Below, in pieces: positions 1 to 64,000 of a DNA stretch of 64,000 nt. Positions within the stretch are counted from its first letter, which is position 1. Each line of letters starts with the position of its first letter. This DNA comes from Sneathiellales bacterium (lineage in GTDB: Bacteria; Pseudomonadota; Alphaproteobacteria; JANQFL01): positions 1 to 64,000 of the forward strand of contig JANQFL010000074.1 of assembly GCA_028277845.1 (NCBI GenBank), written 5' to 3'. The notes below the pieces were generated by a model. It saw nothing but the letters and a program-made list of their open reading frames with translations, was not told where the DNA came from and made no database searches. The position numbers and the translations under genes were made by a program.

Positions 1-95
1 CGATAAGCGGTGCATCGCACAATGGCAGTTCACAAACAAACACGCACGCATCAAACTCAGAAAACTATACCCTTCAATTTGAATGAGTCAGAGGA

Positions 96-1658
96 CTAGT
101 ATTTGTCCGCTGTCAGAGCGGATGACATCAACCGGTCGACGGGCGCGAAGTCGTCCGTCAGAAGATCCACGCCGGCCAACTTGATCCTGCCCGAGAGATC
201 TCTCCCGGGCCAACGGACCCATTCCCGCCCATATCCCTTCTTCGACCGAATGCGGCCCTCCGGCGTCGGCAGATCGCCTGCCACGACAAGATATGTGAGA
301 CGTGGTGACTCTGCTTCCTCGCGATCGATCCACACTTCGACGTGCGGGAACACCATGTTCAAGGTATGGACAAAACTGAACAGAAAACGGGGCGTGCCAT
401 GGGCGCCGATGTCCACGATGTTGACGGCATAAAATCCGCCCGGATTCAGGCGTTTTTCGACCTCGGCGGCAAACTCGCGTGTGATCAGGTGGGCGGGAAT
501 GGAAATGTCGTGAAACGCATCGCCAAACACTACGTCGATTGACGGCTCCGCCGGCAGGGCTTGCAATGCGAGCCGGGCGTCCCGATGCGCGATCCGTGTC
601 ATTGGCCCGGGATCGAACCACATGGCCTTTCTGGCGGCTTCGGTGACCGCAGGGTCGATTTCCGCGACAATCTGCTTCAAGGCCGGGAATGCCGCCTGCC
701 AGGCACGCGGCAATGTGAAGGCGCCGCCGCCAACGAAATACGCGGCCCCCGGTTTGCCATGCCGAAACTGCGAGGAACGGGTCCGAACCAGTTCGTCGAC
801 CAGGTGGACGTAGGGGCTGAAGATCAGTTCCGGATCATCCCGGTCGTTGACGCTGTGTACGAGATGATCGAGTGCCATGATCGCCCCGGGGCGTCCGGTC
901 AGCGATCGCGCGTCATCGATTCGGATGCAGTAATAATCGCTCTCCACATCGCAGGGGGATGTAAAGGCGTCCGCCAGCGATCCCGCCAAAAAGACCAAAA
1001 TCATTCCACCGGCTGTGGCCGATGCCGCCATGGCCGTCCTTTTGGATTGCCAACCAAACAGCAAAGCCAGCAGTGCGAAGACACATCCTACGAAGATCAC
1101 GGTGCCGGTGGATCCGATCCAGGAAATAAACAGATAGCCGCTTGCCAGCGTCCCCGCGATGCTGCCGACGGCGCCGACGGCGTACATGCGGCCAAGTACC
1201 GGTCCCTGCTTGTCCGGCCTGGCATCCAGGGCGAGTTTTGTCAGCACCGGCGCGACGATGCCGACAAAAAGGCTGGGCAGAAAAAACAGCAGAGAGGTCA
1301 GGATCAGGACCGAAACGACCGGCGAGACATCGCCCGAGAGGGCCAGACCCGAGACCGGCCTGAGCAATGGCAGACAGACCAGGGTGGATATGGCCGCGCC
1401 CAGGAACACACCTGTCAACCGCCGGGCCCCGCGGCGCTCATCACACGTCGGACCTGCGAGCCGACCGCCGATCCAGTGGCCTGCGGAGAACCCGGCGAGA
1501 ACGACGGCGATGATCGCCGTCCAGGTGTAAAGGGACATACCGACATAGGGGGCGATCAACCGGCCCGCAACGATTTCCAGCACCAATCCGCCCGCCGAGG
1601 ACAGAAACAACGCGCTGATGTAAAGGATCTGGTTTACGGCGAGGACCGGTCGCGGCAA
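96..1658 (-). CDS. Membrane-anchored spermidine synthase-like protein
   Basis: 520 aa. The first ~230 residues hold about seven hydrophobic segments (roughly 11-34, 40-66, 80-99, 116-142, 156-182, 184-203, 210-232), like the MFS-like or PnuC-like half of fused spermidine synthase proteins. The rest is a Rossmann methyltransferase-like fold of the SpeE family, with GGGAF at 310-314, an acidic EID near 333, HRDAR near 358 and GDAF at 379-382. Such fusions are common and mostly uncharacterised, so aminopropyl transfer to putrescine is not assured. The start is taken as TTG at 1658 because AAGGA lies about 9 nt upstream. It is divergent from the small lipoprotein gene, with no linked polyamine genes. 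Family call good, substrate unknown. Confidence 0.8.
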   Translation of the reverse strand: MPRPVLAVNQILYISALFLSSAGGLVLEIVAGRLIAPYVGMSLYTWTAIIAVVLAGFSAGHWIGGRLAGPTCDERRGARRLTGVFLGAAISTLVCLPLLRPVSGLALSGDVSPVVSVLILTSLLFFLPSLFVGIVAPVLTKLALDARPDKQGPVLGRMYAVGAVGSIAGTLASGYLFISWIGSTGTVIFVGCVFALLALLFGWQSKRTAMAASATAGGMILVFLAGSLADAFTSPCDVESDYYCIRIDDARSLTGRPGAIMALDHLVHSVNDRDDPELIFSPYVHLVDELVRTRSSQFRHGKPGAAYFVGGGAFTLPRAWQAAFPALKQIVAEIDPAVTEAARKAMWFDPGPMTRIAHRDARLALQALPAEPSIDVVFGDAFHDISIPAHLITREFAAEVEKRLNPGGFYAVNIVDIGAHGTPRFLFSFVHTLNMVFPHVEVWIDREEAESPRLTYLVVAGDLPTPEGRIRSKKGYGREWVRWPGRDLSGRIKLAGVDLLTDDFAPVDRLMSSALTADKY

Positions 1659-1716
1659 GGCTTGTTTTCCTTGTCGAAGAGGGAGCGTGGCACCATTTAT
1701 GCACTAAGGCGGGCGA

Positions 1717-1968
1717 ATGACAATTGGCGGTATGGACCTGTTTACGATGAGCGATTGGAAGGGATGTTTCACAGCCGCGGCGATTGCCTTGCCCGTATTG
1801 TTGGGCGGCTGTGCCACCGGCGGAAAGTCCTGGTATGACAGGCATTGCGAAGGCAAGGGCCACGTACCGGGCACGGAGTCGTTCGAGCGGTGTAAAACCG
1901 AAACCCGAGCATGGATGGAACGGACCCAGCGGGAAGTGGAGGCAATGCGGCCAAGTGGCCCTCGTTAA
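1717..1968 (+). CDS. Small lipoprotein, hypothetical
   Basis: 83 aa. A hydrophobic stretch ends in LLGGC, a typical lipobox, so the mature protein should be a lipid-anchored peptide of about 50 residues starting at that Cys. The tail is charged and includes a second Cys pair (HCEGKG and ERCKTE) that could form a disulfide. The start at 1717 is preceded by AAGG with 7 nt spacing; the later ATG codons at 1732 and 1747 would shorten a rather long n-region. It is divergent from the spermidine-synthase-like gene. No domain recognised. Confidence 0.6.
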   Translation: MTIGGMDLFTMSDWKGCFTAAAIALPVLLGGCATGGKSWYDRHCEGKGHVPGTESFERCKTETRAWMERTQREVEAMRPSGPR

Positions 1969-2013
1969 GCCAAATTTTGGCCGAATTCCAAGACTAATGT
2001 TGGACTCGATGGG

Positions 2014-3099
2014 GTGAAAGCTTATAACGGGTCCATGGTGCATAGAGTAACGCCAATATTCCGAAAAACCCCGAGAAAAAGCTGGTTCCGGGCATTGATG
2101 TTTGGCTTGGCTCTGACCGCCGGCGCGGGTTCGGCACTATCTCAGGACATCACGTTTTTCAGAATCGGAACCGGCACGACGGCCGGAACCTATTTCCCCG
2201 TGGGAACGGCCATCGCCAGCGCCATCTCCAATCCCCCTGGATCCCGGTCCTGCGAATCCGGTGGGTCGTGCGGCGTGTCCGGTCTGATCGCCGTCGCTCA
2301 GACAACGGCCGGCTCGGTCGAGAATATCAAATCCGTCGCATCGGGGTTGCTCGAGTCCGGCCTTGCACAGTCGGACATCGTCCATTGGGCCTATCACGGC
2401 GAAGCCATGTTCAAAGGCAAGGCCCAGTTGTCGGGCCTTCGTCTCATCGCCAATCTTTATCCCGAAAGCATTCATCTCGTGGCGCGCAAGGATGCGCGGA
2501 TTGCCTCCGTAAAAAATCTGCGCGGCAAGCGGGTGTCGTTGGATACGGTCGGATCCGGTACCCATGCCGATGCGCTGCTTATTTTGCGCGCCTTCGGCAT
2601 GGATGAAAAAGATCTCAAGATTGTCTCGGCCAAACCAGACAGGGCCGTGGCCATGATCATGCGGAACGAATTGGACGCGTTCTTTTTCATCGGCGGATAT
2701 CCCGCTCTTGGAATCGTGGACTTGGCGGCGCGGGATCTGATCGAATTGGTTCCGCTGATCGGACCGGAAGCGGCGGCCATTCGCAAGAAGGACCGTTTCT
2801 TCTCGACCGACATCATTCCCGACGGCACCTATGAAGGCGTGGGCGACGTGCAGACATTGAGCGTCACCGCCCAATGGGTCGTGAGCATCAACACCGACGA
2901 GGAACTGGTCTATCAGATCGCCAAGGCGCTGTGGCACCAGAACAACCGGAAAATCCTCGATGCCGGCCACGAAAAAGCGAAACTGATCCGGTTGGAAACG
3001 GCCCTGAAAGGCGCGTCCATTCCGCTGCACCCCGGCGCCGCCCGTTTCTACCAGGAGCAGGGCATCGAGGTTGAACCGGGCAACGGGAACGGGGGATGA
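2014..3099 (+). CDS. TAXI family TRAP transporter solute-binding protein
   Basis: 361 aa from a GTG start; an ATG at 2035 is an alternative. A signal peptide occupies roughly residues 25-43, ending near ALSQ. The mature part begins FFRIGTGTTAGTYFPVG, the hallmark opening of TAXI-type TRAP periplasmic binding proteins, followed by SVENIKSVASG, a LAQSDI motif and RGKRVSLDTVGSGT. These proteins deliver small acids such as glutamate or C4-dicarboxylates to a DctQM-type permease. No TRAP permease gene is adjacent here, so the partner must be encoded elsewhere or the protein acts as a sensor. Ligand unknown. Confidence 0.88.
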   Translation: MKAYNGSMVHRVTPIFRKTPRKSWFRALMFGLALTAGAGSALSQDITFFRIGTGTTAGTYFPVGTAIASAISNPPGSRSCESGGSCGVSGLIAVAQTTAGSVENIKSVASGLLESGLAQSDIVHWAYHGEAMFKGKAQLSGLRLIANLYPESIHLVARKDARIASVKNLRGKRVSLDTVGSGTHADALLILRAFGMDEKDLKIVSAKPDRAVAMIMRNELDAFFFIGGYPALGIVDLAARDLIELVPLIGPEAAAIRKKDRFFSTDIIPDGTYEGVGDVQTLSVTAQWVVSINTDEELVYQIAKALWHQNNRKILDAGHEKAKLIRLETALKGASIPLHPGAARFYQEQGIEVEPGNGNGG

Positions 3100-3120
3100 C
3101 ACGCGGCGGGCGTTTGCCGA

Positions 3121-3792
3121 CTACCGCTCCGGGTTCGAAACTTCGCGTCTTGCTCCGTCGCACCATTCCGTGATCGCCGGCAGTGACCAGATCCTGTCGC
3201 AATAGTTGCGCCCGGCGTTGTCCAACGGGACGCAGTAGGTGCGGAACCGCGAGACGACCGGCGCGTACATGGCATCGGCAACGGAAAACCGGCCGAACAG
3301 GAACGGGCCTGATTGGCCATGGCTTTCCCGGCAATCGCGCCATATCTCGCACACGCGATCGATATCGGCCTGTGCCGCGGTCGAGAAGCCGCGTCCCGGA
3401 TGTGTGGCCATGACCTCCATCGGCAGTTCGTCGCGCAGGTCGGGAAACCCGGCGTGCATTTCGGCGCACACGCTCCGGGCCACGGCGCGGTCTTCATCCC
3501 TCTCTGGCCAGAGGGCGCATTCGGGATGGGTTTCGGCGACAAACTCGCAAATCGCCAAAGAATCCCAGATGGTCAGTGCGCCGGCACGCAGCACCGGGAC
3601 ACGGCCGGCGGGCGAATGTTCGCGTATGCCGCGCTGGGTGTCCGGTTGGTCCAGGGCGATTTTGACTTCGTCGAACGGAATGCCCGCGTGCCGCATCAGC
3701 AACCATGGACGCAGCGACCAGGAGGACAGGTTCTTGTCGCCGATAACGAGGGTGTAGGGAGACAGGGATGTGACGCGTTGAGACATGGACAT
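3121..3792 (-). CDS. Glutathione S-transferase family protein
   Basis: 223 aa from the ATG at 3792. The N-terminal thioredoxin-like half reads LVIGDKNLSSWSLRPWL, with the SSWS segment holding the likely catalytic serine. It is followed by GRVPVLRAG (cis-Pro glutathione-binding loop) and WDSLAICEF (the E/D-S type glutathione gamma-Glu contact). The C-terminal helical domain has FLFGRFSVADAMYAPV, the usual N-capping and hydrophobic staple region. A cytosolic conjugating or thiol-handling enzyme is expected; the substrate cannot be read from sequence. Divergent from the aminopeptidase gene, with a 92-nt gap. Confidence 0.88.
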   Translation of the reverse strand: MSMSQRVTSLSPYTLVIGDKNLSSWSLRPWLLMRHAGIPFDEVKIALDQPDTQRGIREHSPAGRVPVLRAGALTIWDSLAICEFVAETHPECALWPERDEDRAVARSVCAEMHAGFPDLRDELPMEVMATHPGRGFSTAAQADIDRVCEIWRDCRESHGQSGPFLFGRFSVADAMYAPVVSRFRTYCVPLDNAGRNYCDRIWSLPAITEWCDGARREVSNPER

Positions 3793-3884
3793 GTGCCGTT
3801 CGGTTGGAGATGGCAACTGTGATATAGAGCGTCTTCCATAAACGACAGCCATCGCCCGGGGCAAGTATTTGAAAGGGAATAGCC

Positions 3885-5273
3885 GTGACGGAACCTCTCG
3901 TTGACGCAGGCAGTGATGACGGTCGCCCTTTGTGGCTGGTCTCGCGGGATGGACTTGAAAGCTGGCTGGGGACACAAAGCGGTTTTACGGCGAATTGGGT
4001 GCGCCAGTCGGGTTTCTCCGCCAAGCCGGGCGAGCTGTGTATCGTTCCATCGGAAAACGGTGCGGTCGGAAGCGCCGTTTTGGGTGCATCCGGCGCATTC
4101 GACATGTTTGCCGTCGCTGCGGTCCGTAAGAAATTACCTGACGGGATCTGGCGGATTGGCCATGTCATGGACACCATGGACGCGACGGCCACCGCCCTGG
4201 GTTGGGCCATGGCAGCCTACCGGTTCGACCGCTACAAGACCGGCGCCGACAAACCGGACGCAGGGGCGCGTCTGGCATGGCCGGAGAATGCCGACCGAGC
4301 GGCGGTCAATCGGACCCGCGCTGCGGTGACGCGCGTGCGCGACCTGGTCAATACGCCGGCAGGAGATCTGGGGCCCGAGGAACTGGCCGCGGCGGCGCGG
4401 GCGCTGGCCGATACGTATTCCGCGGAGTATCGGGAAGTCGTCGGCGACGAACTGCTGGATGCCAACTACCCGATGATCCACGCCGTAGGCAAGGGAAGCG
4501 CCCGCCCGCCCCGGCTCGTCGATCTCAGATGGGGGGAAGAGGACGCGCCGAAGGTAACCCTTGTGGGCAAAGGTGTGTGCTTCGATTCGGGAGGCCTCGA
4601 CATCAAGCCCTCGTCGGGCATGCGCCTCATGAAGAAGGACATGGGCGGCGCGGCGACGGTCCTGGGTTTGGCGGACATGATCATGGCGGCCGCACTGCCC
4701 GTGCGGTTAAGGATACTTGTTCCGGCGGTGGAAAACAGCGTGTCCGGCAACGCGTTCCGGCCGGGCGACGTGCTGACCAGCCGCAAGGGCATGACGGTGG
4801 AAATCGGTAACACCGACGCCGAGGGCCGCCTTGTCCTGGCGGATGCACTGGTGGAGGCCGACAGCGAATCACCCGATCTGCTGATCGATTGTGCGACGCT
4901 GACCGGCGCGGCGCGGGTCGCCCTGGGTCCGGAAGTCATGCCGTTCTACACATCGGATGACGACCTGGCCGCGGCAATCACCGAACACGGGATACGCTGC
5001 CAGGATCCCGTCTGGCGCATGCCCTTGTGGGCGCCGTACCGCGACATGATCGATAGCTCCGTTGCCGATATCGAGAATTCCGGCAGCGGGCCCTTTGCGG
5101 GTTCGATCACGGCCGCGTTGTTTCTGGCGGAGTTCGTCGAGCAGGCGCAGTCCTACGTTCATTTCGATCTGTATGCCTGGAATCCCAAGGACAGGCCGGG
5201 CCGTCCCAAAGGGGGCGAGGCGCAGGCCATGCGCGCCTTGTTCGGCATGCTCGAATCCCGGTACGGAGGCTGA
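3885..5273 (+). CDS. Leucyl aminopeptidase family protein (peptidase M17)
   Basis: 462 aa from GTG, with GAAAGGGA a short distance upstream. Family M17 catalytic signatures are intact: GKGVCFDSGG (228-237), a metal-ligand Lys in DIKPS (~241), KKDMGGAA (250-257) and NTDAEGR (309-315), which carries the bicarbonate-binding Arg. It is expected to be a cytosolic, two-metal, hexameric aminopeptidase releasing N-terminal residues from short peptides. It is shorter than E. coli PepA (503 aa), with a reduced N-terminal domain. It precedes a MarR gene and an NlpC/P60 gene on the same strand, which suggests peptide trimming from cell-wall turnover. Confidence 0.93.
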   Translation: MTEPLVDAGSDDGRPLWLVSRDGLESWLGTQSGFTANWVRQSGFSAKPGELCIVPSENGAVGSAVLGASGAFDMFAVAAVRKKLPDGIWRIGHVMDTMDATATALGWAMAAYRFDRYKTGADKPDAGARLAWPENADRAAVNRTRAAVTRVRDLVNTPAGDLGPEELAAAARALADTYSAEYREVVGDELLDANYPMIHAVGKGSARPPRLVDLRWGEEDAPKVTLVGKGVCFDSGGLDIKPSSGMRLMKKDMGGAATVLGLADMIMAAALPVRLRILVPAVENSVSGNAFRPGDVLTSRKGMTVEIGNTDAEGRLVLADALVEADSESPDLLIDCATLTGAARVALGPEVMPFYTSDDDLAAAITEHGIRCQDPVWRMPLWAPYRDMIDSSVADIENSGSGPFAGSITAALFLAEFVEQAQSYVHFDLYAWNPKDRPGRPKGGEAQAMRALFGMLESRYGG

Positions 5274-5309
5274 TCGAAACCGCAACGATCAATTTGAACC
5301 GGTTGCGTA

Positions 5310-5744
5310 ATGAATCGGCATATGACACCTTTTGGCCGGAACGGGAGTGGAACCGTGGCCAAGACGCTACGATTGACGACGCAACAGGCTTTGGAGCTTT
5401 GGCGCAGCACCGTTTGTGCCGGCGTGCGCGACGATTCGCCGGACCTGTCCGCCCGGCAGATCGCGATCCTGTTGACCGTTTATCAAACCCCTGCTCCCCA
5501 TACTGTTCGTGGACTGGCTGCCGACCTGAACGTGTCCAAGCCGGCCATTACGCGGGCGCTCGACACTTTGGGCAAATTGGATTTTGTCCGCCGGCGGAAA
5601 GACGATGCGGACCGCCGCAGTGTCCTGGTTCAGCGTACGGTCAAAGGGTCCGTGTATTTGAGTGAGCTGGCCGACCATATTGCCGCGTCCCTGGCGGATG
5701 CCGGCGTCTTGAACGAAGGACAGGATGAACGCTCCCAAGCTTGA
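5310..5744 (+). CDS. MarR family winged-helix regulator
   Basis: 144 aa, with several possible starts (ATG 5310, ATG 5322, GTG 5355). The winged-helix pattern is clear: LSARQIAILLTVYQTPAPHT, then RGLAADLNVSKPAITRALDTL as the recognition helix, and the wing with KDDADRRSVLVQ, the DxRS signature of MarR proteins. Its stop lies 20 nt inside the NlpC/P60 gene, so the two are translationally linked. It probably controls this small cluster in response to a small ligand; this is inferred from position only. Confidence 0.8.
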   Translation: MNRHMTPFGRNGSGTVAKTLRLTTQQALELWRSTVCAGVRDDSPDLSARQIAILLTVYQTPAPHTVRGLAADLNVSKPAITRALDTLGKLDFVRRRKDDADRRSVLVQRTVKGSVYLSELADHIAASLADAGVLNEGQDERSQA

Positions 5745-6591
5745 TAGTCGCATCACGCCGGCCCGCGGCGATATCGCCGCGCGGTTTCTCGAAGGTGCGG
5801 TCCAGGCGGACCGGTTCGTCGATGCCCGCCCGATGCGGGTGGCGCGTCCCGTCGTGCCCGTTCGCGAAGCCGCGGATGATGGCGCACGGCAGACCAGCGA
5901 GTTGTTGTTCGGCGAACGCTTCAATGTCTACGAAGACAACGACGGCTGGTGCTGGGGGCAGGCCGAAGGTGACGGGTATGTCGGATTCGTGCGGCGCGAC
6001 GGGCTTGATGACACCTTCGTCGATCCGACGCATGTGGTGTCGGTCCCGCGCAGCCTGTTGTTTCCCGGTCCCGATCTGAAACTGCCGCCGCTGGCGGCCT
6101 TGCCCATGCAGTCGGCGGTGGCCGTAAAGGCGCGTCGGGACGGGTATGCCGAATTGCAGACGGGCGGCTGGCTTTGGGCCGGACACTTGGCGGAATTGGA
6201 TGCCACCGAACCGGATTTCGTCGCGACGGCGAGATTGTTCATCGGGGTGCCGTATCTGTGGGGCGGCAAAACGTTCGAAGGCATTGATTGCTCGGGGCTC
6301 ATACAGATTGCGCTACAGCGGGCGGGACGCGCGTGTCCCCGCGATAGCGACATGCAGTCGGAGAGCGTCGGAACGAGCGTCGATTGGGATAGACGCATCG
6401 GGTCCTTGCGAAAGGGGGATCTGCTGTTTTTTGCCGGACACGTGGTCATCGTGTCGGCCCGGAACTTGGCTCTGCACGCGAATGCGCACCATATGATGAC
6501 TGCGGAAGAACCGCTGGACGGCATGCTGGAAAGGTTCCGATCCAAGCTTTCAATTGACGTAGCGTCAGTAAGGCGTTGCGCAGGACTCTGA
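5725..6591 (+). CDS. NlpC/P60 family peptidase with SH3-like domains (YkfC-like)
   Basis: 288 aa. Two SH3b-like segments (about 35-100 and 120-155, the second including GYAELQTGGWLWAGHL) precede a C-terminal NlpC/P60 cysteine peptidase. The catalytic set is complete: Cys189 in GIDCSGL, His239 in FAGHVVIV and His251 in LALHANAHH. No signal peptide is visible, so the enzyme is probably cytosolic, like the gamma-D-Glu-diamino acid endopeptidase YkfC that trims recycled murein peptides. The upstream M17 aminopeptidase fits such a pathway. It overlaps the MarR gene by 20 nt. Confidence 0.88.
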   Translation: MNAPKLDSRITPARGDIAARFLEGAVQADRFVDARPMRVARPVVPVREAADDGARQTSELLFGERFNVYEDNDGWCWGQAEGDGYVGFVRRDGLDDTFVDPTHVVSVPRSLLFPGPDLKLPPLAALPMQSAVAVKARRDGYAELQTGGWLWAGHLAELDATEPDFVATARLFIGVPYLWGGKTFEGIDCSGLIQIALQRAGRACPRDSDMQSESVGTSVDWDRRIGSLRKGDLLFFAGHVVIVSARNLALHANAHHMMTAEEPLDGMLERFRSKLSIDVASVRRCAGL

Positions 6592-6913
6592 GAACTTTTT
6601 TGTTCGTATGCCTCCTTAAAGTTTGCCGGAGGGGGGGCGGGATCAAAATCTATATCTATGTGACTAAAAGTCGCAGCTCAAGCTCAGATTCCCGCTTTAA
6701 GTCCTATCAACGGGAAATTGTCCCAAGAGAACAATATATAAGCATTAACTAAACGATTACCCTCGCGTGCGCGAGTGTATTGACCATACAACATACCGTT
6801 ACCTGCATTTCGATTCCGGTTACTGGCCGTTAAGGGTCCGCTCGTACAAACGCCGCATACGGCGGCAGATTTCCCGCCTGGGATCAAGCCGTAAACGTTA
6901 CCGGAGTGAGCGG
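6592..6913. other. Intergenic region before chemoreceptor gene
   Basis: 322 bases without a convincing gene. The middle is AT-richer than the flanks and contains a perfect short inverted repeat CTCGCG-TG-CGCGAG around 6763-6776 and an imperfect GCCGC-ATAC-GGCGG around 6850. An open frame continues upstream of the chemoreceptor ATG at 6914, but it lacks family sequence. GGAGTGAG at 6903-6910 supports the ATG at 6914. No clear sigma-70 promoter was found. Confidence 0.4.
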
Positions 6914-8668
6914 ATGTTCAAATTTTTTACCAAAAGCATCACGTGGCAATTGCTGTTGCCGCTACCTGTTGCTCTTGTCCTCGGAGTCGTCGCCTCGTGG
7001 ATTCTTGTCCCCTCGGCGGTGAAGGACAACACGATATCGTCGGCCACCGAATCTGCCATTCAGACGGCAAATCAGTTCAAGACGTTGCGCGGATATTATA
7101 CCCGGAACGTGGTCAAGAAGGCGGTGAAGAACGGATCGTTGAAGCCGTCCTTCAGTCATAAGGACGAACAGAACAGTATTCCGCTGCCGGCCACATTAAT
7201 CCATGACATGAGCGAGTTGCTTGAAGAGGAAGACACGCGGGTTCAGCTATACAGCGCCTACCCCTTTCCGAATCGCGGCAGCCGAGAGTTGGATCCGTTC
7301 CAGCAGGAAGCCTGGGAGACCCTGATCAACGAACCGGACGCGGTGTTTACGCGCCAGGAAGTTCATGACGGCAGGCAAGTCCTCCGGGTTGCGATCGCCG
7401 ACCGTATGGTCGCGGACGCGTGCGTCAACTGCCACAACAGCCGCCCCGATACGCCGAAGAACGATTGGGCGATGGGTGACGTGCGTGGCGTCCTGGAGGT
7501 GACGTCGGTGATTGAGGACCAATTGGCGGCCGGTGCCTCGCTGGGCCGGAAGATCGCCGTCGGCATGGCTGTTGCAGGTGTCCTGCTCCTGGCCTTGATG
7601 GTGTTCGCGGTCCGCCGCATTTCGGGTCCCGTGCACGGTATGACCCAGGCGATGGCGCTGTTGGCGAACGGCGATCTTTCCATCGATGTGCCTGCTTTGG
7701 ACCGCAATGACGAAATCGGCAGAATGGCCGGTGCGGTGCAGGTGTTCAAAGACAATGCCGTACGCATGATCACCCTGCAAAAGGACAAGGAAGAAGCCGA
7801 CAAGCGGGCCGCCGAAGAAAAGCACACCGCCTTCGCGGCGCTGGCCGATAATCTCGAAGGCAGCGTCAAGAAGACGGTCGACGTGCTCACCCAGTCCGCC
7901 GATCAGATGAAGGCGCGCGCCGAACTCATGGCCGACACGACGAAACGGACCACGGACAAGTCGGCTGCGGTTTCGGCGTCGTCCCAGGCCGCCTCGGAGA
8001 ACTCCCAAACGGTTGCCTCGGCGTCCGAGGAATTGACGGCGTCGGTTGATGAAATCAGCCGCCAGGTCGCCAGTTCGGCGCAGATCGCCAGCGAGGCCAG
8101 CACCGAGGCCGAGCGGACCAATCAGTCCGTCGAAGGTCTGAATGCGGCCGCCCAGAAGATCGGTGACGTGGTCGAACTGATCAACGACATCGCCTCGCAG
8201 ACAAACCTGCTTGCGCTCAACGCCACCATCGAGGCGGCCCGCGCCGGCGAGGCCGGCAAGGGCTTCGCGGTCGTCGCGTCGGAAGTGAAGAACCTGGCCA
8301 ATCAGACGGCCAAAGCGACCGAGGAAATCGCCGAGCAGGTGACGTCCATGCAGGAAGAAACGGCACAGGCTGTGACGGCGATCAAGGGCATTACCGGGAC
8401 CATCGGCAAGATCAACGAGATCGCCACGTCGATTTCATCGGCGGTCGAGGAGCAGGGCGCGGCGACCGGCGAGATCAGCCGCAATGTCCAGGAGGCGGCC
8501 CGCGGTACGCAGGAGGTTTCGGAAAATATTACCGAAATCACCGAAGCCGCCCACGAAACCGGTGCGGCGGTGCAGGACGTCCTGACCACGGCCGAGGCCA
8601 TGTCGAAACATTCGGCGGATCTGGACAGCCAGGTCGAGGAGTTCCTACGGAACATCCGGGCTGCCTGA
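6914..8668 (+). CDS. Methyl-accepting chemotaxis protein with c-type haem sensor domain
   Basis: 584 aa. TM1 at about 12-33, a periplasmic domain of about 175 residues, TM2 at about 213-233, a HAMP domain (~234-290), then a long signalling domain with the conserved hairpin [19 protein letters not shown] and [18 protein letters not shown]. The periplasmic part resembles Tll0287/DUF3365-like sensors and contains CVNCH (Cys170, Cys173, His174), a covalent haem c attachment motif. It probably senses redox state or a gas such as NO or O2. The C-terminus ends NIRAA without a CheR/CheB tether pentapeptide. The start at 6914 has a good Shine-Dalgarno sequence. A monocistronic unit ended by a strong hairpin. 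Confidence 0.92.
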
Positions 8669-8690
8669 TCCCGGCACGCATCCAAACAGA

Positions 8691-8720
8691 AACGGCGGCC
8701 ACCGGCCGCCGTTTTCGTTT
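8691..8720 (+). terminator. Rho-independent terminator after chemoreceptor gene
   Basis: A 10-bp perfect stem AACGGCGGCC / GGCCGCCGTT with a 3-nt loop, followed by TTCGTTTT. It lies 22 nt after the chemoreceptor stop and 16 nt before the end of the convergent DUF2059-like gene, so it may work in both directions. Confidence 0.85.
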
Positions 8721-8736
8721 TAAACTCTGCCGTGCC

Positions 8737-9237
8737 TCAAATCTTGTAACCCTTTTCACGCAGCCGCTCTTTAATACGGCGCATGGCCAACTTCCCGATC
8801 TCCATACCCCACGCCTGTCCGATCATCATGCTTTCCTGCATAAGAGCCGGAAGTTTTCTTATCGCTTTCCGGCCTGTTGGCGTTTCGTAAAATGCAATCA
8901 TTGCGTCGATATCGGTTACGTCGAAGTGCTTTTTGTAGATGGGCGTCATCGATTCAACGAACTCCGGCAGAGCATCATTCAGTACGGCGAGCATCTCATC
9001 ACTAAATGCTTCGATTTCCCTTTTGGGGATCGAAGGATTAGTTCGACGAATGGCGAGGGAAATCTGACGGAAAATCTGCGGCGCCATCTGTTTCATCATT
9101 GCCGTCATGTTGGTCACCTCCATCAACTTCTCGATCTTGGCGTCCAATTCGGTATCTTCCGCGTCGGCAGGGCGGGAGAGCGCCAACACGGTCAAGACGA
9201 CGGCGGTACTGAGACAAATGATGATAGGCAGTTTCAT
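8737..9237 (-). CDS. DUF2059-like secreted protein
   Basis: 166 aa from ATG at 9237, with GGGGAG upstream on the minus strand. A signal peptide covers about residues 1-26, ending in ADAED. The mature part is helical and contains FDVTDIDAMIAFYETPTGRKAI, the characteristic segment of DUF2059 proteins, in which a short helix pair precedes F-Y-x-T/S-P-x-G. Function in the family is unknown; proteins of this type are periplasmic. A single-gene unit convergent with the chemoreceptor. Confidence 0.75.
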   Translation of the reverse strand: MKLPIIICLSTAVVLTVLALSRPADAEDTELDAKIEKLMEVTNMTAMMKQMAPQIFRQISLAIRRTNPSIPKREIEAFSDEMLAVLNDALPEFVESMTPIYKKHFDVTDIDAMIAFYETPTGRKAIRKLPALMQESMMIGQAWGMEIGKLAMRRIKERLREKGYKI

Positions 9238-9311
9238 AAGACAGGCTCCCCGTGAAGACCACCGCACAATAGTTGCCGCTACAGGAAATACCAGCGGTAG
9301 ATGGTGAAATT

Positions 9312-10238
9312 CTAGTACCCGCGATGCCGGTCGACGGGGTTCAACAATGGCCGGCCGGACAAGGCCGCGCGAATGTTCTCCAGTATCTGCGGCACGACAA
9401 ACTCGGGCAGTGAGTCGCCGGCATTGTGGGGCGTGACGGTAACGTTCGGATGACTCCAGTAGGGGTGATCGGCCGGCAGGGGTTCCTGGTTGAACACGTC
9501 CAATGTGGCGCTGGCGACGTGACCGGTTGCCAATGCAGCCAGAAGCGCCTCGTCGTCGACCAGCGGGCCACGTCCGATATTGATCAGGTGCGCGCCGGGG
9601 GGTAGGGCCGCAAGCGTCTGCGTGTTGATAATGCCGCGCGTCTCGGGTGTCAGCGGCAATACGCAAACCAGGAACCGGCAGGCGTTCAGAAACGCCTCAA
9701 GACCATCGTCGCCGTGATATCCCTGCACGCCGGCAATGGCTTTGGGCGAGCGCGACCAGCCGGCGATCTTGAAATCGAACACGGCCAGCTTGCAGGCGAT
9801 GTCCTGCCCGATGGTGCCGAGGCCGAGAATGCCGACCGTCGTCGACTGGGCATCGGGCGGCTCACGGTATTCCCAATGCCGCGCCGCCTGTTGGGCCGCG
9901 AGAACCGGCATTTCGCGAAACCGCCAGAGCACATGCAGCACGGCATATTCGCTCATACCGGCGGTCAGGCGGTCGTCGACGATCCGGCCGATGGGCACGT
10001 CCGGCAGGTCGGGATCGCGCACCACATGATCCACTCCGGCGCCGAGCGACATGACGGCTTTCAGGTTCTTGAACTGGGTCAGGGTGCCCGGGATGTGGTG
10101 CCAGACGATGGCGAACTCGATCTCGTCCGGATTGCCGAACTCGGGCCAGACCCGGAATTCCAGATCGGGGGCCGCGGCGCGAAGAGGCTCGACCCAAATG
10201 GGTCCGGTCGAACCCTGGTGGTAAAAAAGGATTGCCAT
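9312..10238 (-). CDS. ghrA: Glyoxylate/hydroxypyruvate reductase A-like dehydrogenase
   Basis: 308 aa from ATG at 10238 (an upstream ATG at 10253 adds five residues). A D-isomer 2-hydroxyacid dehydrogenase: the NAD(P)-binding loop is GILGLGTIGQDIA, the substrate/cofactor Arg lies in NIGRGPLVDD, the Glu lies in FNQEPL and the catalytic His lies in TVTPHNAG. Sequence character matches the GhrA subgroup, which reduces glyoxylate and hydroxypyruvate with NADPH. It is the last gene after yejF on the same strand (33-nt gap), so cotranscription is possible. Substrate assignment is by family. Confidence 0.82.
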   Translation of the reverse strand: MAILFYHQGSTGPIWVEPLRAAAPDLEFRVWPEFGNPDEIEFAIVWHHIPGTLTQFKNLKAVMSLGAGVDHVVRDPDLPDVPIGRIVDDRLTAGMSEYAVLHVLWRFREMPVLAAQQAARHWEYREPPDAQSTTVGILGLGTIGQDIACKLAVFDFKIAGWSRSPKAIAGVQGYHGDDGLEAFLNACRFLVCVLPLTPETRGIINTQTLAALPPGAHLINIGRGPLVDDEALLAALATGHVASATLDVFNQEPLPADHPYWSHPNVTVTPHNAGDSLPEFVVPQILENIRAALSGRPLLNPVDRHRGY

Positions 10239-10271
10239 GATTGCTGCTGCCAAGCGAAAGGGAGTGACACC

Positions 10272-11894
<1,623 letters not shown>

Positions 11895-11901
11895 GGCAGC
11901 C

Positions 11902-12972
11902 TCACGACGGCATCTTGCGCGGGTCGAAGGCGTCACGTACGGCTTCGCCGATGAAGATGAGCAGGCTGAGCATGATGGCGAGGACGGCAAAGGCCGTGAT
12001 GCCGAGCCACGGAGCATGAATGTTGGCCTTGCCCTGAGCCAGCAGCTCGCCGAGCGAAGGCGACCCCGGCGGCAGGCCGAACCCGAGGAAGTCGAGCGAA
12101 GTCAGGGTGGTGATCGAGCCGTTGAGGATGAACGGCGCGAAGGTCAGCGTCGCGACCATGGCGTTGGGGAGCAAATGCTTGAACATGATCTTTGCGTTGC
12201 TGACACCCAGCGCGCGGGCGGCGCGGACATACTCGAAATTACGGGCCCGCAGGAATTCGGCTCGCACCACGCCGACCAGCGCCATCCAACTGAACAACAG
12301 CATGATGCCCAGAAGCCACCAGAAATTGGGCTCGACCAGGCTGGCCAGGATGATCAGCAAGTACAGCACCGGCAGGCCCGACCAGATCTCGATGAAACGC
12401 TGGAATAACAGATCGGTCCAGCCGCCGAAATAGCCCTGCACGGCGCCGGCGGCAACGCCGACAATCGAACTGAAGACGGTCAGCACCAGGCCGAACAGGA
12501 CGGAAATGCGGAAGCCGTAGATCACCCTGGCCAGCACGTCACGGCCCTGGTCATCGGTGCCCAGCAAGTTTTCCGCCGTTGGTGGCGATGGCGCCGGGAC
12601 GGTCAGCTCCAGATTGATCGTGTCGTAGCTGTAGCGGATTGGCGGCCAAAGGATCCAGCCCTGTTTTTCGGCAATCAGTTCCGCCAGATATGGATCGCGG
12701 TAATCGGCCTCGGTCTCGAAGTCGCCGCCGAATGTGGTTTCCGGATAAGACACAAAGATTGGCGCGTAGAAGCCGCCGTCATAGGAAATCAGCAACGGCT
12801 TGTCGTTGGCGATGAAATCGGCGAACAAGGTGATGACGAACAGCACCAGGAACACCCACAATGACCACCAGCCGCGCCGGTTGGCCTTGAAGTTGTGCCA
12901 GCGCCGCCAGGTCAGCGGCGTGAGGCGCACGCCGAACAGTGTGTGACGGGTGGGGGATGCGGGAACCGTCAT
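11902..12972 (-). CDS. yejE: Peptide ABC transporter permease YejE-like
   Basis: 356 aa. TM1 lies at about residues 35-55, followed by a large periplasmic loop (~60-135) as in YejE, then a conserved [19 protein letters not shown] entry to the permease core with further TM segments. The EAA loop reads [20 protein letters not shown], the contact surface for the ATPase. It overlaps yejB by 4 nt (ATGA-type junction), supporting translational coupling and a 1:1 permease heterodimer in the inner membrane. Confidence 0.93.
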
Positions 12973-14087
12973 ACCGCCCGCGCCTCGAAGTCGATGCGGG
13001 GATCGATCACCGTGTACATCAGGTCACCGATCAGGCTCATGATTAGGCCGAGCAAGGTGAAGATGAAAAGGTTGCCGAAGATGATTGGGTAATCGCGGTT
13101 GATCACCGCTTCGAAACCCAACAGTCCCAGACCGTCCAGCGAAAAGATGATTTCGGTCAACATGGCGCCGGTAAACAGAATGCCGATGAAGGCGCTGGGG
13201 AAGCCGGCGATGACGATCAGCATGGCATTTCGGAAGACGTGGCCGTACAGCACCTGGTTCTCAGTCAGACCCTTGGCCCGCGCCGTCATGACGTAGAGTT
13301 TGTTGATTTCGTCGAGAAATGAATTCTTGGTCAGCATCGTCAGGGTGGCGAAGCCGCCGATGATCAGCGAAATGATCGGCAGGGTGATATGCCAGAAATA
13401 GTCGGCAATACGGGCCGGCCAGGACAACTCGTCCCAGTTCTCCGAAGTCAGGCCGCGCAACGGAAACCAATCGAGATAGCTGCCGCCGGCGAACAGCACG
13501 ATCAGCAGCACGGCGAACAGGAAACCCGGAATGGCGTAACCGACGACGATGAAACCCGATGTCCATACATCGAAGCGCGAACCGTCCCGGACCGCCTTGC
13601 GGATGCCGAGCGGGATCGACACCAGATAGACGATCAGCGTGGTCCACAGGCCGAGCGAAATGGAGACCGGCATCTTGTCGATGATGAGATCGATCACGCT
13701 GCGGTCACGGAAGTAGCTGTCGCCGAAATCCAGGCGCAGATAGTTGCCCATCATCAAAAAGAAACGCTCATGGGCCGGTTTGTCGAAGCCGAACTGTTTC
13801 TCCAGCGACTTGATGAACTCCGGATCGAGGCCTTGGGCGCCGCGGTACTTGCTGGTCACGTTCCCGCCGGTGCCGCCTTGGGGCTGCTGTCCGCCACCCA
13901 CGGTCTCGCCGCCGCCCGAACCGGCGATGCGCGAAGTGGCGCCGCCCACGGCCGTGCCCGTCACCTGGGCGATGATTTGTTCGACCGGACCGCCCGGCGC
14001 GAACTGTACGATGGCGAAATTGATCACCATGATCCCCAGCAAGGTGGGAATCATCAGCAGGAGGCGTCGGATGATGTATGCGAGCAA
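12969..14087 (-). CDS. yejB: Peptide ABC transporter permease YejB-like
   Basis: 372 aa. It starts [19 protein letters not shown], the usual first helix of DppB/YejB permeases, then [11 protein letters not shown]. Residues about 45-80 form a Gly/Gln/Thr-rich low-complexity stretch, a flexible periplasmic insert. The EAA-type loop [19 protein letters not shown] is intact, and five further TM segments follow to ~360. It forms the translocation pore with YejE. It lies 25 nt after the first binding-protein gene. Confidence 0.93.
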
Positions 14088-14112
14088 ACCGGTATCCTAT
14101 GCCAATTCACAT

Positions 14113-15999
14113 TCAGTTGTCGGCGCTGCGTGCCGCCTGCAGTGACTTGTCCTTGTCCCGGTCGAACCACCAAGTATCAAAGATGCCACGGTCGTAGTTC
14201 GGTTTTTTGTCGGGCCAGCCGAATTTGTCCCAGAACGCGATGGTGTGCGCGCCTTTGAACCAATGGGGGACCACGTAATGGTTCCACATCAACACCCGGT
14301 CCAGTGCCCGTGCAGCGGTCACAAGTTCTTCACGGTTGCCGGCCTTGACCAGCATTCCCACCAAAGCGTCGACGACGGGACTCTTGATCCCCGCCAGGTT
14401 GGCGGATCCGATTTGCTCCGCGTAGTCGCTGCCCCAGTAATTCTGTTGCTCCAGGCCCGGCGTGAGCGGCTGGATGTAGCGCCGGGTCGTGACGTCGAAA
14501 TCGAATTCTCGCATGCGGTTTTCGAAATTGGCGACGTCGACGATCCGCATGCGGGCATTGATGCCCAGGCGCTTCAGATTTCTGACATAGGGCGCGATGA
14601 TGCGCTCGAACGACCGTTCATACATGAGGAATTCCATGGTGAATTCCTGTCCCGCGGCATTGCGTAGCGAGCCGTCCTTGATGCGCCAGCCGGCGGCCTT
14701 CAACAGCTTTGTCGCCTTACGGAGATTTTCCCGGATTTTGCCGGACCCGTCCGTCGTCGCCGGGACGAATGCGGACTTGAACACACCATCGGGTACCTGG
14801 CCGCGATAGGGCTCGAGCAGCGCCAACTCCGCCGGTGTCGGCGGACCCTTTGCGGCGAGTTCCGAGTTTTCGAACATGCTCGTGGTACGCTCATAGAGCC
14901 CGTGGAACAGGGTTTTGTTGGTCCATTCGAAGTCGAAGGCCAGTCCCAGCGCTTCACGCACCCGGGAGTCGGCGAATTTCGTTCGCCTGTTGTTGAGGAA
15001 AAACGCCTGGACGCCCGACGGCGTTTCGTCCTTCAGTGTGCGGCGCTGAATCCAGCCCTTCTGCACGGCCGGTTTGGGGTCGTATTCGATGGCCCAGGCT
15101 TTCGACGTGAACTCTTCTCGGAAGTCATATTCGCCGGCGAAAAACGCTTCCCGGGCGATGCCCCGGTCGCGGTAGTAGTCGACGCGGATGGCGTCGAAGT
15201 TCCAGCGCCCCCGGTTGACCGGCAAATCGCGGCCCCAATAGTCGGGATTGCGTCGAAATGTGACGGATCGGCCCGGTTTGACATCGGTGATCACGTACGG
15301 CCCGCTGTTGACGGGCGGTTCCAGCGTCGATTTGGCGAAATCACGGGATGACCAGTATGCCTTGGACAGGATCGGCATGCCGGCGGCGAACAGCGGCAGG
15401 TCCCTGACCGCCGCCCCTGCCCTGAACGTAAACCGCACCACCTTCGGAGTGAGCGCGGTGACCGACTCGAAATCCTTGTATCGGACTTTGAATTGCGGTG
15501 CGCCCTTGCTGAGCAGGGTCTCGTAGGAAAACGCCACATCGTCCGCCGTGATGGGCGAACCGTCGGACCAGCGGGCTTGAGGACGGATGGTAAAACTGAC
15601 CCACGTTCGGTCGTCGGCCATTTCGACGGACTCGGCGATCAGGCCGTACACGGCATCCGCCTCGTCGTCGGCCCGCGCCATCAGTGTGTCGTAGACCATT
15701 TCGCCGCCACCGTCCCTCAGAAGCATGCTGCTCGGGGCGACGCCCTTCAGGATGAACGGATTGAGGCTGTCATAACTGCCGATGCCGCGCAGCCGCATGA
15801 CGCCGCCCTTGGGGGCGTTCGGGTTGACGTAGTCGAAATGGGTGAAGCCGGCGCCGTATTTCAGATCGCCGAAAGTGGACAGGCCATGGCTAACCGTCGA
15901 GCCGGTGGCCCACACACGATCGGCCGCGCCCGATAGACCGGCGACAAGCAAGCCTGCAGAGAGTGCGACGGCCGCTGGGTACCGCATGGCCCGAATCAT
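14113..15999 (-). CDS. yejA: Peptide ABC transporter substrate-binding protein, YejA-like (copy 1)
   Basis: 628 aa. A signal peptide covers about the first 30 residues (a second ATG four codons later is possible). SBP_bac_5 family features include LKYGAGFTHFDYVNPNAPKGG near the N-terminus, typical of YejA, then SLNPFILKG, WSDGSPITADDVAFS and DFEWTNKTLFHGLYERT. It binds oligopeptides in the periplasm and passes them to YejBE. It sits between a second, similar binding protein and yejB, all on the same strand with short gaps. Confidence 0.92.
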   Translation of the reverse strand: MIRAMRYPAAVALSAGLLVAGLSGAADRVWATGSTVSHGLSTFGDLKYGAGFTHFDYVNPNAPKGGVMRLRGIGSYDSLNPFILKGVAPSSMLLRDGGGEMVYDTLMARADDEADAVYGLIAESVEMADDRTWVSFTIRPQARWSDGSPITADDVAFSYETLLSKGAPQFKVRYKDFESVTALTPKVVRFTFRAGAAVRDLPLFAAGMPILSKAYWSSRDFAKSTLEPPVNSGPYVITDVKPGRSVTFRRNPDYWGRDLPVNRGRWNFDAIRVDYYRDRGIAREAFFAGEYDFREEFTSKAWAIEYDPKPAVQKGWIQRRTLKDETPSGVQAFFLNNRRTKFADSRVREALGLAFDFEWTNKTLFHGLYERTTSMFENSELAAKGPPTPAELALLEPYRGQVPDGVFKSAFVPATTDGSGKIRENLRKATKLLKAAGWRIKDGSLRNAAGQEFTMEFLMYERSFERIIAPYVRNLKRLGINARMRIVDVANFENRMREFDFDVTTRRYIQPLTPGLEQQNYWGSDYAEQIGSANLAGIKSPVVDALVGMLVKAGNREELVTAARALDRVLMWNHYVVPHWFKGAHTIAFWDKFGWPDKKPNYDRGIFDTWWFDRDKDKSLQAARSADN

Positions 16000-16024
16000 A
16001 ACAAATCGAAAGGCTTAGTCCCTA

Positions 16025-17866
16025 CTAATTCTTTGCTTTACCGGCATTCTGTTCCAACTTGGCCGCTTTTTCCGGATCATACCACCAGGTCAGAATATCG
16101 ACGCCGTAGCGGGCGATTTTGTCCGGGCGCCCAAATTTGTTCCAGAAGGCGAAGCGGTCCTTGGGAGCGTATAGTTGTGGAATGACATAATGACCCCACA
16201 ACAGCACCCGGTCCAATGCGCGTGTCGCCGTGATCAGGGTATCCCGGTCCGTGGCAAAAATGACTTGGTCGATCAAAGCGTCAACGACAGGGTCCTTGAT
16301 GCCGATGACGTTCCTGCTGCCGGGCCGGTCGGCCGCGGCGGAGCCCCAAAACTCCCGTTGTTCATTGCCGGGTGATTCAGATTGCGGGAACACCGACGTA
16401 ATGACATCGAACTGATAGTCCCGTACCCGGTTCTGGTACTGCGCGACGTCAACCAGGCGGACCCTGCCTTCGATACCCAGCCGCTTCAAGTTCTGAATAA
16501 TCGGCTGAATGATGCGTACGGACGATTGCTGGATGGCCATGAACTCTATTTCCAGCGGTTTGCCGGTTTCCGGGTCGATCAGTTTCTTGTCCTTGAGTAC
16601 CCAGCCACCCTTTTTCAGTATTTTCAGCGCCGTCCGCAGATTTTTGCGAATACCGCCTTTCCCCTCCGTCACCGGCGGCATGTATTCCTTTGTGAACACT
16701 TCCGGTGGCAGTTGATCGCGGAACGGCTCCAAAAGTACAAGTTCTTCCTTGGACGGCAGCCCGCGTGAGGCCAGGACCGAGTTCTGGAAGTAGCTCTTGG
16801 GCCGGGCATATTGATTGTAGAACAATGTCTTGTTCGACCATTCGAAATCGTAGGCGTATGCGAGTGCTTCCCGCAAAGCCCGGCTTTGGAACTTCTTTTT
16901 CCTCAGATTGAAGGCAAACCCTTGAAGGCCCGTGGGCCGGCCGTGGACAAATTCTTCGACCGTGACCAAACCTTTCTTGACGGCCGGGAAATCGTAACCG
17001 GTCGCCCAGCGTTTGGCGGAGTTTTCGGACCAGTAGTCGAACTCCCATGCCTTGAACGCTTCCAACTGGACATCCCGGTCGCGGTAGTATTCGTAGGTGA
17101 GGGTATCGAAATTGTTGCGGCCGTTGTTGACGGGTAAGTCGGCGCCCCAATAGTCCTTGACCCTTTCATAGGTGATCGAGCGGCCGGCCTCCATGCGAAG
17201 AACCCGGTACGGACCGCTGCCGAGCGGGGTTTCGAGTGTCGTGGCCTCAAAGTTCCGGTCTTTGAAATACGCCTCGGGCAATACCGGCAACTGACCCATG
17301 ATTTGCGGCAATTCCCGGTTTGGCGGGCCGGTAAAGTGGAACTTGACCTTGTGGTCACCCAGTTTTTCGGCCTTGGACACGTTGGCGTAATAAAATCTGT
17401 ATTGCGGCGCGCCCTTGGATTTAAGGATATCGAAACTGAAAACGACGTCGTCGGCCGTGATAGTGGTGCCGTCATGCCATTTCGCCCGGGGGTTCAGATT
17501 GAAGGCGACCCAGGAATTATCGTCCGGCACTTCAACGGATTCCGCGATCAAACCGTACTCCGTCGACGGATCGTCGAAAGTCTGCGTCATCAGTGCTTCG
17601 AACATCAGACTGATACCGGCGGCCGAAACGCCCTTGATAACAAAGGGGTTCAGAGTATCGAACGTGCCCGTTGCGGCGAGTTTGAGATTGCCGCCCCTGG
17701 GCGCATCGGGACTGGCATAGTCCAGATGAGTGAAGTCGGGTCCGTATTTCGGCGCCCCGATCAAGGACAGAGCGAAGACCGTTTTCACGTGGCTCTCGGC
17801 GATCGCCGGGAGAGGGGCTGTCAACAGTCCGAGTGCTACTGCGATCAGGAGCGGTTTGCGGATCAT
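16025..17866 (-). CDS. Peptide ABC transporter substrate-binding protein, YejA-like (copy 2)
   Basis: 613 aa from the ATG at 17866, preceded by AAGGAAA on the minus strand. The signal peptide ends near AIAESH. It shares the block structure of the downstream copy: PKYGPDFTHLDYASPDAPRGG, TLNPFVIKG, WHDGTTITADDVVFS, and the DFEWSNKTLFYNQYARP segment. The copies are clearly paralogous but well diverged, so this is an old duplication. It is intact and separated by 25 nt from copy 1. Two binding proteins sharing one YejBEF pump would widen the peptide range; that is inference. Confidence 0.9.
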   Translation of the reverse strand: MIRKPLLIAVALGLLTAPLPAIAESHVKTVFALSLIGAPKYGPDFTHLDYASPDAPRGGNLKLAATGTFDTLNPFVIKGVSAAGISLMFEALMTQTFDDPSTEYGLIAESVEVPDDNSWVAFNLNPRAKWHDGTTITADDVVFSFDILKSKGAPQYRFYYANVSKAEKLGDHKVKFHFTGPPNRELPQIMGQLPVLPEAYFKDRNFEATTLETPLGSGPYRVLRMEAGRSITYERVKDYWGADLPVNNGRNNFDTLTYEYYRDRDVQLEAFKAWEFDYWSENSAKRWATGYDFPAVKKGLVTVEEFVHGRPTGLQGFAFNLRKKKFQSRALREALAYAYDFEWSNKTLFYNQYARPKSYFQNSVLASRGLPSKEELVLLEPFRDQLPPEVFTKEYMPPVTEGKGGIRKNLRTALKILKKGGWVLKDKKLIDPETGKPLEIEFMAIQQSSVRIIQPIIQNLKRLGIEGRVRLVDVAQYQNRVRDYQFDVITSVFPQSESPGNEQREFWGSAAADRPGSRNVIGIKDPVVDALIDQVIFATDRDTLITATRALDRVLLWGHYVIPQLYAPKDRFAFWNKFGRPDKIARYGVDILTWWYDPEKAAKLEQNAGKAKN

Positions 17867-17941
17867 CGCCAATTTCCTTTTTGTGGTCTCCCCAGCCTCG
17901 TCAGCCATATGGGATCATCAATGTGTCGGGATCAAGGCTGA

Positions 17942-18721
17942 TCACGGGGCGTTGATTATCGCTAAGGCCTTATTATGCAGGGATTTATCGCCCGCCGCGA
18001 CCACCTTGCCGTCGCTTTCCATGGTCAGGGCGCGGCCCTGCCAGTCGGTCATGACGCCGCCGGCGCCCTCGATGACGGGGATCAGGGCGAAATAGTCGTA
18101 GACGTTCATGCCGGCCTCGACCACCAGGTCGACGAATCCGGCGGCCAGCAGGCCGAAGGCATAACAATCGGCGCCGTAGCGGAACAACCGGACCTGGTTT
18201 TTCAGTGCCTGGTACCGGTCCTGGTCGGCGCCCGTGAACCATTCCGGCGCCGTGGTGTACAGGGTGGCCAGGTCCAGGTCGGTGCACGGCCGGGCGGTGA
18301 TGGTCTCGCCGTTCAGGGTGGTCGGCTGGCCGGCAATACCAAGCCAGCGCTCGCGGCTGATGGGCTGGTCGATGATGCCGACGACCGGCTTGCCGCGGTG
18401 GGCGAGGGCGATCAGCGTGCCGAATACCGGTTCGCCGGTCATGAAACCGGCCGTGCCGTCGATCGGGTCGATGATCCATACCCATTCGGCATCGGGCCGG
18501 TCGGCGCCGAACTCCTCGCCGATGACACCGTGATCGGGATGATGGGCGGCGATCCGTTCGCGGATCGCCGTTTCGGCGTCACGGTCGGCCAGGGTGACGG
18601 GGCTTTTGTCGGGCTTGATGTCGACCGGAACGGGCACGCGGAAATACCGGCGAATGACGTCGCCGGCGGTATCCGCCAGTTCGTGGGCCAGTGCGGTGAA
18701 TTCGGGAACCCGGTCGGTCAT
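17942..18721 (-). CDS. hisN: Histidinol-phosphatase, inositol monophosphatase family
   Basis: 259 aa from ATG at 18721. Metal-site motifs of the Mg-dependent IMPase superfamily are present: GEEFGAD (E of motif 1), WIIDPIDGTAGF (DPIDGT, motif 2) and the C-terminal EGAGGVMTDWQG. Alphaproteobacteria commonly use this HisN-type enzyme for the histidinol-phosphate step of histidine synthesis. The alternatives are inositol- or nucleotide-phosphatases of the same fold. No other his genes are adjacent. 25 nt downstream of the cytochrome gene, same strand. Confidence 0.8.
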   Translation of the reverse strand: MTDRVPEFTALAHELADTAGDVIRRYFRVPVPVDIKPDKSPVTLADRDAETAIRERIAAHHPDHGVIGEEFGADRPDAEWVWIIDPIDGTAGFMTGEPVFGTLIALAHRGKPVVGIIDQPISRERWLGIAGQPTTLNGETITARPCTDLDLATLYTTAPEWFTGADQDRYQALKNQVRLFRYGADCYAFGLLAAGFVDLVVEAGMNVYDYFALIPVIEGAGGVMTDWQGRALTMESDGKVVAAGDKSLHNKALAIINAP

Positions 18722-18746
18722 GGCCTGGGCTCCGATCGCTTGCCGG

Positions 18747-19292
18747 TTATTCGGCCGGCAGCGGCAACGGCGAGTCGCTGGCCTCCCGCAGGAAGGCGAT
18801 GACCGCGGCGACATCCTCGGGCTTCTTCAGACCGGCGAAGGCCATTTTTGTTCCCGGTGCGAATTCCTTGGGCTTTGTCAGGAAAGCGGCCAAATCTTCG
18901 AAACCCCATTCTCCGCCCATGTCTTTGAGAACACCCGAGTATTTAAAGGCGGCGTTGCCCGCCTTCGGGCCGCCGACAATACCGTAGAGATTGGGACCGA
19001 CCTTGTTCTTGCCGTCCTTGTCGAAGCCGTGGCAGGCGGCGCATTTCTTGAACACCTTGGCGCCGCGCGCCGGATCGGCGGCGGCCAGCAGGGCGCCCAG
19101 GCTGGCGCCTTCCGGCTCGTCCGAAGCGGTCTCTTCGGCCTCTTCCTCTTCATCCGCGCCTTCCACCACGTAGGCGGCCGTTTCCGGTACCGTCGGCGCC
19201 ACCACCACGTCGACGGCGTTGTGCATGACGATGACGAACAGGAGAGAGGCCAGCAAAGCCCCGGCGATCTTGTTGAATTCGAACAGATCCAT
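18747..19292 (-). CDS. Membrane-anchored cytochrome c (CycM-like)
   Basis: 181 aa from ATG at 19292. An uncleaved N-terminal anchor (about residues 8-30) is followed by an acidic Glu/Ala-rich linker (~45-70), then a class I cytochrome c domain with CAACH haem attachment, KVGPNLYGIVG after it, and KMAFAGLKKPEDVAAVIAFL, which supplies the axial Met. This arrangement resembles CycM/c552-type cytochromes that pass electrons from complex III to aa3 oxidase. Divergent from pheA. A respiratory role is inferred from the family. Confidence 0.88.
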   Translation of the reverse strand: MDLFEFNKIAGALLASLLFVIVMHNAVDVVVAPTVPETAAYVVEGADEEEEAEETASDEPEGASLGALLAAADPARGAKVFKKCAACHGFDKDGKNKVGPNLYGIVGGPKAGNAAFKYSGVLKDMGGEWGFEDLAAFLTKPKEFAPGTKMAFAGLKKPEDVAAVIAFLREASDSPLPLPAE

Positions 19293-19531
19293 CACGAATT
19301 TCCTCGGCAAATGGCGCGCACGGGCGGCGGCGGGAATGTAACGGCAACACGGTGGTGAAGGCAAGCCAAACAGGGCACGAAAACCGCTCGAAATCGGGCC
19401 ATTTGCCCCATCCGGTAGCGCCGTCTGCGCATTTCGCCCGGTTTCGTTGACAGTTTGCGGTCCGCTGCCGATACTCCGGCCTCTTGGGCTGCGTCAGCCC
19501 GCCATACCTGAATACGAAATTCTTGAGACCC

Positions 19532-20419
19532 ATGACCGAGCAATCCCATCCGACCGCATCCGCCGATCCCACAGCCGATCCGGGCCAGGTGATCGCGTTC
19601 CAGGGCGTTCCGGGGGCCTACTCCCATCTGGCCTGCCGGGAGGCGTATCCCGACCTCTCACCGGTTTCCTGCGAGTCGTTTGAAGACGCGTTTGCCATGG
19701 TCAAGGAAGGCCGGGCGGGGCTCGGCATGATTCCCATCGAAAACTCGGTGGCCGGACGGGTCGCCGACATCCACCATCTGCTGCCCGACTCCGGCCTGCA
19801 CATCATCGGCGAGCACTTCCAGCGTGTGCGCCATCAGTTGCTGGCCGTGCCGGGCACCAAGATCGAGGATCTGAAGGTGGTGCACAGCCACCAGCAGGCT
19901 CTGTCCCAGTGCCGTCAGATGACCCGGGATCTCGGTCTGGAGACCATGGTTCACGCCGATACGGCCGGCGCCGCCAAGGAAGTGGCCGAACGCGGCGACC
20001 CAGCCCACGGCGCCATCGCGTCATCCCTGGCCGGCGAGACCTATGGCCTGGCCACCTTGCGCAGCCACCTTGAAGACGTCATCGGCAACACCACCCGGTT
20101 CGTCGTCATGGCGCAGCGGCCGTCCGAGCCCGACCCCCACGCCGGGCCCGCCATGACCACGTTCGTCTTTCAGGTGCGCAACGTGCCGGCGGCGCTCTAC
20201 AAGGCCATGGGCGGGTTCGCCACCAACGGCGTCAACATGGTCAAGCTGGAAAGCTACCAGTTGGGCGGTCAGTTCACGGCGACCCAGTTTTACGCCGACA
20301 TCGAAGGCCACCCGGCCCAGAAGAACGTCGAACGGGCGCTGGAGGAACTGCAGTTCTTCTGCACCAAACTGAAGCTTCTCGGCGTCTACCCGGCCCACCC
20401 ATACCGACACGAATCCTGA
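19532..20419 (+). CDS. pheA: Prephenate dehydratase
   Basis: 295 aa from ATG at 19532. The catalytic dehydratase domain starts with IAFQGVPGAYSH and has MIPIENSVAGRV and the Thr-Arg-Phe catalytic motif in NTTRFVVMA. A C-terminal ACT domain follows (ALYKAMGGFATNGVNMVKLESY). The usual phenylalanine-binding ESRP motif reads ESYQ here, which I believe is common among alphaproteobacterial homologues. The enzyme converts prephenate to phenylpyruvate. No chorismate mutase domain is fused, so that step is separate. Upstream spacing suggests its own promoter. Confidence 0.93.
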   Translation: MTEQSHPTASADPTADPGQVIAFQGVPGAYSHLACREAYPDLSPVSCESFEDAFAMVKEGRAGLGMIPIENSVAGRVADIHHLLPDSGLHIIGEHFQRVRHQLLAVPGTKIEDLKVVHSHQQALSQCRQMTRDLGLETMVHADTAGAAKEVAERGDPAHGAIASSLAGETYGLATLRSHLEDVIGNTTRFVVMAQRPSEPDPHAGPAMTTFVFQVRNVPAALYKAMGGFATNGVNMVKLESYQLGGQFTATQFYADIEGHPAQKNVERALEELQFFCTKLKLLGVYPAHPYRHES

Positions 20420-20505
20420 CGCATTCAGGATAAAAACGGTACTTGGGCGCTGGTAATTTCCGGGCTCGAAGCATTCTAACGTGAATAAAACGGGGAGACG
20501 CGGGC

Positions 20506-21810
20506 ATGGCGGAACAATACGATGCCATCATTATCGGCGCCGGGATCATCGGCGCCTGTGTCGGGTTCGAGCTGGCCAAGAAAGGTTGGCGCACCCTGAA
20601 CGTGGACAAGCTGCCGGCGGCCGGTTACGGCTCGACCAGCAACTCGTGCGCCATCATCCGCACCCATTATTCCACCGTCGATGGCACGGCCCAGGCCTAT
20701 GAAGGCCTGTTCTACTGGCGTGAATGGGCCGAGTATATCGGCGCCGAGGACGAGCGTGGTCTGGCCGATTACCGGGAAACCGGCTGCATCGTCATGAAGA
20801 CGGAACACAACGGCTATTTGAAAACCATCACCGCCAATCAGGACACCCTGGGTATCGCATGGGAGGATCTGTCGCCCGAAGCGCTCATGCAGCGCATGCC
20901 GATCTACGACATCCACCAGTTCGGCCCGGTGAAGCGCATCGACGATCCGGCCTTCGGCGAGGCATCGGACGACACCCTGGCCGGCGCGGTTTACTTCCCC
21001 AACGCCGGCTATGTCACCGACCCGCAACTGGCCACCCACAACGTGCAGCGCGGCGCCGAGGCCAAGGGCGCGGAGTTCCGATTTAATGCCGAAATTACGG
21101 CGATCCGGCAAAAGGACGGCCGGGTCCAGGGTATCACCCTGGCGGATGGAACCGAGATCGACGCCCCGGTCGTGGTCAACGTCGCCGGGCCCCATTCCTA
21201 CAAGATCAACCAGATGGCCGGCGTCGAGGAGGGCATGAAGATCAAGACCAAGGCCCTGCGCCAGGAAGTCGCCCACGTGCCGTCGCCGGAGGGTTTCAAC
21301 TTCCTCGACAACGGATACGTCACTTCGGACAGCGACATCGGCTGCTACTGCCGGCCGGAAACCGGGAATTACATCCTCATCGGGTCGGAGGATCCGGAAT
21401 GCGACGAGCGTGAGTGGGTCGACCCGGACGACTACAACAAGAACTTCACCGACCAGTGGACCAACCAGGTCCACCGGGTCGCCCAGCGCATCCCGGAAAT
21501 GGGCATTCCCAATCAGATGAAGGGCATCGTCGACCTTTACGACGTGACCGACGATTGGATCCCGATCTACGACAAATCGGACCTGCCGGGCTTCTACATG
21601 GCCATCGGCAGCAGCGGCAACCAGTTCAAGAATGCCCCCGTGGCCGGCGCCATGATGGCGGAGTTGATCATCCAGTGCGAAGGGGGCCGCGACCACGATG
21701 CCGACCCGGTGCAGTATCACATGCCCTACACGGACCGGGACCTGAACCTGGGCTTCTTCTCCCGCCTCAGGGAAATCAACCAGGACAGTTCGTTCTCGGT
21801 CTTGGGTTAA
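20506..21810 (+). CDS. FAD-dependent oxidoreductase, DAO / sarcosine oxidase-like
   Basis: 434 aa. The dinucleotide-binding motif GAGIIGACVGFELAKKGW (residues 11-28) is followed by a Ser/Asn/Cys-rich GSTSNSCAIIRTHYS, the type of segment that holds FAD in sarcosine/dimethylglycine dehydrogenase relatives, and a C-terminal FYMAIGSSGNQFKNAPVAG. It probably oxidises a secondary or tertiary amine or an amino acid in the cytosol. Substrate unknown and no partner subunits nearby. Upstream GGGGAGACGCGGGC includes an acceptable ribosome site. Confidence 0.82.
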   Translation: MAEQYDAIIIGAGIIGACVGFELAKKGWRTLNVDKLPAAGYGSTSNSCAIIRTHYSTVDGTAQAYEGLFYWREWAEYIGAEDERGLADYRETGCIVMKTEHNGYLKTITANQDTLGIAWEDLSPEALMQRMPIYDIHQFGPVKRIDDPAFGEASDDTLAGAVYFPNAGYVTDPQLATHNVQRGAEAKGAEFRFNAEITAIRQKDGRVQGITLADGTEIDAPVVVNVAGPHSYKINQMAGVEEGMKIKTKALRQEVAHVPSPEGFNFLDNGYVTSDSDIGCYCRPETGNYILIGSEDPECDEREWVDPDDYNKNFTDQWTNQVHRVAQRIPEMGIPNQMKGIVDLYDVTDDWIPIYDKSDLPGFYMAIGSSGNQFKNAPVAGAMMAELIIQCEGGRDHDADPVQYHMPYTDRDLNLGFFSRLREINQDSSFSVLG

Positions 21811-21816
21811 CGGATT

Positions 21817-21848
21817 TTCCGCTTTTGCGGAACCGAGCCGGCCGGCTC
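21817..21848. terminator. Paired hairpins between convergent genes
   Basis: TTCCGC-TTTT-GCGGAA at 21817-21832 and the perfect palindrome GAGCCGGCCGGCTC at 21835-21848 lie between the convergent flavoprotein and nudC genes. An A-run (GGAAAAAAG) after the second gives a T-run only on the minus strand, ahead of the hairpin, so neither is a textbook intrinsic terminator. The position suggests a bidirectional stop. Confidence 0.4.
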
Positions 21849-21870
21849 TGGAAAAAAGAGCGAATAATTC

Positions 21871-22812
21871 CTAGTCTTCATCGAGCCAGCGCAACGCCAA
21901 CTGGTGGGCCAGTGACAAGGGTGGTGGCATGCGCAGGCCCTCGGTGCCCATGGCATTGGCGACCATGTCCCGTACCTGGTCACGGTGAAACCACTGGGCA
22001 TCGTCGATTTCCTGCGGATCGATGTTGATGTCTTCCGTCAAGGCGTCGGCCTGGCAGCCGATCATCAGCGACGACGGGAACGGCCAGGGCTGCGACGCCA
22101 TGTAGCGTACGGCGCCGCACCGGATACCGGCTTCTTCCAGCACTTCCCGGCGGACGGCTTCCTCGATGGTCTCGCCTTGATCGACGAACCCGGCCAGCGC
22201 CGAATAGGTTCCCGGCGGAAACACGCCTTGGCGGCCGAACAGGCACATATCACCCTTGATCACCAGCATGATGACCACCGGATCGGTGCGTGGGAAATGC
22301 TGGTGGGCACAGGCTGAATTGCTGCATTGACGGGAGGTGCCGCCCTCGCGCATCTCCGTCGGCGCGCCGCAATTGGCGCAGAATCCGTGACGGGCGTGCC
22401 AATCCAGCAACGAACGGGCCTGGGCCAGGATGCCGGACTCACCAACGGGAAGGGACGGTGCGATGGAGCGCACGTCGATAAACTTACCACGGCCATCCAA
22501 CGGCCCGCCCTTGGCCGGGTTGTCGTTGCCCGGCACGGCCACGGCGAAACGGCTGATGCCGTTGTCGCTGCCCAGCAGCACGGGCGAGGGGCCGTGATCC
22601 AGCCAGTCCGCGACGGCTTCCCTTGGCTGCCAGGCGATATTCGCGCTACCTTCGACATCAATCAGGGCTCTAAGCTGCCAGAACGGCAAAAATAGACTCT
22701 CGTCCGCCGCGATCTGGCCACGGACCCAGTCGCCATCGCTTCGCTTGGACGTGACCCGGTCGAGCGGATTGGCGGTAAAGACGATGGGATCGCGCGAAGA
22801 GTCGGCGGGCAT
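21871..22812 (-). CDS. nudC: NADH pyrophosphatase / RNA deNADding Nudix hydrolase
   Basis: 313 aa from ATG at 22812. The C4 zinc site is Cys145, Cys148, Cys163 and Cys168, before a Nudix box beginning GFVDQGETIEEAVRREV (208-224) and its LEEAG end. The NADH-pyrophosphatase signature SQPWPFP follows shortly after. It hydrolyses NADH to NMNH and AMP and can remove NAD caps from RNA. It is longer than E. coli NudC (257 aa) because of a fuller N-terminal domain. Divergent from the SRP RNA gene. Confidence 0.93.
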   Translation of the reverse strand: MPADSSRDPIVFTANPLDRVTSKRSDGDWVRGQIAADESLFLPFWQLRALIDVEGSANIAWQPREAVADWLDHGPSPVLLGSDNGISRFAVAVPGNDNPAKGGPLDGRGKFIDVRSIAPSLPVGESGILAQARSLLDWHARHGFCANCGAPTEMREGGTSRQCSNSACAHQHFPRTDPVVIMLVIKGDMCLFGRQGVFPPGTYSALAGFVDQGETIEEAVRREVLEEAGIRCGAVRYMASQPWPFPSSLMIGCQADALTEDINIDPQEIDDAQWFHRDQVRDMVANAMGTEGLRMPPPLSLAHQLALRWLDED

Positions 22813-22935
22813 AATATCTCCAGAAATCGACCGGTATCGGAGGGCGAACCTGACACAGCCGCCTCCCGACCGCAACATGTGGTCCTTGCGGCGGCGATCA
22901 AGCCTATGTGACGCCATTTTCCTGTTTGGCAAGGC

Positions 22936-22966
22936 TTGCATCCCGGCGCGAAAAGCCTGATATACT
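22936..22966 (+). promoter_or_regulatory. Promoter of SRP RNA gene
   Basis: TTGCAT at 22936-22941 and TATACT at 22961-22966 with 19 nt between them (or GATATA at 22959 with 17 nt). The -10 element lies 6 nt before the predicted RNA 5' end at 22973. A plausible sigma-70 promoter, judged mainly by position. Confidence 0.5.
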
Positions 22967-22972
22967 GGCCTC

Positions 22973-23069
22973 GGGAGACTGGCGGACGGACGGGCCGCTC
23001 GCCAACCCGGTCAGGTCCGGAAGGAAGCAGCCGTAACGAGTCCGTCCCGGGTCGTTCGTTCAGCCTCCC
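22973..23069 (+). ncRNA. ffs: Signal recognition particle RNA, small bacterial type (4.5S)
   Basis: The apical domain is recognisable: GGTCAGGTCCGGAAGGAAGC with the GGAA tetraloop, followed by AGCAGCCGTAAC, the conserved Ffh-binding internal loops. The ends pair (GGGAGACT near 22973 with AGCCTCCC ending at 23069), giving a hairpin of about 97 nt. It works with Ffh and FtsY in cotranslational membrane targeting. The position directly before dnaX is common in alphaproteobacteria. Confidence 0.93.
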
Positions 23070-23131
23070 ACCTCATATTCTCTTCGATTTCCCGCGTGCC
23101 GCGGCCCGCACCGCCGTGCAATACTACCCGG

Positions 23132-24985
23132 ATGACCGACGGACCCGAGACTGCCGCGCCCACGACCGACGCGACCTCCGCCACAAATGGCGGTGACGAC
23201 GCGTATCGTGTTCTGGCCCGTAAATACCGGCCGACCACATTTGCCGACCTGATCGGCCAGGACGCCATGGTGCGCACGCTCTCCAACGCGTTCGCCACCG
23301 GCCGCCTGGCCCATGCCTTCGTCCTGACGGGCGTGCGCGGTGTCGGCAAGACCTCCACTGCCCGTATCATCGCCCGGGCCCTCAACTGCATCGGTCCGGA
23401 CGGCCAGGGCGGCCCGACCACGGAACCGTGCGGCCAGTGCGAACATTGCCGGGCCATCGCCCAGGACCGTCACGTCGACGTGCTGGAAATGGACGCCGCC
23501 AGCCGGACCGGTGTCGACGATATCCGCGAACTGATCGACGGCGTGCGCTACCGGCCCGTTTCGGCGCGCAACAAGGTCTACATCATCGACGAAGTGCACA
23601 TGCTGTCGCGCAACGCCTTCAACGCGCTGTTGAAGACGTTGGAGGAGCCGCCCGAACATATGCGCTTCATCTTCGCCACGACGGAAATCCGCAAGGTGCC
23701 GATCACCGTCCTGTCGCGCTGCCAGCGTTTCGACCTGCGGCGCATCGAGTCGGATACTCTGGTCAGCCATTTCAAGGCCATTGCCGGCAAGGAAAACGCC
23801 AGCATCGAGGATGAAGCCCTGGCGCTTATCGTACGGGCGGCGGAAGGCTCGGTCCGCGACGGGTTGTCCCTGCTGGACCAGGCCATCGCCCACGGCGCCG
23901 GCACCGTCGGTGCCGCCCAGGTGCGCGATATGCTGGGACTGGCCGACCGCGTTCGTGTGTTCGACCTGTTCGAACAGGTTATGAAAGGCGACATCGCCGC
24001 GGCCCTGGCCGAATTGAAGGACCAGTACGATTCCGGCGCCGACCCGGTGGTCGTCTTGCAGGACTTATTGGAACTGACCCATTGGCTGTCCCGCGCCAAG
24101 ATCATTCCGTCGGCGTTGGACGATGTGACCGTGGCCGAAGAGGAACGCCGGCGCGGCAAGGCGTTGTCCGAAAAACTGGCCATGCCGGCCCTGGCCCGGT
24201 CGTGGCAGATGCTGTTGAAGGGGCTGAGCGAAGTCCGAGCCGCACCCATGCCGTTGTCGGCGGCCGAGATGGCGCTGATCCGGCTGGCCTATGTCAGCGA
24301 CCTGCCGTCTCCGGCCGACGTGGTCAAACGCCTTCAAAACGCGCCGGACACCAGCACAGCCACCGCAGAAACCGCACCGGCTACAACGGCACCGGCGGCG
24401 TCATCCGCTTCCGCCGCCGTATCCGGACAACCGCCGATGCCGCCACCGTCCGACGACCCCGGGACGGGAGGGGCGCCGGTTCGGGCGGCCATGGGCGCAG
24501 GCGCCGATGTCATGGCGGCGCAGCCCTATCCCGAACCGCCGCCGATCGAGGCCGATCCCCGGTACGAACCGGTCCCGGCGCCCACCGAAAACGAAACGGG
24601 CGGGCCGTTGTCGGATTTCCGCCAGGTGGTGGAATTCGTGCACGAGCAGCGGGAGCCGATCCTGGCCGCGAATTTACGCAACGAAACCCATCTGGTGGCC
24701 TTTGCGCCGGGCCGGATCGAGTTGCGCTTGACCGACCACGCCGATCCGGCATTGCCGCAAAGCCTGTCGCGCCTGTTGAGCGAGCGAACCGGCGACCGCT
24801 GGGTCGTGACGGTGTCCGGCGAGCCCGGTGAACCGACTCTGCGGGAACAGGAAGAGGCTGAAAAGGCTTCGCGGTTAGCCCAGGTCGAGGCCCATCCGAT
24901 GATGCGCGCGGTGCGGGAAACGTTTCCGGGGGCGGAGATCGTCACCGTCCGGGACCTGGGCAAAGCAGGCGATCACGATAGATGA
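23132..24985 (+). CDS. dnaX: DNA polymerase III subunit gamma/tau
   Basis: 617 aa from ATG at 23132; a GTG at 23096 would add 12 residues that overlap little conserved sequence. AAA+ clamp-loader module: ARKYRPTTFADLIGQ, Walker A GVRGVGKTS (67-75), a four-Cys zinc site (Cys86, Cys100, Cys103, Cys106), IIDEVHML Walker B and the SRCQRF sensor/arginine-finger region. After ~375 comes a Pro/Ala/Thr-rich linker (~400-490) and a C-terminal tau domain. No A-rich slippery heptamer was noticed, so a frameshifted gamma form is not evident. First gene of a dnaX-ybaB-recR run. Confidence 0.95.
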   Translation: MTDGPETAAPTTDATSATNGGDDAYRVLARKYRPTTFADLIGQDAMVRTLSNAFATGRLAHAFVLTGVRGVGKTSTARIIARALNCIGPDGQGGPTTEPCGQCEHCRAIAQDRHVDVLEMDAASRTGVDDIRELIDGVRYRPVSARNKVYIIDEVHMLSRNAFNALLKTLEEPPEHMRFIFATTEIRKVPITVLSRCQRFDLRRIESDTLVSHFKAIAGKENASIEDEALALIVRAAEGSVRDGLSLLDQAIAHGAGTVGAAQVRDMLGLADRVRVFDLFEQVMKGDIAAALAELKDQYDSGADPVVVLQDLLELTHWLSRAKIIPSALDDVTVAEEERRRGKALSEKLAMPALARSWQMLLKGLSEVRAAPMPLSAAEMALIRLAYVSDLPSPADVVKRLQNAPDTSTATAETAPATTAPAASSASAAVSGQPPMPPPSDDPGTGGAPVRAAMGAGADVMAAQPYPEPPPIEADPRYEPVPAPTENETGGPLSDFRQVVEFVHEQREPILAANLRNETHLVAFAPGRIELRLTDHADPALPQSLSRLLSERTGDRWVVTVSGEPGEPTLREQEEAEKASRLAQVEAHPMMRAVRETFPGAEIVTVRDLGKAGDHDR

Positions 24986-25033
24986 ACGTACGCCGGCTGA
25001 TCCGGCGGAACACCAAACGGAGTACGCAGCGCC

Positions 25034-25357
25034 ATGAAGAACCTTGGCCAGATGATGAAGACCGCACAGGCCATGCAGGAGAAGATGGCCGGCATGCAGG
25101 CGGAACTGGAAAACGTCGAAATCACTGGGGTGTCGGGCGCCGGCATGGTGCAGGTGACGCTGACCGGCAAGGGCATCATGAAAGGTGTCAAGATCGATCC
25201 TTCCCTGGTGGACCCCAACGACGCTGAGGTTCTGGAGGATTTGATCGTTGCCGCGCACAACGACGCCAAAGCCAAGGTCGAGGCGCATGTGCAGGAAAAG
25301 ATGTCGGAACTGACGGGCGGCCTGCAATTGCCGCCCGGCATGAGCCTGCCGTTTTGA
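25034..25357 (+). CDS. Nucleoid-associated protein YbaB/EbfC
   Basis: 107 aa, the usual family size. N-terminal helix with [18 protein letters not shown], then a beta region with [16 protein letters not shown] and [29 protein letters not shown], the family signature. It forms homodimers that bind DNA with little sequence preference. It lies between dnaX and recR, the near-universal arrangement. Confidence 0.95.
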
Positions 25358-25396
25358 GCCCGACACGACCGACTGCGTCGCGACGGGCCGCACCCC

Positions 25397-25990
25397 ATGG
25401 CTGAATCCGAAATCGACCGGCTGGTGCAGTTGCTGGCCAAGCTGCCGGGCCTCGGGCCCCGGTCGGCGCGGCGGGCGGCCCTGCATCTGATCAAGAAACG
25501 GGAAACGTTGCTGGGGCCGCTGGCCGACGCCTTGAACCGGGCGGCCGAAACCGTGCACCCGTGTTCCCAATGCGGCAATCTGGACGACCACGACCCGTGC
25601 GGCGTGTGCACCGACGTGCGGCGCGACGGCTCGACCATCTGTGTCGTCGAGGAAGTGGCCGACTTGTGGGCGCTGGAACGGGGCGCGGTGTATACCGGCC
25701 GGTATCATGTGCTCGGCGGCACCCTCTCCGCCATCGACGGCGTCGGTCCCGAAGACCTGAATATCGACAGCCTGGTCCGGCGGGCCTCCGCCGACGACGT
25801 GACCGAAATCATTCTGGCGACCAACGCCACGGTGGACGGCCAGACCACGGCCCACTACATCACCGACCGGTTGTCGGGCGCCAACGTCAAAATCTCCCGC
25901 CTGGCCCGCGGCGTGCCGGTCGGCGGCGAACTGGACTATCTCGACGACGGCACCCTGGCCGCCGCCCTCAAGGCGCGGCGGGAGATGTAA
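25397..25990 (+). CDS. recR: Recombination mediator protein RecR
   Basis: 197 aa. A helix-hairpin-helix start ([19 protein letters not shown]), a C4 zinc finger (CSQCGN then DPCGVC, ending CTDVRRDGS), a Toprim core with [13 protein letters not shown] and a C-terminal GLARG-like [19 protein letters not shown]. With RecF/RecO it loads RecA on gapped DNA. Third gene of the dnaX-ybaB-recR run, 39 nt after ybaB. Confidence 0.96.
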
Positions 25991-25995
25991 CCGAC

Positions 25996-27528
25996 CTACG
26001 CAGCCGGTTCTTCCTGATCGTCCGCGGGCTTGGCCGGAAGGCGTTTCTGGTCCGGCAGTTCGACCACCTCGCCATCGATGATCTCAGCCGATTCCAGCGC
26101 CACCACTTCGTAGGACTGCAACTTGCCGTGCAGGGGCTTCTTGCCGCCGGGACTGACGCCAAGGCCCACGAGCCGGCGTGCGCGGGGCAGCAAGCGGCTG
26201 TTCACGGATGTGCTCAACTTCTGGAAATGCCTGGCTGCCGAATGGATGCCCTTGCCGACCGATTCGGCGTGGCCCAGCAAGGTGTTGACGCTTTCCAGCA
26301 GGGCGCCGGTGTCTTCGACGATCCTGTCGCGGTTTTCGTCCTGCTTGGCCAACCCGATTTCCATGCTGGCGAAGCCCATCAGACCGGTCAAACCGGTCGG
26401 GCCCGTGACGATGATGTCGGCCTTGACCGCCTTGGCGGCGAAACCCGGATCGGCGATGTTGACCTTCTCCAGCGCGCCGTCGTTGGGCAGGTACATGATG
26501 TTGATGACCCGGCGCAGGGCGCCGCTGTGGCCCGCCCGCTTGTGGGCGTCGACGATGGCCTTGTGATACTCCCGCGCCGCCAGACCGCGCAGGTGCAGGT
26601 TCATGGTCCTGGCCAACGCCTCATAGGCCGCGTCCTGTTCCTCGGTTTCCTCCGCCTCGGCCAGTTCCATAATGAACTTGGACGCCTTGCTGTCGATGAC
26701 CATGACCGAATCGTGGGGCAGAAACACCACCGCGTCGGGCCTGAGCGACCGTTGCCCGTTTTCTCCGGCCACCGTGTGCTGCATGCGGAAATCCCGTTCG
26801 GGTTCCAGACCCAGTTGCTTGAGCAGGTTTTCCAGGCCGATCTCGGCGAACTTGCCGGCGCCGCCCGGGGTCGATAGGGCCTGGTAGACCACGTCCACCT
26901 TGTCCCGGGCCTCGCCGACATTGTCGTGCAGGGATGCCACCGACTTGACGATGTTTTCAAACTGCTGGGTCAGGCCTTCGGTGGTTTTGCGGATCTGCTC
27001 TTCGCCGCGTTTCTTGGCTTCCTCGTTTTCCCGCTTATGATCCTCGATCAGCTTGCCCGACAGTTCCTTGGCGCTGGACAGCGCCGCCGCCTTGGCCGCT
27101 TCGATGCTTTCCGCCTTGGCCTTCTCCCAATCGGCCATGCGTTTTTCCATATCCGTCAATTCCTGGCGGGCCAGGGCGGCATCCTTCTCGGCGGCTTGTT
27201 GCGCCGTCCGGGCCGCGTCGCGGTCCGTCATGGCGGCGTCACGGTCGGCCTTCATCTGCTCGACGGCGGTTTCCGCGTTGGCCAGCCTGGTTTCCGCCTC
27301 GGTTTGCTTGCGCAGGGCATCGGTAGCGACCTTGCCCGCTTCCTCGGCCTTGTTCCGCGCGTCGTCCAGATCCGCCCGCAAGGCGTCCTGTCCCGTGAGT
27401 GCGCCTTTCAACTGGGCGTTTTCCGCCCCCGACCGGCTTTTCTCGGATTGCAGCTTGAAGACCAGGCCGACACAGGCGACCAGCAGGACCGCGGCAGCGA
27501 TATAGGGGGCGAGCAGCCCTATTTCCAT
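25996..27528 (-). CDS. rmuC: DNA recombination protein RmuC homologue
   Basis: 510 aa. One N-terminal TM segment (residues ~7-26), a long Ala/Glu/Lys coiled coil (~27-190), then the conserved RmuC nuclease-like core with DAVVFLPHDSVMVIDSKASKF, LARTMNLHLRGLAAREY and VINIMYLPNDGALEKV. RmuC limits DNA inversions and rearrangements in E. coli; the core belongs to the PD-(D/E)xK fold group, consistent with VIDSKAS. Convergent with recR (5-nt gap) and divergent from def. Confidence 0.9.
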   Translation of the reverse strand: MEIGLLAPYIAAAVLLVACVGLVFKLQSEKSRSGAENAQLKGALTGQDALRADLDDARNKAEEAGKVATDALRKQTEAETRLANAETAVEQMKADRDAAMTDRDAARTAQQAAEKDAALARQELTDMEKRMADWEKAKAESIEAAKAAALSSAKELSGKLIEDHKRENEEAKKRGEEQIRKTTEGLTQQFENIVKSVASLHDNVGEARDKVDVVYQALSTPGGAGKFAEIGLENLLKQLGLEPERDFRMQHTVAGENGQRSLRPDAVVFLPHDSVMVIDSKASKFIMELAEAEETEEQDAAYEALARTMNLHLRGLAAREYHKAIVDAHKRAGHSGALRRVINIMYLPNDGALEKVNIADPGFAAKAVKADIIVTGPTGLTGLMGFASMEIGLAKQDENRDRIVEDTGALLESVNTLLGHAESVGKGIHSAARHFQKLSTSVNSRLLPRARRLVGLGVSPGGKKPLHGKLQSYEVVALESAEIIDGEVVELPDQKRLPAKPADDQEEPAA

Positions 27529-27531
27529 GGT

Positions 27532-27559
27532 TTGATCCCAGGCGTTTCGTGATTATATT
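27532..27559 (+). promoter_or_regulatory. Putative promoter for def-fmt-truA
   Basis: TTGATC at 27532-27537 and TATATT at 27554-27559 with a 16-nt spacer, located between divergent rmuC and def. The def start is about 165 nt further on, implying a long leader or an additional promoter. Prediction from consensus only. Confidence 0.4.
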
Positions 27560-27728
27560 CTAGCGTGTCGGCACGTTACCACGACACGGTCGGACCGCGC
27601 ACCCATTGGGCGACGACCCCGGTATTTTCCTTCATATTCCGGATTATGCCAGCGCAGCCCTCCGGGCCGGGTTCCGGTCGTTCAAACGCCGACGAAAGAC
27701 GCGTAACAACACGGCAGTGAATACGACC

Positions 27729-28253
27729 ATGGCCCTGATGCCGATCATTACCGCACCCGATCCGCGGCTGAAGGCCGTCTCTAAACCGGTGGAGACGGTG
27801 GACGACGAAATCCGTTCGTTGATGGACGATATGCTGGAAACCATGTACGCCGCACCGGGCATCGGCCTGGCCGCCGTTCAGGTCGGCGTCGCCAAGCGCA
27901 TCATCGTCATGGACCTGGCCAAGGAGGACGAACCGCGTTCGCCGCTCTTTCTCGTCAATCCGGAAATCACCTGGGTGTCGGATCACGACGCCAGTTACGA
28001 GGAAGGCTGCCTCAGCCTGCCCGAACACTACGCCGAGGTGGTGCGGCCGGCGGCGGTCAAGGTGTCGTATCAGGACTATGACGGCGAACAGCAGGAACTG
28101 GAGGCCGAAGGCCTGTGGGCCACGTGCGTGCAACACGAAATCGACCATCTCGACGGCATATTGTTCGTCGATCACCTGACGGCCCTGAAGCGCAACATCA
28201 TCCTGCGCAAACTGCTGAAGGCCAAAAAGCAGAAGCAGAAAGAGGTCGCGTGA
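27729..28253 (+). CDS. def: Peptide deformylase
   Basis: 174 aa from ATG at 27729. All three motifs are present: GIGLAAVQ (44-51), EGCLSLP (92-98, metal Cys94) and QHEIDHLDG (135-143, metal His136 and His140, catalytic Glu137). It removes the N-formyl group from nascent proteins. 12 nt before fmt, forming the classic def-fmt pair. Confidence 0.97.
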   Translation: MALMPIITAPDPRLKAVSKPVETVDDEIRSLMDDMLETMYAAPGIGLAAVQVGVAKRIIVMDLAKEDEPRSPLFLVNPEITWVSDHDASYEEGCLSLPEHYAEVVRPAAVKVSYQDYDGEQQELEAEGLWATCVQHEIDHLDGILFVDHLTALKRNIILRKLLKAKKQKQKEVA

Positions 28254-28265
28254 CGACGCGGCGCA

Positions 28266-29189
28266 ATGGCCACCCTTGACCTGATACTCATGGGCACGCC
28301 CGACTTCTCGGTGCCCTGTCTCTCCGCCCTGATCGATCATGGCCACCGCGTCGTGGCGGTCTACACGCAACCGCCGCGGCCGGCGGGGCGGGGCAAGAAG
28401 CTGCGCGCCTCGCCCGTGCACCAATTCGCCGAGGAACAGGGCATTGACGTGCGCACGCCCGTGTCCCTGCGCGACGCCGACGAACAGGCGGCGTTTGCCT
28501 CGTTGCAGGCGGATGCCGCTGTGGTGGTCGCCTACGGTTTGATCCTGCCCCAGGCGGTGCTCGACGCGCCGCGGCTGGGCTGTTTCAACGTTCATGCGTC
28601 GTTGCTGCCGCGCTGGCGCGGCGCCGCGCCGATCCAGCGGGCGATCATGGCCGGCGACAGGGAAAGCGGTGTGTCGATCATGCAGATGGAGGCCGGCCTC
28701 GACACCGGACCGGTGATCCTGTCCGGCGCCTTGCCGCTGACCGCCGACACCACCGCCGGAACGCTGCACGACAAGCTGGCCCAGATGGGGGCGTTCCTCA
28801 TGGTGCGCGCGCTTGACGGCATCGTTTCCGGCGAGTTGTCCGCCGAACCCCAGCCGGAGGACGGCGTCACATACGCCGAAAAACTGACCGCCGCCGATGA
28901 AGACCTGGACTGGACGAAACCGGCCGAGGTTTTGGACCGTCAGATCCGCGCCATGTCGCCGTGGCCGGGATGCCGGTTTACCCATGGTCAGGAACGCATC
29001 AAGGTTACGGAAGCGGAGTTGATCGCGGCATCCGGAACGCCGGGTACGGCGCTCGACGACCGTTTGACCATTGCCTGTGGCGACGGTGCCTTGCGGCTCA
29101 AGCGCTTGCAGCGGCCCGGCAAGAAGGAAATGGCTGCAGATGATTTCCTGCGTGGGTACACCCTCCCGCCGGGAACGGTATTGGGTTGA
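28266..29189 (+). CDS. fmt: Methionyl-tRNA formyltransferase
   Basis: 307 aa. Formyltransferase core with [15 protein letters not shown] at the N-terminus, [21 protein letters not shown] carrying the catalytic Asn/His and the SLLPRWRG loop, and LDTGPVIL. The C-terminal OB-like domain has [15 protein letters not shown] and MSPWPGCRF. It formylates initiator Met-tRNA. Sits between def and truA with 12- and 6-nt gaps. Confidence 0.97.
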
Positions 29190-29195
29190 TCCGCC

Positions 29196-29933
29196 GTGGC
29201 CAAATTCAGATTCACCGTGGAATACGACGGCGGCGCCTTTGTCGGCTGGCAGCGGCAGGACAACGGGCCGTCCGTGCAGGCGGCCCTGGAGGAGGCGGTG
29301 AAGGGCTTCTGCGGCGAGGACGCCGTGGTCTACGGCGCCGGCCGGACGGACGCCGGCGTGCATGCCCTGGGCCAGGTCGCCCATGTCACGTTGGCCAAGG
29401 ATTGGCCGTCGGACACCGTGATGCACGCCCTGAACCATCATCTGAACCACGTTGCCGTCGCCGTGCTGGACTGCCGGCCCGTGGACGAGGATTTCCATGC
29501 CCGGTTCTCGGCGACAGGCCGCAAGTACCTTTATCGCATCATCAACCGCCGGGCCCCGTTGACGGTCGACCGGGGGTTGGCGTGGCGCGTGCCCCAGCCG
29601 CTGGACGAACAGGCCATGCAGCGCGCCGCCCGGCACTTGCTGGGCAAGCACGACTTCACCACGTTCCGGGCCAGCCAGTGCCAGGCCAAGTCACCGGTCA
29701 AGACCCTCGACCGGTTGGATGTGGAACGCGCCGGCGAAGAAATCCGTATATATGCCGAGGCCCGGTCGTTCCTCCACAATCAGGTCCGCGCCATGGTCGG
29801 TTCGCTGAAATATGTCGGCCAGGGCAAGTGGCGCGCGGACGACCTGAAGGCGGCCTTGGAGGCGTGCGACAGAACCCGTTGCGGCGCCACGGCGCCCGCC
29901 GACGGGTTGTACCTTACGGCTGTGGACTACTAG
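29196..29933 (+). CDS. truA: tRNA pseudouridine(38-40) synthase
   Basis: 245 aa from a GTG start. Begins [18 protein letters not shown]; the catalytic Asp is in [15 protein letters not shown], and [21 protein letters not shown] is the conserved C-terminal block. It converts U38-40 of tRNA anticodon arms to pseudouridine. Last gene of the def-fmt-truA unit, convergent with the Yip1-like gene. Confidence 0.97.
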
Positions 29934-29949
29934 GCAATAGGGTCAGGGG

Positions 29950-30543
29950 CTACTGGGGGAGACCCGGCGCTTCCATCATACCGACGTTCAGCGCCATCAC
30001 GTTGATCAGAATGCTCAGCAATACGCTCAGGACGACGATGGCGAAGGCGGTTCCGCCCGGCACCATCAACGCGGTTTTGGTAACGAACCAGGCATAGACC
30101 AGTACGGCGCCCATGGGGATCATCATGAGAACAAGGGCGCCCTGCCCGAACGTGGCGCCGATCGCGACGCTCGTGGCCGCGACGAACGCCTGGCCGATCA
30201 ACTGCGACCAATTGTAGGCGATGATGTAGGGCACGTAGTTGGCGCTGAGATTGAAAAACTTCGCGACCACGATCATCGCCAGCGGAAAGGCGATCCAATC
30301 GACGAAGAAAGCGATGGTGCCGACAACCGGATTCAATCCGACGGTCGCGCCGCCGTCACCGGGGTCGGGTGCGCCCTGCAGGGACTTGACCAGCAATACG
30401 AATGCCAGGGCCAGGAACATGGCGGTGAACGAACGCCAGAACCCCGAAATCGTCAGGTTGAAATGCCGCATGCCGCTCGGGTCGAACAGCGCGAGCCGCC
30501 AGGCGCCGTAGAGGGAGTTGAAAATTTCGTTCAGGCTTGGCAT
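29950..30543 (-). CDS. Yip1-like multi-spanning membrane protein
   Basis: 197 aa with about five hydrophobic segments (near 37-53, 73-100, 118-132, 135-152 and 160-185). The N-terminal half (NSLYGAWRLALFDPSGMRHFN then GFWRSFTAMFLAL) resembles small alphaproteobacterial membrane proteins related to the Yip1 domain. Function unknown. Its ATG overlaps the dapE stop, so it is the distal gene of a dapD-dapE operon. The linkage to lysine or cell-wall precursor genes may be only positional. Confidence 0.6.
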   Translation of the reverse strand: MPSLNEIFNSLYGAWRLALFDPSGMRHFNLTISGFWRSFTAMFLALAFVLLVKSLQGAPDPGDGGATVGLNPVVGTIAFFVDWIAFPLAMIVVAKFFNLSANYVPYIIAYNWSQLIGQAFVAATSVAIGATFGQGALVLMMIPMGAVLVYAWFVTKTALMVPGGTAFAIVVLSVLLSILINVMALNVGMMEAPGLPQ

Positions 30544-31700
30544 CAGCGGTCAAAATATCCGTTCAGGATGGTCTCGTAGATCCGGCTGAGCAGTTCCAGC
30601 TCGGCGACGGAGACGTGTTCGTCCACCTTGTGCATGGTCTGCCCGATCATGCCGAACTCGGCCACCGGGCAGTGATCCTTGATGAAGCGGGCGTCCGACG
30701 TGCCGCCGGTGGTGGACAGGTCCGGTTTGCGCCCCGTGACGCGCTCCACCGCGCCGGCCAGCAGGTCGCTGAACGGGCCGGGGGGCGTGAGGAACGGCTC
30801 GCTGCCGACCGTGATGTCCAGGTCGTATTGATTGCCGACGCCATCCAGTGTCTGGCGCAGCCGCTCCGACAGGGTGGTGCCGCTCCATTCCGTGTTGAAG
30901 CGGATGTTGAAGACCGCCCGGGCCTGCGCCGGTATGACGTTGGTCGCCGGGTTGCCCACATCCACCGTTGTGACCTCCAGATTGGATGCCTGAAAGTGAC
31001 CGTTGCCCTGGTCCAGCTCGAGCGCCGTCAGGGCCTCGAGATAGCGCACCATGTGCGGAATGGGATTGTCCGCCAGGTGCGGATAGGCAACGTGGCCCTG
31101 CTGGCCGCGCACCGTTAACGTGCCGGTCAAGGATCCGCGCCGGCCGATCTTGATCATCTCGCCCACTTCGTGGGGGTTGGTTGGTTCGCCGACCAGGCAC
31201 ACGTCGATGGTTTCGTCCCGCTGCTTCAGCCAGTCCAGGACCTTGACCGTGCCGTTGATGGCCGGACCTTCTTCGTCGCCGGTGATGAGCAGGCTGATGG
31301 AGCCGTTAGGCAAGTTCCGGCCATTGTCGGTGACGCGCGCCGCCGCCGTCACGAAGGCGGCAACGGCCCCTTTCATGTCGCTGGCGCCGCGGCCGTAAAG
31401 CCGTCCGTCGCGGATATCGGCGGCGAACGGGTCGACACTCCAGGCATCGCGGTCGCCGACGGGAACCACGTCGGTGTGTCCGGCGAAGCAGAAGTTGGGG
31501 CCGCTATCGCCAAGGCGCGCGTACAGATTGTCGACAGGCGGCGTGCCGTCTTCCTCGAAGCGCAGGCGATGACATCGGAATCCGAATTGGCTCAGCGCCC
31601 GTTCAAGCGCCGTCAGTGCCCCGGCGTCCTCCGGCGTGACGCTCGGACAGCGGATCAGTTCGCGCGCCAGTTCGACCGTATCGATATGCGACTCGGGCAC
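30543..31700 (-). CDS. dapE: Succinyl-diaminopimelate desuccinylase
   Basis: 385 aa from a GTG at 31700 ([16 protein letters not shown]), 19 nt after the dapD stop; GGAG lies 12 nt upstream. A longer open frame extends upstream through dapD but has no family sequence. M20 metallopeptidase motifs: [12 protein letters not shown] (metal His and catalytic Asp), [10 protein letters not shown] (bridging Asp), TGDEEGPA (general-base Glu and metal Glu) and a late [10 protein letters not shown]. It releases L,L-diaminopimelate for lysine and peptidoglycan. Confidence 0.95.
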
Positions 31701-31719
31701 AGGCGAAAAGGTCTCCGTA

Positions 31720-32565
31720 TCAGTCGCGCAATAGATCGTTGATCGACGTCTTCGACCGGGTCTGGGCGTCGACCTTCTTGACGATGACGGCGCAATACAG
31801 GCTCGGCCCCGGCGTGCCATCGGCCAAGGCGGCGCCCGGCATGCTGCCCGGTACCACGACCGAGTAGGCGGGTACGCGGCCGTAGTGGACCTCGCCGGTC
31901 GCGCGGTCGACGATCTTGGTGGACGCACCCAGATAGACGCCCATGGACAATACGGCGCCCTGCTCGACGACGACACCCTCGGCCACTTCCGACCGGGCAC
32001 CGATGAAGCAATCGTCCTCGATGATGACCGGCCCGGCCTGCAGCGGCTCCAACACGCCGCCGATGCCGGCGCCGCCGGAGATATGGCAGTTCTTGCCGAT
32101 CTGCGCACAGGAACCGACGGTGGCCCACGTATCGACCATGGTGCCTGAATCCACATAGGCGCCCAGGTTGACGAAGCTCGGCATCAATACGACACCGGGC
32201 GCGATGTAGGCCGAGCGGCGCACCACGCAGTTGGGCACGGCTCGGAAGCCGGCGTCGCGGAACCGGCTCTCATCCCAACCCGCGAACTTCGACGGCACTT
32301 TGTCGAACCAGTGCACCTGGCCGCCCGGACCGCCGGGGATGGTCGCCATGTCGTTGAGGCGGAACGACAGCAGTACGGCCTTTTTCAGCCACTGATTGAC
32401 GACCCACTCATCGCCGATCTTTTCGGCCACACGGCTTTCACCGGAATCGAGCGCCGTCAAGGCCAACTCGATGGCTTCGCGCACTTCGCCGCCGGTCGAA
32501 GGGGAAATGCTGTCGCGCTCTTCCCAGGCATTATCGATGACAGGTTGCAGCTCGGCTGAGGTCAT
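31720..32565 (-). CDS. dapD: Tetrahydrodipicolinate N-succinyltransferase
   Basis: 281 aa, close to the usual 274. An N-terminal helical domain precedes a left-handed beta-helix of hexapeptide repeats ([21 protein letters not shown] and [15 protein letters not shown]), with [19 protein letters not shown] in the active site. It succinylates tetrahydrodipicolinate, the step before aminotransfer and DapE. First gene of the dapD-dapE unit, 90 nt downstream of the HAD nucleotidase gene. Confidence 0.96.
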
Positions 32566-32655
32566 AACGGATTCCCTTGACTTAGATGAACGCCCGGTGC
32601 GGCGCTGCGGCGGAAACGATGGAGCGGCCCGACAATACGCGCCGGCCTTGGCCTG

Positions 32656-33357
32656 TCAACCGTCCCCGGCCGTTAAAGCCTCCAGCCAGGCGACCAGGTC
32701 GTCCGTGACGTGATGCACGTGGTCTCCGTCCGATTCCTCCTGGCCCCAATGGCTGTCGGTGCGCACCCAGACCGTCGTCATGCCCATGGCGGCCGCGGGC
32801 CGCAGATTGCGGGCGATATCCTCGACCATGACGGCCGATTGCGGTCGGATGCCGTGCAGTTCGACCAGTTTGGCGTAAGGCCGCGGGTCGGGCTTGGGCA
32901 GATAATCCGCCGCCGCGACGTCAAATACCCCGTCGAAATGATGGGTAATGCCCAACCGCTCCGTCACATTGGCGGCGTGCTGAACGGATCCGTTCGTGAA
33001 GATGATTTTCCGCCCCGGCAACTCGGCCAACGCCCGGTCGAGAGCCGCGTTGGGCGGGATGGGGCTGACGTCGATATCGTGGACATAGTCAAGATAGTCC
33101 TCCGGCACGATGCCGTGGACCGTCATCATGCCGCGAAGCGTCGTGCCATGGTCCTTGAAATACTGCTTTTGAATGATGCGGGCCTCGTCCAGGCCGATCC
33201 GCAGATGGGTCGCCACATATTCGTTGATCCGCTTGTCCACCTGGTCAAACAGATTGCATTCGATGGGATACAGCGTGTTGTCCAGGTCGAAGACCCAGAC
33301 ATCCACTTCGCCGGGTACGATATCCCGGTCTTCGCGTTCGATGATGCCGTTCGTCAT
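32656..33357 (-). CDS. Pyrimidine 5'-nucleotidase, HAD family
   Basis: 233 aa. HAD motif I WVFDLDNTLYPIECNLF holds the nucleophile and acid/base Asp in DLDNTLY, motif II is KIIFTNGS, and motif III/IV is PKPDPRPY then AVMVEDIARNL. These match the SDT1/PHM8-like pyrimidine 5'-nucleotidases often found before dapD in alphaproteobacteria. It dephosphorylates UMP/CMP-type nucleotides; substrate by family. Same strand as dapD. Confidence 0.88.
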   Translation of the reverse strand: MTNGIIEREDRDIVPGEVDVWVFDLDNTLYPIECNLFDQVDKRINEYVATHLRIGLDEARIIQKQYFKDHGTTLRGMMTVHGIVPEDYLDYVHDIDVSPIPPNAALDRALAELPGRKIIFTNGSVQHAANVTERLGITHHFDGVFDVAAADYLPKPDPRPYAKLVELHGIRPQSAVMVEDIARNLRPAAAMGMTTVWVRTDSHWGQEESDGDHVHHVTDDLVAWLEALTAGDG

Positions 33358-33540
33358 GCCGACAATCTGGGGTCAATTGCCGGACAAGGCAAGATCGCTG
33401 GCGCTATTCCCGTATTTGGAGAGTAAGACGGCATTCTTTTATCTTAAGTGTATTTTAAGCGTCTTTGACGGATACTTTATTCTTGGCAGTTTCCAGCAGA
33501 AAACGGCGCCCAATATAGCCGTCGACAGGACAAAACGACG

Positions 33541-35238
33541 TTGCAAACGACGGATAAATCGACGCATTCGGAGAATCGCAGGCTGCGGTCGGATCGTGAC
33601 CGGTTCCTGGCGTTTGCGTTCGCCGGGGCCGATCTGCTGATCGAAATCGACCTGAAAGGCCGGATCGTTTTCGCCGAAGGCGCCATCAGCGCGCTGTCCG
33701 ACAGCGCCCGGGAATCCGACGTCTCATCGTTGGGCGGCCAAGCGTTCCTGTCCTTCGTGCATCCGAAGTTTCGCCAGCGGGTCAAGAACGCCATCGCCGG
33801 ACTGGCTGATCGGCAACGCTTCGGTCCCTTGACCATCGGTATTCTCGGTTCCGAAGGTGAATCCATGGATGTGGTTTTGTGTGCCGGCCGGTTGCCCCAT
33901 TCACCCAACACGTTTCTGACGGTTCGCTATCCCGAGCCGGAAGCCGGATTGGTCGAGACCCTCGGCCTGGACAGCACCGCCGTCATGGGTCTGCCGGACA
34001 AGGATGCCTTGGGCATAAGCGCGGTGTCCGCGCTCAACAAGGGCTATGAATCGGATGGGCCGCTCAGTCTCAGTTTCCTGGAACTCAAAGGTATCGAGGA
34101 TCTGCAGCGGCGTCTGGACGCCGGCATGGCGGTCAAGCTGCTCAAGCGGATCGCGGTCGAGCTGGAGGAATTTTCATTCGATGGCAGTTCCGCGTCCAAA
34201 TTGACCGACGAACGGTTCGGCGTGTTGCATGAGCCCGACGGCGACCTGGACCAGCTCAAGAAAGTCATTTCCGGCGAAGCGATCCTCAGCGATCCGGTGG
34301 GAGCGGGTGTCGAGGTGAACTCGACGACCATGGAGCTGACGGCCGACAAGTCCAATCATACGGAAAACATGCGGGCGCTGCTCTACGCCATCAACAAGTT
34401 CTCCGAGCAATCCGATGACCTGAGCTTCGATGACCTGGCCAACAGCGCGAAAACGGACTTTCCCAACATCGTGCGCCGGATTTCGGCCATGCGCGGAATC
34501 ATCGCCCGTGACGAGTTCGACGAGGTTTTCCAACCGATCGTCGAACTGGAAACGCGCCGCGTCCATCACTACGAGGCGCTGGCCCGGTTCCGTGGTCAGA
34601 AGGAAGGGTCGACGTTCGAGCAGATCCTGTTTGCCGAAAACGCCGGCCTGATCGCGGAATTCGACTATGCCATGTGCCGCCGGGTGGTTGCCAAGATCCT
34701 GCAGGGCAAGGTCAACGGCGAGCTGCTGCGAATCGGCGTCAATATTTCCGGTCAATCCCTGGAAACGTCATCATTCCGCGACCGCCTCGAGACGATGTTG
34801 AAAGCGCACCCCACGGTTGCCGACAATTTGCTATTCGAAGTCACCGAATCCTCGAAGATCGACGATTTGTCCGCCACCAACAAATTCCTCGGCTGGGTCC
34901 GGGAACGCGGGTTCAGGGTGTGCCTTGACGATTTCGGCGCCGGCGCCGCGGCGTTTCAGTATTTGCGCTCCCTTGATGTGGATTTCGTCAAGATCGACGG
35001 ATCCTATATCAAGGACGTGTTGAAGAACGGCGAGGACCAGAGCTTCCTCAAAGCCATCGTCGGGCTTTGCCGGGAATTGAAGGTCGATACCATCGCCGAA
35101 ATGATCGAAGACGAGAAAACCGTCCAGTATCTGCAGGCTCTCGGCGTTCCGTTCGGCCAGGGATATCTGCTGGGCCGGCCCAACGCCGGTATCGCCGCGG
35201 TCCCCGCATCGGTGGAGGTGCGGAAAAAACGCGCATGA
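33541..35238 (+). CDS. EAL-domain c-di-GMP phosphodiesterase with degenerate GGDEF
   Basis: 565 aa from TTG, with AGGA about 9 nt upstream. Residues ~20-130 look PAS-like. About 150-250 resemble a decayed GGDEF domain: LSFLELKGIEDL, then LTDERFGVL where GGDEF would be. From ~325 a full EAL domain follows: EAL at 345-347, Asn401, Glu433, DDFGAG at 463-468, Lys484, Glu520 and Gln540. All key phosphodiesterase residues are present, so hydrolysis of c-di-GMP is likely. No TM segments. Directly upstream of a diguanylate cyclase gene. Confidence 0.9.
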   Translation: MQTTDKSTHSENRRLRSDRDRFLAFAFAGADLLIEIDLKGRIVFAEGAISALSDSARESDVSSLGGQAFLSFVHPKFRQRVKNAIAGLADRQRFGPLTIGILGSEGESMDVVLCAGRLPHSPNTFLTVRYPEPEAGLVETLGLDSTAVMGLPDKDALGISAVSALNKGYESDGPLSLSFLELKGIEDLQRRLDAGMAVKLLKRIAVELEEFSFDGSSASKLTDERFGVLHEPDGDLDQLKKVISGEAILSDPVGAGVEVNSTTMELTADKSNHTENMRALLYAINKFSEQSDDLSFDDLANSAKTDFPNIVRRISAMRGIIARDEFDEVFQPIVELETRRVHHYEALARFRGQKEGSTFEQILFAENAGLIAEFDYAMCRRVVAKILQGKVNGELLRIGVNISGQSLETSSFRDRLETMLKAHPTVADNLLFEVTESSKIDDLSATNKFLGWVRERGFRVCLDDFGAGAAAFQYLRSLDVDFVKIDGSYIKDVLKNGEDQSFLKAIVGLCRELKVDTIAEMIEDEKTVQYLQALGVPFGQGYLLGRPNAGIAAVPASVEVRKKRA

Positions 35239-35361
35239 AACGGCCCTTTTTCCCGGTAATTGATACGTCCGGAAAGCCGTCAGGTTAAGTCCCCTTTAAA
35301 CACTGTTTCGTACATTGGCCGCGCCCAGCTAAGCGTATCAAGTTTGCTGAAGGACCCATCG

Positions 35362-37176
35362 GTGCCGGAACCCGCTGCCACAATCCGAAAGTCGATCGAA
35401 ACGCCGTCCGAGCATCGCGATTTGCCGGTGTCTGCCGCTTTGGCGCCTCTCGACATGACCGCATTGATCAGCACCTTTCCCGGACCGGCCGCCGTGACGG
35501 ATGGCCACGGTGTTTGCCTCGCATCCAATGAGTCGGGTGCGATGCTCGCCGATGTATTGGCCGACCCGGAAGGTGAAGCGTTCAAGCAATTAATCGTTCA
35601 GTGCATAACGCAGGGCCGGGCTTCGCAACAAAAATTGAGTCTGGATAACGGTGGCGAAGTTCTGGTGGTCGATATGACCATACTGCCGCTTGCGTCCAAT
35701 GACTCCGCGAATGCGGCATCACATCCCCTGTCCCTGTCCCGGGCGGTCGTTTTGGCGCATGACGTCAGTCATGAACACAAACTGTCCAGCGCCTTGGTGG
35801 CGTCGCGGCAACTGTTCCGTGACCTGGTCGAATGTTCAGCCGATTTCGCCTGGGAGACCGACCAGGACGGATTGTTCACCTATGTATCGCCGAACGGTGT
35901 TCTCGGATTTTCCGCCGGTGAGTTGGCCGGGCGGGATCCTGTCGACACGTTGACGGTGAGCCGCACGCAGTCGGCGGCATTTTCGACCCGGCAACGGATC
36001 GATAACGCCGAGATCTGGGTAATCGACGCACAAGGGCGCGATGCCTGTCTCGAAGTCGCGGCCGTGCCCGTGTTTCGCGACAACGAATGGATCGGCAGCC
36101 GGGGCGTATGCCGGGACATGACGGAAGCCCGCCAATACGAGACAGCGTTGGCCCAGGCTTATGAGCGGGAGCACGTGATTGCCGAAATCGTCGATGCCAT
36201 CCGTGTCGAGGGCGACTCTGCGGAGATGCTGAACACTGCCGCCCGACGCTCGGGCACCACGCTCAAGGCGGACTATTGCTGGATCAAACGTGTTGTCCAC
36301 GACGGAGACATGGTTCGTGCCGCGCATTGGTGTGCAAACGACAATGAAGATGACTCCGCGAAGTCGGACGTGCATGTGGAATCCCTGCTTCGCGGCTGGA
36401 ACGCGAACCAAGGCGGCGAAGCCATCGAGCTGTGCCACGGTGACAAGTCCATTCTCGTCGGGCCCTGCCGGGTCGGCGAGAAGCTGAACGGGGCGATTTG
36501 CCTGGTACGCAAGGAAGGCGATGAACCTTGGTCTTCGACCGACCGGGCGCTGTTGGAAGGCGTCGCCCGGCAGTTGGGCATAGCCCTGACGCAGATCGGT
36601 CACCGCGAGGAACTGGAACGGCTGTCCCGTACGGATGAACTGACCGGGCTTTTGAACCGGCGGGCGTTCGAGCCAATCGTGCATCGTAGAATGGCTCAGG
36701 CCAATCGGCACGACCGTGTCTGTGGTCTGCTGTATCTGGATCTCGACAATTTCAAACAGGTCAACGACCAGCTGGGCCACCATGTTGGCGATGAACTCCT
36801 GACCAGGTTCGCCGAGTCGCTGCAGGACGATAGCCGGTTGGGTGACCGTGCGGCCCGTTTGGGCGGAGACGAATTCGCGTTGTGGCTGGACGAAACCGAC
36901 CAGGAAGGTGCGGTCATCAAGGCTGAGCATGTCATCGATAATTTGAAACGGTTTTGGCATGACCAGTATTCGGACGGCCCGTTTGTCGGTGTATCCATTG
37001 GCATTGCCGTAACGAACCCGGCGGAGCCGGAAACGTTTGAGCAGTTCATCAACCGCGCCGACCAGGCGATGTATCAGGCCAAGCGCCTGGGCAAAATGCG
37101 ATGGGCATTGGCGCCGTCACCTGCGTTAACAACAGATTTGCCGTGCGCTGAGGAAAGGGGCGTCGACGAATGCTGA
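35362..37176 (+). CDS. PAS/GAF diguanylate cyclase (GGDEF)
   Basis: 605 aa from GTG at 35362, chosen because AAGGA at 35350-35354 is 7 nt upstream; the frame stays open to TTG at 35260. A weak N-terminal PAS is followed by a clear PAS (~135-260; FRDLVECSADFAWETDQDG), a GAF-like region (~280-430) and a GGDEF domain with RTDELTGLLNRRAFEP and GGDEF at 501-505. R492xxD495, five residues ahead, forms an inhibitory I-site, so the enzyme should be active and product-inhibited. No TM segments. It overlaps the DUF2336 gene by 7 nt. Confidence 0.9.
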   Translation: MPEPAATIRKSIETPSEHRDLPVSAALAPLDMTALISTFPGPAAVTDGHGVCLASNESGAMLADVLADPEGEAFKQLIVQCITQGRASQQKLSLDNGGEVLVVDMTILPLASNDSANAASHPLSLSRAVVLAHDVSHEHKLSSALVASRQLFRDLVECSADFAWETDQDGLFTYVSPNGVLGFSAGELAGRDPVDTLTVSRTQSAAFSTRQRIDNAEIWVIDAQGRDACLEVAAVPVFRDNEWIGSRGVCRDMTEARQYETALAQAYEREHVIAEIVDAIRVEGDSAEMLNTAARRSGTTLKADYCWIKRVVHDGDMVRAAHWCANDNEDDSAKSDVHVESLLRGWNANQGGEAIELCHGDKSILVGPCRVGEKLNGAICLVRKEGDEPWSSTDRALLEGVARQLGIALTQIGHREELERLSRTDELTGLLNRRAFEPIVHRRMAQANRHDRVCGLLYLDLDNFKQVNDQLGHHVGDELLTRFAESLQDDSRLGDRAARLGGDEFALWLDETDQEGAVIKAEHVIDNLKRFWHDQYSDGPFVGVSIGIAVTNPAEPETFEQFINRADQAMYQAKRLGKMRWALAPSPALTTDLPCAEERGVDEC

Positions 37177-38426
37177 AGATATTTCTCAACAAGGATAAAT
37201 CGAAGCAGGCCCGCCAGGGAGAACCTCTGACCTACGAGGAATCCCGGGAGCTGGCGCGTCATGACGATCCCGACATACGGCGCGAACTGGCGGCGCGGTC
37301 CGACCTGCGGCCGGAGGTTTTGTATTATCTGGCCGAGGACGCCGAGCCGGAAGTGCGCCTGCAGGTGGCGAACAATTCGGCCGCGCCTATTCAGGCCGAC
37401 CTCTTGCTGGCGACGGATAATTTCGACGAAATTCGTTGCGACCTGGCGCGTAAGATTGCCCGACTTCTGCCGGATTTGCCGGAGGACCAGCAAGGCCGTC
37501 TGCGCGAGATGGCGCTGGAGATTCTGGAGGTCCTGGCACAGGATCAGTTACCCCGCGTGCGGCAAATCCTGGCGGAAGAACTGAAGCACAGCGAATCGGT
37601 ACCGCGCCACATCGTGCAGATGCTGGCGCGCGATATCGAAGATATCGTGTCGGTTCCCGTACTGGAGTATTCACCGTTGCTGAGCGACCAGGACCTGCTG
37701 GAGATCATTGCCGGCGGCGCGGCGAAAAACGCCCTGAAGGCCATCGCCAACCGTAACACCGTGAGTGGTGATGTGTCGGACGCCATCGTCGCCACCCTGG
37801 ACGTGCCCGCAGTGGCGTCGTTATTGACCAATCCGTCCGCGCAAATCCGGGAAGACACGCTGGACACCATCATCGACAACGCCTCAGACATCAACGAATG
37901 GCACAGGCCGTTGGTGTTCCGGCCCGATCTGTCCATCCGCGCCGTCCGCCGCATCGCTGGTTTCGTCGCGCTGTCCTTGGTCGACACCCTGGTGCAGCGC
38001 CACGACATCGACGAAGAGACCGTGCGCAAACTGAACCGCAATATGCGCAAGCGCATCGAATCGGAAGAAATGGTCGATGGTGAAAGCCCGGCGGACCAGG
38101 CCAAGTCGCTGCAGGAAAAAGGCGAGCTGGACGACGAAGCCGTTATCAACGCCATCGGTTTGGGGCAAAAGGAATTCGTCATCCAGGCGCTGACCCTGTT
38201 GGCGGGTATGTCGGTTGAGGCGGTCAAGAAACTGATCGGCACCCGCAGTCCCCGCCCCGTAACGTCCCTGGCGTGGAAGGCCGGCTTGAGCATGCGCACG
38301 GCCATCCAGTTGCAGTTGAAAATCGCCAAGGTGCCGCCGCCCGACGTGCTGAACGCCCGCAACGGCTTCGATTATCCGCTCAGTGAGCCGGAAATGAAAC
38401 GGCAGTTGGAGATGTTCGCCGCCTGA
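37170..38426 (+). CDS. DUF2336 domain-containing protein
   Basis: 418 aa. An all-helical, HEAT-like repeat protein: SRELARHDDPDIRRELAARS, then PEVLYYLAEDAEPEVRLQVANN, and similar ~25-residue units through ~260 that match DUF2336, a domain found mainly in alphaproteobacteria. The C-terminal third contains NAIGLGQKEFVIQALTLLAG and SLAWKAGLSMRTAIQLQ. Cytosolic, no catalytic motif. Its ATG lies inside the end of the diguanylate cyclase gene, so the two are probably translationally coupled, hinting at a c-di-GMP-related partner role. Confidence 0.85.
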   Translation: MLKIFLNKDKSKQARQGEPLTYEESRELARHDDPDIRRELAARSDLRPEVLYYLAEDAEPEVRLQVANNSAAPIQADLLLATDNFDEIRCDLARKIARLLPDLPEDQQGRLREMALEILEVLAQDQLPRVRQILAEELKHSESVPRHIVQMLARDIEDIVSVPVLEYSPLLSDQDLLEIIAGGAAKNALKAIANRNTVSGDVSDAIVATLDVPAVASLLTNPSAQIREDTLDTIIDNASDINEWHRPLVFRPDLSIRAVRRIAGFVALSLVDTLVQRHDIDEETVRKLNRNMRKRIESEEMVDGESPADQAKSLQEKGELDDEAVINAIGLGQKEFVIQALTLLAGMSVEAVKKLIGTRSPRPVTSLAWKAGLSMRTAIQLQLKIAKVPPPDVLNARNGFDYPLSEPEMKRQLEMFAA

Positions 38427-38444
38427 CGGCGGACAGACGGCCGG

Positions 38445-39365
38445 TCAGCCGTGGGTGATCATGGTGCCCACGCCGTGCTCGGTGAAAATTTCGAGCAGCA
38501 AGACATGCGGGATGCGGCCATCCAATAAGGTGGCCGCGCGGACGGTGTTTTCCACCGCGGTGATGCAGGTTTCCACCTTGGGGATCATGCCGCCGTGAAT
38601 GGTGCCGTCGTCGATCAACGCGTGCGCCCTGTCCAGGTCGAGCTCGGGCACCAGATTACCGTCGCCGTCCATGACGCCGGCGATGTCGGTCAGGATGATC
38701 AGCTTGTTGGCGCCGATGGCGGCGGCGACGGCGCCGGCCATGGTGTCGGCGTTGATGTTGAGGGTCTCGCCGTCACCGCCCACGGCCAGGGGCGCGATGA
38801 CCGGGATGACCGACGATTCCTCGAAGGTATCGAGCAGGTCCGTGTTCACTTCGTGCGGTTCGCCGACGTAACCCAGGTCGATGAACTTCTCCAGATTGGA
38901 GTCGGGGTCCCGCTTGGCTTTTTGCAGGCGTCGGGCGATGACCATGCTGCCGTCCTTGCCGGAGATGCCCACGGCCGTGCCGCCGGCCTTGTTGATTTCG
39001 GTCACCACCTGCTTGTTGATCGACCCGGACAGCACCATCTCGACGATGTCGACGGTCGCCTTGTCGGTCACGCGCAGACCATCGACGAAGGAACTTTCGA
39101 TTTTCAGGCGGTCCAGCATGGCGCCGATTTGCGGTCCGCCGCCGTGCACCACGATGGGATTGATACCCACCTGTTTGAGCAGCACCACGTCGCGCGCGAA
39201 TTTTTCCGCCAGCGAATCGTCGCCCATGGCATGGCCGCCATACTTGATGACGAACGTTTCGCCGGAAAACTCGCGCATGTACGGCAGGGCTTCCGACAAG
39301 GTCCGCGCCTTGTCCAGCCACTGTTCGGCGTCCAGGTTGGTCGGGTTGGTTTTCGATTTGCTCAT
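38445..39365 (-). CDS. argB: Acetylglutamate kinase
   Basis: 306 aa from ATG at 39365. Amino-acid kinase fold with FVIKYGGHAM (phosphate-binding Lys), PIVVHGGGPQIG, GLRVTDKATVDIVEMVLSG and NINADTMAGAVA; IHGGMIPKVETC is near the end. It phosphorylates N-acetylglutamate in arginine synthesis. The N-terminal helix before ~30 fits the arginine-sensitive, hexameric type, which suggests feedback control. Last gene of the rpmH-rnpA-yidD-yidC-engB run, 67 nt after engB. Confidence 0.96.
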   Translation of the reverse strand: MSKSKTNPTNLDAEQWLDKARTLSEALPYMREFSGETFVIKYGGHAMGDDSLAEKFARDVVLLKQVGINPIVVHGGGPQIGAMLDRLKIESSFVDGLRVTDKATVDIVEMVLSGSINKQVVTEINKAGGTAVGISGKDGSMVIARRLQKAKRDPDSNLEKFIDLGYVGEPHEVNTDLLDTFEESSVIPVIAPLAVGGDGETLNINADTMAGAVAAAIGANKLIILTDIAGVMDGDGNLVPELDLDRAHALIDDGTIHGGMIPKVETCITAVENTVRAATLLDGRIPHVLLLEIFTEHGVGTMITHG

Positions 39366-39432
39366 GGTGTGCGGGTTATAACCCAATGTGGAGCCGTGAC
39401 CAATGCCCATGCGCGGCGCATGGCCGGCCGCG

Positions 39433-40107
39433 TTACTGGCGCGCCGGACCCTCGCCGGTCAGCTCCGCCAGGGCCGCCCGCATGTGCTCGACACCGGCCT
39501 TTTTGTGCGAACTCGTCAGCATGACCTCGGGATGACAGGCCACGTGCTTGACCAGCTCGTCCTGCAGTTTCGCCATTGTCTTGGCCAGGGCGTCGGGTTT
39601 GATCTTGTCGGTCTTGGTCAATACCACCTGGTAGGAGACGGCCGCGTCGTCGAGCATGGTCATCACGTCGTGGTCGCTGGGTTTGAGGCCGTGGCGGCAA
39701 TCGATCAGCACGCACACCCGCCGCAGGTTCGGCCGGCCGCGCAGATAGTCCCGGATCAGCCGGTTCCAGGCGGCGACCTTGGTCTTGCTGGCCTTGGCGT
39801 AACCGTATCCCGGCAGGTCCACCAGGCTGAGTCTCTCGCCCAGCAGAAAGAAGTTGATCTGCTGGGTGCGGCCGGGCGTGTGGGACGTGCGGGCCAGGGT
39901 GTTGCGGCCGGTCAGGGCGTTGATCAGGCTGGATTTGCCGACGTTCGAGCGGCCGGCGAAGGCGATTTCCGTCACGTCGCTCGGCGGAATCTGGCCCATC
40001 TGTACGGCGCCGATCTTGAATTCGCAGGCTTGGGCGAACAGCCAGCGGCCGTATTCCAGCCATTCGGCGTCGGTGTCGCTGGTATCGCCGGAGTGAGGCT
40101 CCGTCAT
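39433..40107 (-). CDS. engB: Ribosome biogenesis GTP-binding protein YihA/EngB
   Basis: 224 aa. GTPase motifs: G1 AFAGRSNVGKSSL, G2 around RTSHTPGRTQQINFF, G3 LVDLPGYGYAKAS, G4 VVLTKTDKIK and a G5-like LTSSHKKAG. It is an essential GTPase of large-subunit assembly in many bacteria. It follows yidC by 16 nt in a conserved ribosome/membrane-insertion gene run. Confidence 0.96.
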   Translation of the reverse strand: MTEPHSGDTSDTDAEWLEYGRWLFAQACEFKIGAVQMGQIPPSDVTEIAFAGRSNVGKSSLINALTGRNTLARTSHTPGRTQQINFFLLGERLSLVDLPGYGYAKASKTKVAAWNRLIRDYLRGRPNLRRVCVLIDCRHGLKPSDHDVMTMLDDAAVSYQVVLTKTDKIKPDALAKTMAKLQDELVKHVACHPEVMLTSSHKKAGVEHMRAALAELTGEGPARQ

Positions 40108-40123
40108 GCCGGACGCGGAGGGG

Positions 40124-41896
40124 TCACCCTCCGACCTTGACGCCCATCTTCTTCATGATCAGCCACTGCTGGGCCATGGACAGCAGATTGTTCCAGGTCC
40201 AGTAGATCACCAGCCCGGCCGGGAAGCTGGCCAGCAGGAAGGTGAAGAACAACGGCATGAACAGGAAGATCTTGGCCTGGATCGGATCCGTCGGCTGCGG
40301 GTTCAGTTTCTGCTGCAGGTACATGCTGATGCCCATCAGCAGCGGCCAGACACCGATTGCCGGGATCAGTTCCGGCGGCGACCAGGGGATCAGGCCGAAC
40401 AGGTTGAACAGCGATGTCGGGTCGGGCGCCGACAGGTCGTGGATCCAGCCGTAAAACGGCGCGTGGCGCATTTCGATGGTGATGAACAGCACCTTGTAGA
40501 GCGCGAAGAACACCGGGATCTGCAGCAGGATGGGCAGGCAGCCGGACGCCGGATTGGCCTTCTCGCGCTTGTACAGCGCCATCATTTCCTGGTTCAGCTT
40601 CTGCTTGTCCTCGCCGAAGCGCTCGCGCAGCTTGACCATCTCCGGCTGCAGCTTCTTCATCTTGCTCATGGAGACGTAGGATTTATGCGCCAGCGGCAGG
40701 AAGATGACCTTGATGATGACGGTGACGAACAGGATGGCGAGGCCGAAATTGCCGAGCCAGTTGTAGCTGAAGTCGATGGCCAGGAAGAGCGGGCGGGTCA
40801 GGAAGTTGAGCCAGCCCCAGTCAATCGCCAGGTCGAAGCGCTTGATGCCCAGTTGCTCGCCATAGGTCTCGATCAGATTGACTTCCTTGGCACCGGAGAA
40901 CAGCCGGTTTTCCACTTCGGTCGATCCGCCGGCGGCGATGGTGATCGGTTCGAGCAGATAGTCGGTCTGGTATTTGTCGCCGTTCTTGGCGATGTGGCGG
41001 AAGGTGCCGGTGAAAGTCTGGGATTGATCGGGAATCAGCGCCGTCAGCCAGTACTTGTCGGTGATGCCGATCCAGCCGCCGGTACTTTTCTCCGTCACCG
41101 TACGGTTCTCGGCCATGTCATCGTAGTCGTGTTCGGTCAGGGTTTCGTTGAAGACCCCGAGTGCGCCCTCGTGCAGAATGAAGAACCCGGTCGTTTCCGG
41201 CGTACCGTGACGGGAGATCAACGCGTAGGGATACAAGGTGACGTTCGCATCGCCTTGGTTCTGCACCCGCTGGGTCACCGTGATCATGTAGTTTTCGTCG
41301 AGCGTGTACGTGCGGGCGAACGTCAGGCCGGCACCGTTGTTCCAGGTCAGCGTGACGGGTTTGGTGGGAGAGAGAACGTTGCTGTCCGCCGTCCATACCG
41401 TCTTGGCGTTGGGCACGGCCACGGTGGTCCCGGGCGCGACGGTCCAGCCGAATTCCGCGTAGTAGGGGTTGGGTGAGCCGGTCGGCGACAGGACGACGAT
41501 CTCGGGGCTGCCTTCGTCCGTGGTCTGGCGATAATCCGCCAGCGTCAGGTCGTCGATACGGCCGCCGGTGAGGGCGATGGAGCCATGCAGGCGTTTGCTG
41601 TCGATCCTGATCCGCTGGGACTGCTTCAAGGCGGCTTCACGGGTGGCGGCGGCAAATTCCTGGCTGCTGGGTATTCCGCCCGGAACCGGTAGTGCGGATC
41701 CATCCGTCGATGGCGCCGGTACCGGCGTCGGCACTGTCTGGCCGGGCACCGCCTGGCCCGGCGCCGGTGCGGCCTGTTCTTGCAGGGCGGCCTGCCGCTG
41801 GGCCTCCTCGATGCGCGGCCGCTCGATGAAGAAGCTGTAACCGAACAGAATGGCGGCGGAAATGGCTATCGCGAGGATCAGATTTTTTTGGTCCAT
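40124..41896 (-). CDS. yidC: Membrane protein insertase YidC
   Basis: 590 aa from ATG at 41896. TM1 (MDQKNLILAIAISAAILFG), a Pro/Ala/Gln-rich linker (~35-70), a large periplasmic beta domain (~75-365) and the conserved insertase core of five TM segments with VIIKVIFLPLAHKSYVSM and CLPILLQIPVFFALY. It ends in MKKMGVKVGG. It inserts proteins into the inner membrane alone or with SecYEG. 13 nt after yidD. Confidence 0.97.
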   Translation of the reverse strand: MDQKNLILAIAISAAILFGYSFFIERPRIEEAQRQAALQEQAAPAPGQAVPGQTVPTPVPAPSTDGSALPVPGGIPSSQEFAAATREAALKQSQRIRIDSKRLHGSIALTGGRIDDLTLADYRQTTDEGSPEIVVLSPTGSPNPYYAEFGWTVAPGTTVAVPNAKTVWTADSNVLSPTKPVTLTWNNGAGLTFARTYTLDENYMITVTQRVQNQGDANVTLYPYALISRHGTPETTGFFILHEGALGVFNETLTEHDYDDMAENRTVTEKSTGGWIGITDKYWLTALIPDQSQTFTGTFRHIAKNGDKYQTDYLLEPITIAAGGSTEVENRLFSGAKEVNLIETYGEQLGIKRFDLAIDWGWLNFLTRPLFLAIDFSYNWLGNFGLAILFVTVIIKVIFLPLAHKSYVSMSKMKKLQPEMVKLRERFGEDKQKLNQEMMALYKREKANPASGCLPILLQIPVFFALYKVLFITIEMRHAPFYGWIHDLSAPDPTSLFNLFGLIPWSPPELIPAIGVWPLLMGISMYLQQKLNPQPTDPIQAKIFLFMPLFFTFLLASFPAGLVIYWTWNNLLSMAQQWLIMKKMGVKVGG

Positions 41897-41909
41897 GACG
41901 TTCGATGAC

Positions 41910-42191
41910 TTAACTGTTGGCGCCGCCGGCGGGTCCGCCGCAGCAGTGATTGTGGTCGGAAGACTGCGCCGGGCCGGGCACCGGGTCGTAACCGGAACCG
42001 CCCCAGGGATGGCAGCGGGAAATGCGCCGGGCCGCCAGCCAGCCCCCTTTGATGGCGCCGTGGTTTGCCAAGGCCTCCATCGCATAGGCCGAACAGGTCG
42101 GCGCGTACCGGCAGTTGGCGCCCAAGTAAGGCGATATCAGCAATTGATAGCCGCGAACCAGCCAGCGGAGCATATGTGCCAGAGGAGACAT
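41910..42191 (-). CDS. yidD: Membrane protein insertion efficiency factor YidD
   Basis: 93 aa. Core: [21 protein letters not shown] then [20 protein letters not shown] and [19 protein letters not shown], with the family's three conserved Cys. A second tail extends with [11 protein letters not shown], a His/Cys/Gly-rich end not essential to the family. It is a peripheral inner-membrane protein helping YidC. 2 nt after rnpA. Confidence 0.95.
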
Positions 42192-42193
42192 GG

Positions 42194-42598
42194 TTATGAC
42201 GTGCTGCCGCTGTGGTTGCCGTTACGGGTGTCTGCGATACGTTCCAAAGTGCCGGTCCGGTCGAGAGCCTGTACCAGGTCCGACTTCAAGGCCTCAAACG
42301 GCCGAATCAGTGTCCCTTTGCGGCCGATCAGAACGAAGTCGAAGCCGCCGCGTGCGCGGTGCGGCAAAATCTCGCGCGCAACCGCACGCAAACGCCGCTT
42401 GACCCGATTACGGATCACGGCGTTGCCGACCTTCTTGGTGACCGTAAAGCCGACACGGCGATCATCGGCATCGTGCGCGGATGACGCGTGGAACCGGTCG
42501 GTTTGGAGAATCAGGCCCGGCGCCGCCCACTTACGACGCGCCCGCGCGATCCGGAGAAATTCGGACCGGCGTGTGAGGCGGCCGACGGCGGGCGTCAT
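42194..42598 (-). CDS. rnpA: Ribonuclease P protein component
   Basis: 134 aa. Begins [19 protein letters not shown]; the RNR motif is in [17 protein letters not shown], the RNA-binding signature, and [12 protein letters not shown] follows. Protein subunit of RNase P for tRNA 5' maturation. Only 5 nt separate it from the rpmH stop; the two reading frames do not overlap. Confidence 0.95.
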
Positions 42599-42603
42599 GG
42601 CAA

Positions 42604-42738
42604 TCAGGCGGAAAGGCGTTTGCGGCCCTTGGCGCGGCGGCGGGCGAGTACTTTGCGGCCACCGACGGTCGCACGGCGGGCGCGGAACCCGTGCCGACGC
42701 TTGCGCACGAGGACGCTCGGTTGATAAGTCCGTTTCAC
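42604..42738 (-). CDS. rpmH: Ribosomal protein bL34
   Basis: 44 aa, starting at GTG (42738): residues begin [18 protein letters not shown] and end KGRKRLSA, a full bL34 sequence, very basic. It is the first gene of the operon rpmH-rnpA-yidD-yidC-engB-argB on the minus strand and has a strong promoter just upstream. Confidence 0.97.
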
Positions 42739-42756
42739 TGGTAACGCTCCATGGAG

Positions 42757-42775
42757 CTGCCCGTTCGTCGGGCAG
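42757..42775 (-). promoter_or_regulatory. Hairpin in rpmH leader
   Basis: A perfect 7-bp inverted repeat CTGCCCG / CGGGCAG around a 5-nt loop lies between the predicted start of transcription and the rpmH start codon, preceded on the minus strand by a T-run (GTTTTTTCC). It would form in the mRNA leader about 20 nt before the GTG. Possible translational control; no known motif recognised. Confidence 0.4.
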
Positions 42776-42792
42776 GAAAAAACAAGGCCCGG

Positions 42793-42821
42793 TGTATACG
42801 GACTCGTGGCCCCGAAGTCAA
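42793..42821 (-). promoter_or_regulatory. Sigma-70 promoter of rpmH operon
   Basis: On the minus strand TTGACT (42821-42816) and TATACA (42798-42793) are separated by exactly 17 nt, close to consensus. It faces rpmH, whose GTG is about 50 nt downstream of the expected start of transcription. Confidence 0.75.
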
Positions 42822-43050
42822 TTCACCTCTGCGCTTTTGCGCAATCAGGCGGCGGATTTGATGGCCGCGTGGCCGCCGCGGTTTCACGTTTGGGTGAGAC
42901 ACCCTACAATCGCCGCGGCCAACACCACCATATGGCGTATGTTAGGCATAACCGGAACCCGTATTTTGTAGTGCAAATCCGATAACAGGGACAGCGATCG
43001 TCGCAAAACGGCCGGAAACAAGGTCACCGACAGCGGAGGTGCGGAAGAGA

Positions 43051-43890
43051 ATGGCATCTGCAAACAGCCGCAACACCAGATCTCTTGTGTTGAAGTTGAT
43101 ACCGGTTCTCGCCTTAGTTGCAGGTCTCGGTCTTTTTTTCGCACTCGACGGACCCAGCTACATCTCCTTCGACGCCTTGCACAAGCACCGTTCCGCCCTG
43201 ATCGACTGGATCGGCGGTAACGGCGGTGTCGCGGCCCTGGCGTTCATCGGTTCCTATGCGGTGGTTACGGCGTTTTCGCTGCCCGTTGCATCCCTGCTGA
43301 CCATTGGCGCCGGCTTTCTCTTTGGCACGGCCCTGGCGGACATCCTGCCTGCGGCCACCAGGGACGGCCTGGTCGACACCTTCGGTGCGTCGGCGCCCAG
43401 CATCGTCGGCACCGCCGTCACCACGCTGTACATCATCGCCGGCGGTACCTTGGGGGCAACCGCCCTGTTCCTTGCCGCCAAGACGGCCTTTGCCGAACTT
43501 CTACGGGCCAAAGCCGGCGGTACCATCCGCAAGCTCGAAGAAGGTTTTCGCGAAAACGAACTCAGTTACATGTTGATCCTGCGCCTCATTCCGGTGTTTC
43601 CGTTCTGGCTGGTCAATCTGGCACCGGCGTTTCTCGGCGTATCGCTGCGGGCCTTTGTCATCGGAACGTTCTTCGGCATCATCCCCGGGACATTCGTCTA
43701 TGCATTGGTCGGCAACGGCTTGGGATCGATTTTCGCCGAATGCGATTTACGGCCCGAACGGACGTGCGAGGCACCAAATCTGGGCGCATTCCTGCTGCAG
43801 CCGAGTATTATCCTGCCTATCGTCGGTTTGATCGTGCTGGCCGCCCTGCCTGTGGTGCATAAGAAACTCAAGGCGCGTCGCACGGCCTGA
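43051..43890 (+). CDS. TVP38/TMEM64 family membrane protein
   Basis: 279 aa from ATG at 43051 with GGAAGAG upstream. About six TM segments; the SNARE-associated/DedA-like core includes FIGSYAVVTAFSLPVASLLT, GAGFLFGT and RLIPVFPFWLVNLAPAFLGV, with FFGIIPGTFVYALVG as the second re-entrant-type element. Family members are thought to be lipid scramblases or transporters. It is 22 nt before a MerA-like flavoprotein gene, a recurrent pairing in bacteria. Confidence 0.9.
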   Translation: MASANSRNTRSLVLKLIPVLALVAGLGLFFALDGPSYISFDALHKHRSALIDWIGGNGGVAALAFIGSYAVVTAFSLPVASLLTIGAGFLFGTALADILPAATRDGLVDTFGASAPSIVGTAVTTLYIIAGGTLGATALFLAAKTAFAELLRAKAGGTIRKLEEGFRENELSYMLILRLIPVFPFWLVNLAPAFLGVSLRAFVIGTFFGIIPGTFVYALVGNGLGSIFAECDLRPERTCEAPNLGAFLLQPSIILPIVGLIVLAALPVVHKKLKARRTA

Positions 43891-43912
43891 CGGCGCAACC
43901 AGGGGGAGGGGC

Positions 43913-45334
43913 ATGGCGGAAACCATCACGACCGATATCTGCGTCATCGGTGCCGGATCGGGCGGGCTTTCGGTGGCGGCCGGGGCCAGTCAAATGGGGG
44001 CGTCCGTCGTCCTGGTCGAAGCGGACAAGATGGGGGGCGATTGTCTCAACACCGGATGCGTTCCGTCCAAAGCCATGCTGGCGGCGGCGCACGCCGCCCA
44101 ATCCGGCCGCGAGGCCGGCCCGTTCGGCATCATCGGCGGTGGCGTCGAGGTCGATTTCGGCCTCGTCAACGACCACGTGAAGGGCGTCATCGCCTCCATT
44201 GCACCGCATGATTCGGTGGAGCGGTTCGAAGGCTTGGGCGTGCGTGTCATCAAGGGCCGTGCCGTTTTCACCGGGCCCGACCGCGTGTCCGTCGGCGACG
44301 TGGTGGTCCGGGCGCGCCGCATTGTCGTCGCCACCGGGTCGTCTCCCCTGGTGCCGCCCATCCCGGGTTTGGACGGGATTCCGTACATGACCAATGAAAC
44401 GGTCTTCGAAAACCGGGTCAGGCCCGATCATCTGCTCATCCTGGGCGGCGGTCCGATCGGGCTGGAGATGGCACAGGCGCACCGCCGGTTGGGGTCCCGC
44501 GTGACGGTTTTGGAAATGGCGACGGTTCTGCCCCGCGACGACCGCGAACTGGCTGACGTCGTCGCCGGCCGGTTGCGCCGGGAGGGCGTTGCGTTGATGG
44601 AAGGCGTCAAGGTGGTCGCGGCCGAGCCCGCCTCCGAGGGTATTGCCCTGACCCTGGAAACGGAAGACGGCCAACGGCAGCTCACCGGCTCGCACCTGCT
44701 GGTCGCCGCCGGACGCCGGGCCAATGTTCAGGACCTGGGGTTGGAACGGGCCGGCATCGACTACACGCCGCAAGGCATCACCGTCGACAAACGGATGCGG
44801 ACATCGAACAGGAAAGTGTTTGCCATCGGCGATGTGGCGGGCGGACCCCAGTTTACCCATGTCGCCGGCTACCACGCCGGCATCGTCATCCGCAACGCCC
44901 TGTTCAGACTGCCGGCCAAGGCGGACCACGCCGCCATACCCTGGGTGACCTATACCGACCCGGAACTGGCCTATGTCGGCCTGTCCGAGGATCAGGCCCG
45001 CGAACTGGGAGCGTTCAATGTCCTGCGTTCGCCGTACGCCGAAAACGACCGGGCACGGGCGGAGCGCAAGACCGACGGCTTGATCAAGGTGCTGGTCAAC
45101 CGGAAGGGCAAGGTGCTGGGTGCCGGCATCGCCGGCGCCCATGCCGGTGAACTCATCCTGCCGTGGGTATTGGCCGTGCGACGCGGCCTGAAGGTCGGTG
45201 CCGTGGCGGATGTCGTGGCGCCGTACCCGACGCTGAGTGAAATCGGCAAACGTGCCGCCGGCAGCTATTTCGTGCCCAAGCTGTTCAGCAATCGGACCCG
45301 CAAACTGGTGCGTTTTTTATCGCGCTTCGGTTGA
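43913..45334 (+). CDS. MerA-like FAD-dependent disulfide oxidoreductase
   Basis: 473 aa. FAD motif GAGSGGLSVAAGA (13-25), redox disulfide in GGDCLNTGCVPSK (Cys44, Cys49), NAD(P) motif LGGGPIGLEMAQ (~175) and FAIGDVAGGPQ (~303). The C-terminal catalytic position reads YPTLSE (Tyr438) instead of the His of dihydrolipoamide dehydrogenase and glutathione reductase, as in mercuric reductase relatives. It lacks the extra C-terminal Cys pair of true MerA. Probably not Lpd; substrate unknown. Gene paired with the TVP38 membrane protein. Confidence 0.87.
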   Translation: MAETITTDICVIGAGSGGLSVAAGASQMGASVVLVEADKMGGDCLNTGCVPSKAMLAAAHAAQSGREAGPFGIIGGGVEVDFGLVNDHVKGVIASIAPHDSVERFEGLGVRVIKGRAVFTGPDRVSVGDVVVRARRIVVATGSSPLVPPIPGLDGIPYMTNETVFENRVRPDHLLILGGGPIGLEMAQAHRRLGSRVTVLEMATVLPRDDRELADVVAGRLRREGVALMEGVKVVAAEPASEGIALTLETEDGQRQLTGSHLLVAAGRRANVQDLGLERAGIDYTPQGITVDKRMRTSNRKVFAIGDVAGGPQFTHVAGYHAGIVIRNALFRLPAKADHAAIPWVTYTDPELAYVGLSEDQARELGAFNVLRSPYAENDRARAERKTDGLIKVLVNRKGKVLGAGIAGAHAGELILPWVLAVRRGLKVGAVADVVAPYPTLSEIGKRAAGSYFVPKLFSNRTRKLVRFLSRFG

Positions 45335-45343
45335 TTCGTGCTC

Positions 45344-45372
45344 GCCAATCCATCACAGTCCTGTGAATTGGC
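45344..45372. repeat. Interrupted inverted repeat before Cys-rich gene
   Basis: GCCAAT-CCAT-CACAG-TC-CTGTG-A-ATTGGC forms an 11-bp broken stem with a 2-nt loop. No T-run follows, so it is more likely an operator or RNA element than a terminator. It is about 120 nt upstream of the Cys-rich gene start and 10 nt after the previous stop. Confidence 0.4.
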
Positions 45373-45490
45373 TTGATTGGACGATCGGAGCACGCAGCCG
45401 CACTTTGTGACTGGCAGTAAGGGGGTGGCCCGTTCTGGAATATGTCCGCGCTGCCGACCCATAATCTCAGTCAGCAAGGAGGTATTCTCG

Positions 45491-45733
45491 ATGTTCAAGG
45501 AAGTTCTCACCGCCGCCGCCGTCGCCGTCATGGCCAGTGCCGTCGCCGTACCGGGCGCGGTTGCCAGTTGTGCGCCCGCCAAGGCCTGTAACCCGTGTGC
45601 GGCGAAAAATCCGTGCGCCGCAAAAGCCGGCTGCAACCCGTGCGCAGCCAAAAACCCCTGCGCCGTAAAGAAGAAGTGCAATCCCTGCAATCCGTGCGCG
45701 GCGAAAAACCCCTGCGCCGCGAAAAAGTCGTAA
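45491..45733 (+). CDS. Secreted Cys-rich repeat protein (NPCAAK repeats)
   Basis: 80 aa from ATG at 45491, with a near-perfect AAGGAGG at 45476-45482 and 8-nt spacing. A signal peptide covers residues 1-26 (cleavage after AVA). The mature ~54 residues contain 11 Cys (27, 33, 36, 42, 48, 51, 57, 63, 66, 69, 75) in repeats of NPCAAKNPCA, with Lys-rich spacers. Regular NPC spacing suggests metal binding or disulfide ladders in the periplasm. The strong ribosome site implies high expression. Lies 37 nt before a cupredoxin-like gene. Function unknown. Confidence 0.8.
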   Translation: MFKEVLTAAAVAVMASAVAVPGAVASCAPAKACNPCAAKNPCAAKAGCNPCAAKNPCAVKKKCNPCNPCAAKNPCAAKKS

Positions 45734-45770
45734 CGTCGGTGTGACGGACCGGCCGGTAACGGAACACCTC

Positions 45771-46238
45771 ATGACAAAGCGCTTGCTGCATATCGCTGTT
45801 TTGTGTTTTGGCGTGACCGTTTCCGTGCTGGCCGGGCCCGCATTGCCGGACGAAGCAACGGTTATCCGCCTCACCCAGGCGGGGTGCCAGTTCATCGAAC
45901 CCGAAGGGGAGAATCACGGTTTCCGGCCGGCCAACGCCACCGACTGCATCGACATCAATACCCGGACGTCCAAACGCAGGCTGGCGGCCTCCGATGTGAT
46001 GCGGTTGAAGCCGGGGGCTTACGTGTTTCGCGTTACCAACAGCAACGTGCCCTACGACATCGGGTTTTATCTGCGCTCGGCCAGCGAAGTGCTGGTGCCG
46101 TTCAAGCCGAGCGTCATGGGCGGTGGTATCGCCACGGGCGGTTCGCGTGACTATACGGTGCGGCTGGAGGAAGGCGAATACGTCTTTTCCTGCCCGCTGA
46201 ATCCCACACCCAACTATCGTTTGGTCGTCAAACAATAG
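45771..46238 (+). CDS. Periplasmic cupredoxin-like protein lacking copper ligands
   Basis: 155 aa from ATG at 45771, with GGAAC upstream. A signal peptide ends around residue 21 (AGPALP). The C-terminal half has the beta-strand pattern of plastocyanin-like domains: AYVFRVTNSNVPYDIGFYLR and EEGEYVFSCPLNPTPNYRLVVKQ. In copper-binding relatives the last loop reads C-P-x-H-x-x-M; here the Cys141 remains, but Asn replaces His and no Met follows. Type 1 copper binding is therefore unlikely. Cys39 and Cys59 could pair. Follows the Cys-rich gene closely, suggesting a functional link. Confidence 0.6.
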   Translation: MTKRLLHIAVLCFGVTVSVLAGPALPDEATVIRLTQAGCQFIEPEGENHGFRPANATDCIDINTRTSKRRLAASDVMRLKPGAYVFRVTNSNVPYDIGFYLRSASEVLVPFKPSVMGGGIATGGSRDYTVRLEEGEYVFSCPLNPTPNYRLVVKQ

Positions 46239-46311
46239 TCTCCAGAAATCGGTTCCCGGAACCTTGCCGCGCTATGTTGCCTACGGCGAAATGCGTGTAG
46301 ATTATGCCCTC

Positions 46312-47706
46312 ATGGAGGGCACGAACGGAAACCTGTTTCCCCTGCGCCGAAGCTTGTCGACGCGACTGTTGGTCTTGACGGTCGCGTTTGTCATGTTGAG
46401 CGAGGTACTCATCTATGTGCCGTCCATTGCGCGCTTTCGGCAGTCCTATCTCGACGAACGCCTGGCCCAGGCCCACCTAGCGACACTGGCCATGCTGGCG
46501 GCGCCCAACAACGAGGTCAACGACGAGCTGGAGCGGGAGATGCTGTTCCGGGTGGGGGCGCGGGCGATCATTCTGAAACGGCCGGCCAGCCGCTTCCTCA
46601 TGCTCAGCGACGACATGCCGGCCCGGATCGACGTGACGTTCGACATGCGCGATCCCATGCCCATGGAATTGCTCATGCACACGTTCGATGCGCTGGTTCA
46701 GCCCGACGACCGTTTGATGCGTATCATCGGCGAGGTTTCCGGCGCGACGTCGACGACGGTGGAAGTCATCTTGCCCGAAGCGCCGTTGCGTGAAGCCATG
46801 TTCGACTTCTCGTGGCGTATCCTGACCTTGTCGATCATCATCTCCCTGTTTACCGCCGGGCTGGTGTATCTCAGCCTGTCGTGGCTGATGGTCCGGCCCA
46901 TGGCCCGGCTGACGGAAAGCATGATGCGTTTCCGTCAGCGTCCGGAAGACGCCTCGCGCATCGTACAACCCTCCGATCGCCAGGACGAAATCGGCCAGGC
47001 CCAACGGGAACTGGCGGTCATGCAGAGCGCGCTGCGTGATTCACTCCGGCAGAAGACGCATCTGGCGGCACTCGGTACGGCGGTTTCCAAGATCAACCAC
47101 GACCTGCGCAATATTCTGGCGGTGGCGCAACTGGTGTCGGACCGGTTCGTCGATAGCGCCGACCCCGAGGTGCGCCGGATTACGCCCAGGCTGTTGTCGA
47201 GCATCGACCGGGCCACCAGCCTGTGCGCCCGGACCTTGAAGTTCGGCCGGGCCGACGAGCCGGCGCCGGAAAAGACCCGTTTCGCATTGCGGCCGTTGAT
47301 CGACGAGGTCGCGCTTGCCGTCGGCGGTACCGGCGACGACCATACGACCTGGACGAACGACATCGCGGACGATGTCGAGGTCTTTGCCGATCACGACCAG
47401 CTCTTCCGGGTGTTCCTCAACCTGGGTCGCAATGCCGTGCAGGCCGCCGGTCCGGAGGTTCTCATCCGGGTGGTCTGCGAACCGTGCGAGGAGGGACTGG
47501 CTATTGACGTCATCGACAATGGTCCCGGCCTGCCGGAAGCCGCCAAACAGCATCTCTTCGAACCCTTCACCGGCAGCGCGCGGGCGGGCGGGACCGGGCT
47601 CGGACTGGTGATCGTCAAGGATTTGATCTCGGCCCACGGCGGAACCGTGGACGTCCGCTCCACCGGCCCCGAAGGCACTGTTTTCCGCGTGATTTTGCCC
47701 GCATAG
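46312..47706 (+). CDS. Sensor histidine kinase with HAMP domain
   Basis: About 464 aa from ATG at 46312; the open frame extends to 46264 and no start has a clear ribosome site. TM1 (~16-37), an extracytoplasmic sensor (~40-165) without recognised domain, TM2 (~168-190), HAMP (~190-240), H-box SKINHDLRNIL with the phospho-acceptor His, N-box FLNLGRNAVQAA, G1 DVIDNGPGLPE and G2 GGTGLGLVIVKDL. The H-box with DLRN is of the HisKA type lacking a standard E/D. No response regulator is adjacent. Ends in VILPA. Confidence 0.88.
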   Translation: MEGTNGNLFPLRRSLSTRLLVLTVAFVMLSEVLIYVPSIARFRQSYLDERLAQAHLATLAMLAAPNNEVNDELEREMLFRVGARAIILKRPASRFLMLSDDMPARIDVTFDMRDPMPMELLMHTFDALVQPDDRLMRIIGEVSGATSTTVEVILPEAPLREAMFDFSWRILTLSIIISLFTAGLVYLSLSWLMVRPMARLTESMMRFRQRPEDASRIVQPSDRQDEIGQAQRELAVMQSALRDSLRQKTHLAALGTAVSKINHDLRNILAVAQLVSDRFVDSADPEVRRITPRLLSSIDRATSLCARTLKFGRADEPAPEKTRFALRPLIDEVALAVGGTGDDHTTWTNDIADDVEVFADHDQLFRVFLNLGRNAVQAAGPEVLIRVVCEPCEEGLAIDVIDNGPGLPEAAKQHLFEPFTGSARAGGTGLGLVIVKDLISAHGGTVDVRSTGPEGTVFRVILPA

Positions 47707-47829
47707 GCCGGGTGTTGTCGCGGTAATTTTCTACAAATTGGTGCGAAGTATTAAGGGTCCCTTTACGCCGTTGTGGTGCAATAGCCTGTCCGCGAGCCCT
47801 TGATCGGGCCGCTGTGGAAGGTAAGTCGA

Positions 47830-48300
47830 ATGACGCGCGCCATGAAAATCGTTGGAATACTGGGCATTCTGCTGATAACCGGCGGCTGTGCGCAGCTGGC
47901 GGCGTCCGTGGTCAACCAGGTTGCCGTCGCGACCGTCGACCAGAAGGTCTCCGATATCCTGGAGCGGGACTGCAACAGCTACCGCTTCGTCCGTGGTGGC
48001 GACTATTGTGAAGAACAGGCGTTCGTCGATCCCGGCCCGCAGGTCTATTGCTACAAGACGCTCGGCGGCGTCGATTGCCACGAAAAGCCGGATCCTTACA
48101 AAGTCTCGAAACACGGCCGGACGAACCAACCGAAAGAGCTGGCCACCCCGTCTTACAAGACGATGCAGCAACAGGCCGACGCAAACCGCGAGCGCCTGCG
48201 CCGCCGGCGCGGCGACGACGAGCCGCGGGACCATGAGCCCGAATGGCGGGTGCCGCAGAAACGGCCGCCCCAAAACGTGTCCGACGAAACCGACATCTGA
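47830..48300 (+). CDS. Lipoprotein, hypothetical
   Basis: 156 aa from ATG at 47830, with AAGG 8 nt upstream. A hydrophobic N-terminus ends in LITGGCAQ, a lipobox. The mature N-terminal part has four further Cys (around DCNSYR, DYCEEQ, VYCYKT and VDCHEK) that could form two disulfides. The C-terminal third is highly charged, Arg/Asp/Glu/Pro-rich and probably disordered. No known domain. Transcribed in line with the histidine kinase gene, ~120 nt apart. Confidence 0.65.
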   Translation: MTRAMKIVGILGILLITGGCAQLAASVVNQVAVATVDQKVSDILERDCNSYRFVRGGDYCEEQAFVDPGPQVYCYKTLGGVDCHEKPDPYKVSKHGRTNQPKELATPSYKTMQQQADANRERLRRRRGDDEPRDHEPEWRVPQKRPPQNVSDETDI

Positions 48301-48367
48301 CCGCGATTCCATTTGCCAGTTTCCGTTGATCCGGGGATTCCGTCATTGACCGGAATACTCTAAAACC

Positions 48368-49147
48368 ATGCCCATGGCATGGGATCCCAATCAATATCTG
48401 AAATTCGCCGGGTTGCGTTTGCGTCCGGCGTTGGACTTGCTGGCGCAAATTCCCTTGGAAGCGCCGCAAACGGTGTTCGATCTCGGCGCGGGCGCCGGCA
48501 ACGTGACCCGCATTTTACAGGACCGCTGGCCGGATGCCGCCGTGACCGGCGTCGATTCCTCTCCCGAAATGTTCGAGAAGGCCCGCTCCGAACACCCCGA
48601 CATCGGCTGGCGGTTGTCCGATCTGGCCGATTGGCGGCCGGATCAACCCGCGGATATCATCTATTCCAATGCCGCCTTGCATTGGTTGTCCGACCACCGC
48701 GCGCTGTTCACCGCATTGATGGATAGCGTAGCGCCCGGCGGTGTCCTGGCCGTTCAGATGCCGCGCAATTTTTCCGCTCCGTCCCACACCGCGATGGCCG
48801 ACGCCGCCCGGGAAGGGCCTTGGCGGGACATTCTGGAGCCCTTGCTGCGGCCGGCGCCCGTGGCGGAACCGGACTATTACTACGATGTCCTCACCGCTGC
48901 AGGCGCGGACCCGGTGATTTGGGAAACCGAATACGTCCAGGTTCTGGAGGGAGACGATCCGGTCAAGGAATGGACCAAGGGCACCTGGTTGCGGCCTTTG
49001 CTGGATGCCCTGGACGAACCGGACCGGTCCGTTTTCGAAGCAGCCTATGCCGCCAAGGTTCGCGCCGCTTATCCACGCCGGGATGACGGCGTCACTTTGT
49101 TTCCGTTCCGGCGGCTGTTTATCGTCGCAGCGAAACCGGATTCGTAA
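48368..49147 (+). CDS. tam: Trans-aconitate 2-methyltransferase-like SAM methyltransferase
   Basis: 259 aa. Starts MAWDPNQYLKFAGLRLRPALDLL, characteristic of Tam. SAM-binding motif VFDLGAGAGNVTRIL, then VDSSPEMFEKA, SDLADWRP and ADIIYSNAALHWLSDH. The C-terminal part TKGTWLRPLLDAL also matches. It methylates trans-aconitate, a spontaneous product that inhibits aconitase. No linked TCA genes. Confidence 0.9.
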   Translation: MPMAWDPNQYLKFAGLRLRPALDLLAQIPLEAPQTVFDLGAGAGNVTRILQDRWPDAAVTGVDSSPEMFEKARSEHPDIGWRLSDLADWRPDQPADIIYSNAALHWLSDHRALFTALMDSVAPGGVLAVQMPRNFSAPSHTAMADAAREGPWRDILEPLLRPAPVAEPDYYYDVLTAAGADPVIWETEYVQVLEGDDPVKEWTKGTWLRPLLDALDEPDRSVFEAAYAAKVRAAYPRRDDGVTLFPFRRLFIVAAKPDS

Positions 49148-49218
49148 GACCGTCGCTTTTCCCGCCTTCCTCGGCGTGATAGATATGCATCTGGTTTTCC
49201 CAGCCGGGGGTGTGGTCC

Positions 49219-49863
49219 ATGGCGGCTAAAGTACTGACAATCGCGCAACAGAAAGGCGGAACCGGTAAGACGACGGTGGCCGCCCAACTGGCTGTTGCCT
49301 GGGCGGGCCGGGGGCGCAAGGTCGCTCTGATCGACCTCGACCCGCAGGAAAGCCTCAGTGCCTGGTTTTGGCTGCGGCGCGAGATGTACGGCGACGAAGC
49401 CGACAACATCGTTTTGCACAGCGCGTCCGCCGGCCGCACGGCCCTGTTGCTGGCACGGCTGAAGCCGGACCACGATATCGTCATCATCGACAGTCCGCCG
49501 CACACCCGGACCGAGGCGCAGGTGGCCATCGCCAAGGCCGACCTGGTCGTGACGCCCGTTCAGTTGAGTCCGATGGATCTCTGGGCGACGAAACCGACCC
49601 TGGAGCTGGCGGAGAAACAGAAGGTGGCGGCCATGCTGGTGCTTAACCGGGTGCCGCCGCGGGGCAACACGCCGGCCGCCGTCCGCGATGCCATCCGGCA
49701 GAAAAAGCTGCCGGTCGCCAGGGTATCCCTGGGGAATCGCCTGGCATTTGCCTCCAGCCTCATGGAGGGCCGCGGCGTGACGGAATCGGAGCCGTCGAGT
49801 TCCGCGTCCGCGGAAGTTCTGGCGCTGGCTTCGGAAATCTCCCGCCGTCTCAGCCGGGGCTGA
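49219..49863 (+). CDS. Orphan ParA/MinD-type ATPase
   Basis: 214 aa from ATG at 49219 (a GTG at 49210 is possible). Deviant Walker A QKGGTGKTT with signature Lys12 and P-loop Lys17, switch I IDLDPQES and Walker B IVIIDSPPH. Such small ParA proteins position cellular cargo such as chemoreceptor arrays, or partition plasmids. There is no ParB, parS-like cluster or chemotaxis operon nearby, so the cargo is unknown. Confidence 0.88.
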   Translation: MAAKVLTIAQQKGGTGKTTVAAQLAVAWAGRGRKVALIDLDPQESLSAWFWLRREMYGDEADNIVLHSASAGRTALLLARLKPDHDIVIIDSPPHTRTEAQVAIAKADLVVTPVQLSPMDLWATKPTLELAEKQKVAAMLVLNRVPPRGNTPAAVRDAIRQKKLPVARVSLGNRLAFASSLMEGRGVTESEPSSSASAEVLALASEISRRLSRG

Positions 49864-49913
49864 AATCTCCGCCGGAGAACGGCGCTCCCGATCAACTGAC
49901 CGGAAGGTGCGTC

Positions 49914-50639
49914 TTGATCGTGCTTTTTACCGATTTCGGCTGGAACGGGCCTTATGTCGGTCAAATGAAGGCCGCCATTGTCAAGCGTGCGCCCGAGGTT
50001 CCGGTCATCGACCTGTTGCACGATGCGCCCGCTTTCGACCCCAAGGCGTCGGCTTATCTGTTGCCGGCCTATGCCGCATGTTTCCCCAAAGGGAGTGTTT
50101 TCTTGTGCGTCGTCGATCCCGGTGTCGGCGGCACGCGCGATCCGTTGATCGTTCGGGCGGACGGACGGTGGTTCGTCGGGCCGGGCAATGGATTGTTTGA
50201 AATCGTGCGGCGACGGGCCGCACCGTCCAGGCAGTGGATCATCGAGTGGCGGCCCGAGCACCTGTCGGCCAGTTTTCATGGCCGCGATCTGTTTGCGCCC
50301 GTTGCGGCCGGCTTGGCCCGTGGAGTCATGCCGGCGGCCCGGATTTTGACCGCCGATGAACAACGTCACCACGACTGGCCCGATGATCTTGCGGAAGTGA
50401 CGTACGTCGACCATTACGGAAATGCCGTGACCGGTACGCGGGCGTCCCGGATCGGCACCGACAGTTCGGTGACGATCAACGGGCAAACCATCGATCATGC
50501 CCGGACGTTCGGCGACAAGGAGCCCGGCCAGGCTTTCTGGTACGCCAACGCCAACGGTTTGTTGGAAATTTCCGTCAACCAGGGCCGCGCGGTCGATGTT
50601 TTGGGTGCCGCCGTGGGCACGCCTATCCTGTTTTGTTAA
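49914..50639 (+). CDS. SAM hydroxide adenosyltransferase (DUF62 family)
   Basis: 241 aa from TTG with GGAAGG upstream. Family motifs: FTDFGWNGPYVGQMKA at the N-terminus, FLCVVDPGVGGTRDP, FVGPGNGLF and SASFHGRDLFAP, which frame the SAM pocket; the second half has DHYGNAVTG. Enzymes of this family use hydroxide to split SAM into adenosine and methionine. Related to fluorinase, but the fluorinase insertion is not seen. It follows the parA gene by 50 nt on the same strand. Confidence 0.9.
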   Translation: MIVLFTDFGWNGPYVGQMKAAIVKRAPEVPVIDLLHDAPAFDPKASAYLLPAYAACFPKGSVFLCVVDPGVGGTRDPLIVRADGRWFVGPGNGLFEIVRRRAAPSRQWIIEWRPEHLSASFHGRDLFAPVAAGLARGVMPAARILTADEQRHHDWPDDLAEVTYVDHYGNAVTGTRASRIGTDSSVTINGQTIDHARTFGDKEPGQAFWYANANGLLEISVNQGRAVDVLGAAVGTPILFC

Positions 50640-50961
50640 CTTTTTGTGCGCGTTATCAGGGAAATTTGGGCGAAATCGAGCCCGATTGAACGCGTGTTCA
50701 AAATTGAAACGCAAAGTGATCGGACATTTTTCCGTCACAGGGAATATTGTCTAAGGCGCTGAAAAGTAAGAAAAAGCGTATTTCCGACGACTCGGAATTT
50801 GAACGATCTCACCAACAAAGGTTAAAGAGCGGCCGATCCATTTAGGGCTTGTTAACCCTAAATGGTTAACGTTGGCGTATGAGCGCGGGCAACAATCCCG
50901 CTGGGGCAGTTTCGGGGAACCAGGACTGGAGGGGAGGAGAGAGAGCCAAAGGAGCGTAATG
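50640..50961. other. Intergenic region upstream of proton-channel module
   Basis: About 320 bases without a recognised gene. AT-richer than its flanks. It contains nested inverted repeats at 50841-50870, listed separately, and ends in a strong purine-rich ribosome site. An open frame starting from TTG at 50872 runs into the proton-channel gene but lacks conserved sequence before 50959. Confidence 0.5.
50841..50870. promoter_or_regulatory. Nested inverted repeats upstream of proton-channel module
   Basis: TTTAGGG (50841-50847) pairs perfectly with CCCTAAA (50856-50862), and GTTAACC (50851-50857) pairs with GGTTAAC (50864-50870). The two share bases, so only one can form at a time. The minus strand includes TTAACCAT, the half-site form reported for CtrA in Caulobacter. 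Possible operator, about 90 nt before the start codon. Confidence 0.45.
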
Positions 50962-51741
50962 ATGGCTGTAAAAATGGTTGGGATGGCGTCCGAACAACTG
51001 GATGCCTTGAATCCCGCGAATGTTGTATCCGACGCCGAGGCGCGTGAAAACAATGTCCGCGTGCTTGGCGGTGTTCCCGGAGCGATGCTTGCGCGCATCA
51101 GGGACGGCGGCGCAACGCCCTACAGCTACTTACTCTGGCTTCGATTCTCCATGGTCAACATGGCGGCTTTCGCCGTTGTCGGCGTCGCCTATATGCAAGG
51201 CTGGGTCGACATGGTCCTGGTCGCCGACAACACCGGTCTCAGCCTCGTTATTCTGGCGGCTTTCGTGATCGGCTTGGCTCTTGCCGCGCACAAGACCCTG
51301 CAAACCAGCCGCGAATTGAACTGCGCCCGCGAATTCGATCCGCCGCGCTGGAGCCGCGCGGCCCGCTATCTGGAAGCGACCTCCGGCCGGAACGCCGACA
51401 GCCGCGCCATGGTGGCGTCCGCGCTGAAACTGAAACTCGCAACCCGGATTTCGATCGTCAAGCACATCGGCAACAGCCTGGTAGTGCTCGGCCTGATCGG
51501 TACGGTTATCGGCTTTATCATCGCACTGTCCGGTGTCGACCCCGATACCGTCGGCGACGTCAAGGCCGTCGGTCCGATGGTGTCGACCTTGATTCAAGGT
51601 ATGTCGGTGGCCCTGTACACCACTCTTGTCGGCGCCGTGCTGAACATCTGGCTGATGATCAACTACCAATTGCTGGCCGGCGGAACCGCCAATCTGATCG
51701 CCACGATCGTGGAATCCGGTGAGAGCCATGCCGGAGCCTGA
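50962..51741 (+). CDS. MotA/TolQ/ExbB-type proton-channel family protein
   Basis: 259 aa from ATG at 50962, which is 7 nt after AAGGAG; the adjacent ATG at 50959 is only 4 nt away from it. Four TM segments (58-78, 91-110, 170-190, 205-238). TM3 has NSLVVLGLIGTVIGFIIAL with Thr181, matching the LGLxGTVxG pore motif of TolQ/ExbB, and TM4 has MSVALYTTLVGAVLNIWL with Thr220/221. The protein should form a proton-driven motor or channel in the inner membrane. It overlaps the next gene by 14 nt; no ton, tol or mot genes are near. Confidence 0.87.
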   Translation: MAVKMVGMASEQLDALNPANVVSDAEARENNVRVLGGVPGAMLARIRDGGATPYSYLLWLRFSMVNMAAFAVVGVAYMQGWVDMVLVADNTGLSLVILAAFVIGLALAAHKTLQTSRELNCAREFDPPRWSRAARYLEATSGRNADSRAMVASALKLKLATRISIVKHIGNSLVVLGLIGTVIGFIIALSGVDPDTVGDVKAVGPMVSTLIQGMSVALYTTLVGAVLNIWLMINYQLLAGGTANLIATIVESGESHAGA

Positions 51742-52339
51742 TCTGTTCAGCGACGAAGACGACGGTGGCGCCACCGTTTTTCGCGATGTCATCATGTTGG
51801 CCCTGGCCGGGTTCGTGGCCATTGTCATCCTGCTGCTGCCGCATCTGAACCCGAAGGCCAAGGCGTCGAAGAGCGACGCCAATCCGCCGGGCAACGTCAT
51901 CGTCGAGATGCGCTGGCCCGACGATATGGACACGGATGTGGATTTGTGGGTGGAAGCCCCCGGCGATAAGCCGGTTGGCTACTCCAACAAGGGCGGCCAG
52001 TTTTTCAATCTGCTGCGCGACGATCTCGGCCGTCTCGGCGACGCCACGGAAATGAACTACGAAGTGTCGTACAGCCGCGGCATTCCGACCGGCGAGTACA
52101 CGGTAAACGCCCACCTGTACCGTAATCTGGCGGGAACGTTCCCGGTTCCGGTTACGCTGGTGATCAGCGTCAAGCGCGATATCAGCGAATCGGCGCAACA
52201 GGTTCTGACGACCCGACTCAACCTGACCCACGAAGGCCAGGAACTGACAGCCTTCCGTTTCCGTCTCGACGAGCTGGCGCAAGTGGTGTCCGGCAGTGTG
52301 CACAATGTTCAACGCCCCTTGAGGGCAGCGGAGCGGTAA
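51728..52339 (+). CDS. One-TM protein with ExbD-like Asp and YfaP/DUF2135-like domain
   Basis: 203 aa from ATG at 51728, 14 nt inside the proton-channel gene. A short acidic cytosolic N-terminus leads to one TM helix (21-40), preceded by VFRDVIMLAL, which resembles the F-x-D-V start of ExbD/TolR helices with the essential Asp (here Asp20). The outer domain does not look like ExbD or OmpA. Residues ~57-140 (DMDTDVDLWVEAPGDKPVGY and LLRDDLGRLG) resemble the YfaP/DUF2135 fold. It is probably the partner subunit of the channel protein, with an unusual periplasmic output domain. Domain match is from memory only. Confidence 0.6.
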   Translation: MPEPDLFSDEDDGGATVFRDVIMLALAGFVAIVILLLPHLNPKAKASKSDANPPGNVIVEMRWPDDMDTDVDLWVEAPGDKPVGYSNKGGQFFNLLRDDLGRLGDATEMNYEVSYSRGIPTGEYTVNAHLYRNLAGTFPVPVTLVISVKRDISESAQQVLTTRLNLTHEGQELTAFRFRLDELAQVVSGSVHNVQRPLRAAER

Positions 52340-52344
52340 TCGAT

Positions 52345-52854
52345 ATGTCGCAATTGTCAGCCTTGTTTTTTGTCGCTCTCGCCCTGGTGACCGGATTGGG
52401 ACTGATTGCCGTCTGGTCGCGGCGCAAGCTGGTTATCCGCTTTGGCGCTGTGGCGTTGACCGCGGCCTTCATCCCGCTGTCCTATGCGGCATTTTCGGAG
52501 CTCCTGAGCAAACCCAAGCCGGTGTCGCTCGAGTGGGCGAACCGCAACGCCGAGGAAGCCACCGTTCTGGCATCCCAGATGCAGGAGAATGTGGCGATAT
52601 ACATTTGGCTGGCTTTGCCCGAAGCGACGGAACCGCGGGCCTATGTGCTGCCGTGGGATCGCCGGACCGCGCAGCAATTGCAAGGCGCCAACCGACAAGC
52701 GGAAAAGACCAAGTCGAAGGTGCGTATGCGCCGGCCGTTCCAAGTATCGATCGATACCCGCGATGAACTGTTCTATGCAACACCGCAACGGTCCGGCCCG
52801 GAAAAGACACCGGGCAACGGCAACGCCATGGTTTACAACCGGTCCAATCAGTGA
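52345..52854 (+). CDS. Two-TM hypothetical protein of proton-channel module
   Basis: 169 aa, 5 nt after the previous gene. Two TM helices (about 4-23 and 33-52) are joined by a short Arg/Lys loop (WSRRKL), which puts the C-terminus outside. Residues ~55-150 form a soluble domain (EATVLASQMQENVAIYIWLAL and YVLPWDRRTAQQLQ) followed by a polar tail. No family recognised. Tight spacing argues it is the third component of a three-gene unit with the channel-type and ExbD-like proteins. Confidence 0.6.
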   Translation: MSQLSALFFVALALVTGLGLIAVWSRRKLVIRFGAVALTAAFIPLSYAAFSELLSKPKPVSLEWANRNAEEATVLASQMQENVAIYIWLALPEATEPRAYVLPWDRRTAQQLQGANRQAEKTKSKVRMRRPFQVSIDTRDELFYATPQRSGPEKTPGNGNAMVYNRSNQ

Positions 52855-52880
52855 CTGCGACGTAATGCGCGGACACTGTT

Positions 52881-53612
52881 CTAAATGTGCGGTGTACCGG
52901 GGGTAAAGCTGTAGCCATCGCCGTGCACGGTCTTTATGAGGCGCGGCGGCTTGCCCTTTTCGCTTTCCAGTTTGTTGCGCAGACGGCCAATCAGAACGTC
53001 GATAGCCCGGCTCGGCGCATCCAGATCCTTCCCGTAGACCTCGCGATAAAGGATTTCCCGTGGGATCACCGTGTTGGGCGACTTGAGAAAGGCGCACAAC
53101 AGTCGGAATTCCGTCGACGTGAGGGAGACCACCCGGCCGTCATCGGCCGTCAGATGGTGGCTGGGCATCGCCAGGGTCCACTCGGCAAAATGGTAGTTTC
53201 CCGCCGGCGGTTCCGATCCGGCTGCCGGCTCGGACTTGTGGGTTCGGCGCAGGACGCTGCGGATGCGAGCCAATAGCTCGCGGTTGGCGAACGGCTTGGC
53301 TACGTAGTCGTCGGCACCCATTTCGAGACCGACCACGAGATCCACGGTTTCGCCCTTGCCGGTCAGCATAATGATGCCGAGATCGTGCTTTTCACGGAGT
53401 TCCCGGGCCAGGGCCAGGCCGTCCTCGCCCGGAAGGACCAAATCAAGCAACACCAAATCAACATGCCGCTCGTCGAGAACGGCACGCATTTGTGTGCCGT
53501 CGCCGGCTTCCGATACCTCGAAGCCCTCCCGGGTCAAATAGGTGTTGAGCATTTCCCTGAGGTCGGGGTCGTCGTCTACGACCAGAATGCCGTTTCTATC
53601 CTGCGACGTCAT
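52881..53612 (-). CDS. OmpR-type response regulator (orphan)
   Basis: 243 aa from ATG at 53612; an open frame extends upstream but the receiver starts here. Receiver domain: Asp13/Asp14, phospho-acceptor Asp57 in VLLDLVLPGEDG, Thr84 and Lys106. C-terminal winged helix: LTSTEFRLLCAFLKSPNTVI, VLIGRLRNKLE and KTVHGDGYSF, typical of OmpR/PhoB. No kinase is adjacent. Convergent with the proton-channel module (27-nt gap). Its upstream region contains OmpR-like boxes. Confidence 0.92.
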   Translation of the reverse strand: MTSQDRNGILVVDDDPDLREMLNTYLTREGFEVSEAGDGTQMRAVLDERHVDLVLLDLVLPGEDGLALARELREKHDLGIIMLTGKGETVDLVVGLEMGADDYVAKPFANRELLARIRSVLRRTHKSEPAAGSEPPAGNYHFAEWTLAMPSHHLTADDGRVVSLTSTEFRLLCAFLKSPNTVIPREILYREVYGKDLDAPSRAIDVLIGRLRNKLESEKGKPPRLIKTVHGDGYSFTPGTPHI

Positions 53613-53719
53613 AGCTTTCGGCGTCCAATTGCGTGCCGAAATCTTGAGAGTGCGCCAATAGCGATAAGCATCAAAGTCACGGTCTTCGCGATCCCACTTT
53701 TTTGAATTTTCGCTCAATG

Positions 53720-54009
53720 CGGCAGCCCTGACAACCGCCTAGCGGCACTCTATGTAACAAACCGGGCTCTATCCTTGGTCGTAGAGCCGTTCGAAGAGTT
53801 CGACTGCTGGTGTCGAATTTCTTGAGTGTATCTATAATAAAATGATAATTGTAACATATTTGTTACATAAGTTTTACTTTCGTATCTCGATGTATAGTGC
53901 ATTCTTTATTTATTTGTTAACACTTTTTTATTTACAACTAACTGATTGTTAACTATTTAAACTGACAATCCTATTTGTAGGCTTCATCAGTAGAGTTTGT
54001 CGATTTGAA
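53720..54009. other. AT-rich intergenic island with dyad repeats
   Basis: This stretch, especially 53820-53960, is markedly AT-rich compared with the rest of the window. It contains the dyad GTAACA-TATT-TGTTAC (53851-53866), a 10-bp inverted copy of TATGTAACAA (53751-53760) as TTGTTACATA (53860-53869), and several TGTTAAC words near 53910-53960. It separates the divergent response regulator and Sel1-like genes. No gene recognised. Confidence 0.6.
53845..53880. promoter_or_regulatory. OmpR-like binding boxes upstream of response regulator
   Basis: On the minus strand AAAGTAAAACTTATGTAACA continues into AATATGTTAC, resembling OmpR-type sites (TTTACTTTTxGTTACATATT in E. coli ompF). The dyad core at 53851-53866 is perfect. 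It may serve autoregulation of the regulator or control of the downstream Sel1-like gene. Based on resemblance only. Confidence 0.4.
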
Positions 54010-54036
54010 GTGAGCCTCGTGGTGGAGATCGAACAC

Positions 54037-54342
54037 ATGGCGCAACTGGACCAGGAAGCACAGGATTCATGCCGTTGGGCCGCCGAAGTCGGTGACGCGG
54101 ATGCGCAGTTCCATCTCGGATGTCTTTATGCCACGGGTCAGGGTGTGCCGCGGGATTTCGTGATCGCCCAGAAATGGCTCAATCTTGCTGCGGCAGCCGG
54201 TGTCAATGAGGCCAATTCGTATCGTGCCCGGCTCGCGCAGAACATGACGGCGACAGAAATCGCCGAAGCCGTGAGACTGGCGCGACGCTGGAAGTCGGGA
54301 TGCGTCGTCGTCTCTGGAGGAGACACATGCTACGTAAACTGA
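54037..54342 (+). CDS. Sel1-repeat protein, short
   Basis: 101 aa from ATG at 54037, with GGAG 9 nt upstream; GTG at 54010 would add nine residues. One full Sel1-like repeat: DADAQFHLGCLYATGQGVPRD then FVIAQKWLNLAAAAGV, and a second partial one with ANSYRARLAQNMTATEIAEA. No signal peptide, so it is cytosolic. Such repeats mediate protein contacts. It overlaps the next gene by 16 nt. Confidence 0.75.
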   Translation: MAQLDQEAQDSCRWAAEVGDADAQFHLGCLYATGQGVPRDFVIAQKWLNLAAAAGVNEANSYRARLAQNMTATEIAEAVRLARRWKSGCVVVSGGDTCYVN

Positions 54343-54620
54343 CCCTTGCCGCCGTGCTGGCCCTGTTCCCGTTCGCAGCGAACGCACAGTCCATGTGCAC
54401 CGAACGTACCGATATTCTGAAAGCGCTTGGCACCAAGTACTCGGAGGCCCCCGTCGCCATGGGTTTGGCCGCGAACGGAACCGTGCTGGAAGTGCTCGCG
54501 TCCAAGGACGGAACCTGGACGATCATATTTACCCGGCCGAACGGCATGAGTTGTGTTCTTGCCGCCGGCCAGTCCTGGGAATCGATTGAGAAAACGGCGG
54601 CTTTGGGTCCCAAAGCTTAG
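54327..54620 (+). CDS. Small secreted protein, hypothetical
   Basis: 97 aa from ATG at 54327, with GGAGG 6 nt upstream. A classical signal peptide (residues 1-21, cleavage at ANA-QS). The mature part has two Cys (SMCTER and GMSCVLA) that could form one disulfide and a beta-rich core with GTVLEVLASKDGTWTIIFTRP. No named domain was recognised; many alphaproteobacteria have proteins of this type. Coupled by overlap to the Sel1-like gene, with a strong terminator after it. Confidence 0.7.
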   Translation: MLRKLTLAAVLALFPFAANAQSMCTERTDILKALGTKYSEAPVAMGLAANGTVLEVLASKDGTWTIIFTRPNGMSCVLAAGQSWESIEKTAALGPKA

Positions 54621-54680
54621 TCGCCTTCATCGATTCCCTCCCCTCCCGGGGAAACCCGGGATTGTCCCGAGCCCTCCACT

Positions 54681-54709
54681 AATGGGCGCCATCCGGCGCC
54701 CATTTTTTT
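54681..54709 (+). terminator. Rho-independent terminator
   Basis: AATGGGCGCC-ATCC-GGCGCCCATT followed by a run of T (CATTTTTTTG). It ends the Sel1/secreted-protein unit and also sits 24 nt before the 3' end of the convergent ggt gene. Confidence 0.9.
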
Positions 54710-54732
54710 GTCTGCCGTTCGTCGGCGGAAAT

Positions 54733-56442
54733 TTAGTCCGTCAACACAACGCCTTCGCGCCGCGGATCGGCGCCGCCGTCCAGGCCGGTCGCCGTGAACC
54801 GGATGCCGTGCAAACCGCTGTTGAGCGTACGGACGCGGACGTTGTGGCCCAGCGCCGTCAACGCGGGTTCGAGCCTTGCCGCAGCCGTACCCTGCTCCAG
54901 GTCTGTCGTTCCGTTGCGGTTGACGAAGTGGGGCTGATCGATCGCCTGTTGCATGGACATGTTCCAATCCAGGACGCCGATGATCGTTTTGGTGACATAG
55001 CCGATGATCCGGCTGCCCCCCGGTGAACCGACGGCGGCGACGGGATTATCCTGTTGGTCGAGAATGATGGTCGGAGACATGGAGCTGCGCGGGCGTTTGC
55101 CGGGCTCGACCCGGTTGGCAACGGGCCTCCCGTCCTTTTCGGGGCGGAATGAAAAATCGGTCAATTGGTTGTTGAGCAGGAACCCGCGCACCATCAGGCG
55201 CGAACCGAACGCGTTCTCGACGCTGGTGGTCATCGACACGATATTGCCTTGTCCATCCACGATGGTGAAATGGCTGGTGGATGGTAGCGCACCGTCACTA
55301 TTGGGCGCCCATGGCAGCCCGTCGCCCTTCTTTTGCAACGGTGTTCCGGCTCGGGCCTTGCCCATGGAACGGGCGGGGTCGATTTGCTTGGCGCGTGATC
55401 CGAGGTAACCGCGCGACAGCATCGCGGTCACGGGCACGTCCACGAAATCGGTATCGGCGACGTACTGACCACGGTCGGCAAAGGCGAGCCGGCTGGCCTC
55501 GCTGATGACATGCACGGCCTCGACCGATCCCGGCGCCATGGTGTGGAGCGGAAAATGTTCCAGAATTCCCAGGATCTGCAGTGTTGCGATGCCTCCGGAC
55601 GTGGGCGGCGGCATGGTGCAGACCCGGTGCCCGCGGTACGGCCGGCACAAGGCGTCGCGTTTCACGGCGCGGTATCCGGCAAGGTCGTCCATGGTCAGCC
55701 GACCGGGATTGCCCGCGTGCGATTGCACCGTCTCCACGATGTCGCGCGCGATCGCACCCGTATACAGGGCGTCCGCCCCTTCCTCGGCAATGGTGCGCAG
55801 GGTCTCGCCGTATGCCCTGTTGACCAGGACGTGGCCCACCGGCAATGGTGCGCCGTCAGGCAGATAGAAGTATCGCCGCGCGCTCACCTGCGTGCGCAGA
55901 TGCTTGTCGCGTGTGAGCAGGAAGTTGAGGCGGGGCGACACTTCGAACCCTTTCTCGGCCAGGTCGATCGCGCCACCGAACAGTGTCTTCCATGGCCGTT
56001 GTCCGTGATCGGCATGCGCCATCTGCAGCATGCGCAACACGCCGGGCGCGCCGACCGACCGGCCGCCGACCACCGCGCCATAGAACTTCAGCGGTTTGCC
56101 GTCCGGGCCGAGAAACAAGTCCGGTGCCGCCGCCGCCGGCGCCATTTCCCGACCGTCATAGGCATGGACCGCCTTGTCTTTAGCGGAGTAATGCAACAGA
56201 AAGGCGCCCCCGCCGATGCCCGACGATTGCGGTTCCACCAGGCCGAGCACCGCCTGAACGGCGATGGCGGCATCCACGGCGCCGCCACCGGCCCGCAGCA
56301 CGGCCATGCCGGCCTCGGCCGCATGAGGATTGGCGGCGGCGACCATGGGGCCCTGGTCCTGGGCACTTGCCGGAATCGCCAGGCAGCCAAACAACAGCGA
56401 CAGATAGCCCAGCCGGACAAGCCACAACGATAGACGCCTCAC
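54733..56442 (-). CDS. ggt: Gamma-glutamyltransferase
   Basis: 569 aa from GTG at 56442, chosen because AGGAGG lies 6 nt upstream on the minus strand. The signal peptide ends near PASAQD. An Ntn-hydrolase: autocleavage is expected before Thr389 in LPSTSHFTIVD, and the gamma-glutamyl site includes NNQLTDFSF and the PSSMSP-equivalent PRSSMSPTI, plus GSPGGSRII. Secreted to the periplasm, it removes gamma-glutamyl groups from glutathione and peptides. Divergent from a P1-family peptidase gene. Confidence 0.95.
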   Translation of the reverse strand: MRRLSLWLVRLGYLSLLFGCLAIPASAQDQGPMVAAANPHAAEAGMAVLRAGGGAVDAAIAVQAVLGLVEPQSSGIGGGAFLLHYSAKDKAVHAYDGREMAPAAAAPDLFLGPDGKPLKFYGAVVGGRSVGAPGVLRMLQMAHADHGQRPWKTLFGGAIDLAEKGFEVSPRLNFLLTRDKHLRTQVSARRYFYLPDGAPLPVGHVLVNRAYGETLRTIAEEGADALYTGAIARDIVETVQSHAGNPGRLTMDDLAGYRAVKRDALCRPYRGHRVCTMPPPTSGGIATLQILGILEHFPLHTMAPGSVEAVHVISEASRLAFADRGQYVADTDFVDVPVTAMLSRGYLGSRAKQIDPARSMGKARAGTPLQKKGDGLPWAPNSDGALPSTSHFTIVDGQGNIVSMTTSVENAFGSRLMVRGFLLNNQLTDFSFRPEKDGRPVANRVEPGKRPRSSMSPTIILDQQDNPVAAVGSPGGSRIIGYVTKTIIGVLDWNMSMQQAIDQPHFVNRNGTTDLEQGTAAARLEPALTALGHNVRVRTLNSGLHGIRFTATGLDGGADPRREGVVLTD

Positions 56443-56525
56443 GTGATACCTCCTGCTTTGTCTCGTCAACCGTGCAAAACCGTGACATACGCTTTGGTTC
56501 GGCGAAAATACGCCACACGGTAACA

Positions 56526-56554
56526 TTGACCGGCATAATACCAGTGGTTAGTGT
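56526..56554 (+). promoter_or_regulatory. Putative promoter for P1 peptidase gene
   Basis: TTGACC at 56526-56531 and TAGTGT at 56549-56554 with 17 nt between them, in the region between ggt and the P1 peptidase gene. ATTGAC (56525-56530) and GTCAAT (56553-56558) form an inverted repeat with a 22-nt spacer that may be an operator. The -10 match is weak. Confidence 0.3.
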
Positions 56555-56586
56555 CAATATTTGTTTGCGTACAGTCTAATCACAAT

Positions 56587-57630
56587 ATGGTCGAACCCGG
56601 TCCCAGAAATCTCATATCCGATGTCGACGGTATCCTGGTCGGCAACGCCAGCGACGAAACCGTCCGGACCGGCGTCACTGTCATCATGAACGACGGCCGC
56701 ATGAACGCGGCGGTGGATGTCCGGGGTGGCGGACCGGGAACCCGCGAGACGGACGCCCTGAACCCGGCCTGCGCCGTGGACGGCATCGATGCACTCGTGT
56801 TCGCCGGCGGGTCGGCGTTTGGCCTGGATGCCGCCAGCGGCGTCATGTCGTGGATGGCGGGGCAGGAGCGCGGATTTCCGGTTGGTCCGTTTCGTATCCC
56901 GATCGTGCCGTCGGCGATCATCTTTGATTTGGCCAATGGCGGCGACAAAAGCTGGGGCGGTTCCGCACCGTATCGCGGATTGGGCAAGCTTGCCGCCGCG
57001 TCGGTCGATGCCGAATTCGATCTCGGCAATGCCGGTGCCGGCCTGGGCGCGATGGCGGGCCGCATCAAGGGCGGTCTCGGCAGTACGTCGCTTGTCTCCG
57101 AAGACGGCATCGTCGTCGGTGCCCTGGTCGTGGCCAATCCGGTCGGATCGGTCGTGATGCCCGGCACGTCGACTTTCTGGGCATGGGCGCTCGAACAGAA
57201 CGCGGAACTGGGCGGCCAGAAGGCGCCCGCCGGAGACGTCGAGATCGATTTGGAACTGCCCTTGGAATCCCGTATTGGCGGGGATGTCCAGGCCGGCGCC
57301 AACACGACGGTCGCCGCCGTGGCAACGAATCTCGAATTGGACCGGGCTCAACTCCAACGTGTAGCGATCATGGCTCAGGACGGGTTCGCCCGGGCAATCC
57401 GGCCCGTGCATACGCCGTTCGATGGTGATACCGTATTCGCTTTGTCAACGCGTGCCAGGCCGGTCGAAGGGCTCGCAGCCCTGGCCGTCGCCCGGGCGGG
57501 CATGATGGCAGCGGATTGTGTGGCGCGTGCCGTGGCGCGGGCCGTCTATTGTGCCGATAGCGTGTGGGGTATTCCCAGCTATCGGTCCGTTCATGCCGGC
57601 ATTATGTCCGGCGAGCACAGGGAGGTGTGA
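56587..57630 (+). CDS. P1 family peptidase (DmpA/NylC type)
   Basis: 347 aa from ATG at 56587. Motifs of the P1 family: VDGILVGNASDE, RGGGPGTRETDAL, DALVFAGGSAFGLDAASG and the self-cleavage site GANTTVAAVATN, where cleavage is expected between Asn239 and Thr240, freeing the Thr nucleophile of the C-terminal beta chain. No signal peptide. Relatives include DmpA aminopeptidase, beta-aminopeptidases and NylC amide hydrolase; true substrate unknown. Its stop directly abuts the ATG of the binding-protein gene. Confidence 0.9.
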   Translation: MVEPGPRNLISDVDGILVGNASDETVRTGVTVIMNDGRMNAAVDVRGGGPGTRETDALNPACAVDGIDALVFAGGSAFGLDAASGVMSWMAGQERGFPVGPFRIPIVPSAIIFDLANGGDKSWGGSAPYRGLGKLAAASVDAEFDLGNAGAGLGAMAGRIKGGLGSTSLVSEDGIVVGALVVANPVGSVVMPGTSTFWAWALEQNAELGGQKAPAGDVEIDLELPLESRIGGDVQAGANTTVAAVATNLELDRAQLQRVAIMAQDGFARAIRPVHTPFDGDTVFALSTRARPVEGLAALAVARAGMMAADCVARAVARAVYCADSVWGIPSYRSVHAGIMSGEHREV

Positions 57631-59109
57631 ATGAAGAAGCTTACTCTATCGGCGCTGGCCGTTGCGGCGGTCGTCGTACCGGCGACGGCGTATGCCGCCA
57701 AGGATTCGGTGGTCCTCGGCATGCGCCTGGAACCCCGCGGTCTCGATCCCAGGGCCAAGGCGGAGGCGGCGATATCGCAAATCACGCTCTACAACCTCTA
57801 TGAGGGCCTCACCCGCATCAACAAGAGTGGTGAGGTCACGCCCGGACTGGCGGAAAGCTGGACGGTTTCCGACGATCAGACGACCTACACCTTCAATCTG
57901 CGCAAGGGTGTGAAATTCCACGATGGCACCGATTTCGATTCCGGTGACGTCAAGTGGACGTTCGAAGCCAATGCCGCCGAGGACAGCACCAACAAGCGTA
58001 AGAAGTACTTCACCAACATGGCGTCCATCGAAACGCCGGACGCGCACACGGTCCGCATCACCCTGAAGGAAGCGCGGCCGACGTTCCTGTTCAACATGGG
58101 TGAAACCACGGCCATCGTCGTCGGGCCGGAATCGGCGGCTTCGAACGGTACCAAGCCGGTCGGAACCGGCCCGTTCGAATTCTCCAAATGGGTCAAGGGC
58201 GATTCGGTGACCCTGACCAAATCGGCCTCCTATCGCGATGCCGGTTCGATCAAGCTGAGCAAAGTGACGTTCAAGTTCATCAACGATGCATCGGCGCAGG
58301 TTGCCGCCCTGCTGTCGGGCGATGTGGACGTGTTCCCCAACTTCGACCCGAAAAACGTCGCCCAGTTCAAGGCGGACCCGGGTTTCGAAGTGCTTGAAGG
58401 CACGACGGAAGGGGAAACCATCCTGTCGACCAACAACAAGTCTGACAAGCTCAAGGATATCCGGGTGCGCCAGGCCATCGCCCATGCCCTGAACCGCCAG
58501 GAAATCATCGATGGCGCCATGTTCGGTGCAGGCACGCCGATCGGCACGCATTTCGCTCCGCATAATCCGGCCTATGTCGACTTGATCAACACGTATCCCT
58601 ACGATCCGGCCAAGGCCAAGGCACTGCTGAAGGAAGCGGGTCACGGCGACGGGTTGACCCTCAGCCTGAAGCTGCCGCCGCCGACCTACGCGCGGGATGG
58701 CGGCCAAATCGTTGCGGCTCAATTGGCCAAGGTGGGCATCAAGGCCGAAATCCAGAATGTGGAATGGCCGGTCTGGCTGAAGGAAGTTTACAAGGAAAAG
58801 AACTACGATCTGTCGATCGTCAGTCATGTGGAGCCGAACGACATCGGTATCTACACCAACCCGAAATATTACTTCCAGTACGACAGCCAGGAATTCCGCG
58901 ACATCATGAAAAAGGCGGATAGCGCGCTCGATCCGGCGGAACGCACTAAGCATCTGCAAGCGGCGCAACGCAAGATCGCCGAAGATGCGGTCAACGGTTA
59001 TTTGTTCCAGTTCGCAAAGGTCACGGTAGTCCGTAAGGGCTTGCAGGGTGTCTGGCAAAATGCGCCGGTCTGGGCCAATGACATGGCGGCGATATCCTGG
59101 TCGAACTGA
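57631..59109 (+). CDS. ABC transporter substrate-binding protein, family 5 (orphan)
   Basis: 492 aa with a signal peptide (residues 1-20, ending TAYA). SBP_bac_5 features: YNLYEGLTRINKSGEVTPGLAESW, FNLRKGVKFHDGTDFDSGDV, GTGPFEFSKW and VRQAIAHALNRQEIIDG. It binds peptides or related ligands in the periplasm. The start codon follows the P1 peptidase stop with no gap, so both are made from one mRNA. No permease or ATPase genes follow; a terminator ends the unit. Confidence 0.93.
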   Translation: MKKLTLSALAVAAVVVPATAYAAKDSVVLGMRLEPRGLDPRAKAEAAISQITLYNLYEGLTRINKSGEVTPGLAESWTVSDDQTTYTFNLRKGVKFHDGTDFDSGDVKWTFEANAAEDSTNKRKKYFTNMASIETPDAHTVRITLKEARPTFLFNMGETTAIVVGPESAASNGTKPVGTGPFEFSKWVKGDSVTLTKSASYRDAGSIKLSKVTFKFINDASAQVAALLSGDVDVFPNFDPKNVAQFKADPGFEVLEGTTEGETILSTNNKSDKLKDIRVRQAIAHALNRQEIIDGAMFGAGTPIGTHFAPHNPAYVDLINTYPYDPAKAKALLKEAGHGDGLTLSLKLPPPTYARDGGQIVAAQLAKVGIKAEIQNVEWPVWLKEVYKEKNYDLSIVSHVEPNDIGIYTNPKYYFQYDSQEFRDIMKKADSALDPAERTKHLQAAQRKIAEDAVNGYLFQFAKVTVVRKGLQGVWQNAPVWANDMAAISWSN

Positions 59110-59136
59110 CCTGTTCGCCGGTAATTACAAACCGAC

Positions 59137-59167
59137 AACCGCCCGGCTTTGCCGGGCGGTTTTTTTC
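59137..59167 (+). terminator. Rho-independent terminator
   Basis: AACCGCCCGGC-TTT-GCCGGGCGGTT followed by TTTTTT, 28 nt after the binding-protein stop. It also faces the 3' end of the convergent kinase gene. Confidence 0.92.
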
Positions 59168-59197
59168 TGCAAAGGTTTGTTTGGACAGGAAATGCTC

Positions 59198-61531
59198 TTA
59201 AGTGTCTGACTGAGCGAGGACCGCTTCCACCTTGCGTGCCAGATCCGCCTTACGGAATGGCTTCTGCAACAGCGTGATGCCGTCATCCAACCGGTCGTGG
59301 TGGATGATCGAATTTTCCGTATACCCCGACATGAACAACACGCCGATGCCGGGAAACTGCTCGACGATTTGATCGGCGAGTTCCCGGCCGTTGATCCCGC
59401 CCGGCAGCACCACGTCGGTGATCAGCAAATCGATGCCGCCATTGGTGCGCATGATCTCAATGGCGCTGTCGCCCTTCTCCGCTTGCAGCACGGAATATCC
59501 CAACGATTCCAGCATGGTGACGGTCAGATCGCGGACATCCTCGTCATCTTCCACGACCAGTATCTTGGCGTCCTGCGGGGTCTTGATTTCGGCAAGCTTG
59601 GCGGCGTCGGCGCCCGTGTCTCCGGATGCCTGTGCCGCCCGCGGAATATACAATTTGACCGTCGTTCCCTCGCCTTCTTCGCTGTAGATCTTGGCGTGGC
59701 CGCCCGACTGTTTGGTAAATCCGTACACCATGCTCAGGCCCAGCCCGCTTCCCTTGCCGACTTCCTTGGTCGTGAAGAACGGCTCGAACGCCTTCTCGAC
59801 GGAATCTTCGGACATGCCGACGCCCGTATCGGTGACCGCGAGCATGACATACTGTCCCGGTTCGAGATCCAGCTGCATGGCGGCATACTCGTCGTCGAGC
59901 CGCGCGTTCGCCGTTTCGATGGTCAGCCTGCCGCCGTCGGGCATGGCGTCGCGGGCATTGATCGCCAGATTGAGAAGGGCGTTTTCCATCTGTACGTGGT
60001 CGACCTCGCATGACCATAAACCGCCGGCGATGACGGTCTCGATTTCGATGGTTTCGCCCAGGGTTCTTTGCAGAAGATCCGTCATTTCGCTGATCAGCCG
60101 GTTGAGATCGACGGCGTCCGGTTTCAGGGCCTGGCGCCGGGAAAACGCCAACAGACGTTGTGTCAGATTGGATCCGCGAATGGCGGCGGAAATGGATTTG
60201 TCGGCGAAATTCTGACGGTGATCGCCGCTCGGCAGATCGTCTTTCAACAGTTCCAGATTGCCGATGACGACTGCAAGCAGGTTGTTGAAATCGTGGGCGA
60301 TCCCGCCGGTCAATTGGCCGACCGCCTCCATCTTTTGAGACTGCCGCAACTGATCTTCCGCTTCTTCCGCTTTGGCGATCGCGTCCATTTCGGCGGACAC
60401 GTCGGAACCGGTGCCGCGATACCCGGCGAAGTCTCCGTTTTCGTCGTATATCGGTTTGCCGCTGACGGACCAGCACTGCTCGCGCCGGTCCGGCGTGTGG
60501 AACTTGTAGCGGAAGTCGCGGAACGGTTTGCGCTCGGCGAGATCTTTCAGGTGCCGGTCCCATTTTTCGCCGTCGTCGAGATCCCGCACCAGTTCGGTCC
60601 GTGTCTTGCCGATAACGTCGTCGGGCGACAATCCCGACATCCGGTACGCGCCTTCGGACATGTAGGTGAAGCGTAAGTCCGCATCCATTTCCCAGAACCA
60701 GTCGGACGACGCGTCGGCAAAGTCATGGAATCGTTGTTCACTGTGGCGCAGGGCTTTTTCGGCCGCGTTACGTAGCTGCAGATGGTCCTGGCTGGCGCTC
60801 AGGACCGAATTGGCCGTCTTCGATAGAAGTCCGAATTCGTCGTCCCGATGGACCCCTCCGAACGGCGCCTCGAACGGTTCCGGCGCGCGCGGGTTCACCA
60901 TTCCCAGGCGGTGGACGAAAGCCGTCAAAGGGCGTGTCAATACGAGGTGGAACACGCCGAGAAGGATAAACGTCAGCAACAGGCTTCGGATGACGCCGAA
61001 CGCCATGACGAACAGGGAACGGTCGAAAAAGGCGTTGAGGGCGGCATCACGATCCACGGTGACCTTGAGGTATCCGAACACGGTGTCCTGATCGGGCTGG
61101 GTCAGTTCGATCTCATAGGTCGGGTAGGCGTCGCTGACACGGCTGGTGATCCAACTCGTCGGGCTGGAACTCCTGTTCCGTTCCAGACTGGCCAGCGCGT
61201 CGCCGAAATCGTCTATGACATGAGCATCGACGATAAAGCCGTAGTCCAGAAGGCCTTCGACCACCTGTGTCGCAAGGCGCTTGTCCAGCCGGTGCGCGGC
61301 CTGCGATGCGGATCGTTCGGAAACCCGGAGGATCTGGTTGACGATTTCGTCCAGTTCCTTGTCCTGTTCGGTGAAGTCCAGCGCAATTTGCAGCGCGCCG
61401 ATGGCGGCACCCAGGATCAAGGCAAAGAGAACACCGTAGCGCGCCAGGCGAAACGCGACGCGTTTGTGGAACGGTATCGGCTGGACCTGTTTTTCTGGTG
61501 CCATTTCCGGGGTCCGGAAAGCGTTCTGCAC
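59198..61531 (-). CDS. Hybrid histidine kinase with PAS and receiver domains
   Basis: 777 aa from GTG at 61531; an ATG at 61504 gives 768. TM1 (~28-50), periplasmic segment (~50-165), TM2 (~170-195), HAMP-like linker, PAS (~270-390, with FHDFADASSDWFWEMDADLR), HisKA H-box GGIAHDFNNLLAVVIGNLE, HATPase with NLAINARDAMPDGG, DTGVGM and GKGSGLGLSMVYGF, and a C-terminal receiver with ILVVEDDEDVRDL and the phospho-acceptor Asp in LLITDVVLPGG. The HDFNN type kinase with attached receiver is common in PAS-rich networks. No cognate regulator nearby. Signal unknown. Confidence 0.92.
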   Translation of the reverse strand: MQNAFRTPEMAPEKQVQPIPFHKRVAFRLARYGVLFALILGAAIGALQIALDFTEQDKELDEIVNQILRVSERSASQAAHRLDKRLATQVVEGLLDYGFIVDAHVIDDFGDALASLERNRSSSPTSWITSRVSDAYPTYEIELTQPDQDTVFGYLKVTVDRDAALNAFFDRSLFVMAFGVIRSLLLTFILLGVFHLVLTRPLTAFVHRLGMVNPRAPEPFEAPFGGVHRDDEFGLLSKTANSVLSASQDHLQLRNAAEKALRHSEQRFHDFADASSDWFWEMDADLRFTYMSEGAYRMSGLSPDDVIGKTRTELVRDLDDGEKWDRHLKDLAERKPFRDFRYKFHTPDRREQCWSVSGKPIYDENGDFAGYRGTGSDVSAEMDAIAKAEEAEDQLRQSQKMEAVGQLTGGIAHDFNNLLAVVIGNLELLKDDLPSGDHRQNFADKSISAAIRGSNLTQRLLAFSRRQALKPDAVDLNRLISEMTDLLQRTLGETIEIETVIAGGLWSCEVDHVQMENALLNLAINARDAMPDGGRLTIETANARLDDEYAAMQLDLEPGQYVMLAVTDTGVGMSEDSVEKAFEPFFTTKEVGKGSGLGLSMVYGFTKQSGGHAKIYSEEGEGTTVKLYIPRAAQASGDTGADAAKLAEIKTPQDAKILVVEDDEDVRDLTVTMLESLGYSVLQAEKGDSAIEIMRTNGGIDLLITDVVLPGGINGRELADQIVEQFPGIGVLFMSGYTENSIIHHDRLDDGITLLQKPFRKADLARKVEAVLAQSDT

Positions 61532-61683
61532 GTGAGGGTCGTTGTTCCAAAATGACTATTAAAGGTATCGCCGATTATATGGAGATGAAAGGGATGTGTT
61601 GTTTGGAGAAAATGTTGAATCAGACCGGATTTTATTTCGCTAATCCGTCCGGCGGACACTCAATACGCCGGTTTGGGCAACAA

Positions 61684-61711
61684 AAAAGGCGGGCTGTTCA
61701 GCCCGCCTTTT
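61684..61711. terminator. Bidirectional terminator
   Basis: AAAAGGCGGGCT-GTTC-AGCCCGCCTTTT, a 12-bp stem with A/T runs on both sides, lies 27 nt after the stop of the minus-strand lipoprotein gene. It is effective in that direction and could also act on the plus strand. Confidence 0.85.
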
Positions 61712-61737
61712 CACGATGATTTGCCTTTTCAGCGCCT

Positions 61738-62928
61738 CTATCTCACATAGATATGCACTTCGTTGGTATTTGCCGCCGTCGATGTGGTCGAGCGCAGGTT
61801 TACCCGGCTCGGCGGCAAGCCCATTTCGGTCAACGTCCTCAGCACGTGCTCGGCGTGCCGACGCGACTTGTTCTGGGCCAGCGCGACCTGCGCGGGCGTG
61901 CCTTGGTTGGGCGCGACGGCGACCAGATCGAATTGCGCCTGCGGCCGGCGCTCCAGCGCCTTGCTCATGGCGGTATACAGCATCGACTGATACGGCACGT
62001 CAGGGCGGCTGAACCGGATAACGGCCAGAGGCGTCCGGTTGCCGAGCGCGCTGCTCGACGACGCGATCGGCGCGGCCGCCACCGGTGGCGGCGTGGACCC
62101 GATGGGTGCGGCCGAGGCATAGGCCCGGTTGATCAGGCTGGCGCCGTACAGTTCGCCGTTTTTCACCGCCAGCGACAAGGTGGTCAGGTTGGCGCGCTCG
62201 TTGGCGACGTAAGCGGTCTGCCGGCTGACATCCTCGCTCAACTCATTCAGCAGGCGGTCGATCAGAACGACCGTCCGGTTGGTCTCGTCTTCCAATATGG
62301 CCAGCTGGCGATGGTCTTCATCGATGGCGCCGGACAGGCCATAGGCGGCCCTGGACGACTCGAGCAAATAGCTGGACATGGATGAATCGGCGGTGACTTC
62401 ATTGGCCAGGCTGTTCATGGCGGCGATGTCGGACATCAGCCGGTCCAGTTCGATCTGGGCCTCGTTCCACTGGCGCACCAATACGGGGTTGCCGGGCGTG
62501 GTGCCCAGCTGCAGGCGTGTCGTGATCGCCGCCATGGTGCCGTGATAGCGCTGCGAATTGCTGGTCGTCGCGTTGCGGATTTCCTGCAGCCGGCGATTGC
62601 GGTCGACGATCTTGGCTTGCAGTGACCGCAGCTCCTGCCGCATCTGCGTGACCTTGCGGCCGACGAACGTTCCGGTCGGCTGGGCATCGGTGATGGCCGG
62701 CGGCGTGAAATTGGTCGTGCCCAAAGCGGGCGGACGAGCCGGCGCGGCGACCGGACCCAGCGTGGGTTCAGACTGAGCCTCGGACGGCGCCTGGGCAATC
62801 TGAACCTGTTCGCCCGAACCCGCTTCGTCACCCGTGAGGGAAGGCCAAAGAGATTCGGACGCGAACGAACAACCGGCGAGTAAAAATGCAGCGCCGAATG
62901 CCGTGGCGTACGATGTACGAAAAGACAT
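61738..62928 (-). CDS. Coiled-coil lipoprotein with OmpA-like C-terminus
   Basis: 396 aa. Signal peptide with lipobox LLAGC (lipidated Cys20), a Pro/Ala/Gln-rich spacer (~25-90), a long helical coiled coil (~90-250) beginning RKVTQMRQELRSLQAKIVDR, a Ser/Ala/Pro linker (~265-290), then an OmpA/MotB-like domain: LAVIRFSRPDVPYQSMLYTA with FDLVAVAPNQG and NKSRRHAEHVLRTLTEMGLP. The last part would bind peptidoglycan, though some ligand positions are changed. Looks like an envelope spacer protein. Monocistronic, with a terminator. Confidence 0.75.
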   Translation of the reverse strand: MSFRTSYATAFGAAFLLAGCSFASESLWPSLTGDEAGSGEQVQIAQAPSEAQSEPTLGPVAAPARPPALGTTNFTPPAITDAQPTGTFVGRKVTQMRQELRSLQAKIVDRNRRLQEIRNATTSNSQRYHGTMAAITTRLQLGTTPGNPVLVRQWNEAQIELDRLMSDIAAMNSLANEVTADSSMSSYLLESSRAAYGLSGAIDEDHRQLAILEDETNRTVVLIDRLLNELSEDVSRQTAYVANERANLTTLSLAVKNGELYGASLINRAYASAAPIGSTPPPVAAAPIASSSSALGNRTPLAVIRFSRPDVPYQSMLYTAMSKALERRPQAQFDLVAVAPNQGTPAQVALAQNKSRRHAEHVLRTLTEMGLPPSRVNLRSTTSTAANTNEVHIYVR

Positions 62929-63204
62929 CCCTTAAAACACTCTTCGCGTTATTATCAAATGAAGGACCAAATCGTTGGCTGGATAGTCCCGCGACTACTG
63001 AGCGAGCTTACCAGATCGTCCCCCTCTTAAAATCCAACCCGGTCGCGATCTTAAACAAAGGCCCGCAAACCCACAAGAAGCTTTTGTTTTTAGTCTGTTA
63101 CGGTTAAAAGCCGAAAACCATATCGGGGCCCTTGTGAATCCGATTTATTTTGATTAGGTTCCGCTGGTTCGGAGGCTGTGGACCCTATACAGCCTTCGAC
63201 ATGC

Positions 63205-63281
63205 GCGCTCGTAGCTCAGCTGGATAGAGCACCAGACTACGAATCTGGGGGTCGGGAGTTCGAATCTTCCCGAGCGCGCCA
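63205..63281 (+). tRNA. tRNA-Arg (anticodon ACG)
   Basis: 77 nt with encoded CCA. Acceptor GCGCTCG (63205-63211) pairs with CGAGCGC, discriminator G and CCA at 63279-63281. D arm AGCTCAGCTGGATAGAGC, anticodon loop CTACGAA (ACG, wobble A read as inosine), and T arm GGGAGTTCGAATCTTCCC. All arms fold without mismatches apart from a normal T-stem wobble. Confidence 0.97.
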
Positions 63282-63320
63282 TCCTCTTTCGTCAAATTTG
63301 CCGAAAATTGACCGGCTGTT

Positions 63321-64000
63321 TCACAGCGCCCGGAGCACCATTGCCGTGCCCGCCGAGGCAACGAGCAAGCCGCCGCACGACCAACAATACAGCACCAGGG
63401 ATTGCCGGATGTCCTTCGGGTTCAGCCCGGACCGTCCCCGGCCCATCCAGGCGCCGTCGACGGTCTTGTCGCCATAGCGGCGGGGTCCGGCAAGCGCGAA
63501 GCCGAGGGCGCCGGCCATGGCGGCCTCGGGCCAGCCGGCGTTGGGGGAGGTGTGCCGGCGGGCGTCGCGGGCCATGGCGGTCCAGGCGCGGCCGATCGAC
63601 GCACCCGGCAGCACCCAGGCCGCGAGAGCCAGCAGAAGCCCCGTCAAACGGGCGGGGATCCAGTTCACCAGATCGTCGAAACGGGCGGCGGCCCAGCCGA
63701 ATTCCCGGTGCCGTTCGGTCTTGTGGCCGATCATGCTGTCCGCGGTATTGACGGCCTTGTAAACCAGCAAACCGGGCAGGCCCAACACCAGATACCAGAA
63801 CACCGGCGCGATAACCCCGTCGCTGAAATTTTCGGCCAGGGATTCGATGGCGGCGCGGCATACGGCGGGTTCGTTCAGTGTATTCGGATCACGGCCGACC
63901 AAATGGGATACGGCGCTGCGGCCCGCGCCCAGCCCGCCTCGTTCGAGTGCCCGGGCCACCGCGCCGACATGGTCGAACAGTCCACGTTGCGCGACAAATA
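63321..64000 (-). CDS. cobD: Adenosylcobinamide-phosphate synthase (partial, 5' end off window)
   Basis: The reading frame runs off the right edge, so only about the C-terminal 225 of an expected ~310-320 aa are here. Family sequence: [59 protein letters not shown] and the VDG segment. A membrane protein that attaches aminopropanol phosphate to cobyric acid in cobalamin synthesis. Upstream of it other cob genes are likely but outside this window. It lies convergent to the tRNA gene, with 39 nt between. Confidence 0.92.

Follow-up and report, generated by a model that had tools for sequence, protein, structure and literature searches.

A three-gene module, termed QRT here, is proposed to encode an ion-driven motor of the 5:2 type in which the head has been exchanged and a third subunit added, and which would act on the cell envelope in its maintenance or remodelling; we put the probability of this reading at roughly 0.6. 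The wider proposal, to which about even odds are given, is that QRT represents a class of ion-driven 5:2 motor not described before, marked by its DUF2135 head and novel third subunit and exchanged between bacteria and their phages. Under this proposal tailed phages would have an envelope motor of their own, often in the lysis region, and bacteria would have co-opted it, for PQQ-alcohol oxidation among other functions in the envelope. The module was identified in a 64,000-nucleotide stretch of contig JANQFL010000074.1 from a Sneathiellales bacterium (the window), and its genes and those of the neighbourhood considered below are as follows.

46264-47706, + strand: sensor histidine kinase, flanking the region on the opposite side from the response regulator
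50962..51741 (ATG 50962, stop 51741), + strand: Q, 259 aa, four-transmembrane (TM) channel/stator-ring subunit of the MotA/TolQ/ExbB family
51728..52339 (ATG 51728, stop 52339), + strand: R, 203 aa, one-TM axle-type subunit with Asp20 (F-x-D) and a DUF2135-like head
52345..52854 (ATG 52345, stop 52854), + strand: T, 169 aa, two-TM protein of no known family
52881-53717, - strand: OmpR-type response regulator, convergent with T
54300-54620, + strand: small secreted protein of phage family PHROG-25396

Q and R overlapped by 14 nt and a gap of 5 nt separated R from T, forming a tight operon in the order Q-R-T; the coordinates and the overlap given in the initial annotation were right to the base. 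The window genome held only one close copy of QRT and encoded three further Q-like proteins with distant matches (E 4e-6 to 3e-4). No conserved link of the histidine kinase or the OmpR-type regulator to QRT was seen. A prophage remnant was considered as the origin of the window QRT and rejected, as no integrase, structural or lysis gene was seen among the surrounding ORFs that were examined. The sole tRNA was 10 kb off, and the window R clustered with chromosomal copies in the R tree, without starred support.

Within the class, R as the sole query matched 58 of 385 genomes, and these covered 44 of 277 genera. At the phylum level, full-length R was found in 16 of 398 genomes, three of them outside the class, and the remaining weak matches were mostly DUF2135 domains of long secreted proteins. 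The chromosomal copies fell into two lineages. Lineage A included the window, named Rhodospirillales and Geminicoccaceae loci and Azospirillum megaplasmids, among them that of A. brasilense Sp7, with R identities of about 50-70%, compared to about 25-39% for lineage B. Q was located upstream and T downstream of R in both lineages, and at 40 of the 43 other chromosomal loci neither gene was more than 1.5 kb from R, an adjacency that is far beyond chance and bears out the initial annotation, in which conservation of the trio was expected. Among the three exceptions were a locus at the end of a contig and an isolated duplication of R, and one lineage-A genome (L004) had the order Q-T-R. The divergence of Q, R and T was strongly correlated over 111 loci (Mantel r 0.63-0.78, p 0.001), and for chromosomes only the distance correlation reached r 0.87-0.90 for Q-R and R-T, a pattern that components of a single machine, or at the least a unit inherited together, should show. 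An R gene duplicated in tandem with no Q nearby was observed at locus L061 (9018-10254), in a genome (G364) that contained four R copies.

Q passed the Pfam MotA_ExbB model (E 1.1e-10, 41.7 bits against a curated cut-off of 22.9), and a profile search of the PDB returned MotA/PomA as the best matches followed by TolQ and ZorA. Four TM segments were identified by hydropathy (57-75, 91-109, 174-192 and 215-233), with TM1 and TM2 close together in a layout of the MotA type rather than that of the three-TM TolQ/ExbB. The four helices proposed in the initial annotation were therefore upheld, as was the superfamily by the Pfam match, with the nuance that the layout and the best PDB profiles were nearer to MotA than to the suggested TolQ/ExbB. 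In bacterial Qs residues G177, G180, T181, G184 and T221 were invariant, T181 and T221 across 42 sequences, and G180 and G184 were constant wherever a residue was aligned in bacteria and phages. Invariance of the Thr positions, a question raised in the initial annotation, held at 181 and 221 in bacteria but was relaxed in phages to T or N at position 181 and T or S at position 221, with Asn replacing Thr181 in 12 of 71 IMG/VR Qs and in two of the four isolates aligned there. Asn at position 181 was a feature of many temperate-type phage Qs (e.g. L091, L099, L106, L161 and L164). These Gly and Thr residues (G180, T181, G184 and T221) are at the positions that would be expected to line an ion path in the MotA/TolQ/ExbB superfamily, and their conservation is no proof of ion flow. 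Small phage Qs of 137-149 aa retained four TM segments, i.e. a bare ring core, and to our knowledge are below the size of any known MotA, TolQ or ExbB.

R had one TM segment by hydropathy (21-39), and an AlphaFold2 model built from a 68-sequence alignment (mean pLDDT 90) consisted of a TM helix at 13-40 and eight strands that form a periplasmic beta-sandwich head at about residues 54-182 (56-180 in the model). Asp20, at the membrane entry of the TM helix, was present in the window and in 122 of the 125 family members with a residue there (lineage A 21/21, lineage B 19/22, viral contigs 77/77 and isolated phages 5/5), in line with the initial annotation. The three R proteins without it were chromosomal (L072, L079 and L076) and, judging by this substitution, may lack the usual form of ion drive. 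More broadly, a chromosomal R group (L072, L079, L076, L175 and L178) had lost the canonical membrane Asp and kept the head (...DPLGVMLFKALQ...), and it constitutes a natural set for testing ion coupling.

Residues W63, D70, D72, L95, D98, G101 and E112 of the R head were invariant, and the acidic cluster of D70, D72, D98, D99 and E112 was invariant or nearly so. D70, D72, D98 and E112 coincide with the DUF2135 signature, which indicates that the call of a YfaP/DUF2135-like outer domain in the initial annotation was right. The window R was sub-threshold against Pfam DUF2135 (PF09906; 14.8 vs 22 bits, E 0.03); an hhalign comparison of the head with DUF2135 domains gave 98.7% (E 4e-16, 120 columns), and in a profile search it was linked to the DUF2135 domains found in secreted proteins, VIT/VWA-type ones among them. 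On the basis of these alignments the head is homologous to DUF2135/YfaP, and R would give this uncharacterised domain a mechanical context. None of 41 R members matched ExbD (PF02472) or MotB in Pfam at E<0.1, no member matched the MotB plug and OmpA-like domain, and Foldseek of the R model retrieved nothing from the PDB at E<0.001, its best hits including none of ExbD, TolR and MotB. R as an ordinary ExbD, TolR or MotB was thus ruled out by profile and fold, in agreement with the initial annotation. The top Foldseek hit in the PDB was a Ca2+-bound DUF4425 sandwich (a weak match, E 4e-3), and in BFVD the head had weak matches to viral proteins annotated as BACON or tellurium resistance (E about 1e-4, TM about 0.4). 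The acidic cluster is a putative site that may bind Ca2+ or another metal.

Two TM segments were identified in T by hydropathy (5-23 and 29-47), and its AlphaFold2 model (pLDDT 88) had helices at 2-24 and 29-53 followed by a beta-beta-beta-alpha-beta arrangement. The TM helices are followed by a small alpha/beta domain in the periplasm and by a tail rich in proline, with a conserved P-x-K motif at its end. T had no Pfam match, NCBIfam and PADLOC gave nothing above threshold and no credible PDB relative was found by profile or fold search, consistent with its initial description as having two TM helices and an outer domain that fits no known family. The lineage-B T proteins were strongly diverged and initially resembled a different gene; the two sets align over their full length and have in common a P-R step (P97-R98) and the C-terminal P-x-K. 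At the majority of the chromosomal and viral loci a homologue of T adjoined R.

Few kinds of ion-driven 5:2 motor are known, and they have been studied closely: flagellar stators, Ton, Tol, the gliding/T9SS and Agl motors and Zorya. Each is defined by the target its periplasmic part pushes on. QRT resembled ExbBD and TolQR(A) in combining a ring-type channel of the Pfam MotA_ExbB family, a one-TM subunit with a membrane Asp and a third envelope protein in an operon. In contrast to these systems R had no ExbD/TolR periplasmic domain, Q had four TM segments, T had two TM helices and was unrelated to TonB or TolA by search, and no ton or tol genes were near QRT. The four-TM channel subunit, the best PDB profile match of Q, and the Asp-bearing partner are shared with MotAB/PomAB, whereas QRT had no OmpA-like peptidoglycan-binding domain or flagellar genes and the Q cytoplasmic loop was much smaller. 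ZorAB likewise pairs a MotA-type subunit with an Asp-TM partner, and Q matched ZorA profiles weakly, but QRT was without the long ZorA tail, the OmpA-type ZorB and ZorC/D/E and was found inside phages. The NCBIfam ZorA score of Q was 19.3 against a cut-off of 100, no ZorB match was obtained and no effector neighbour was conserved, and identity with Zorya was rejected on these grounds. R shared the head pattern D-x-D-L-x-V...P...D...G...E...G-x-Y with DUF2135/YfaP proteins, although those members of that family that were examined had no motor partner and were either secreted proteins or multidomain proteins of the VIT/VWA type. GldLM and AglRQS are also superfamily motors with an output domain specialised for an envelope task (PMC9389320), yet they have other periplasmic domains and a gliding or secretion role and are not known from phages. 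The 5:2 superfamily motors have been reviewed in the same article, and the diversity of B-subunit heads has been described (PMC12505986). The open full texts of journal papers yielded no description of a QRT-like module, no paper that uses the name DUF2135 and no superfamily member encoded by a phage. The QRT family, which differs in its head and third subunit and is spread over many lineages, would add an unexplored output to the 5:2 motors and, if the proposal is true, would be the first motor of the superfamily known from phages within the scope of open papers.

A scan of IMG/VR with the R profile gave 388 pattern matches, and R relatives were encoded in 344. In the best 80 of these 344 viral loci Q was present in 71, and Q, R and T occurred together within 1.5 kb in 65. 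As IMG/VR may hold misassigned contigs, more weight was placed on isolated phages, and R was found in 19 distinct isolated Rhizobium/Sinorhizobium phages, including 16-3. Q and T flanked R in all eight isolates whose DNA was examined (16-3, RHph_X2_25, RHph_TM3_3_14B, RHph_I1_18, RHph_N3_19, NV1.1.1, P10VF and RHph_I9), where R was annotated as a hypothetical or numbered protein only (p040 in 16-3, whose Q, R and T genes are p038, p040 and p042). PHROGs contained no family for Q, R or T, and no existing family from PHROGs, PADLOC or NCBIfam fitted the three proteins. Phage and bacterial sequences were intermingled within both lineages of the R tree, which implies, as read from this tree, repeated transfer of QRT between phages and bacteria.

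A single-strand order of lysis genes, a trypsin-like protease and Q-R-T, often followed by an exonuclease-like gene, was common to one large contig group, the 60-kb Rhizobium/Sinorhizobium phages and a prophage-like locus (L183, genome G554), and in many temperate-type contigs the lysis genes were holin, endolysin, Rz and Rz1. An endolysin, often with a holin and Rz/Rz1, was located within about 6 kb of QRT at no fewer than 27 of the 85 phage loci; the count is a minimum, as many contigs are truncated. The protease, of a lipoprotein or periplasmic type (PHROG-9683; p036 of 16-3), recurred just upstream of Q in temperate phages (L099, L106, L122, L130, L160, L161 and L164). Other arrangements also occurred. 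In Pootjesviridae QRT preceded a late sigma factor and had no lysis gene nearby, and in the temperate phage 16-3 it was located between the tail fibre/immX genes and attP. From a reading of the translated ORFs, two loci were T4-like: in one (L082) a lineage-A cassette was flanked by a UvsX-like and a UvsW-like gene, and in the other (L144) a lineage-B cassette was near PhoH and lysozyme. In a T4-like group a lysozyme was about 2 kb upstream of QRT.

No conserved neighbours were found in lineage A, which includes the window, so the role of QRT there is unreadable from context. Of the 30 lineage-B loci, 15 had PQQ-related genes within about 10 kb, namely those for the PQQ-dependent alcohol dehydrogenase (TIGR03075), PQQ-ABC genes (TIGR03861/03863/03866) or pqqB/C, compared to none of the 22 lineage-A loci, some of which are on short contigs. 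Some of the PQQ-linked loci also had TonB-dependent receptors. PqqC was encoded in 18 of 35 lineage-B genomes compared to 64 of 385 overall (Fisher p 5e-7, with relatives non-independent; 11/18 families), and a PqqC search of the window's own genome gave no match. QRT could be a missing component of PQQ/lanthanide alcohol oxidation. At other lineage-B loci the module was followed by a two-component pair of the NarL type or by a gene for a lipoprotein-like product. A secreted or lipoprotein-like family with the pattern 'YFPL...W.Y....' was observed after T, sometimes in two or three copies, at L062, L066, L067, L069, L071 and L073; it belongs to lineage-B genomes without the PQQ link and is a candidate outer-membrane partner.

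In the proposed mechanism Q would form a ring in the inner membrane with an R dimer as its axle, likely in a 5:2 assembly by analogy with the superfamily, and Asp20 of R would carry ions past T181 and T221 of Q. The DUF2135-type head would engage a periplasmic or outer-membrane partner, and T would sit beside the ring as a third subunit in the position of TolA or TonB, where it probably transmits or regulates motion. The biological role is the weakest step. A Tol-like function in envelope maintenance or remodelling is a guess, made the first choice because all of the contexts (periplasmic quinoproteins, phage lysis regions and periplasmic-type proteases) concern the envelope; the phage and PQQ-linked contexts differ, and a single common role is therefore equally a guess. 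In one bacterial lineage QRT would serve the periplasmic PQQ-alcohol oxidation apparatus, and in phages it would keep or alter the envelope of the infected cell late in infection, beside the lysis programme.

The phage contexts are also compatible with two other readings, both of which are considered quite unlikely. In one of these QRT would be a lysis accessory that spends the PMF before holin triggering and weakens or ruptures the outer membrane or wall, aiding or timing lysis. The lysis-protease-QRT order of temperate-type contigs, its counterpart in isolated Rhizobium phages and the lysozyme upstream in the T4-like group would fit such a function, but the same cassettes already contain spanins, the Pootjesviridae module is by a late sigma factor away from lysis genes, and stable non-prophage chromosomal copies would endanger cells if the module were lytic. 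The other is a phage-facing device for superinfection exclusion or defence of the cell or prophage, delivering force or a signal in the envelope in the manner of ZorAB. ZorA profiles among the weak Q matches, carriage of the cassette by phages and a prophage (L183) and its place between tail fibre/immX genes and attP in the temperate 16-3 argue for it, although no ZorC/D/E-type effector or nuclease partner was conserved nearby, R had no OmpA-like peptidoglycan-binding domain, the large Pootjesviridae phages also carry QRT and the chromosomal copies were not among defence genes at the loci examined.

That QRT is a Ton-like motor dedicated to the handling of PQQ, lanthanides or calcium, and energises import or maturation in PQQ-dependent alcohol oxidation, is regarded as unlikely. 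It would account for the lineage-B linkage and the TonB-dependent receptors at some of these loci, for the invariant acidic cluster in the R head and for a nearest PDB fold with bound Ca2+, and in Methylorubrum extorquens lanthanides are imported by the products of a related lut cluster, among them an ABC transporter of the PQQ type and a TonB receptor (PMC7391723). However, lineage A showed no such link, phage QRT occurred without PQQ genes and half of the lineage-B loci were without them within about 10 kb. That Q and R are a degenerate pair, with the superfamily scaffold as a mere membrane anchor for the periplasmic head, is held to be very improbable. Loss of Asp20 in three chromosomal R proteins and of most of the cytoplasmic domain in small phage Qs would agree with an anchor, but Asp20 and the ring Thr positions survive very deep divergence and fast-evolving phages, and an anchor needs neither.

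The PHROG-25396 gene at 54300-54620 was considered as a fourth component of the module and rejected, as its family is multi-copy, with four copies in the window genome, and is away from QRT in most genomes; its closeness to the window QRT is probably incidental. Relatives of this gene immediately preceded Q in several contigs from phages (L083, L086, L088, L118 and L144), and it is possibly a gene shared by phages and hosts that is interesting in its own right.
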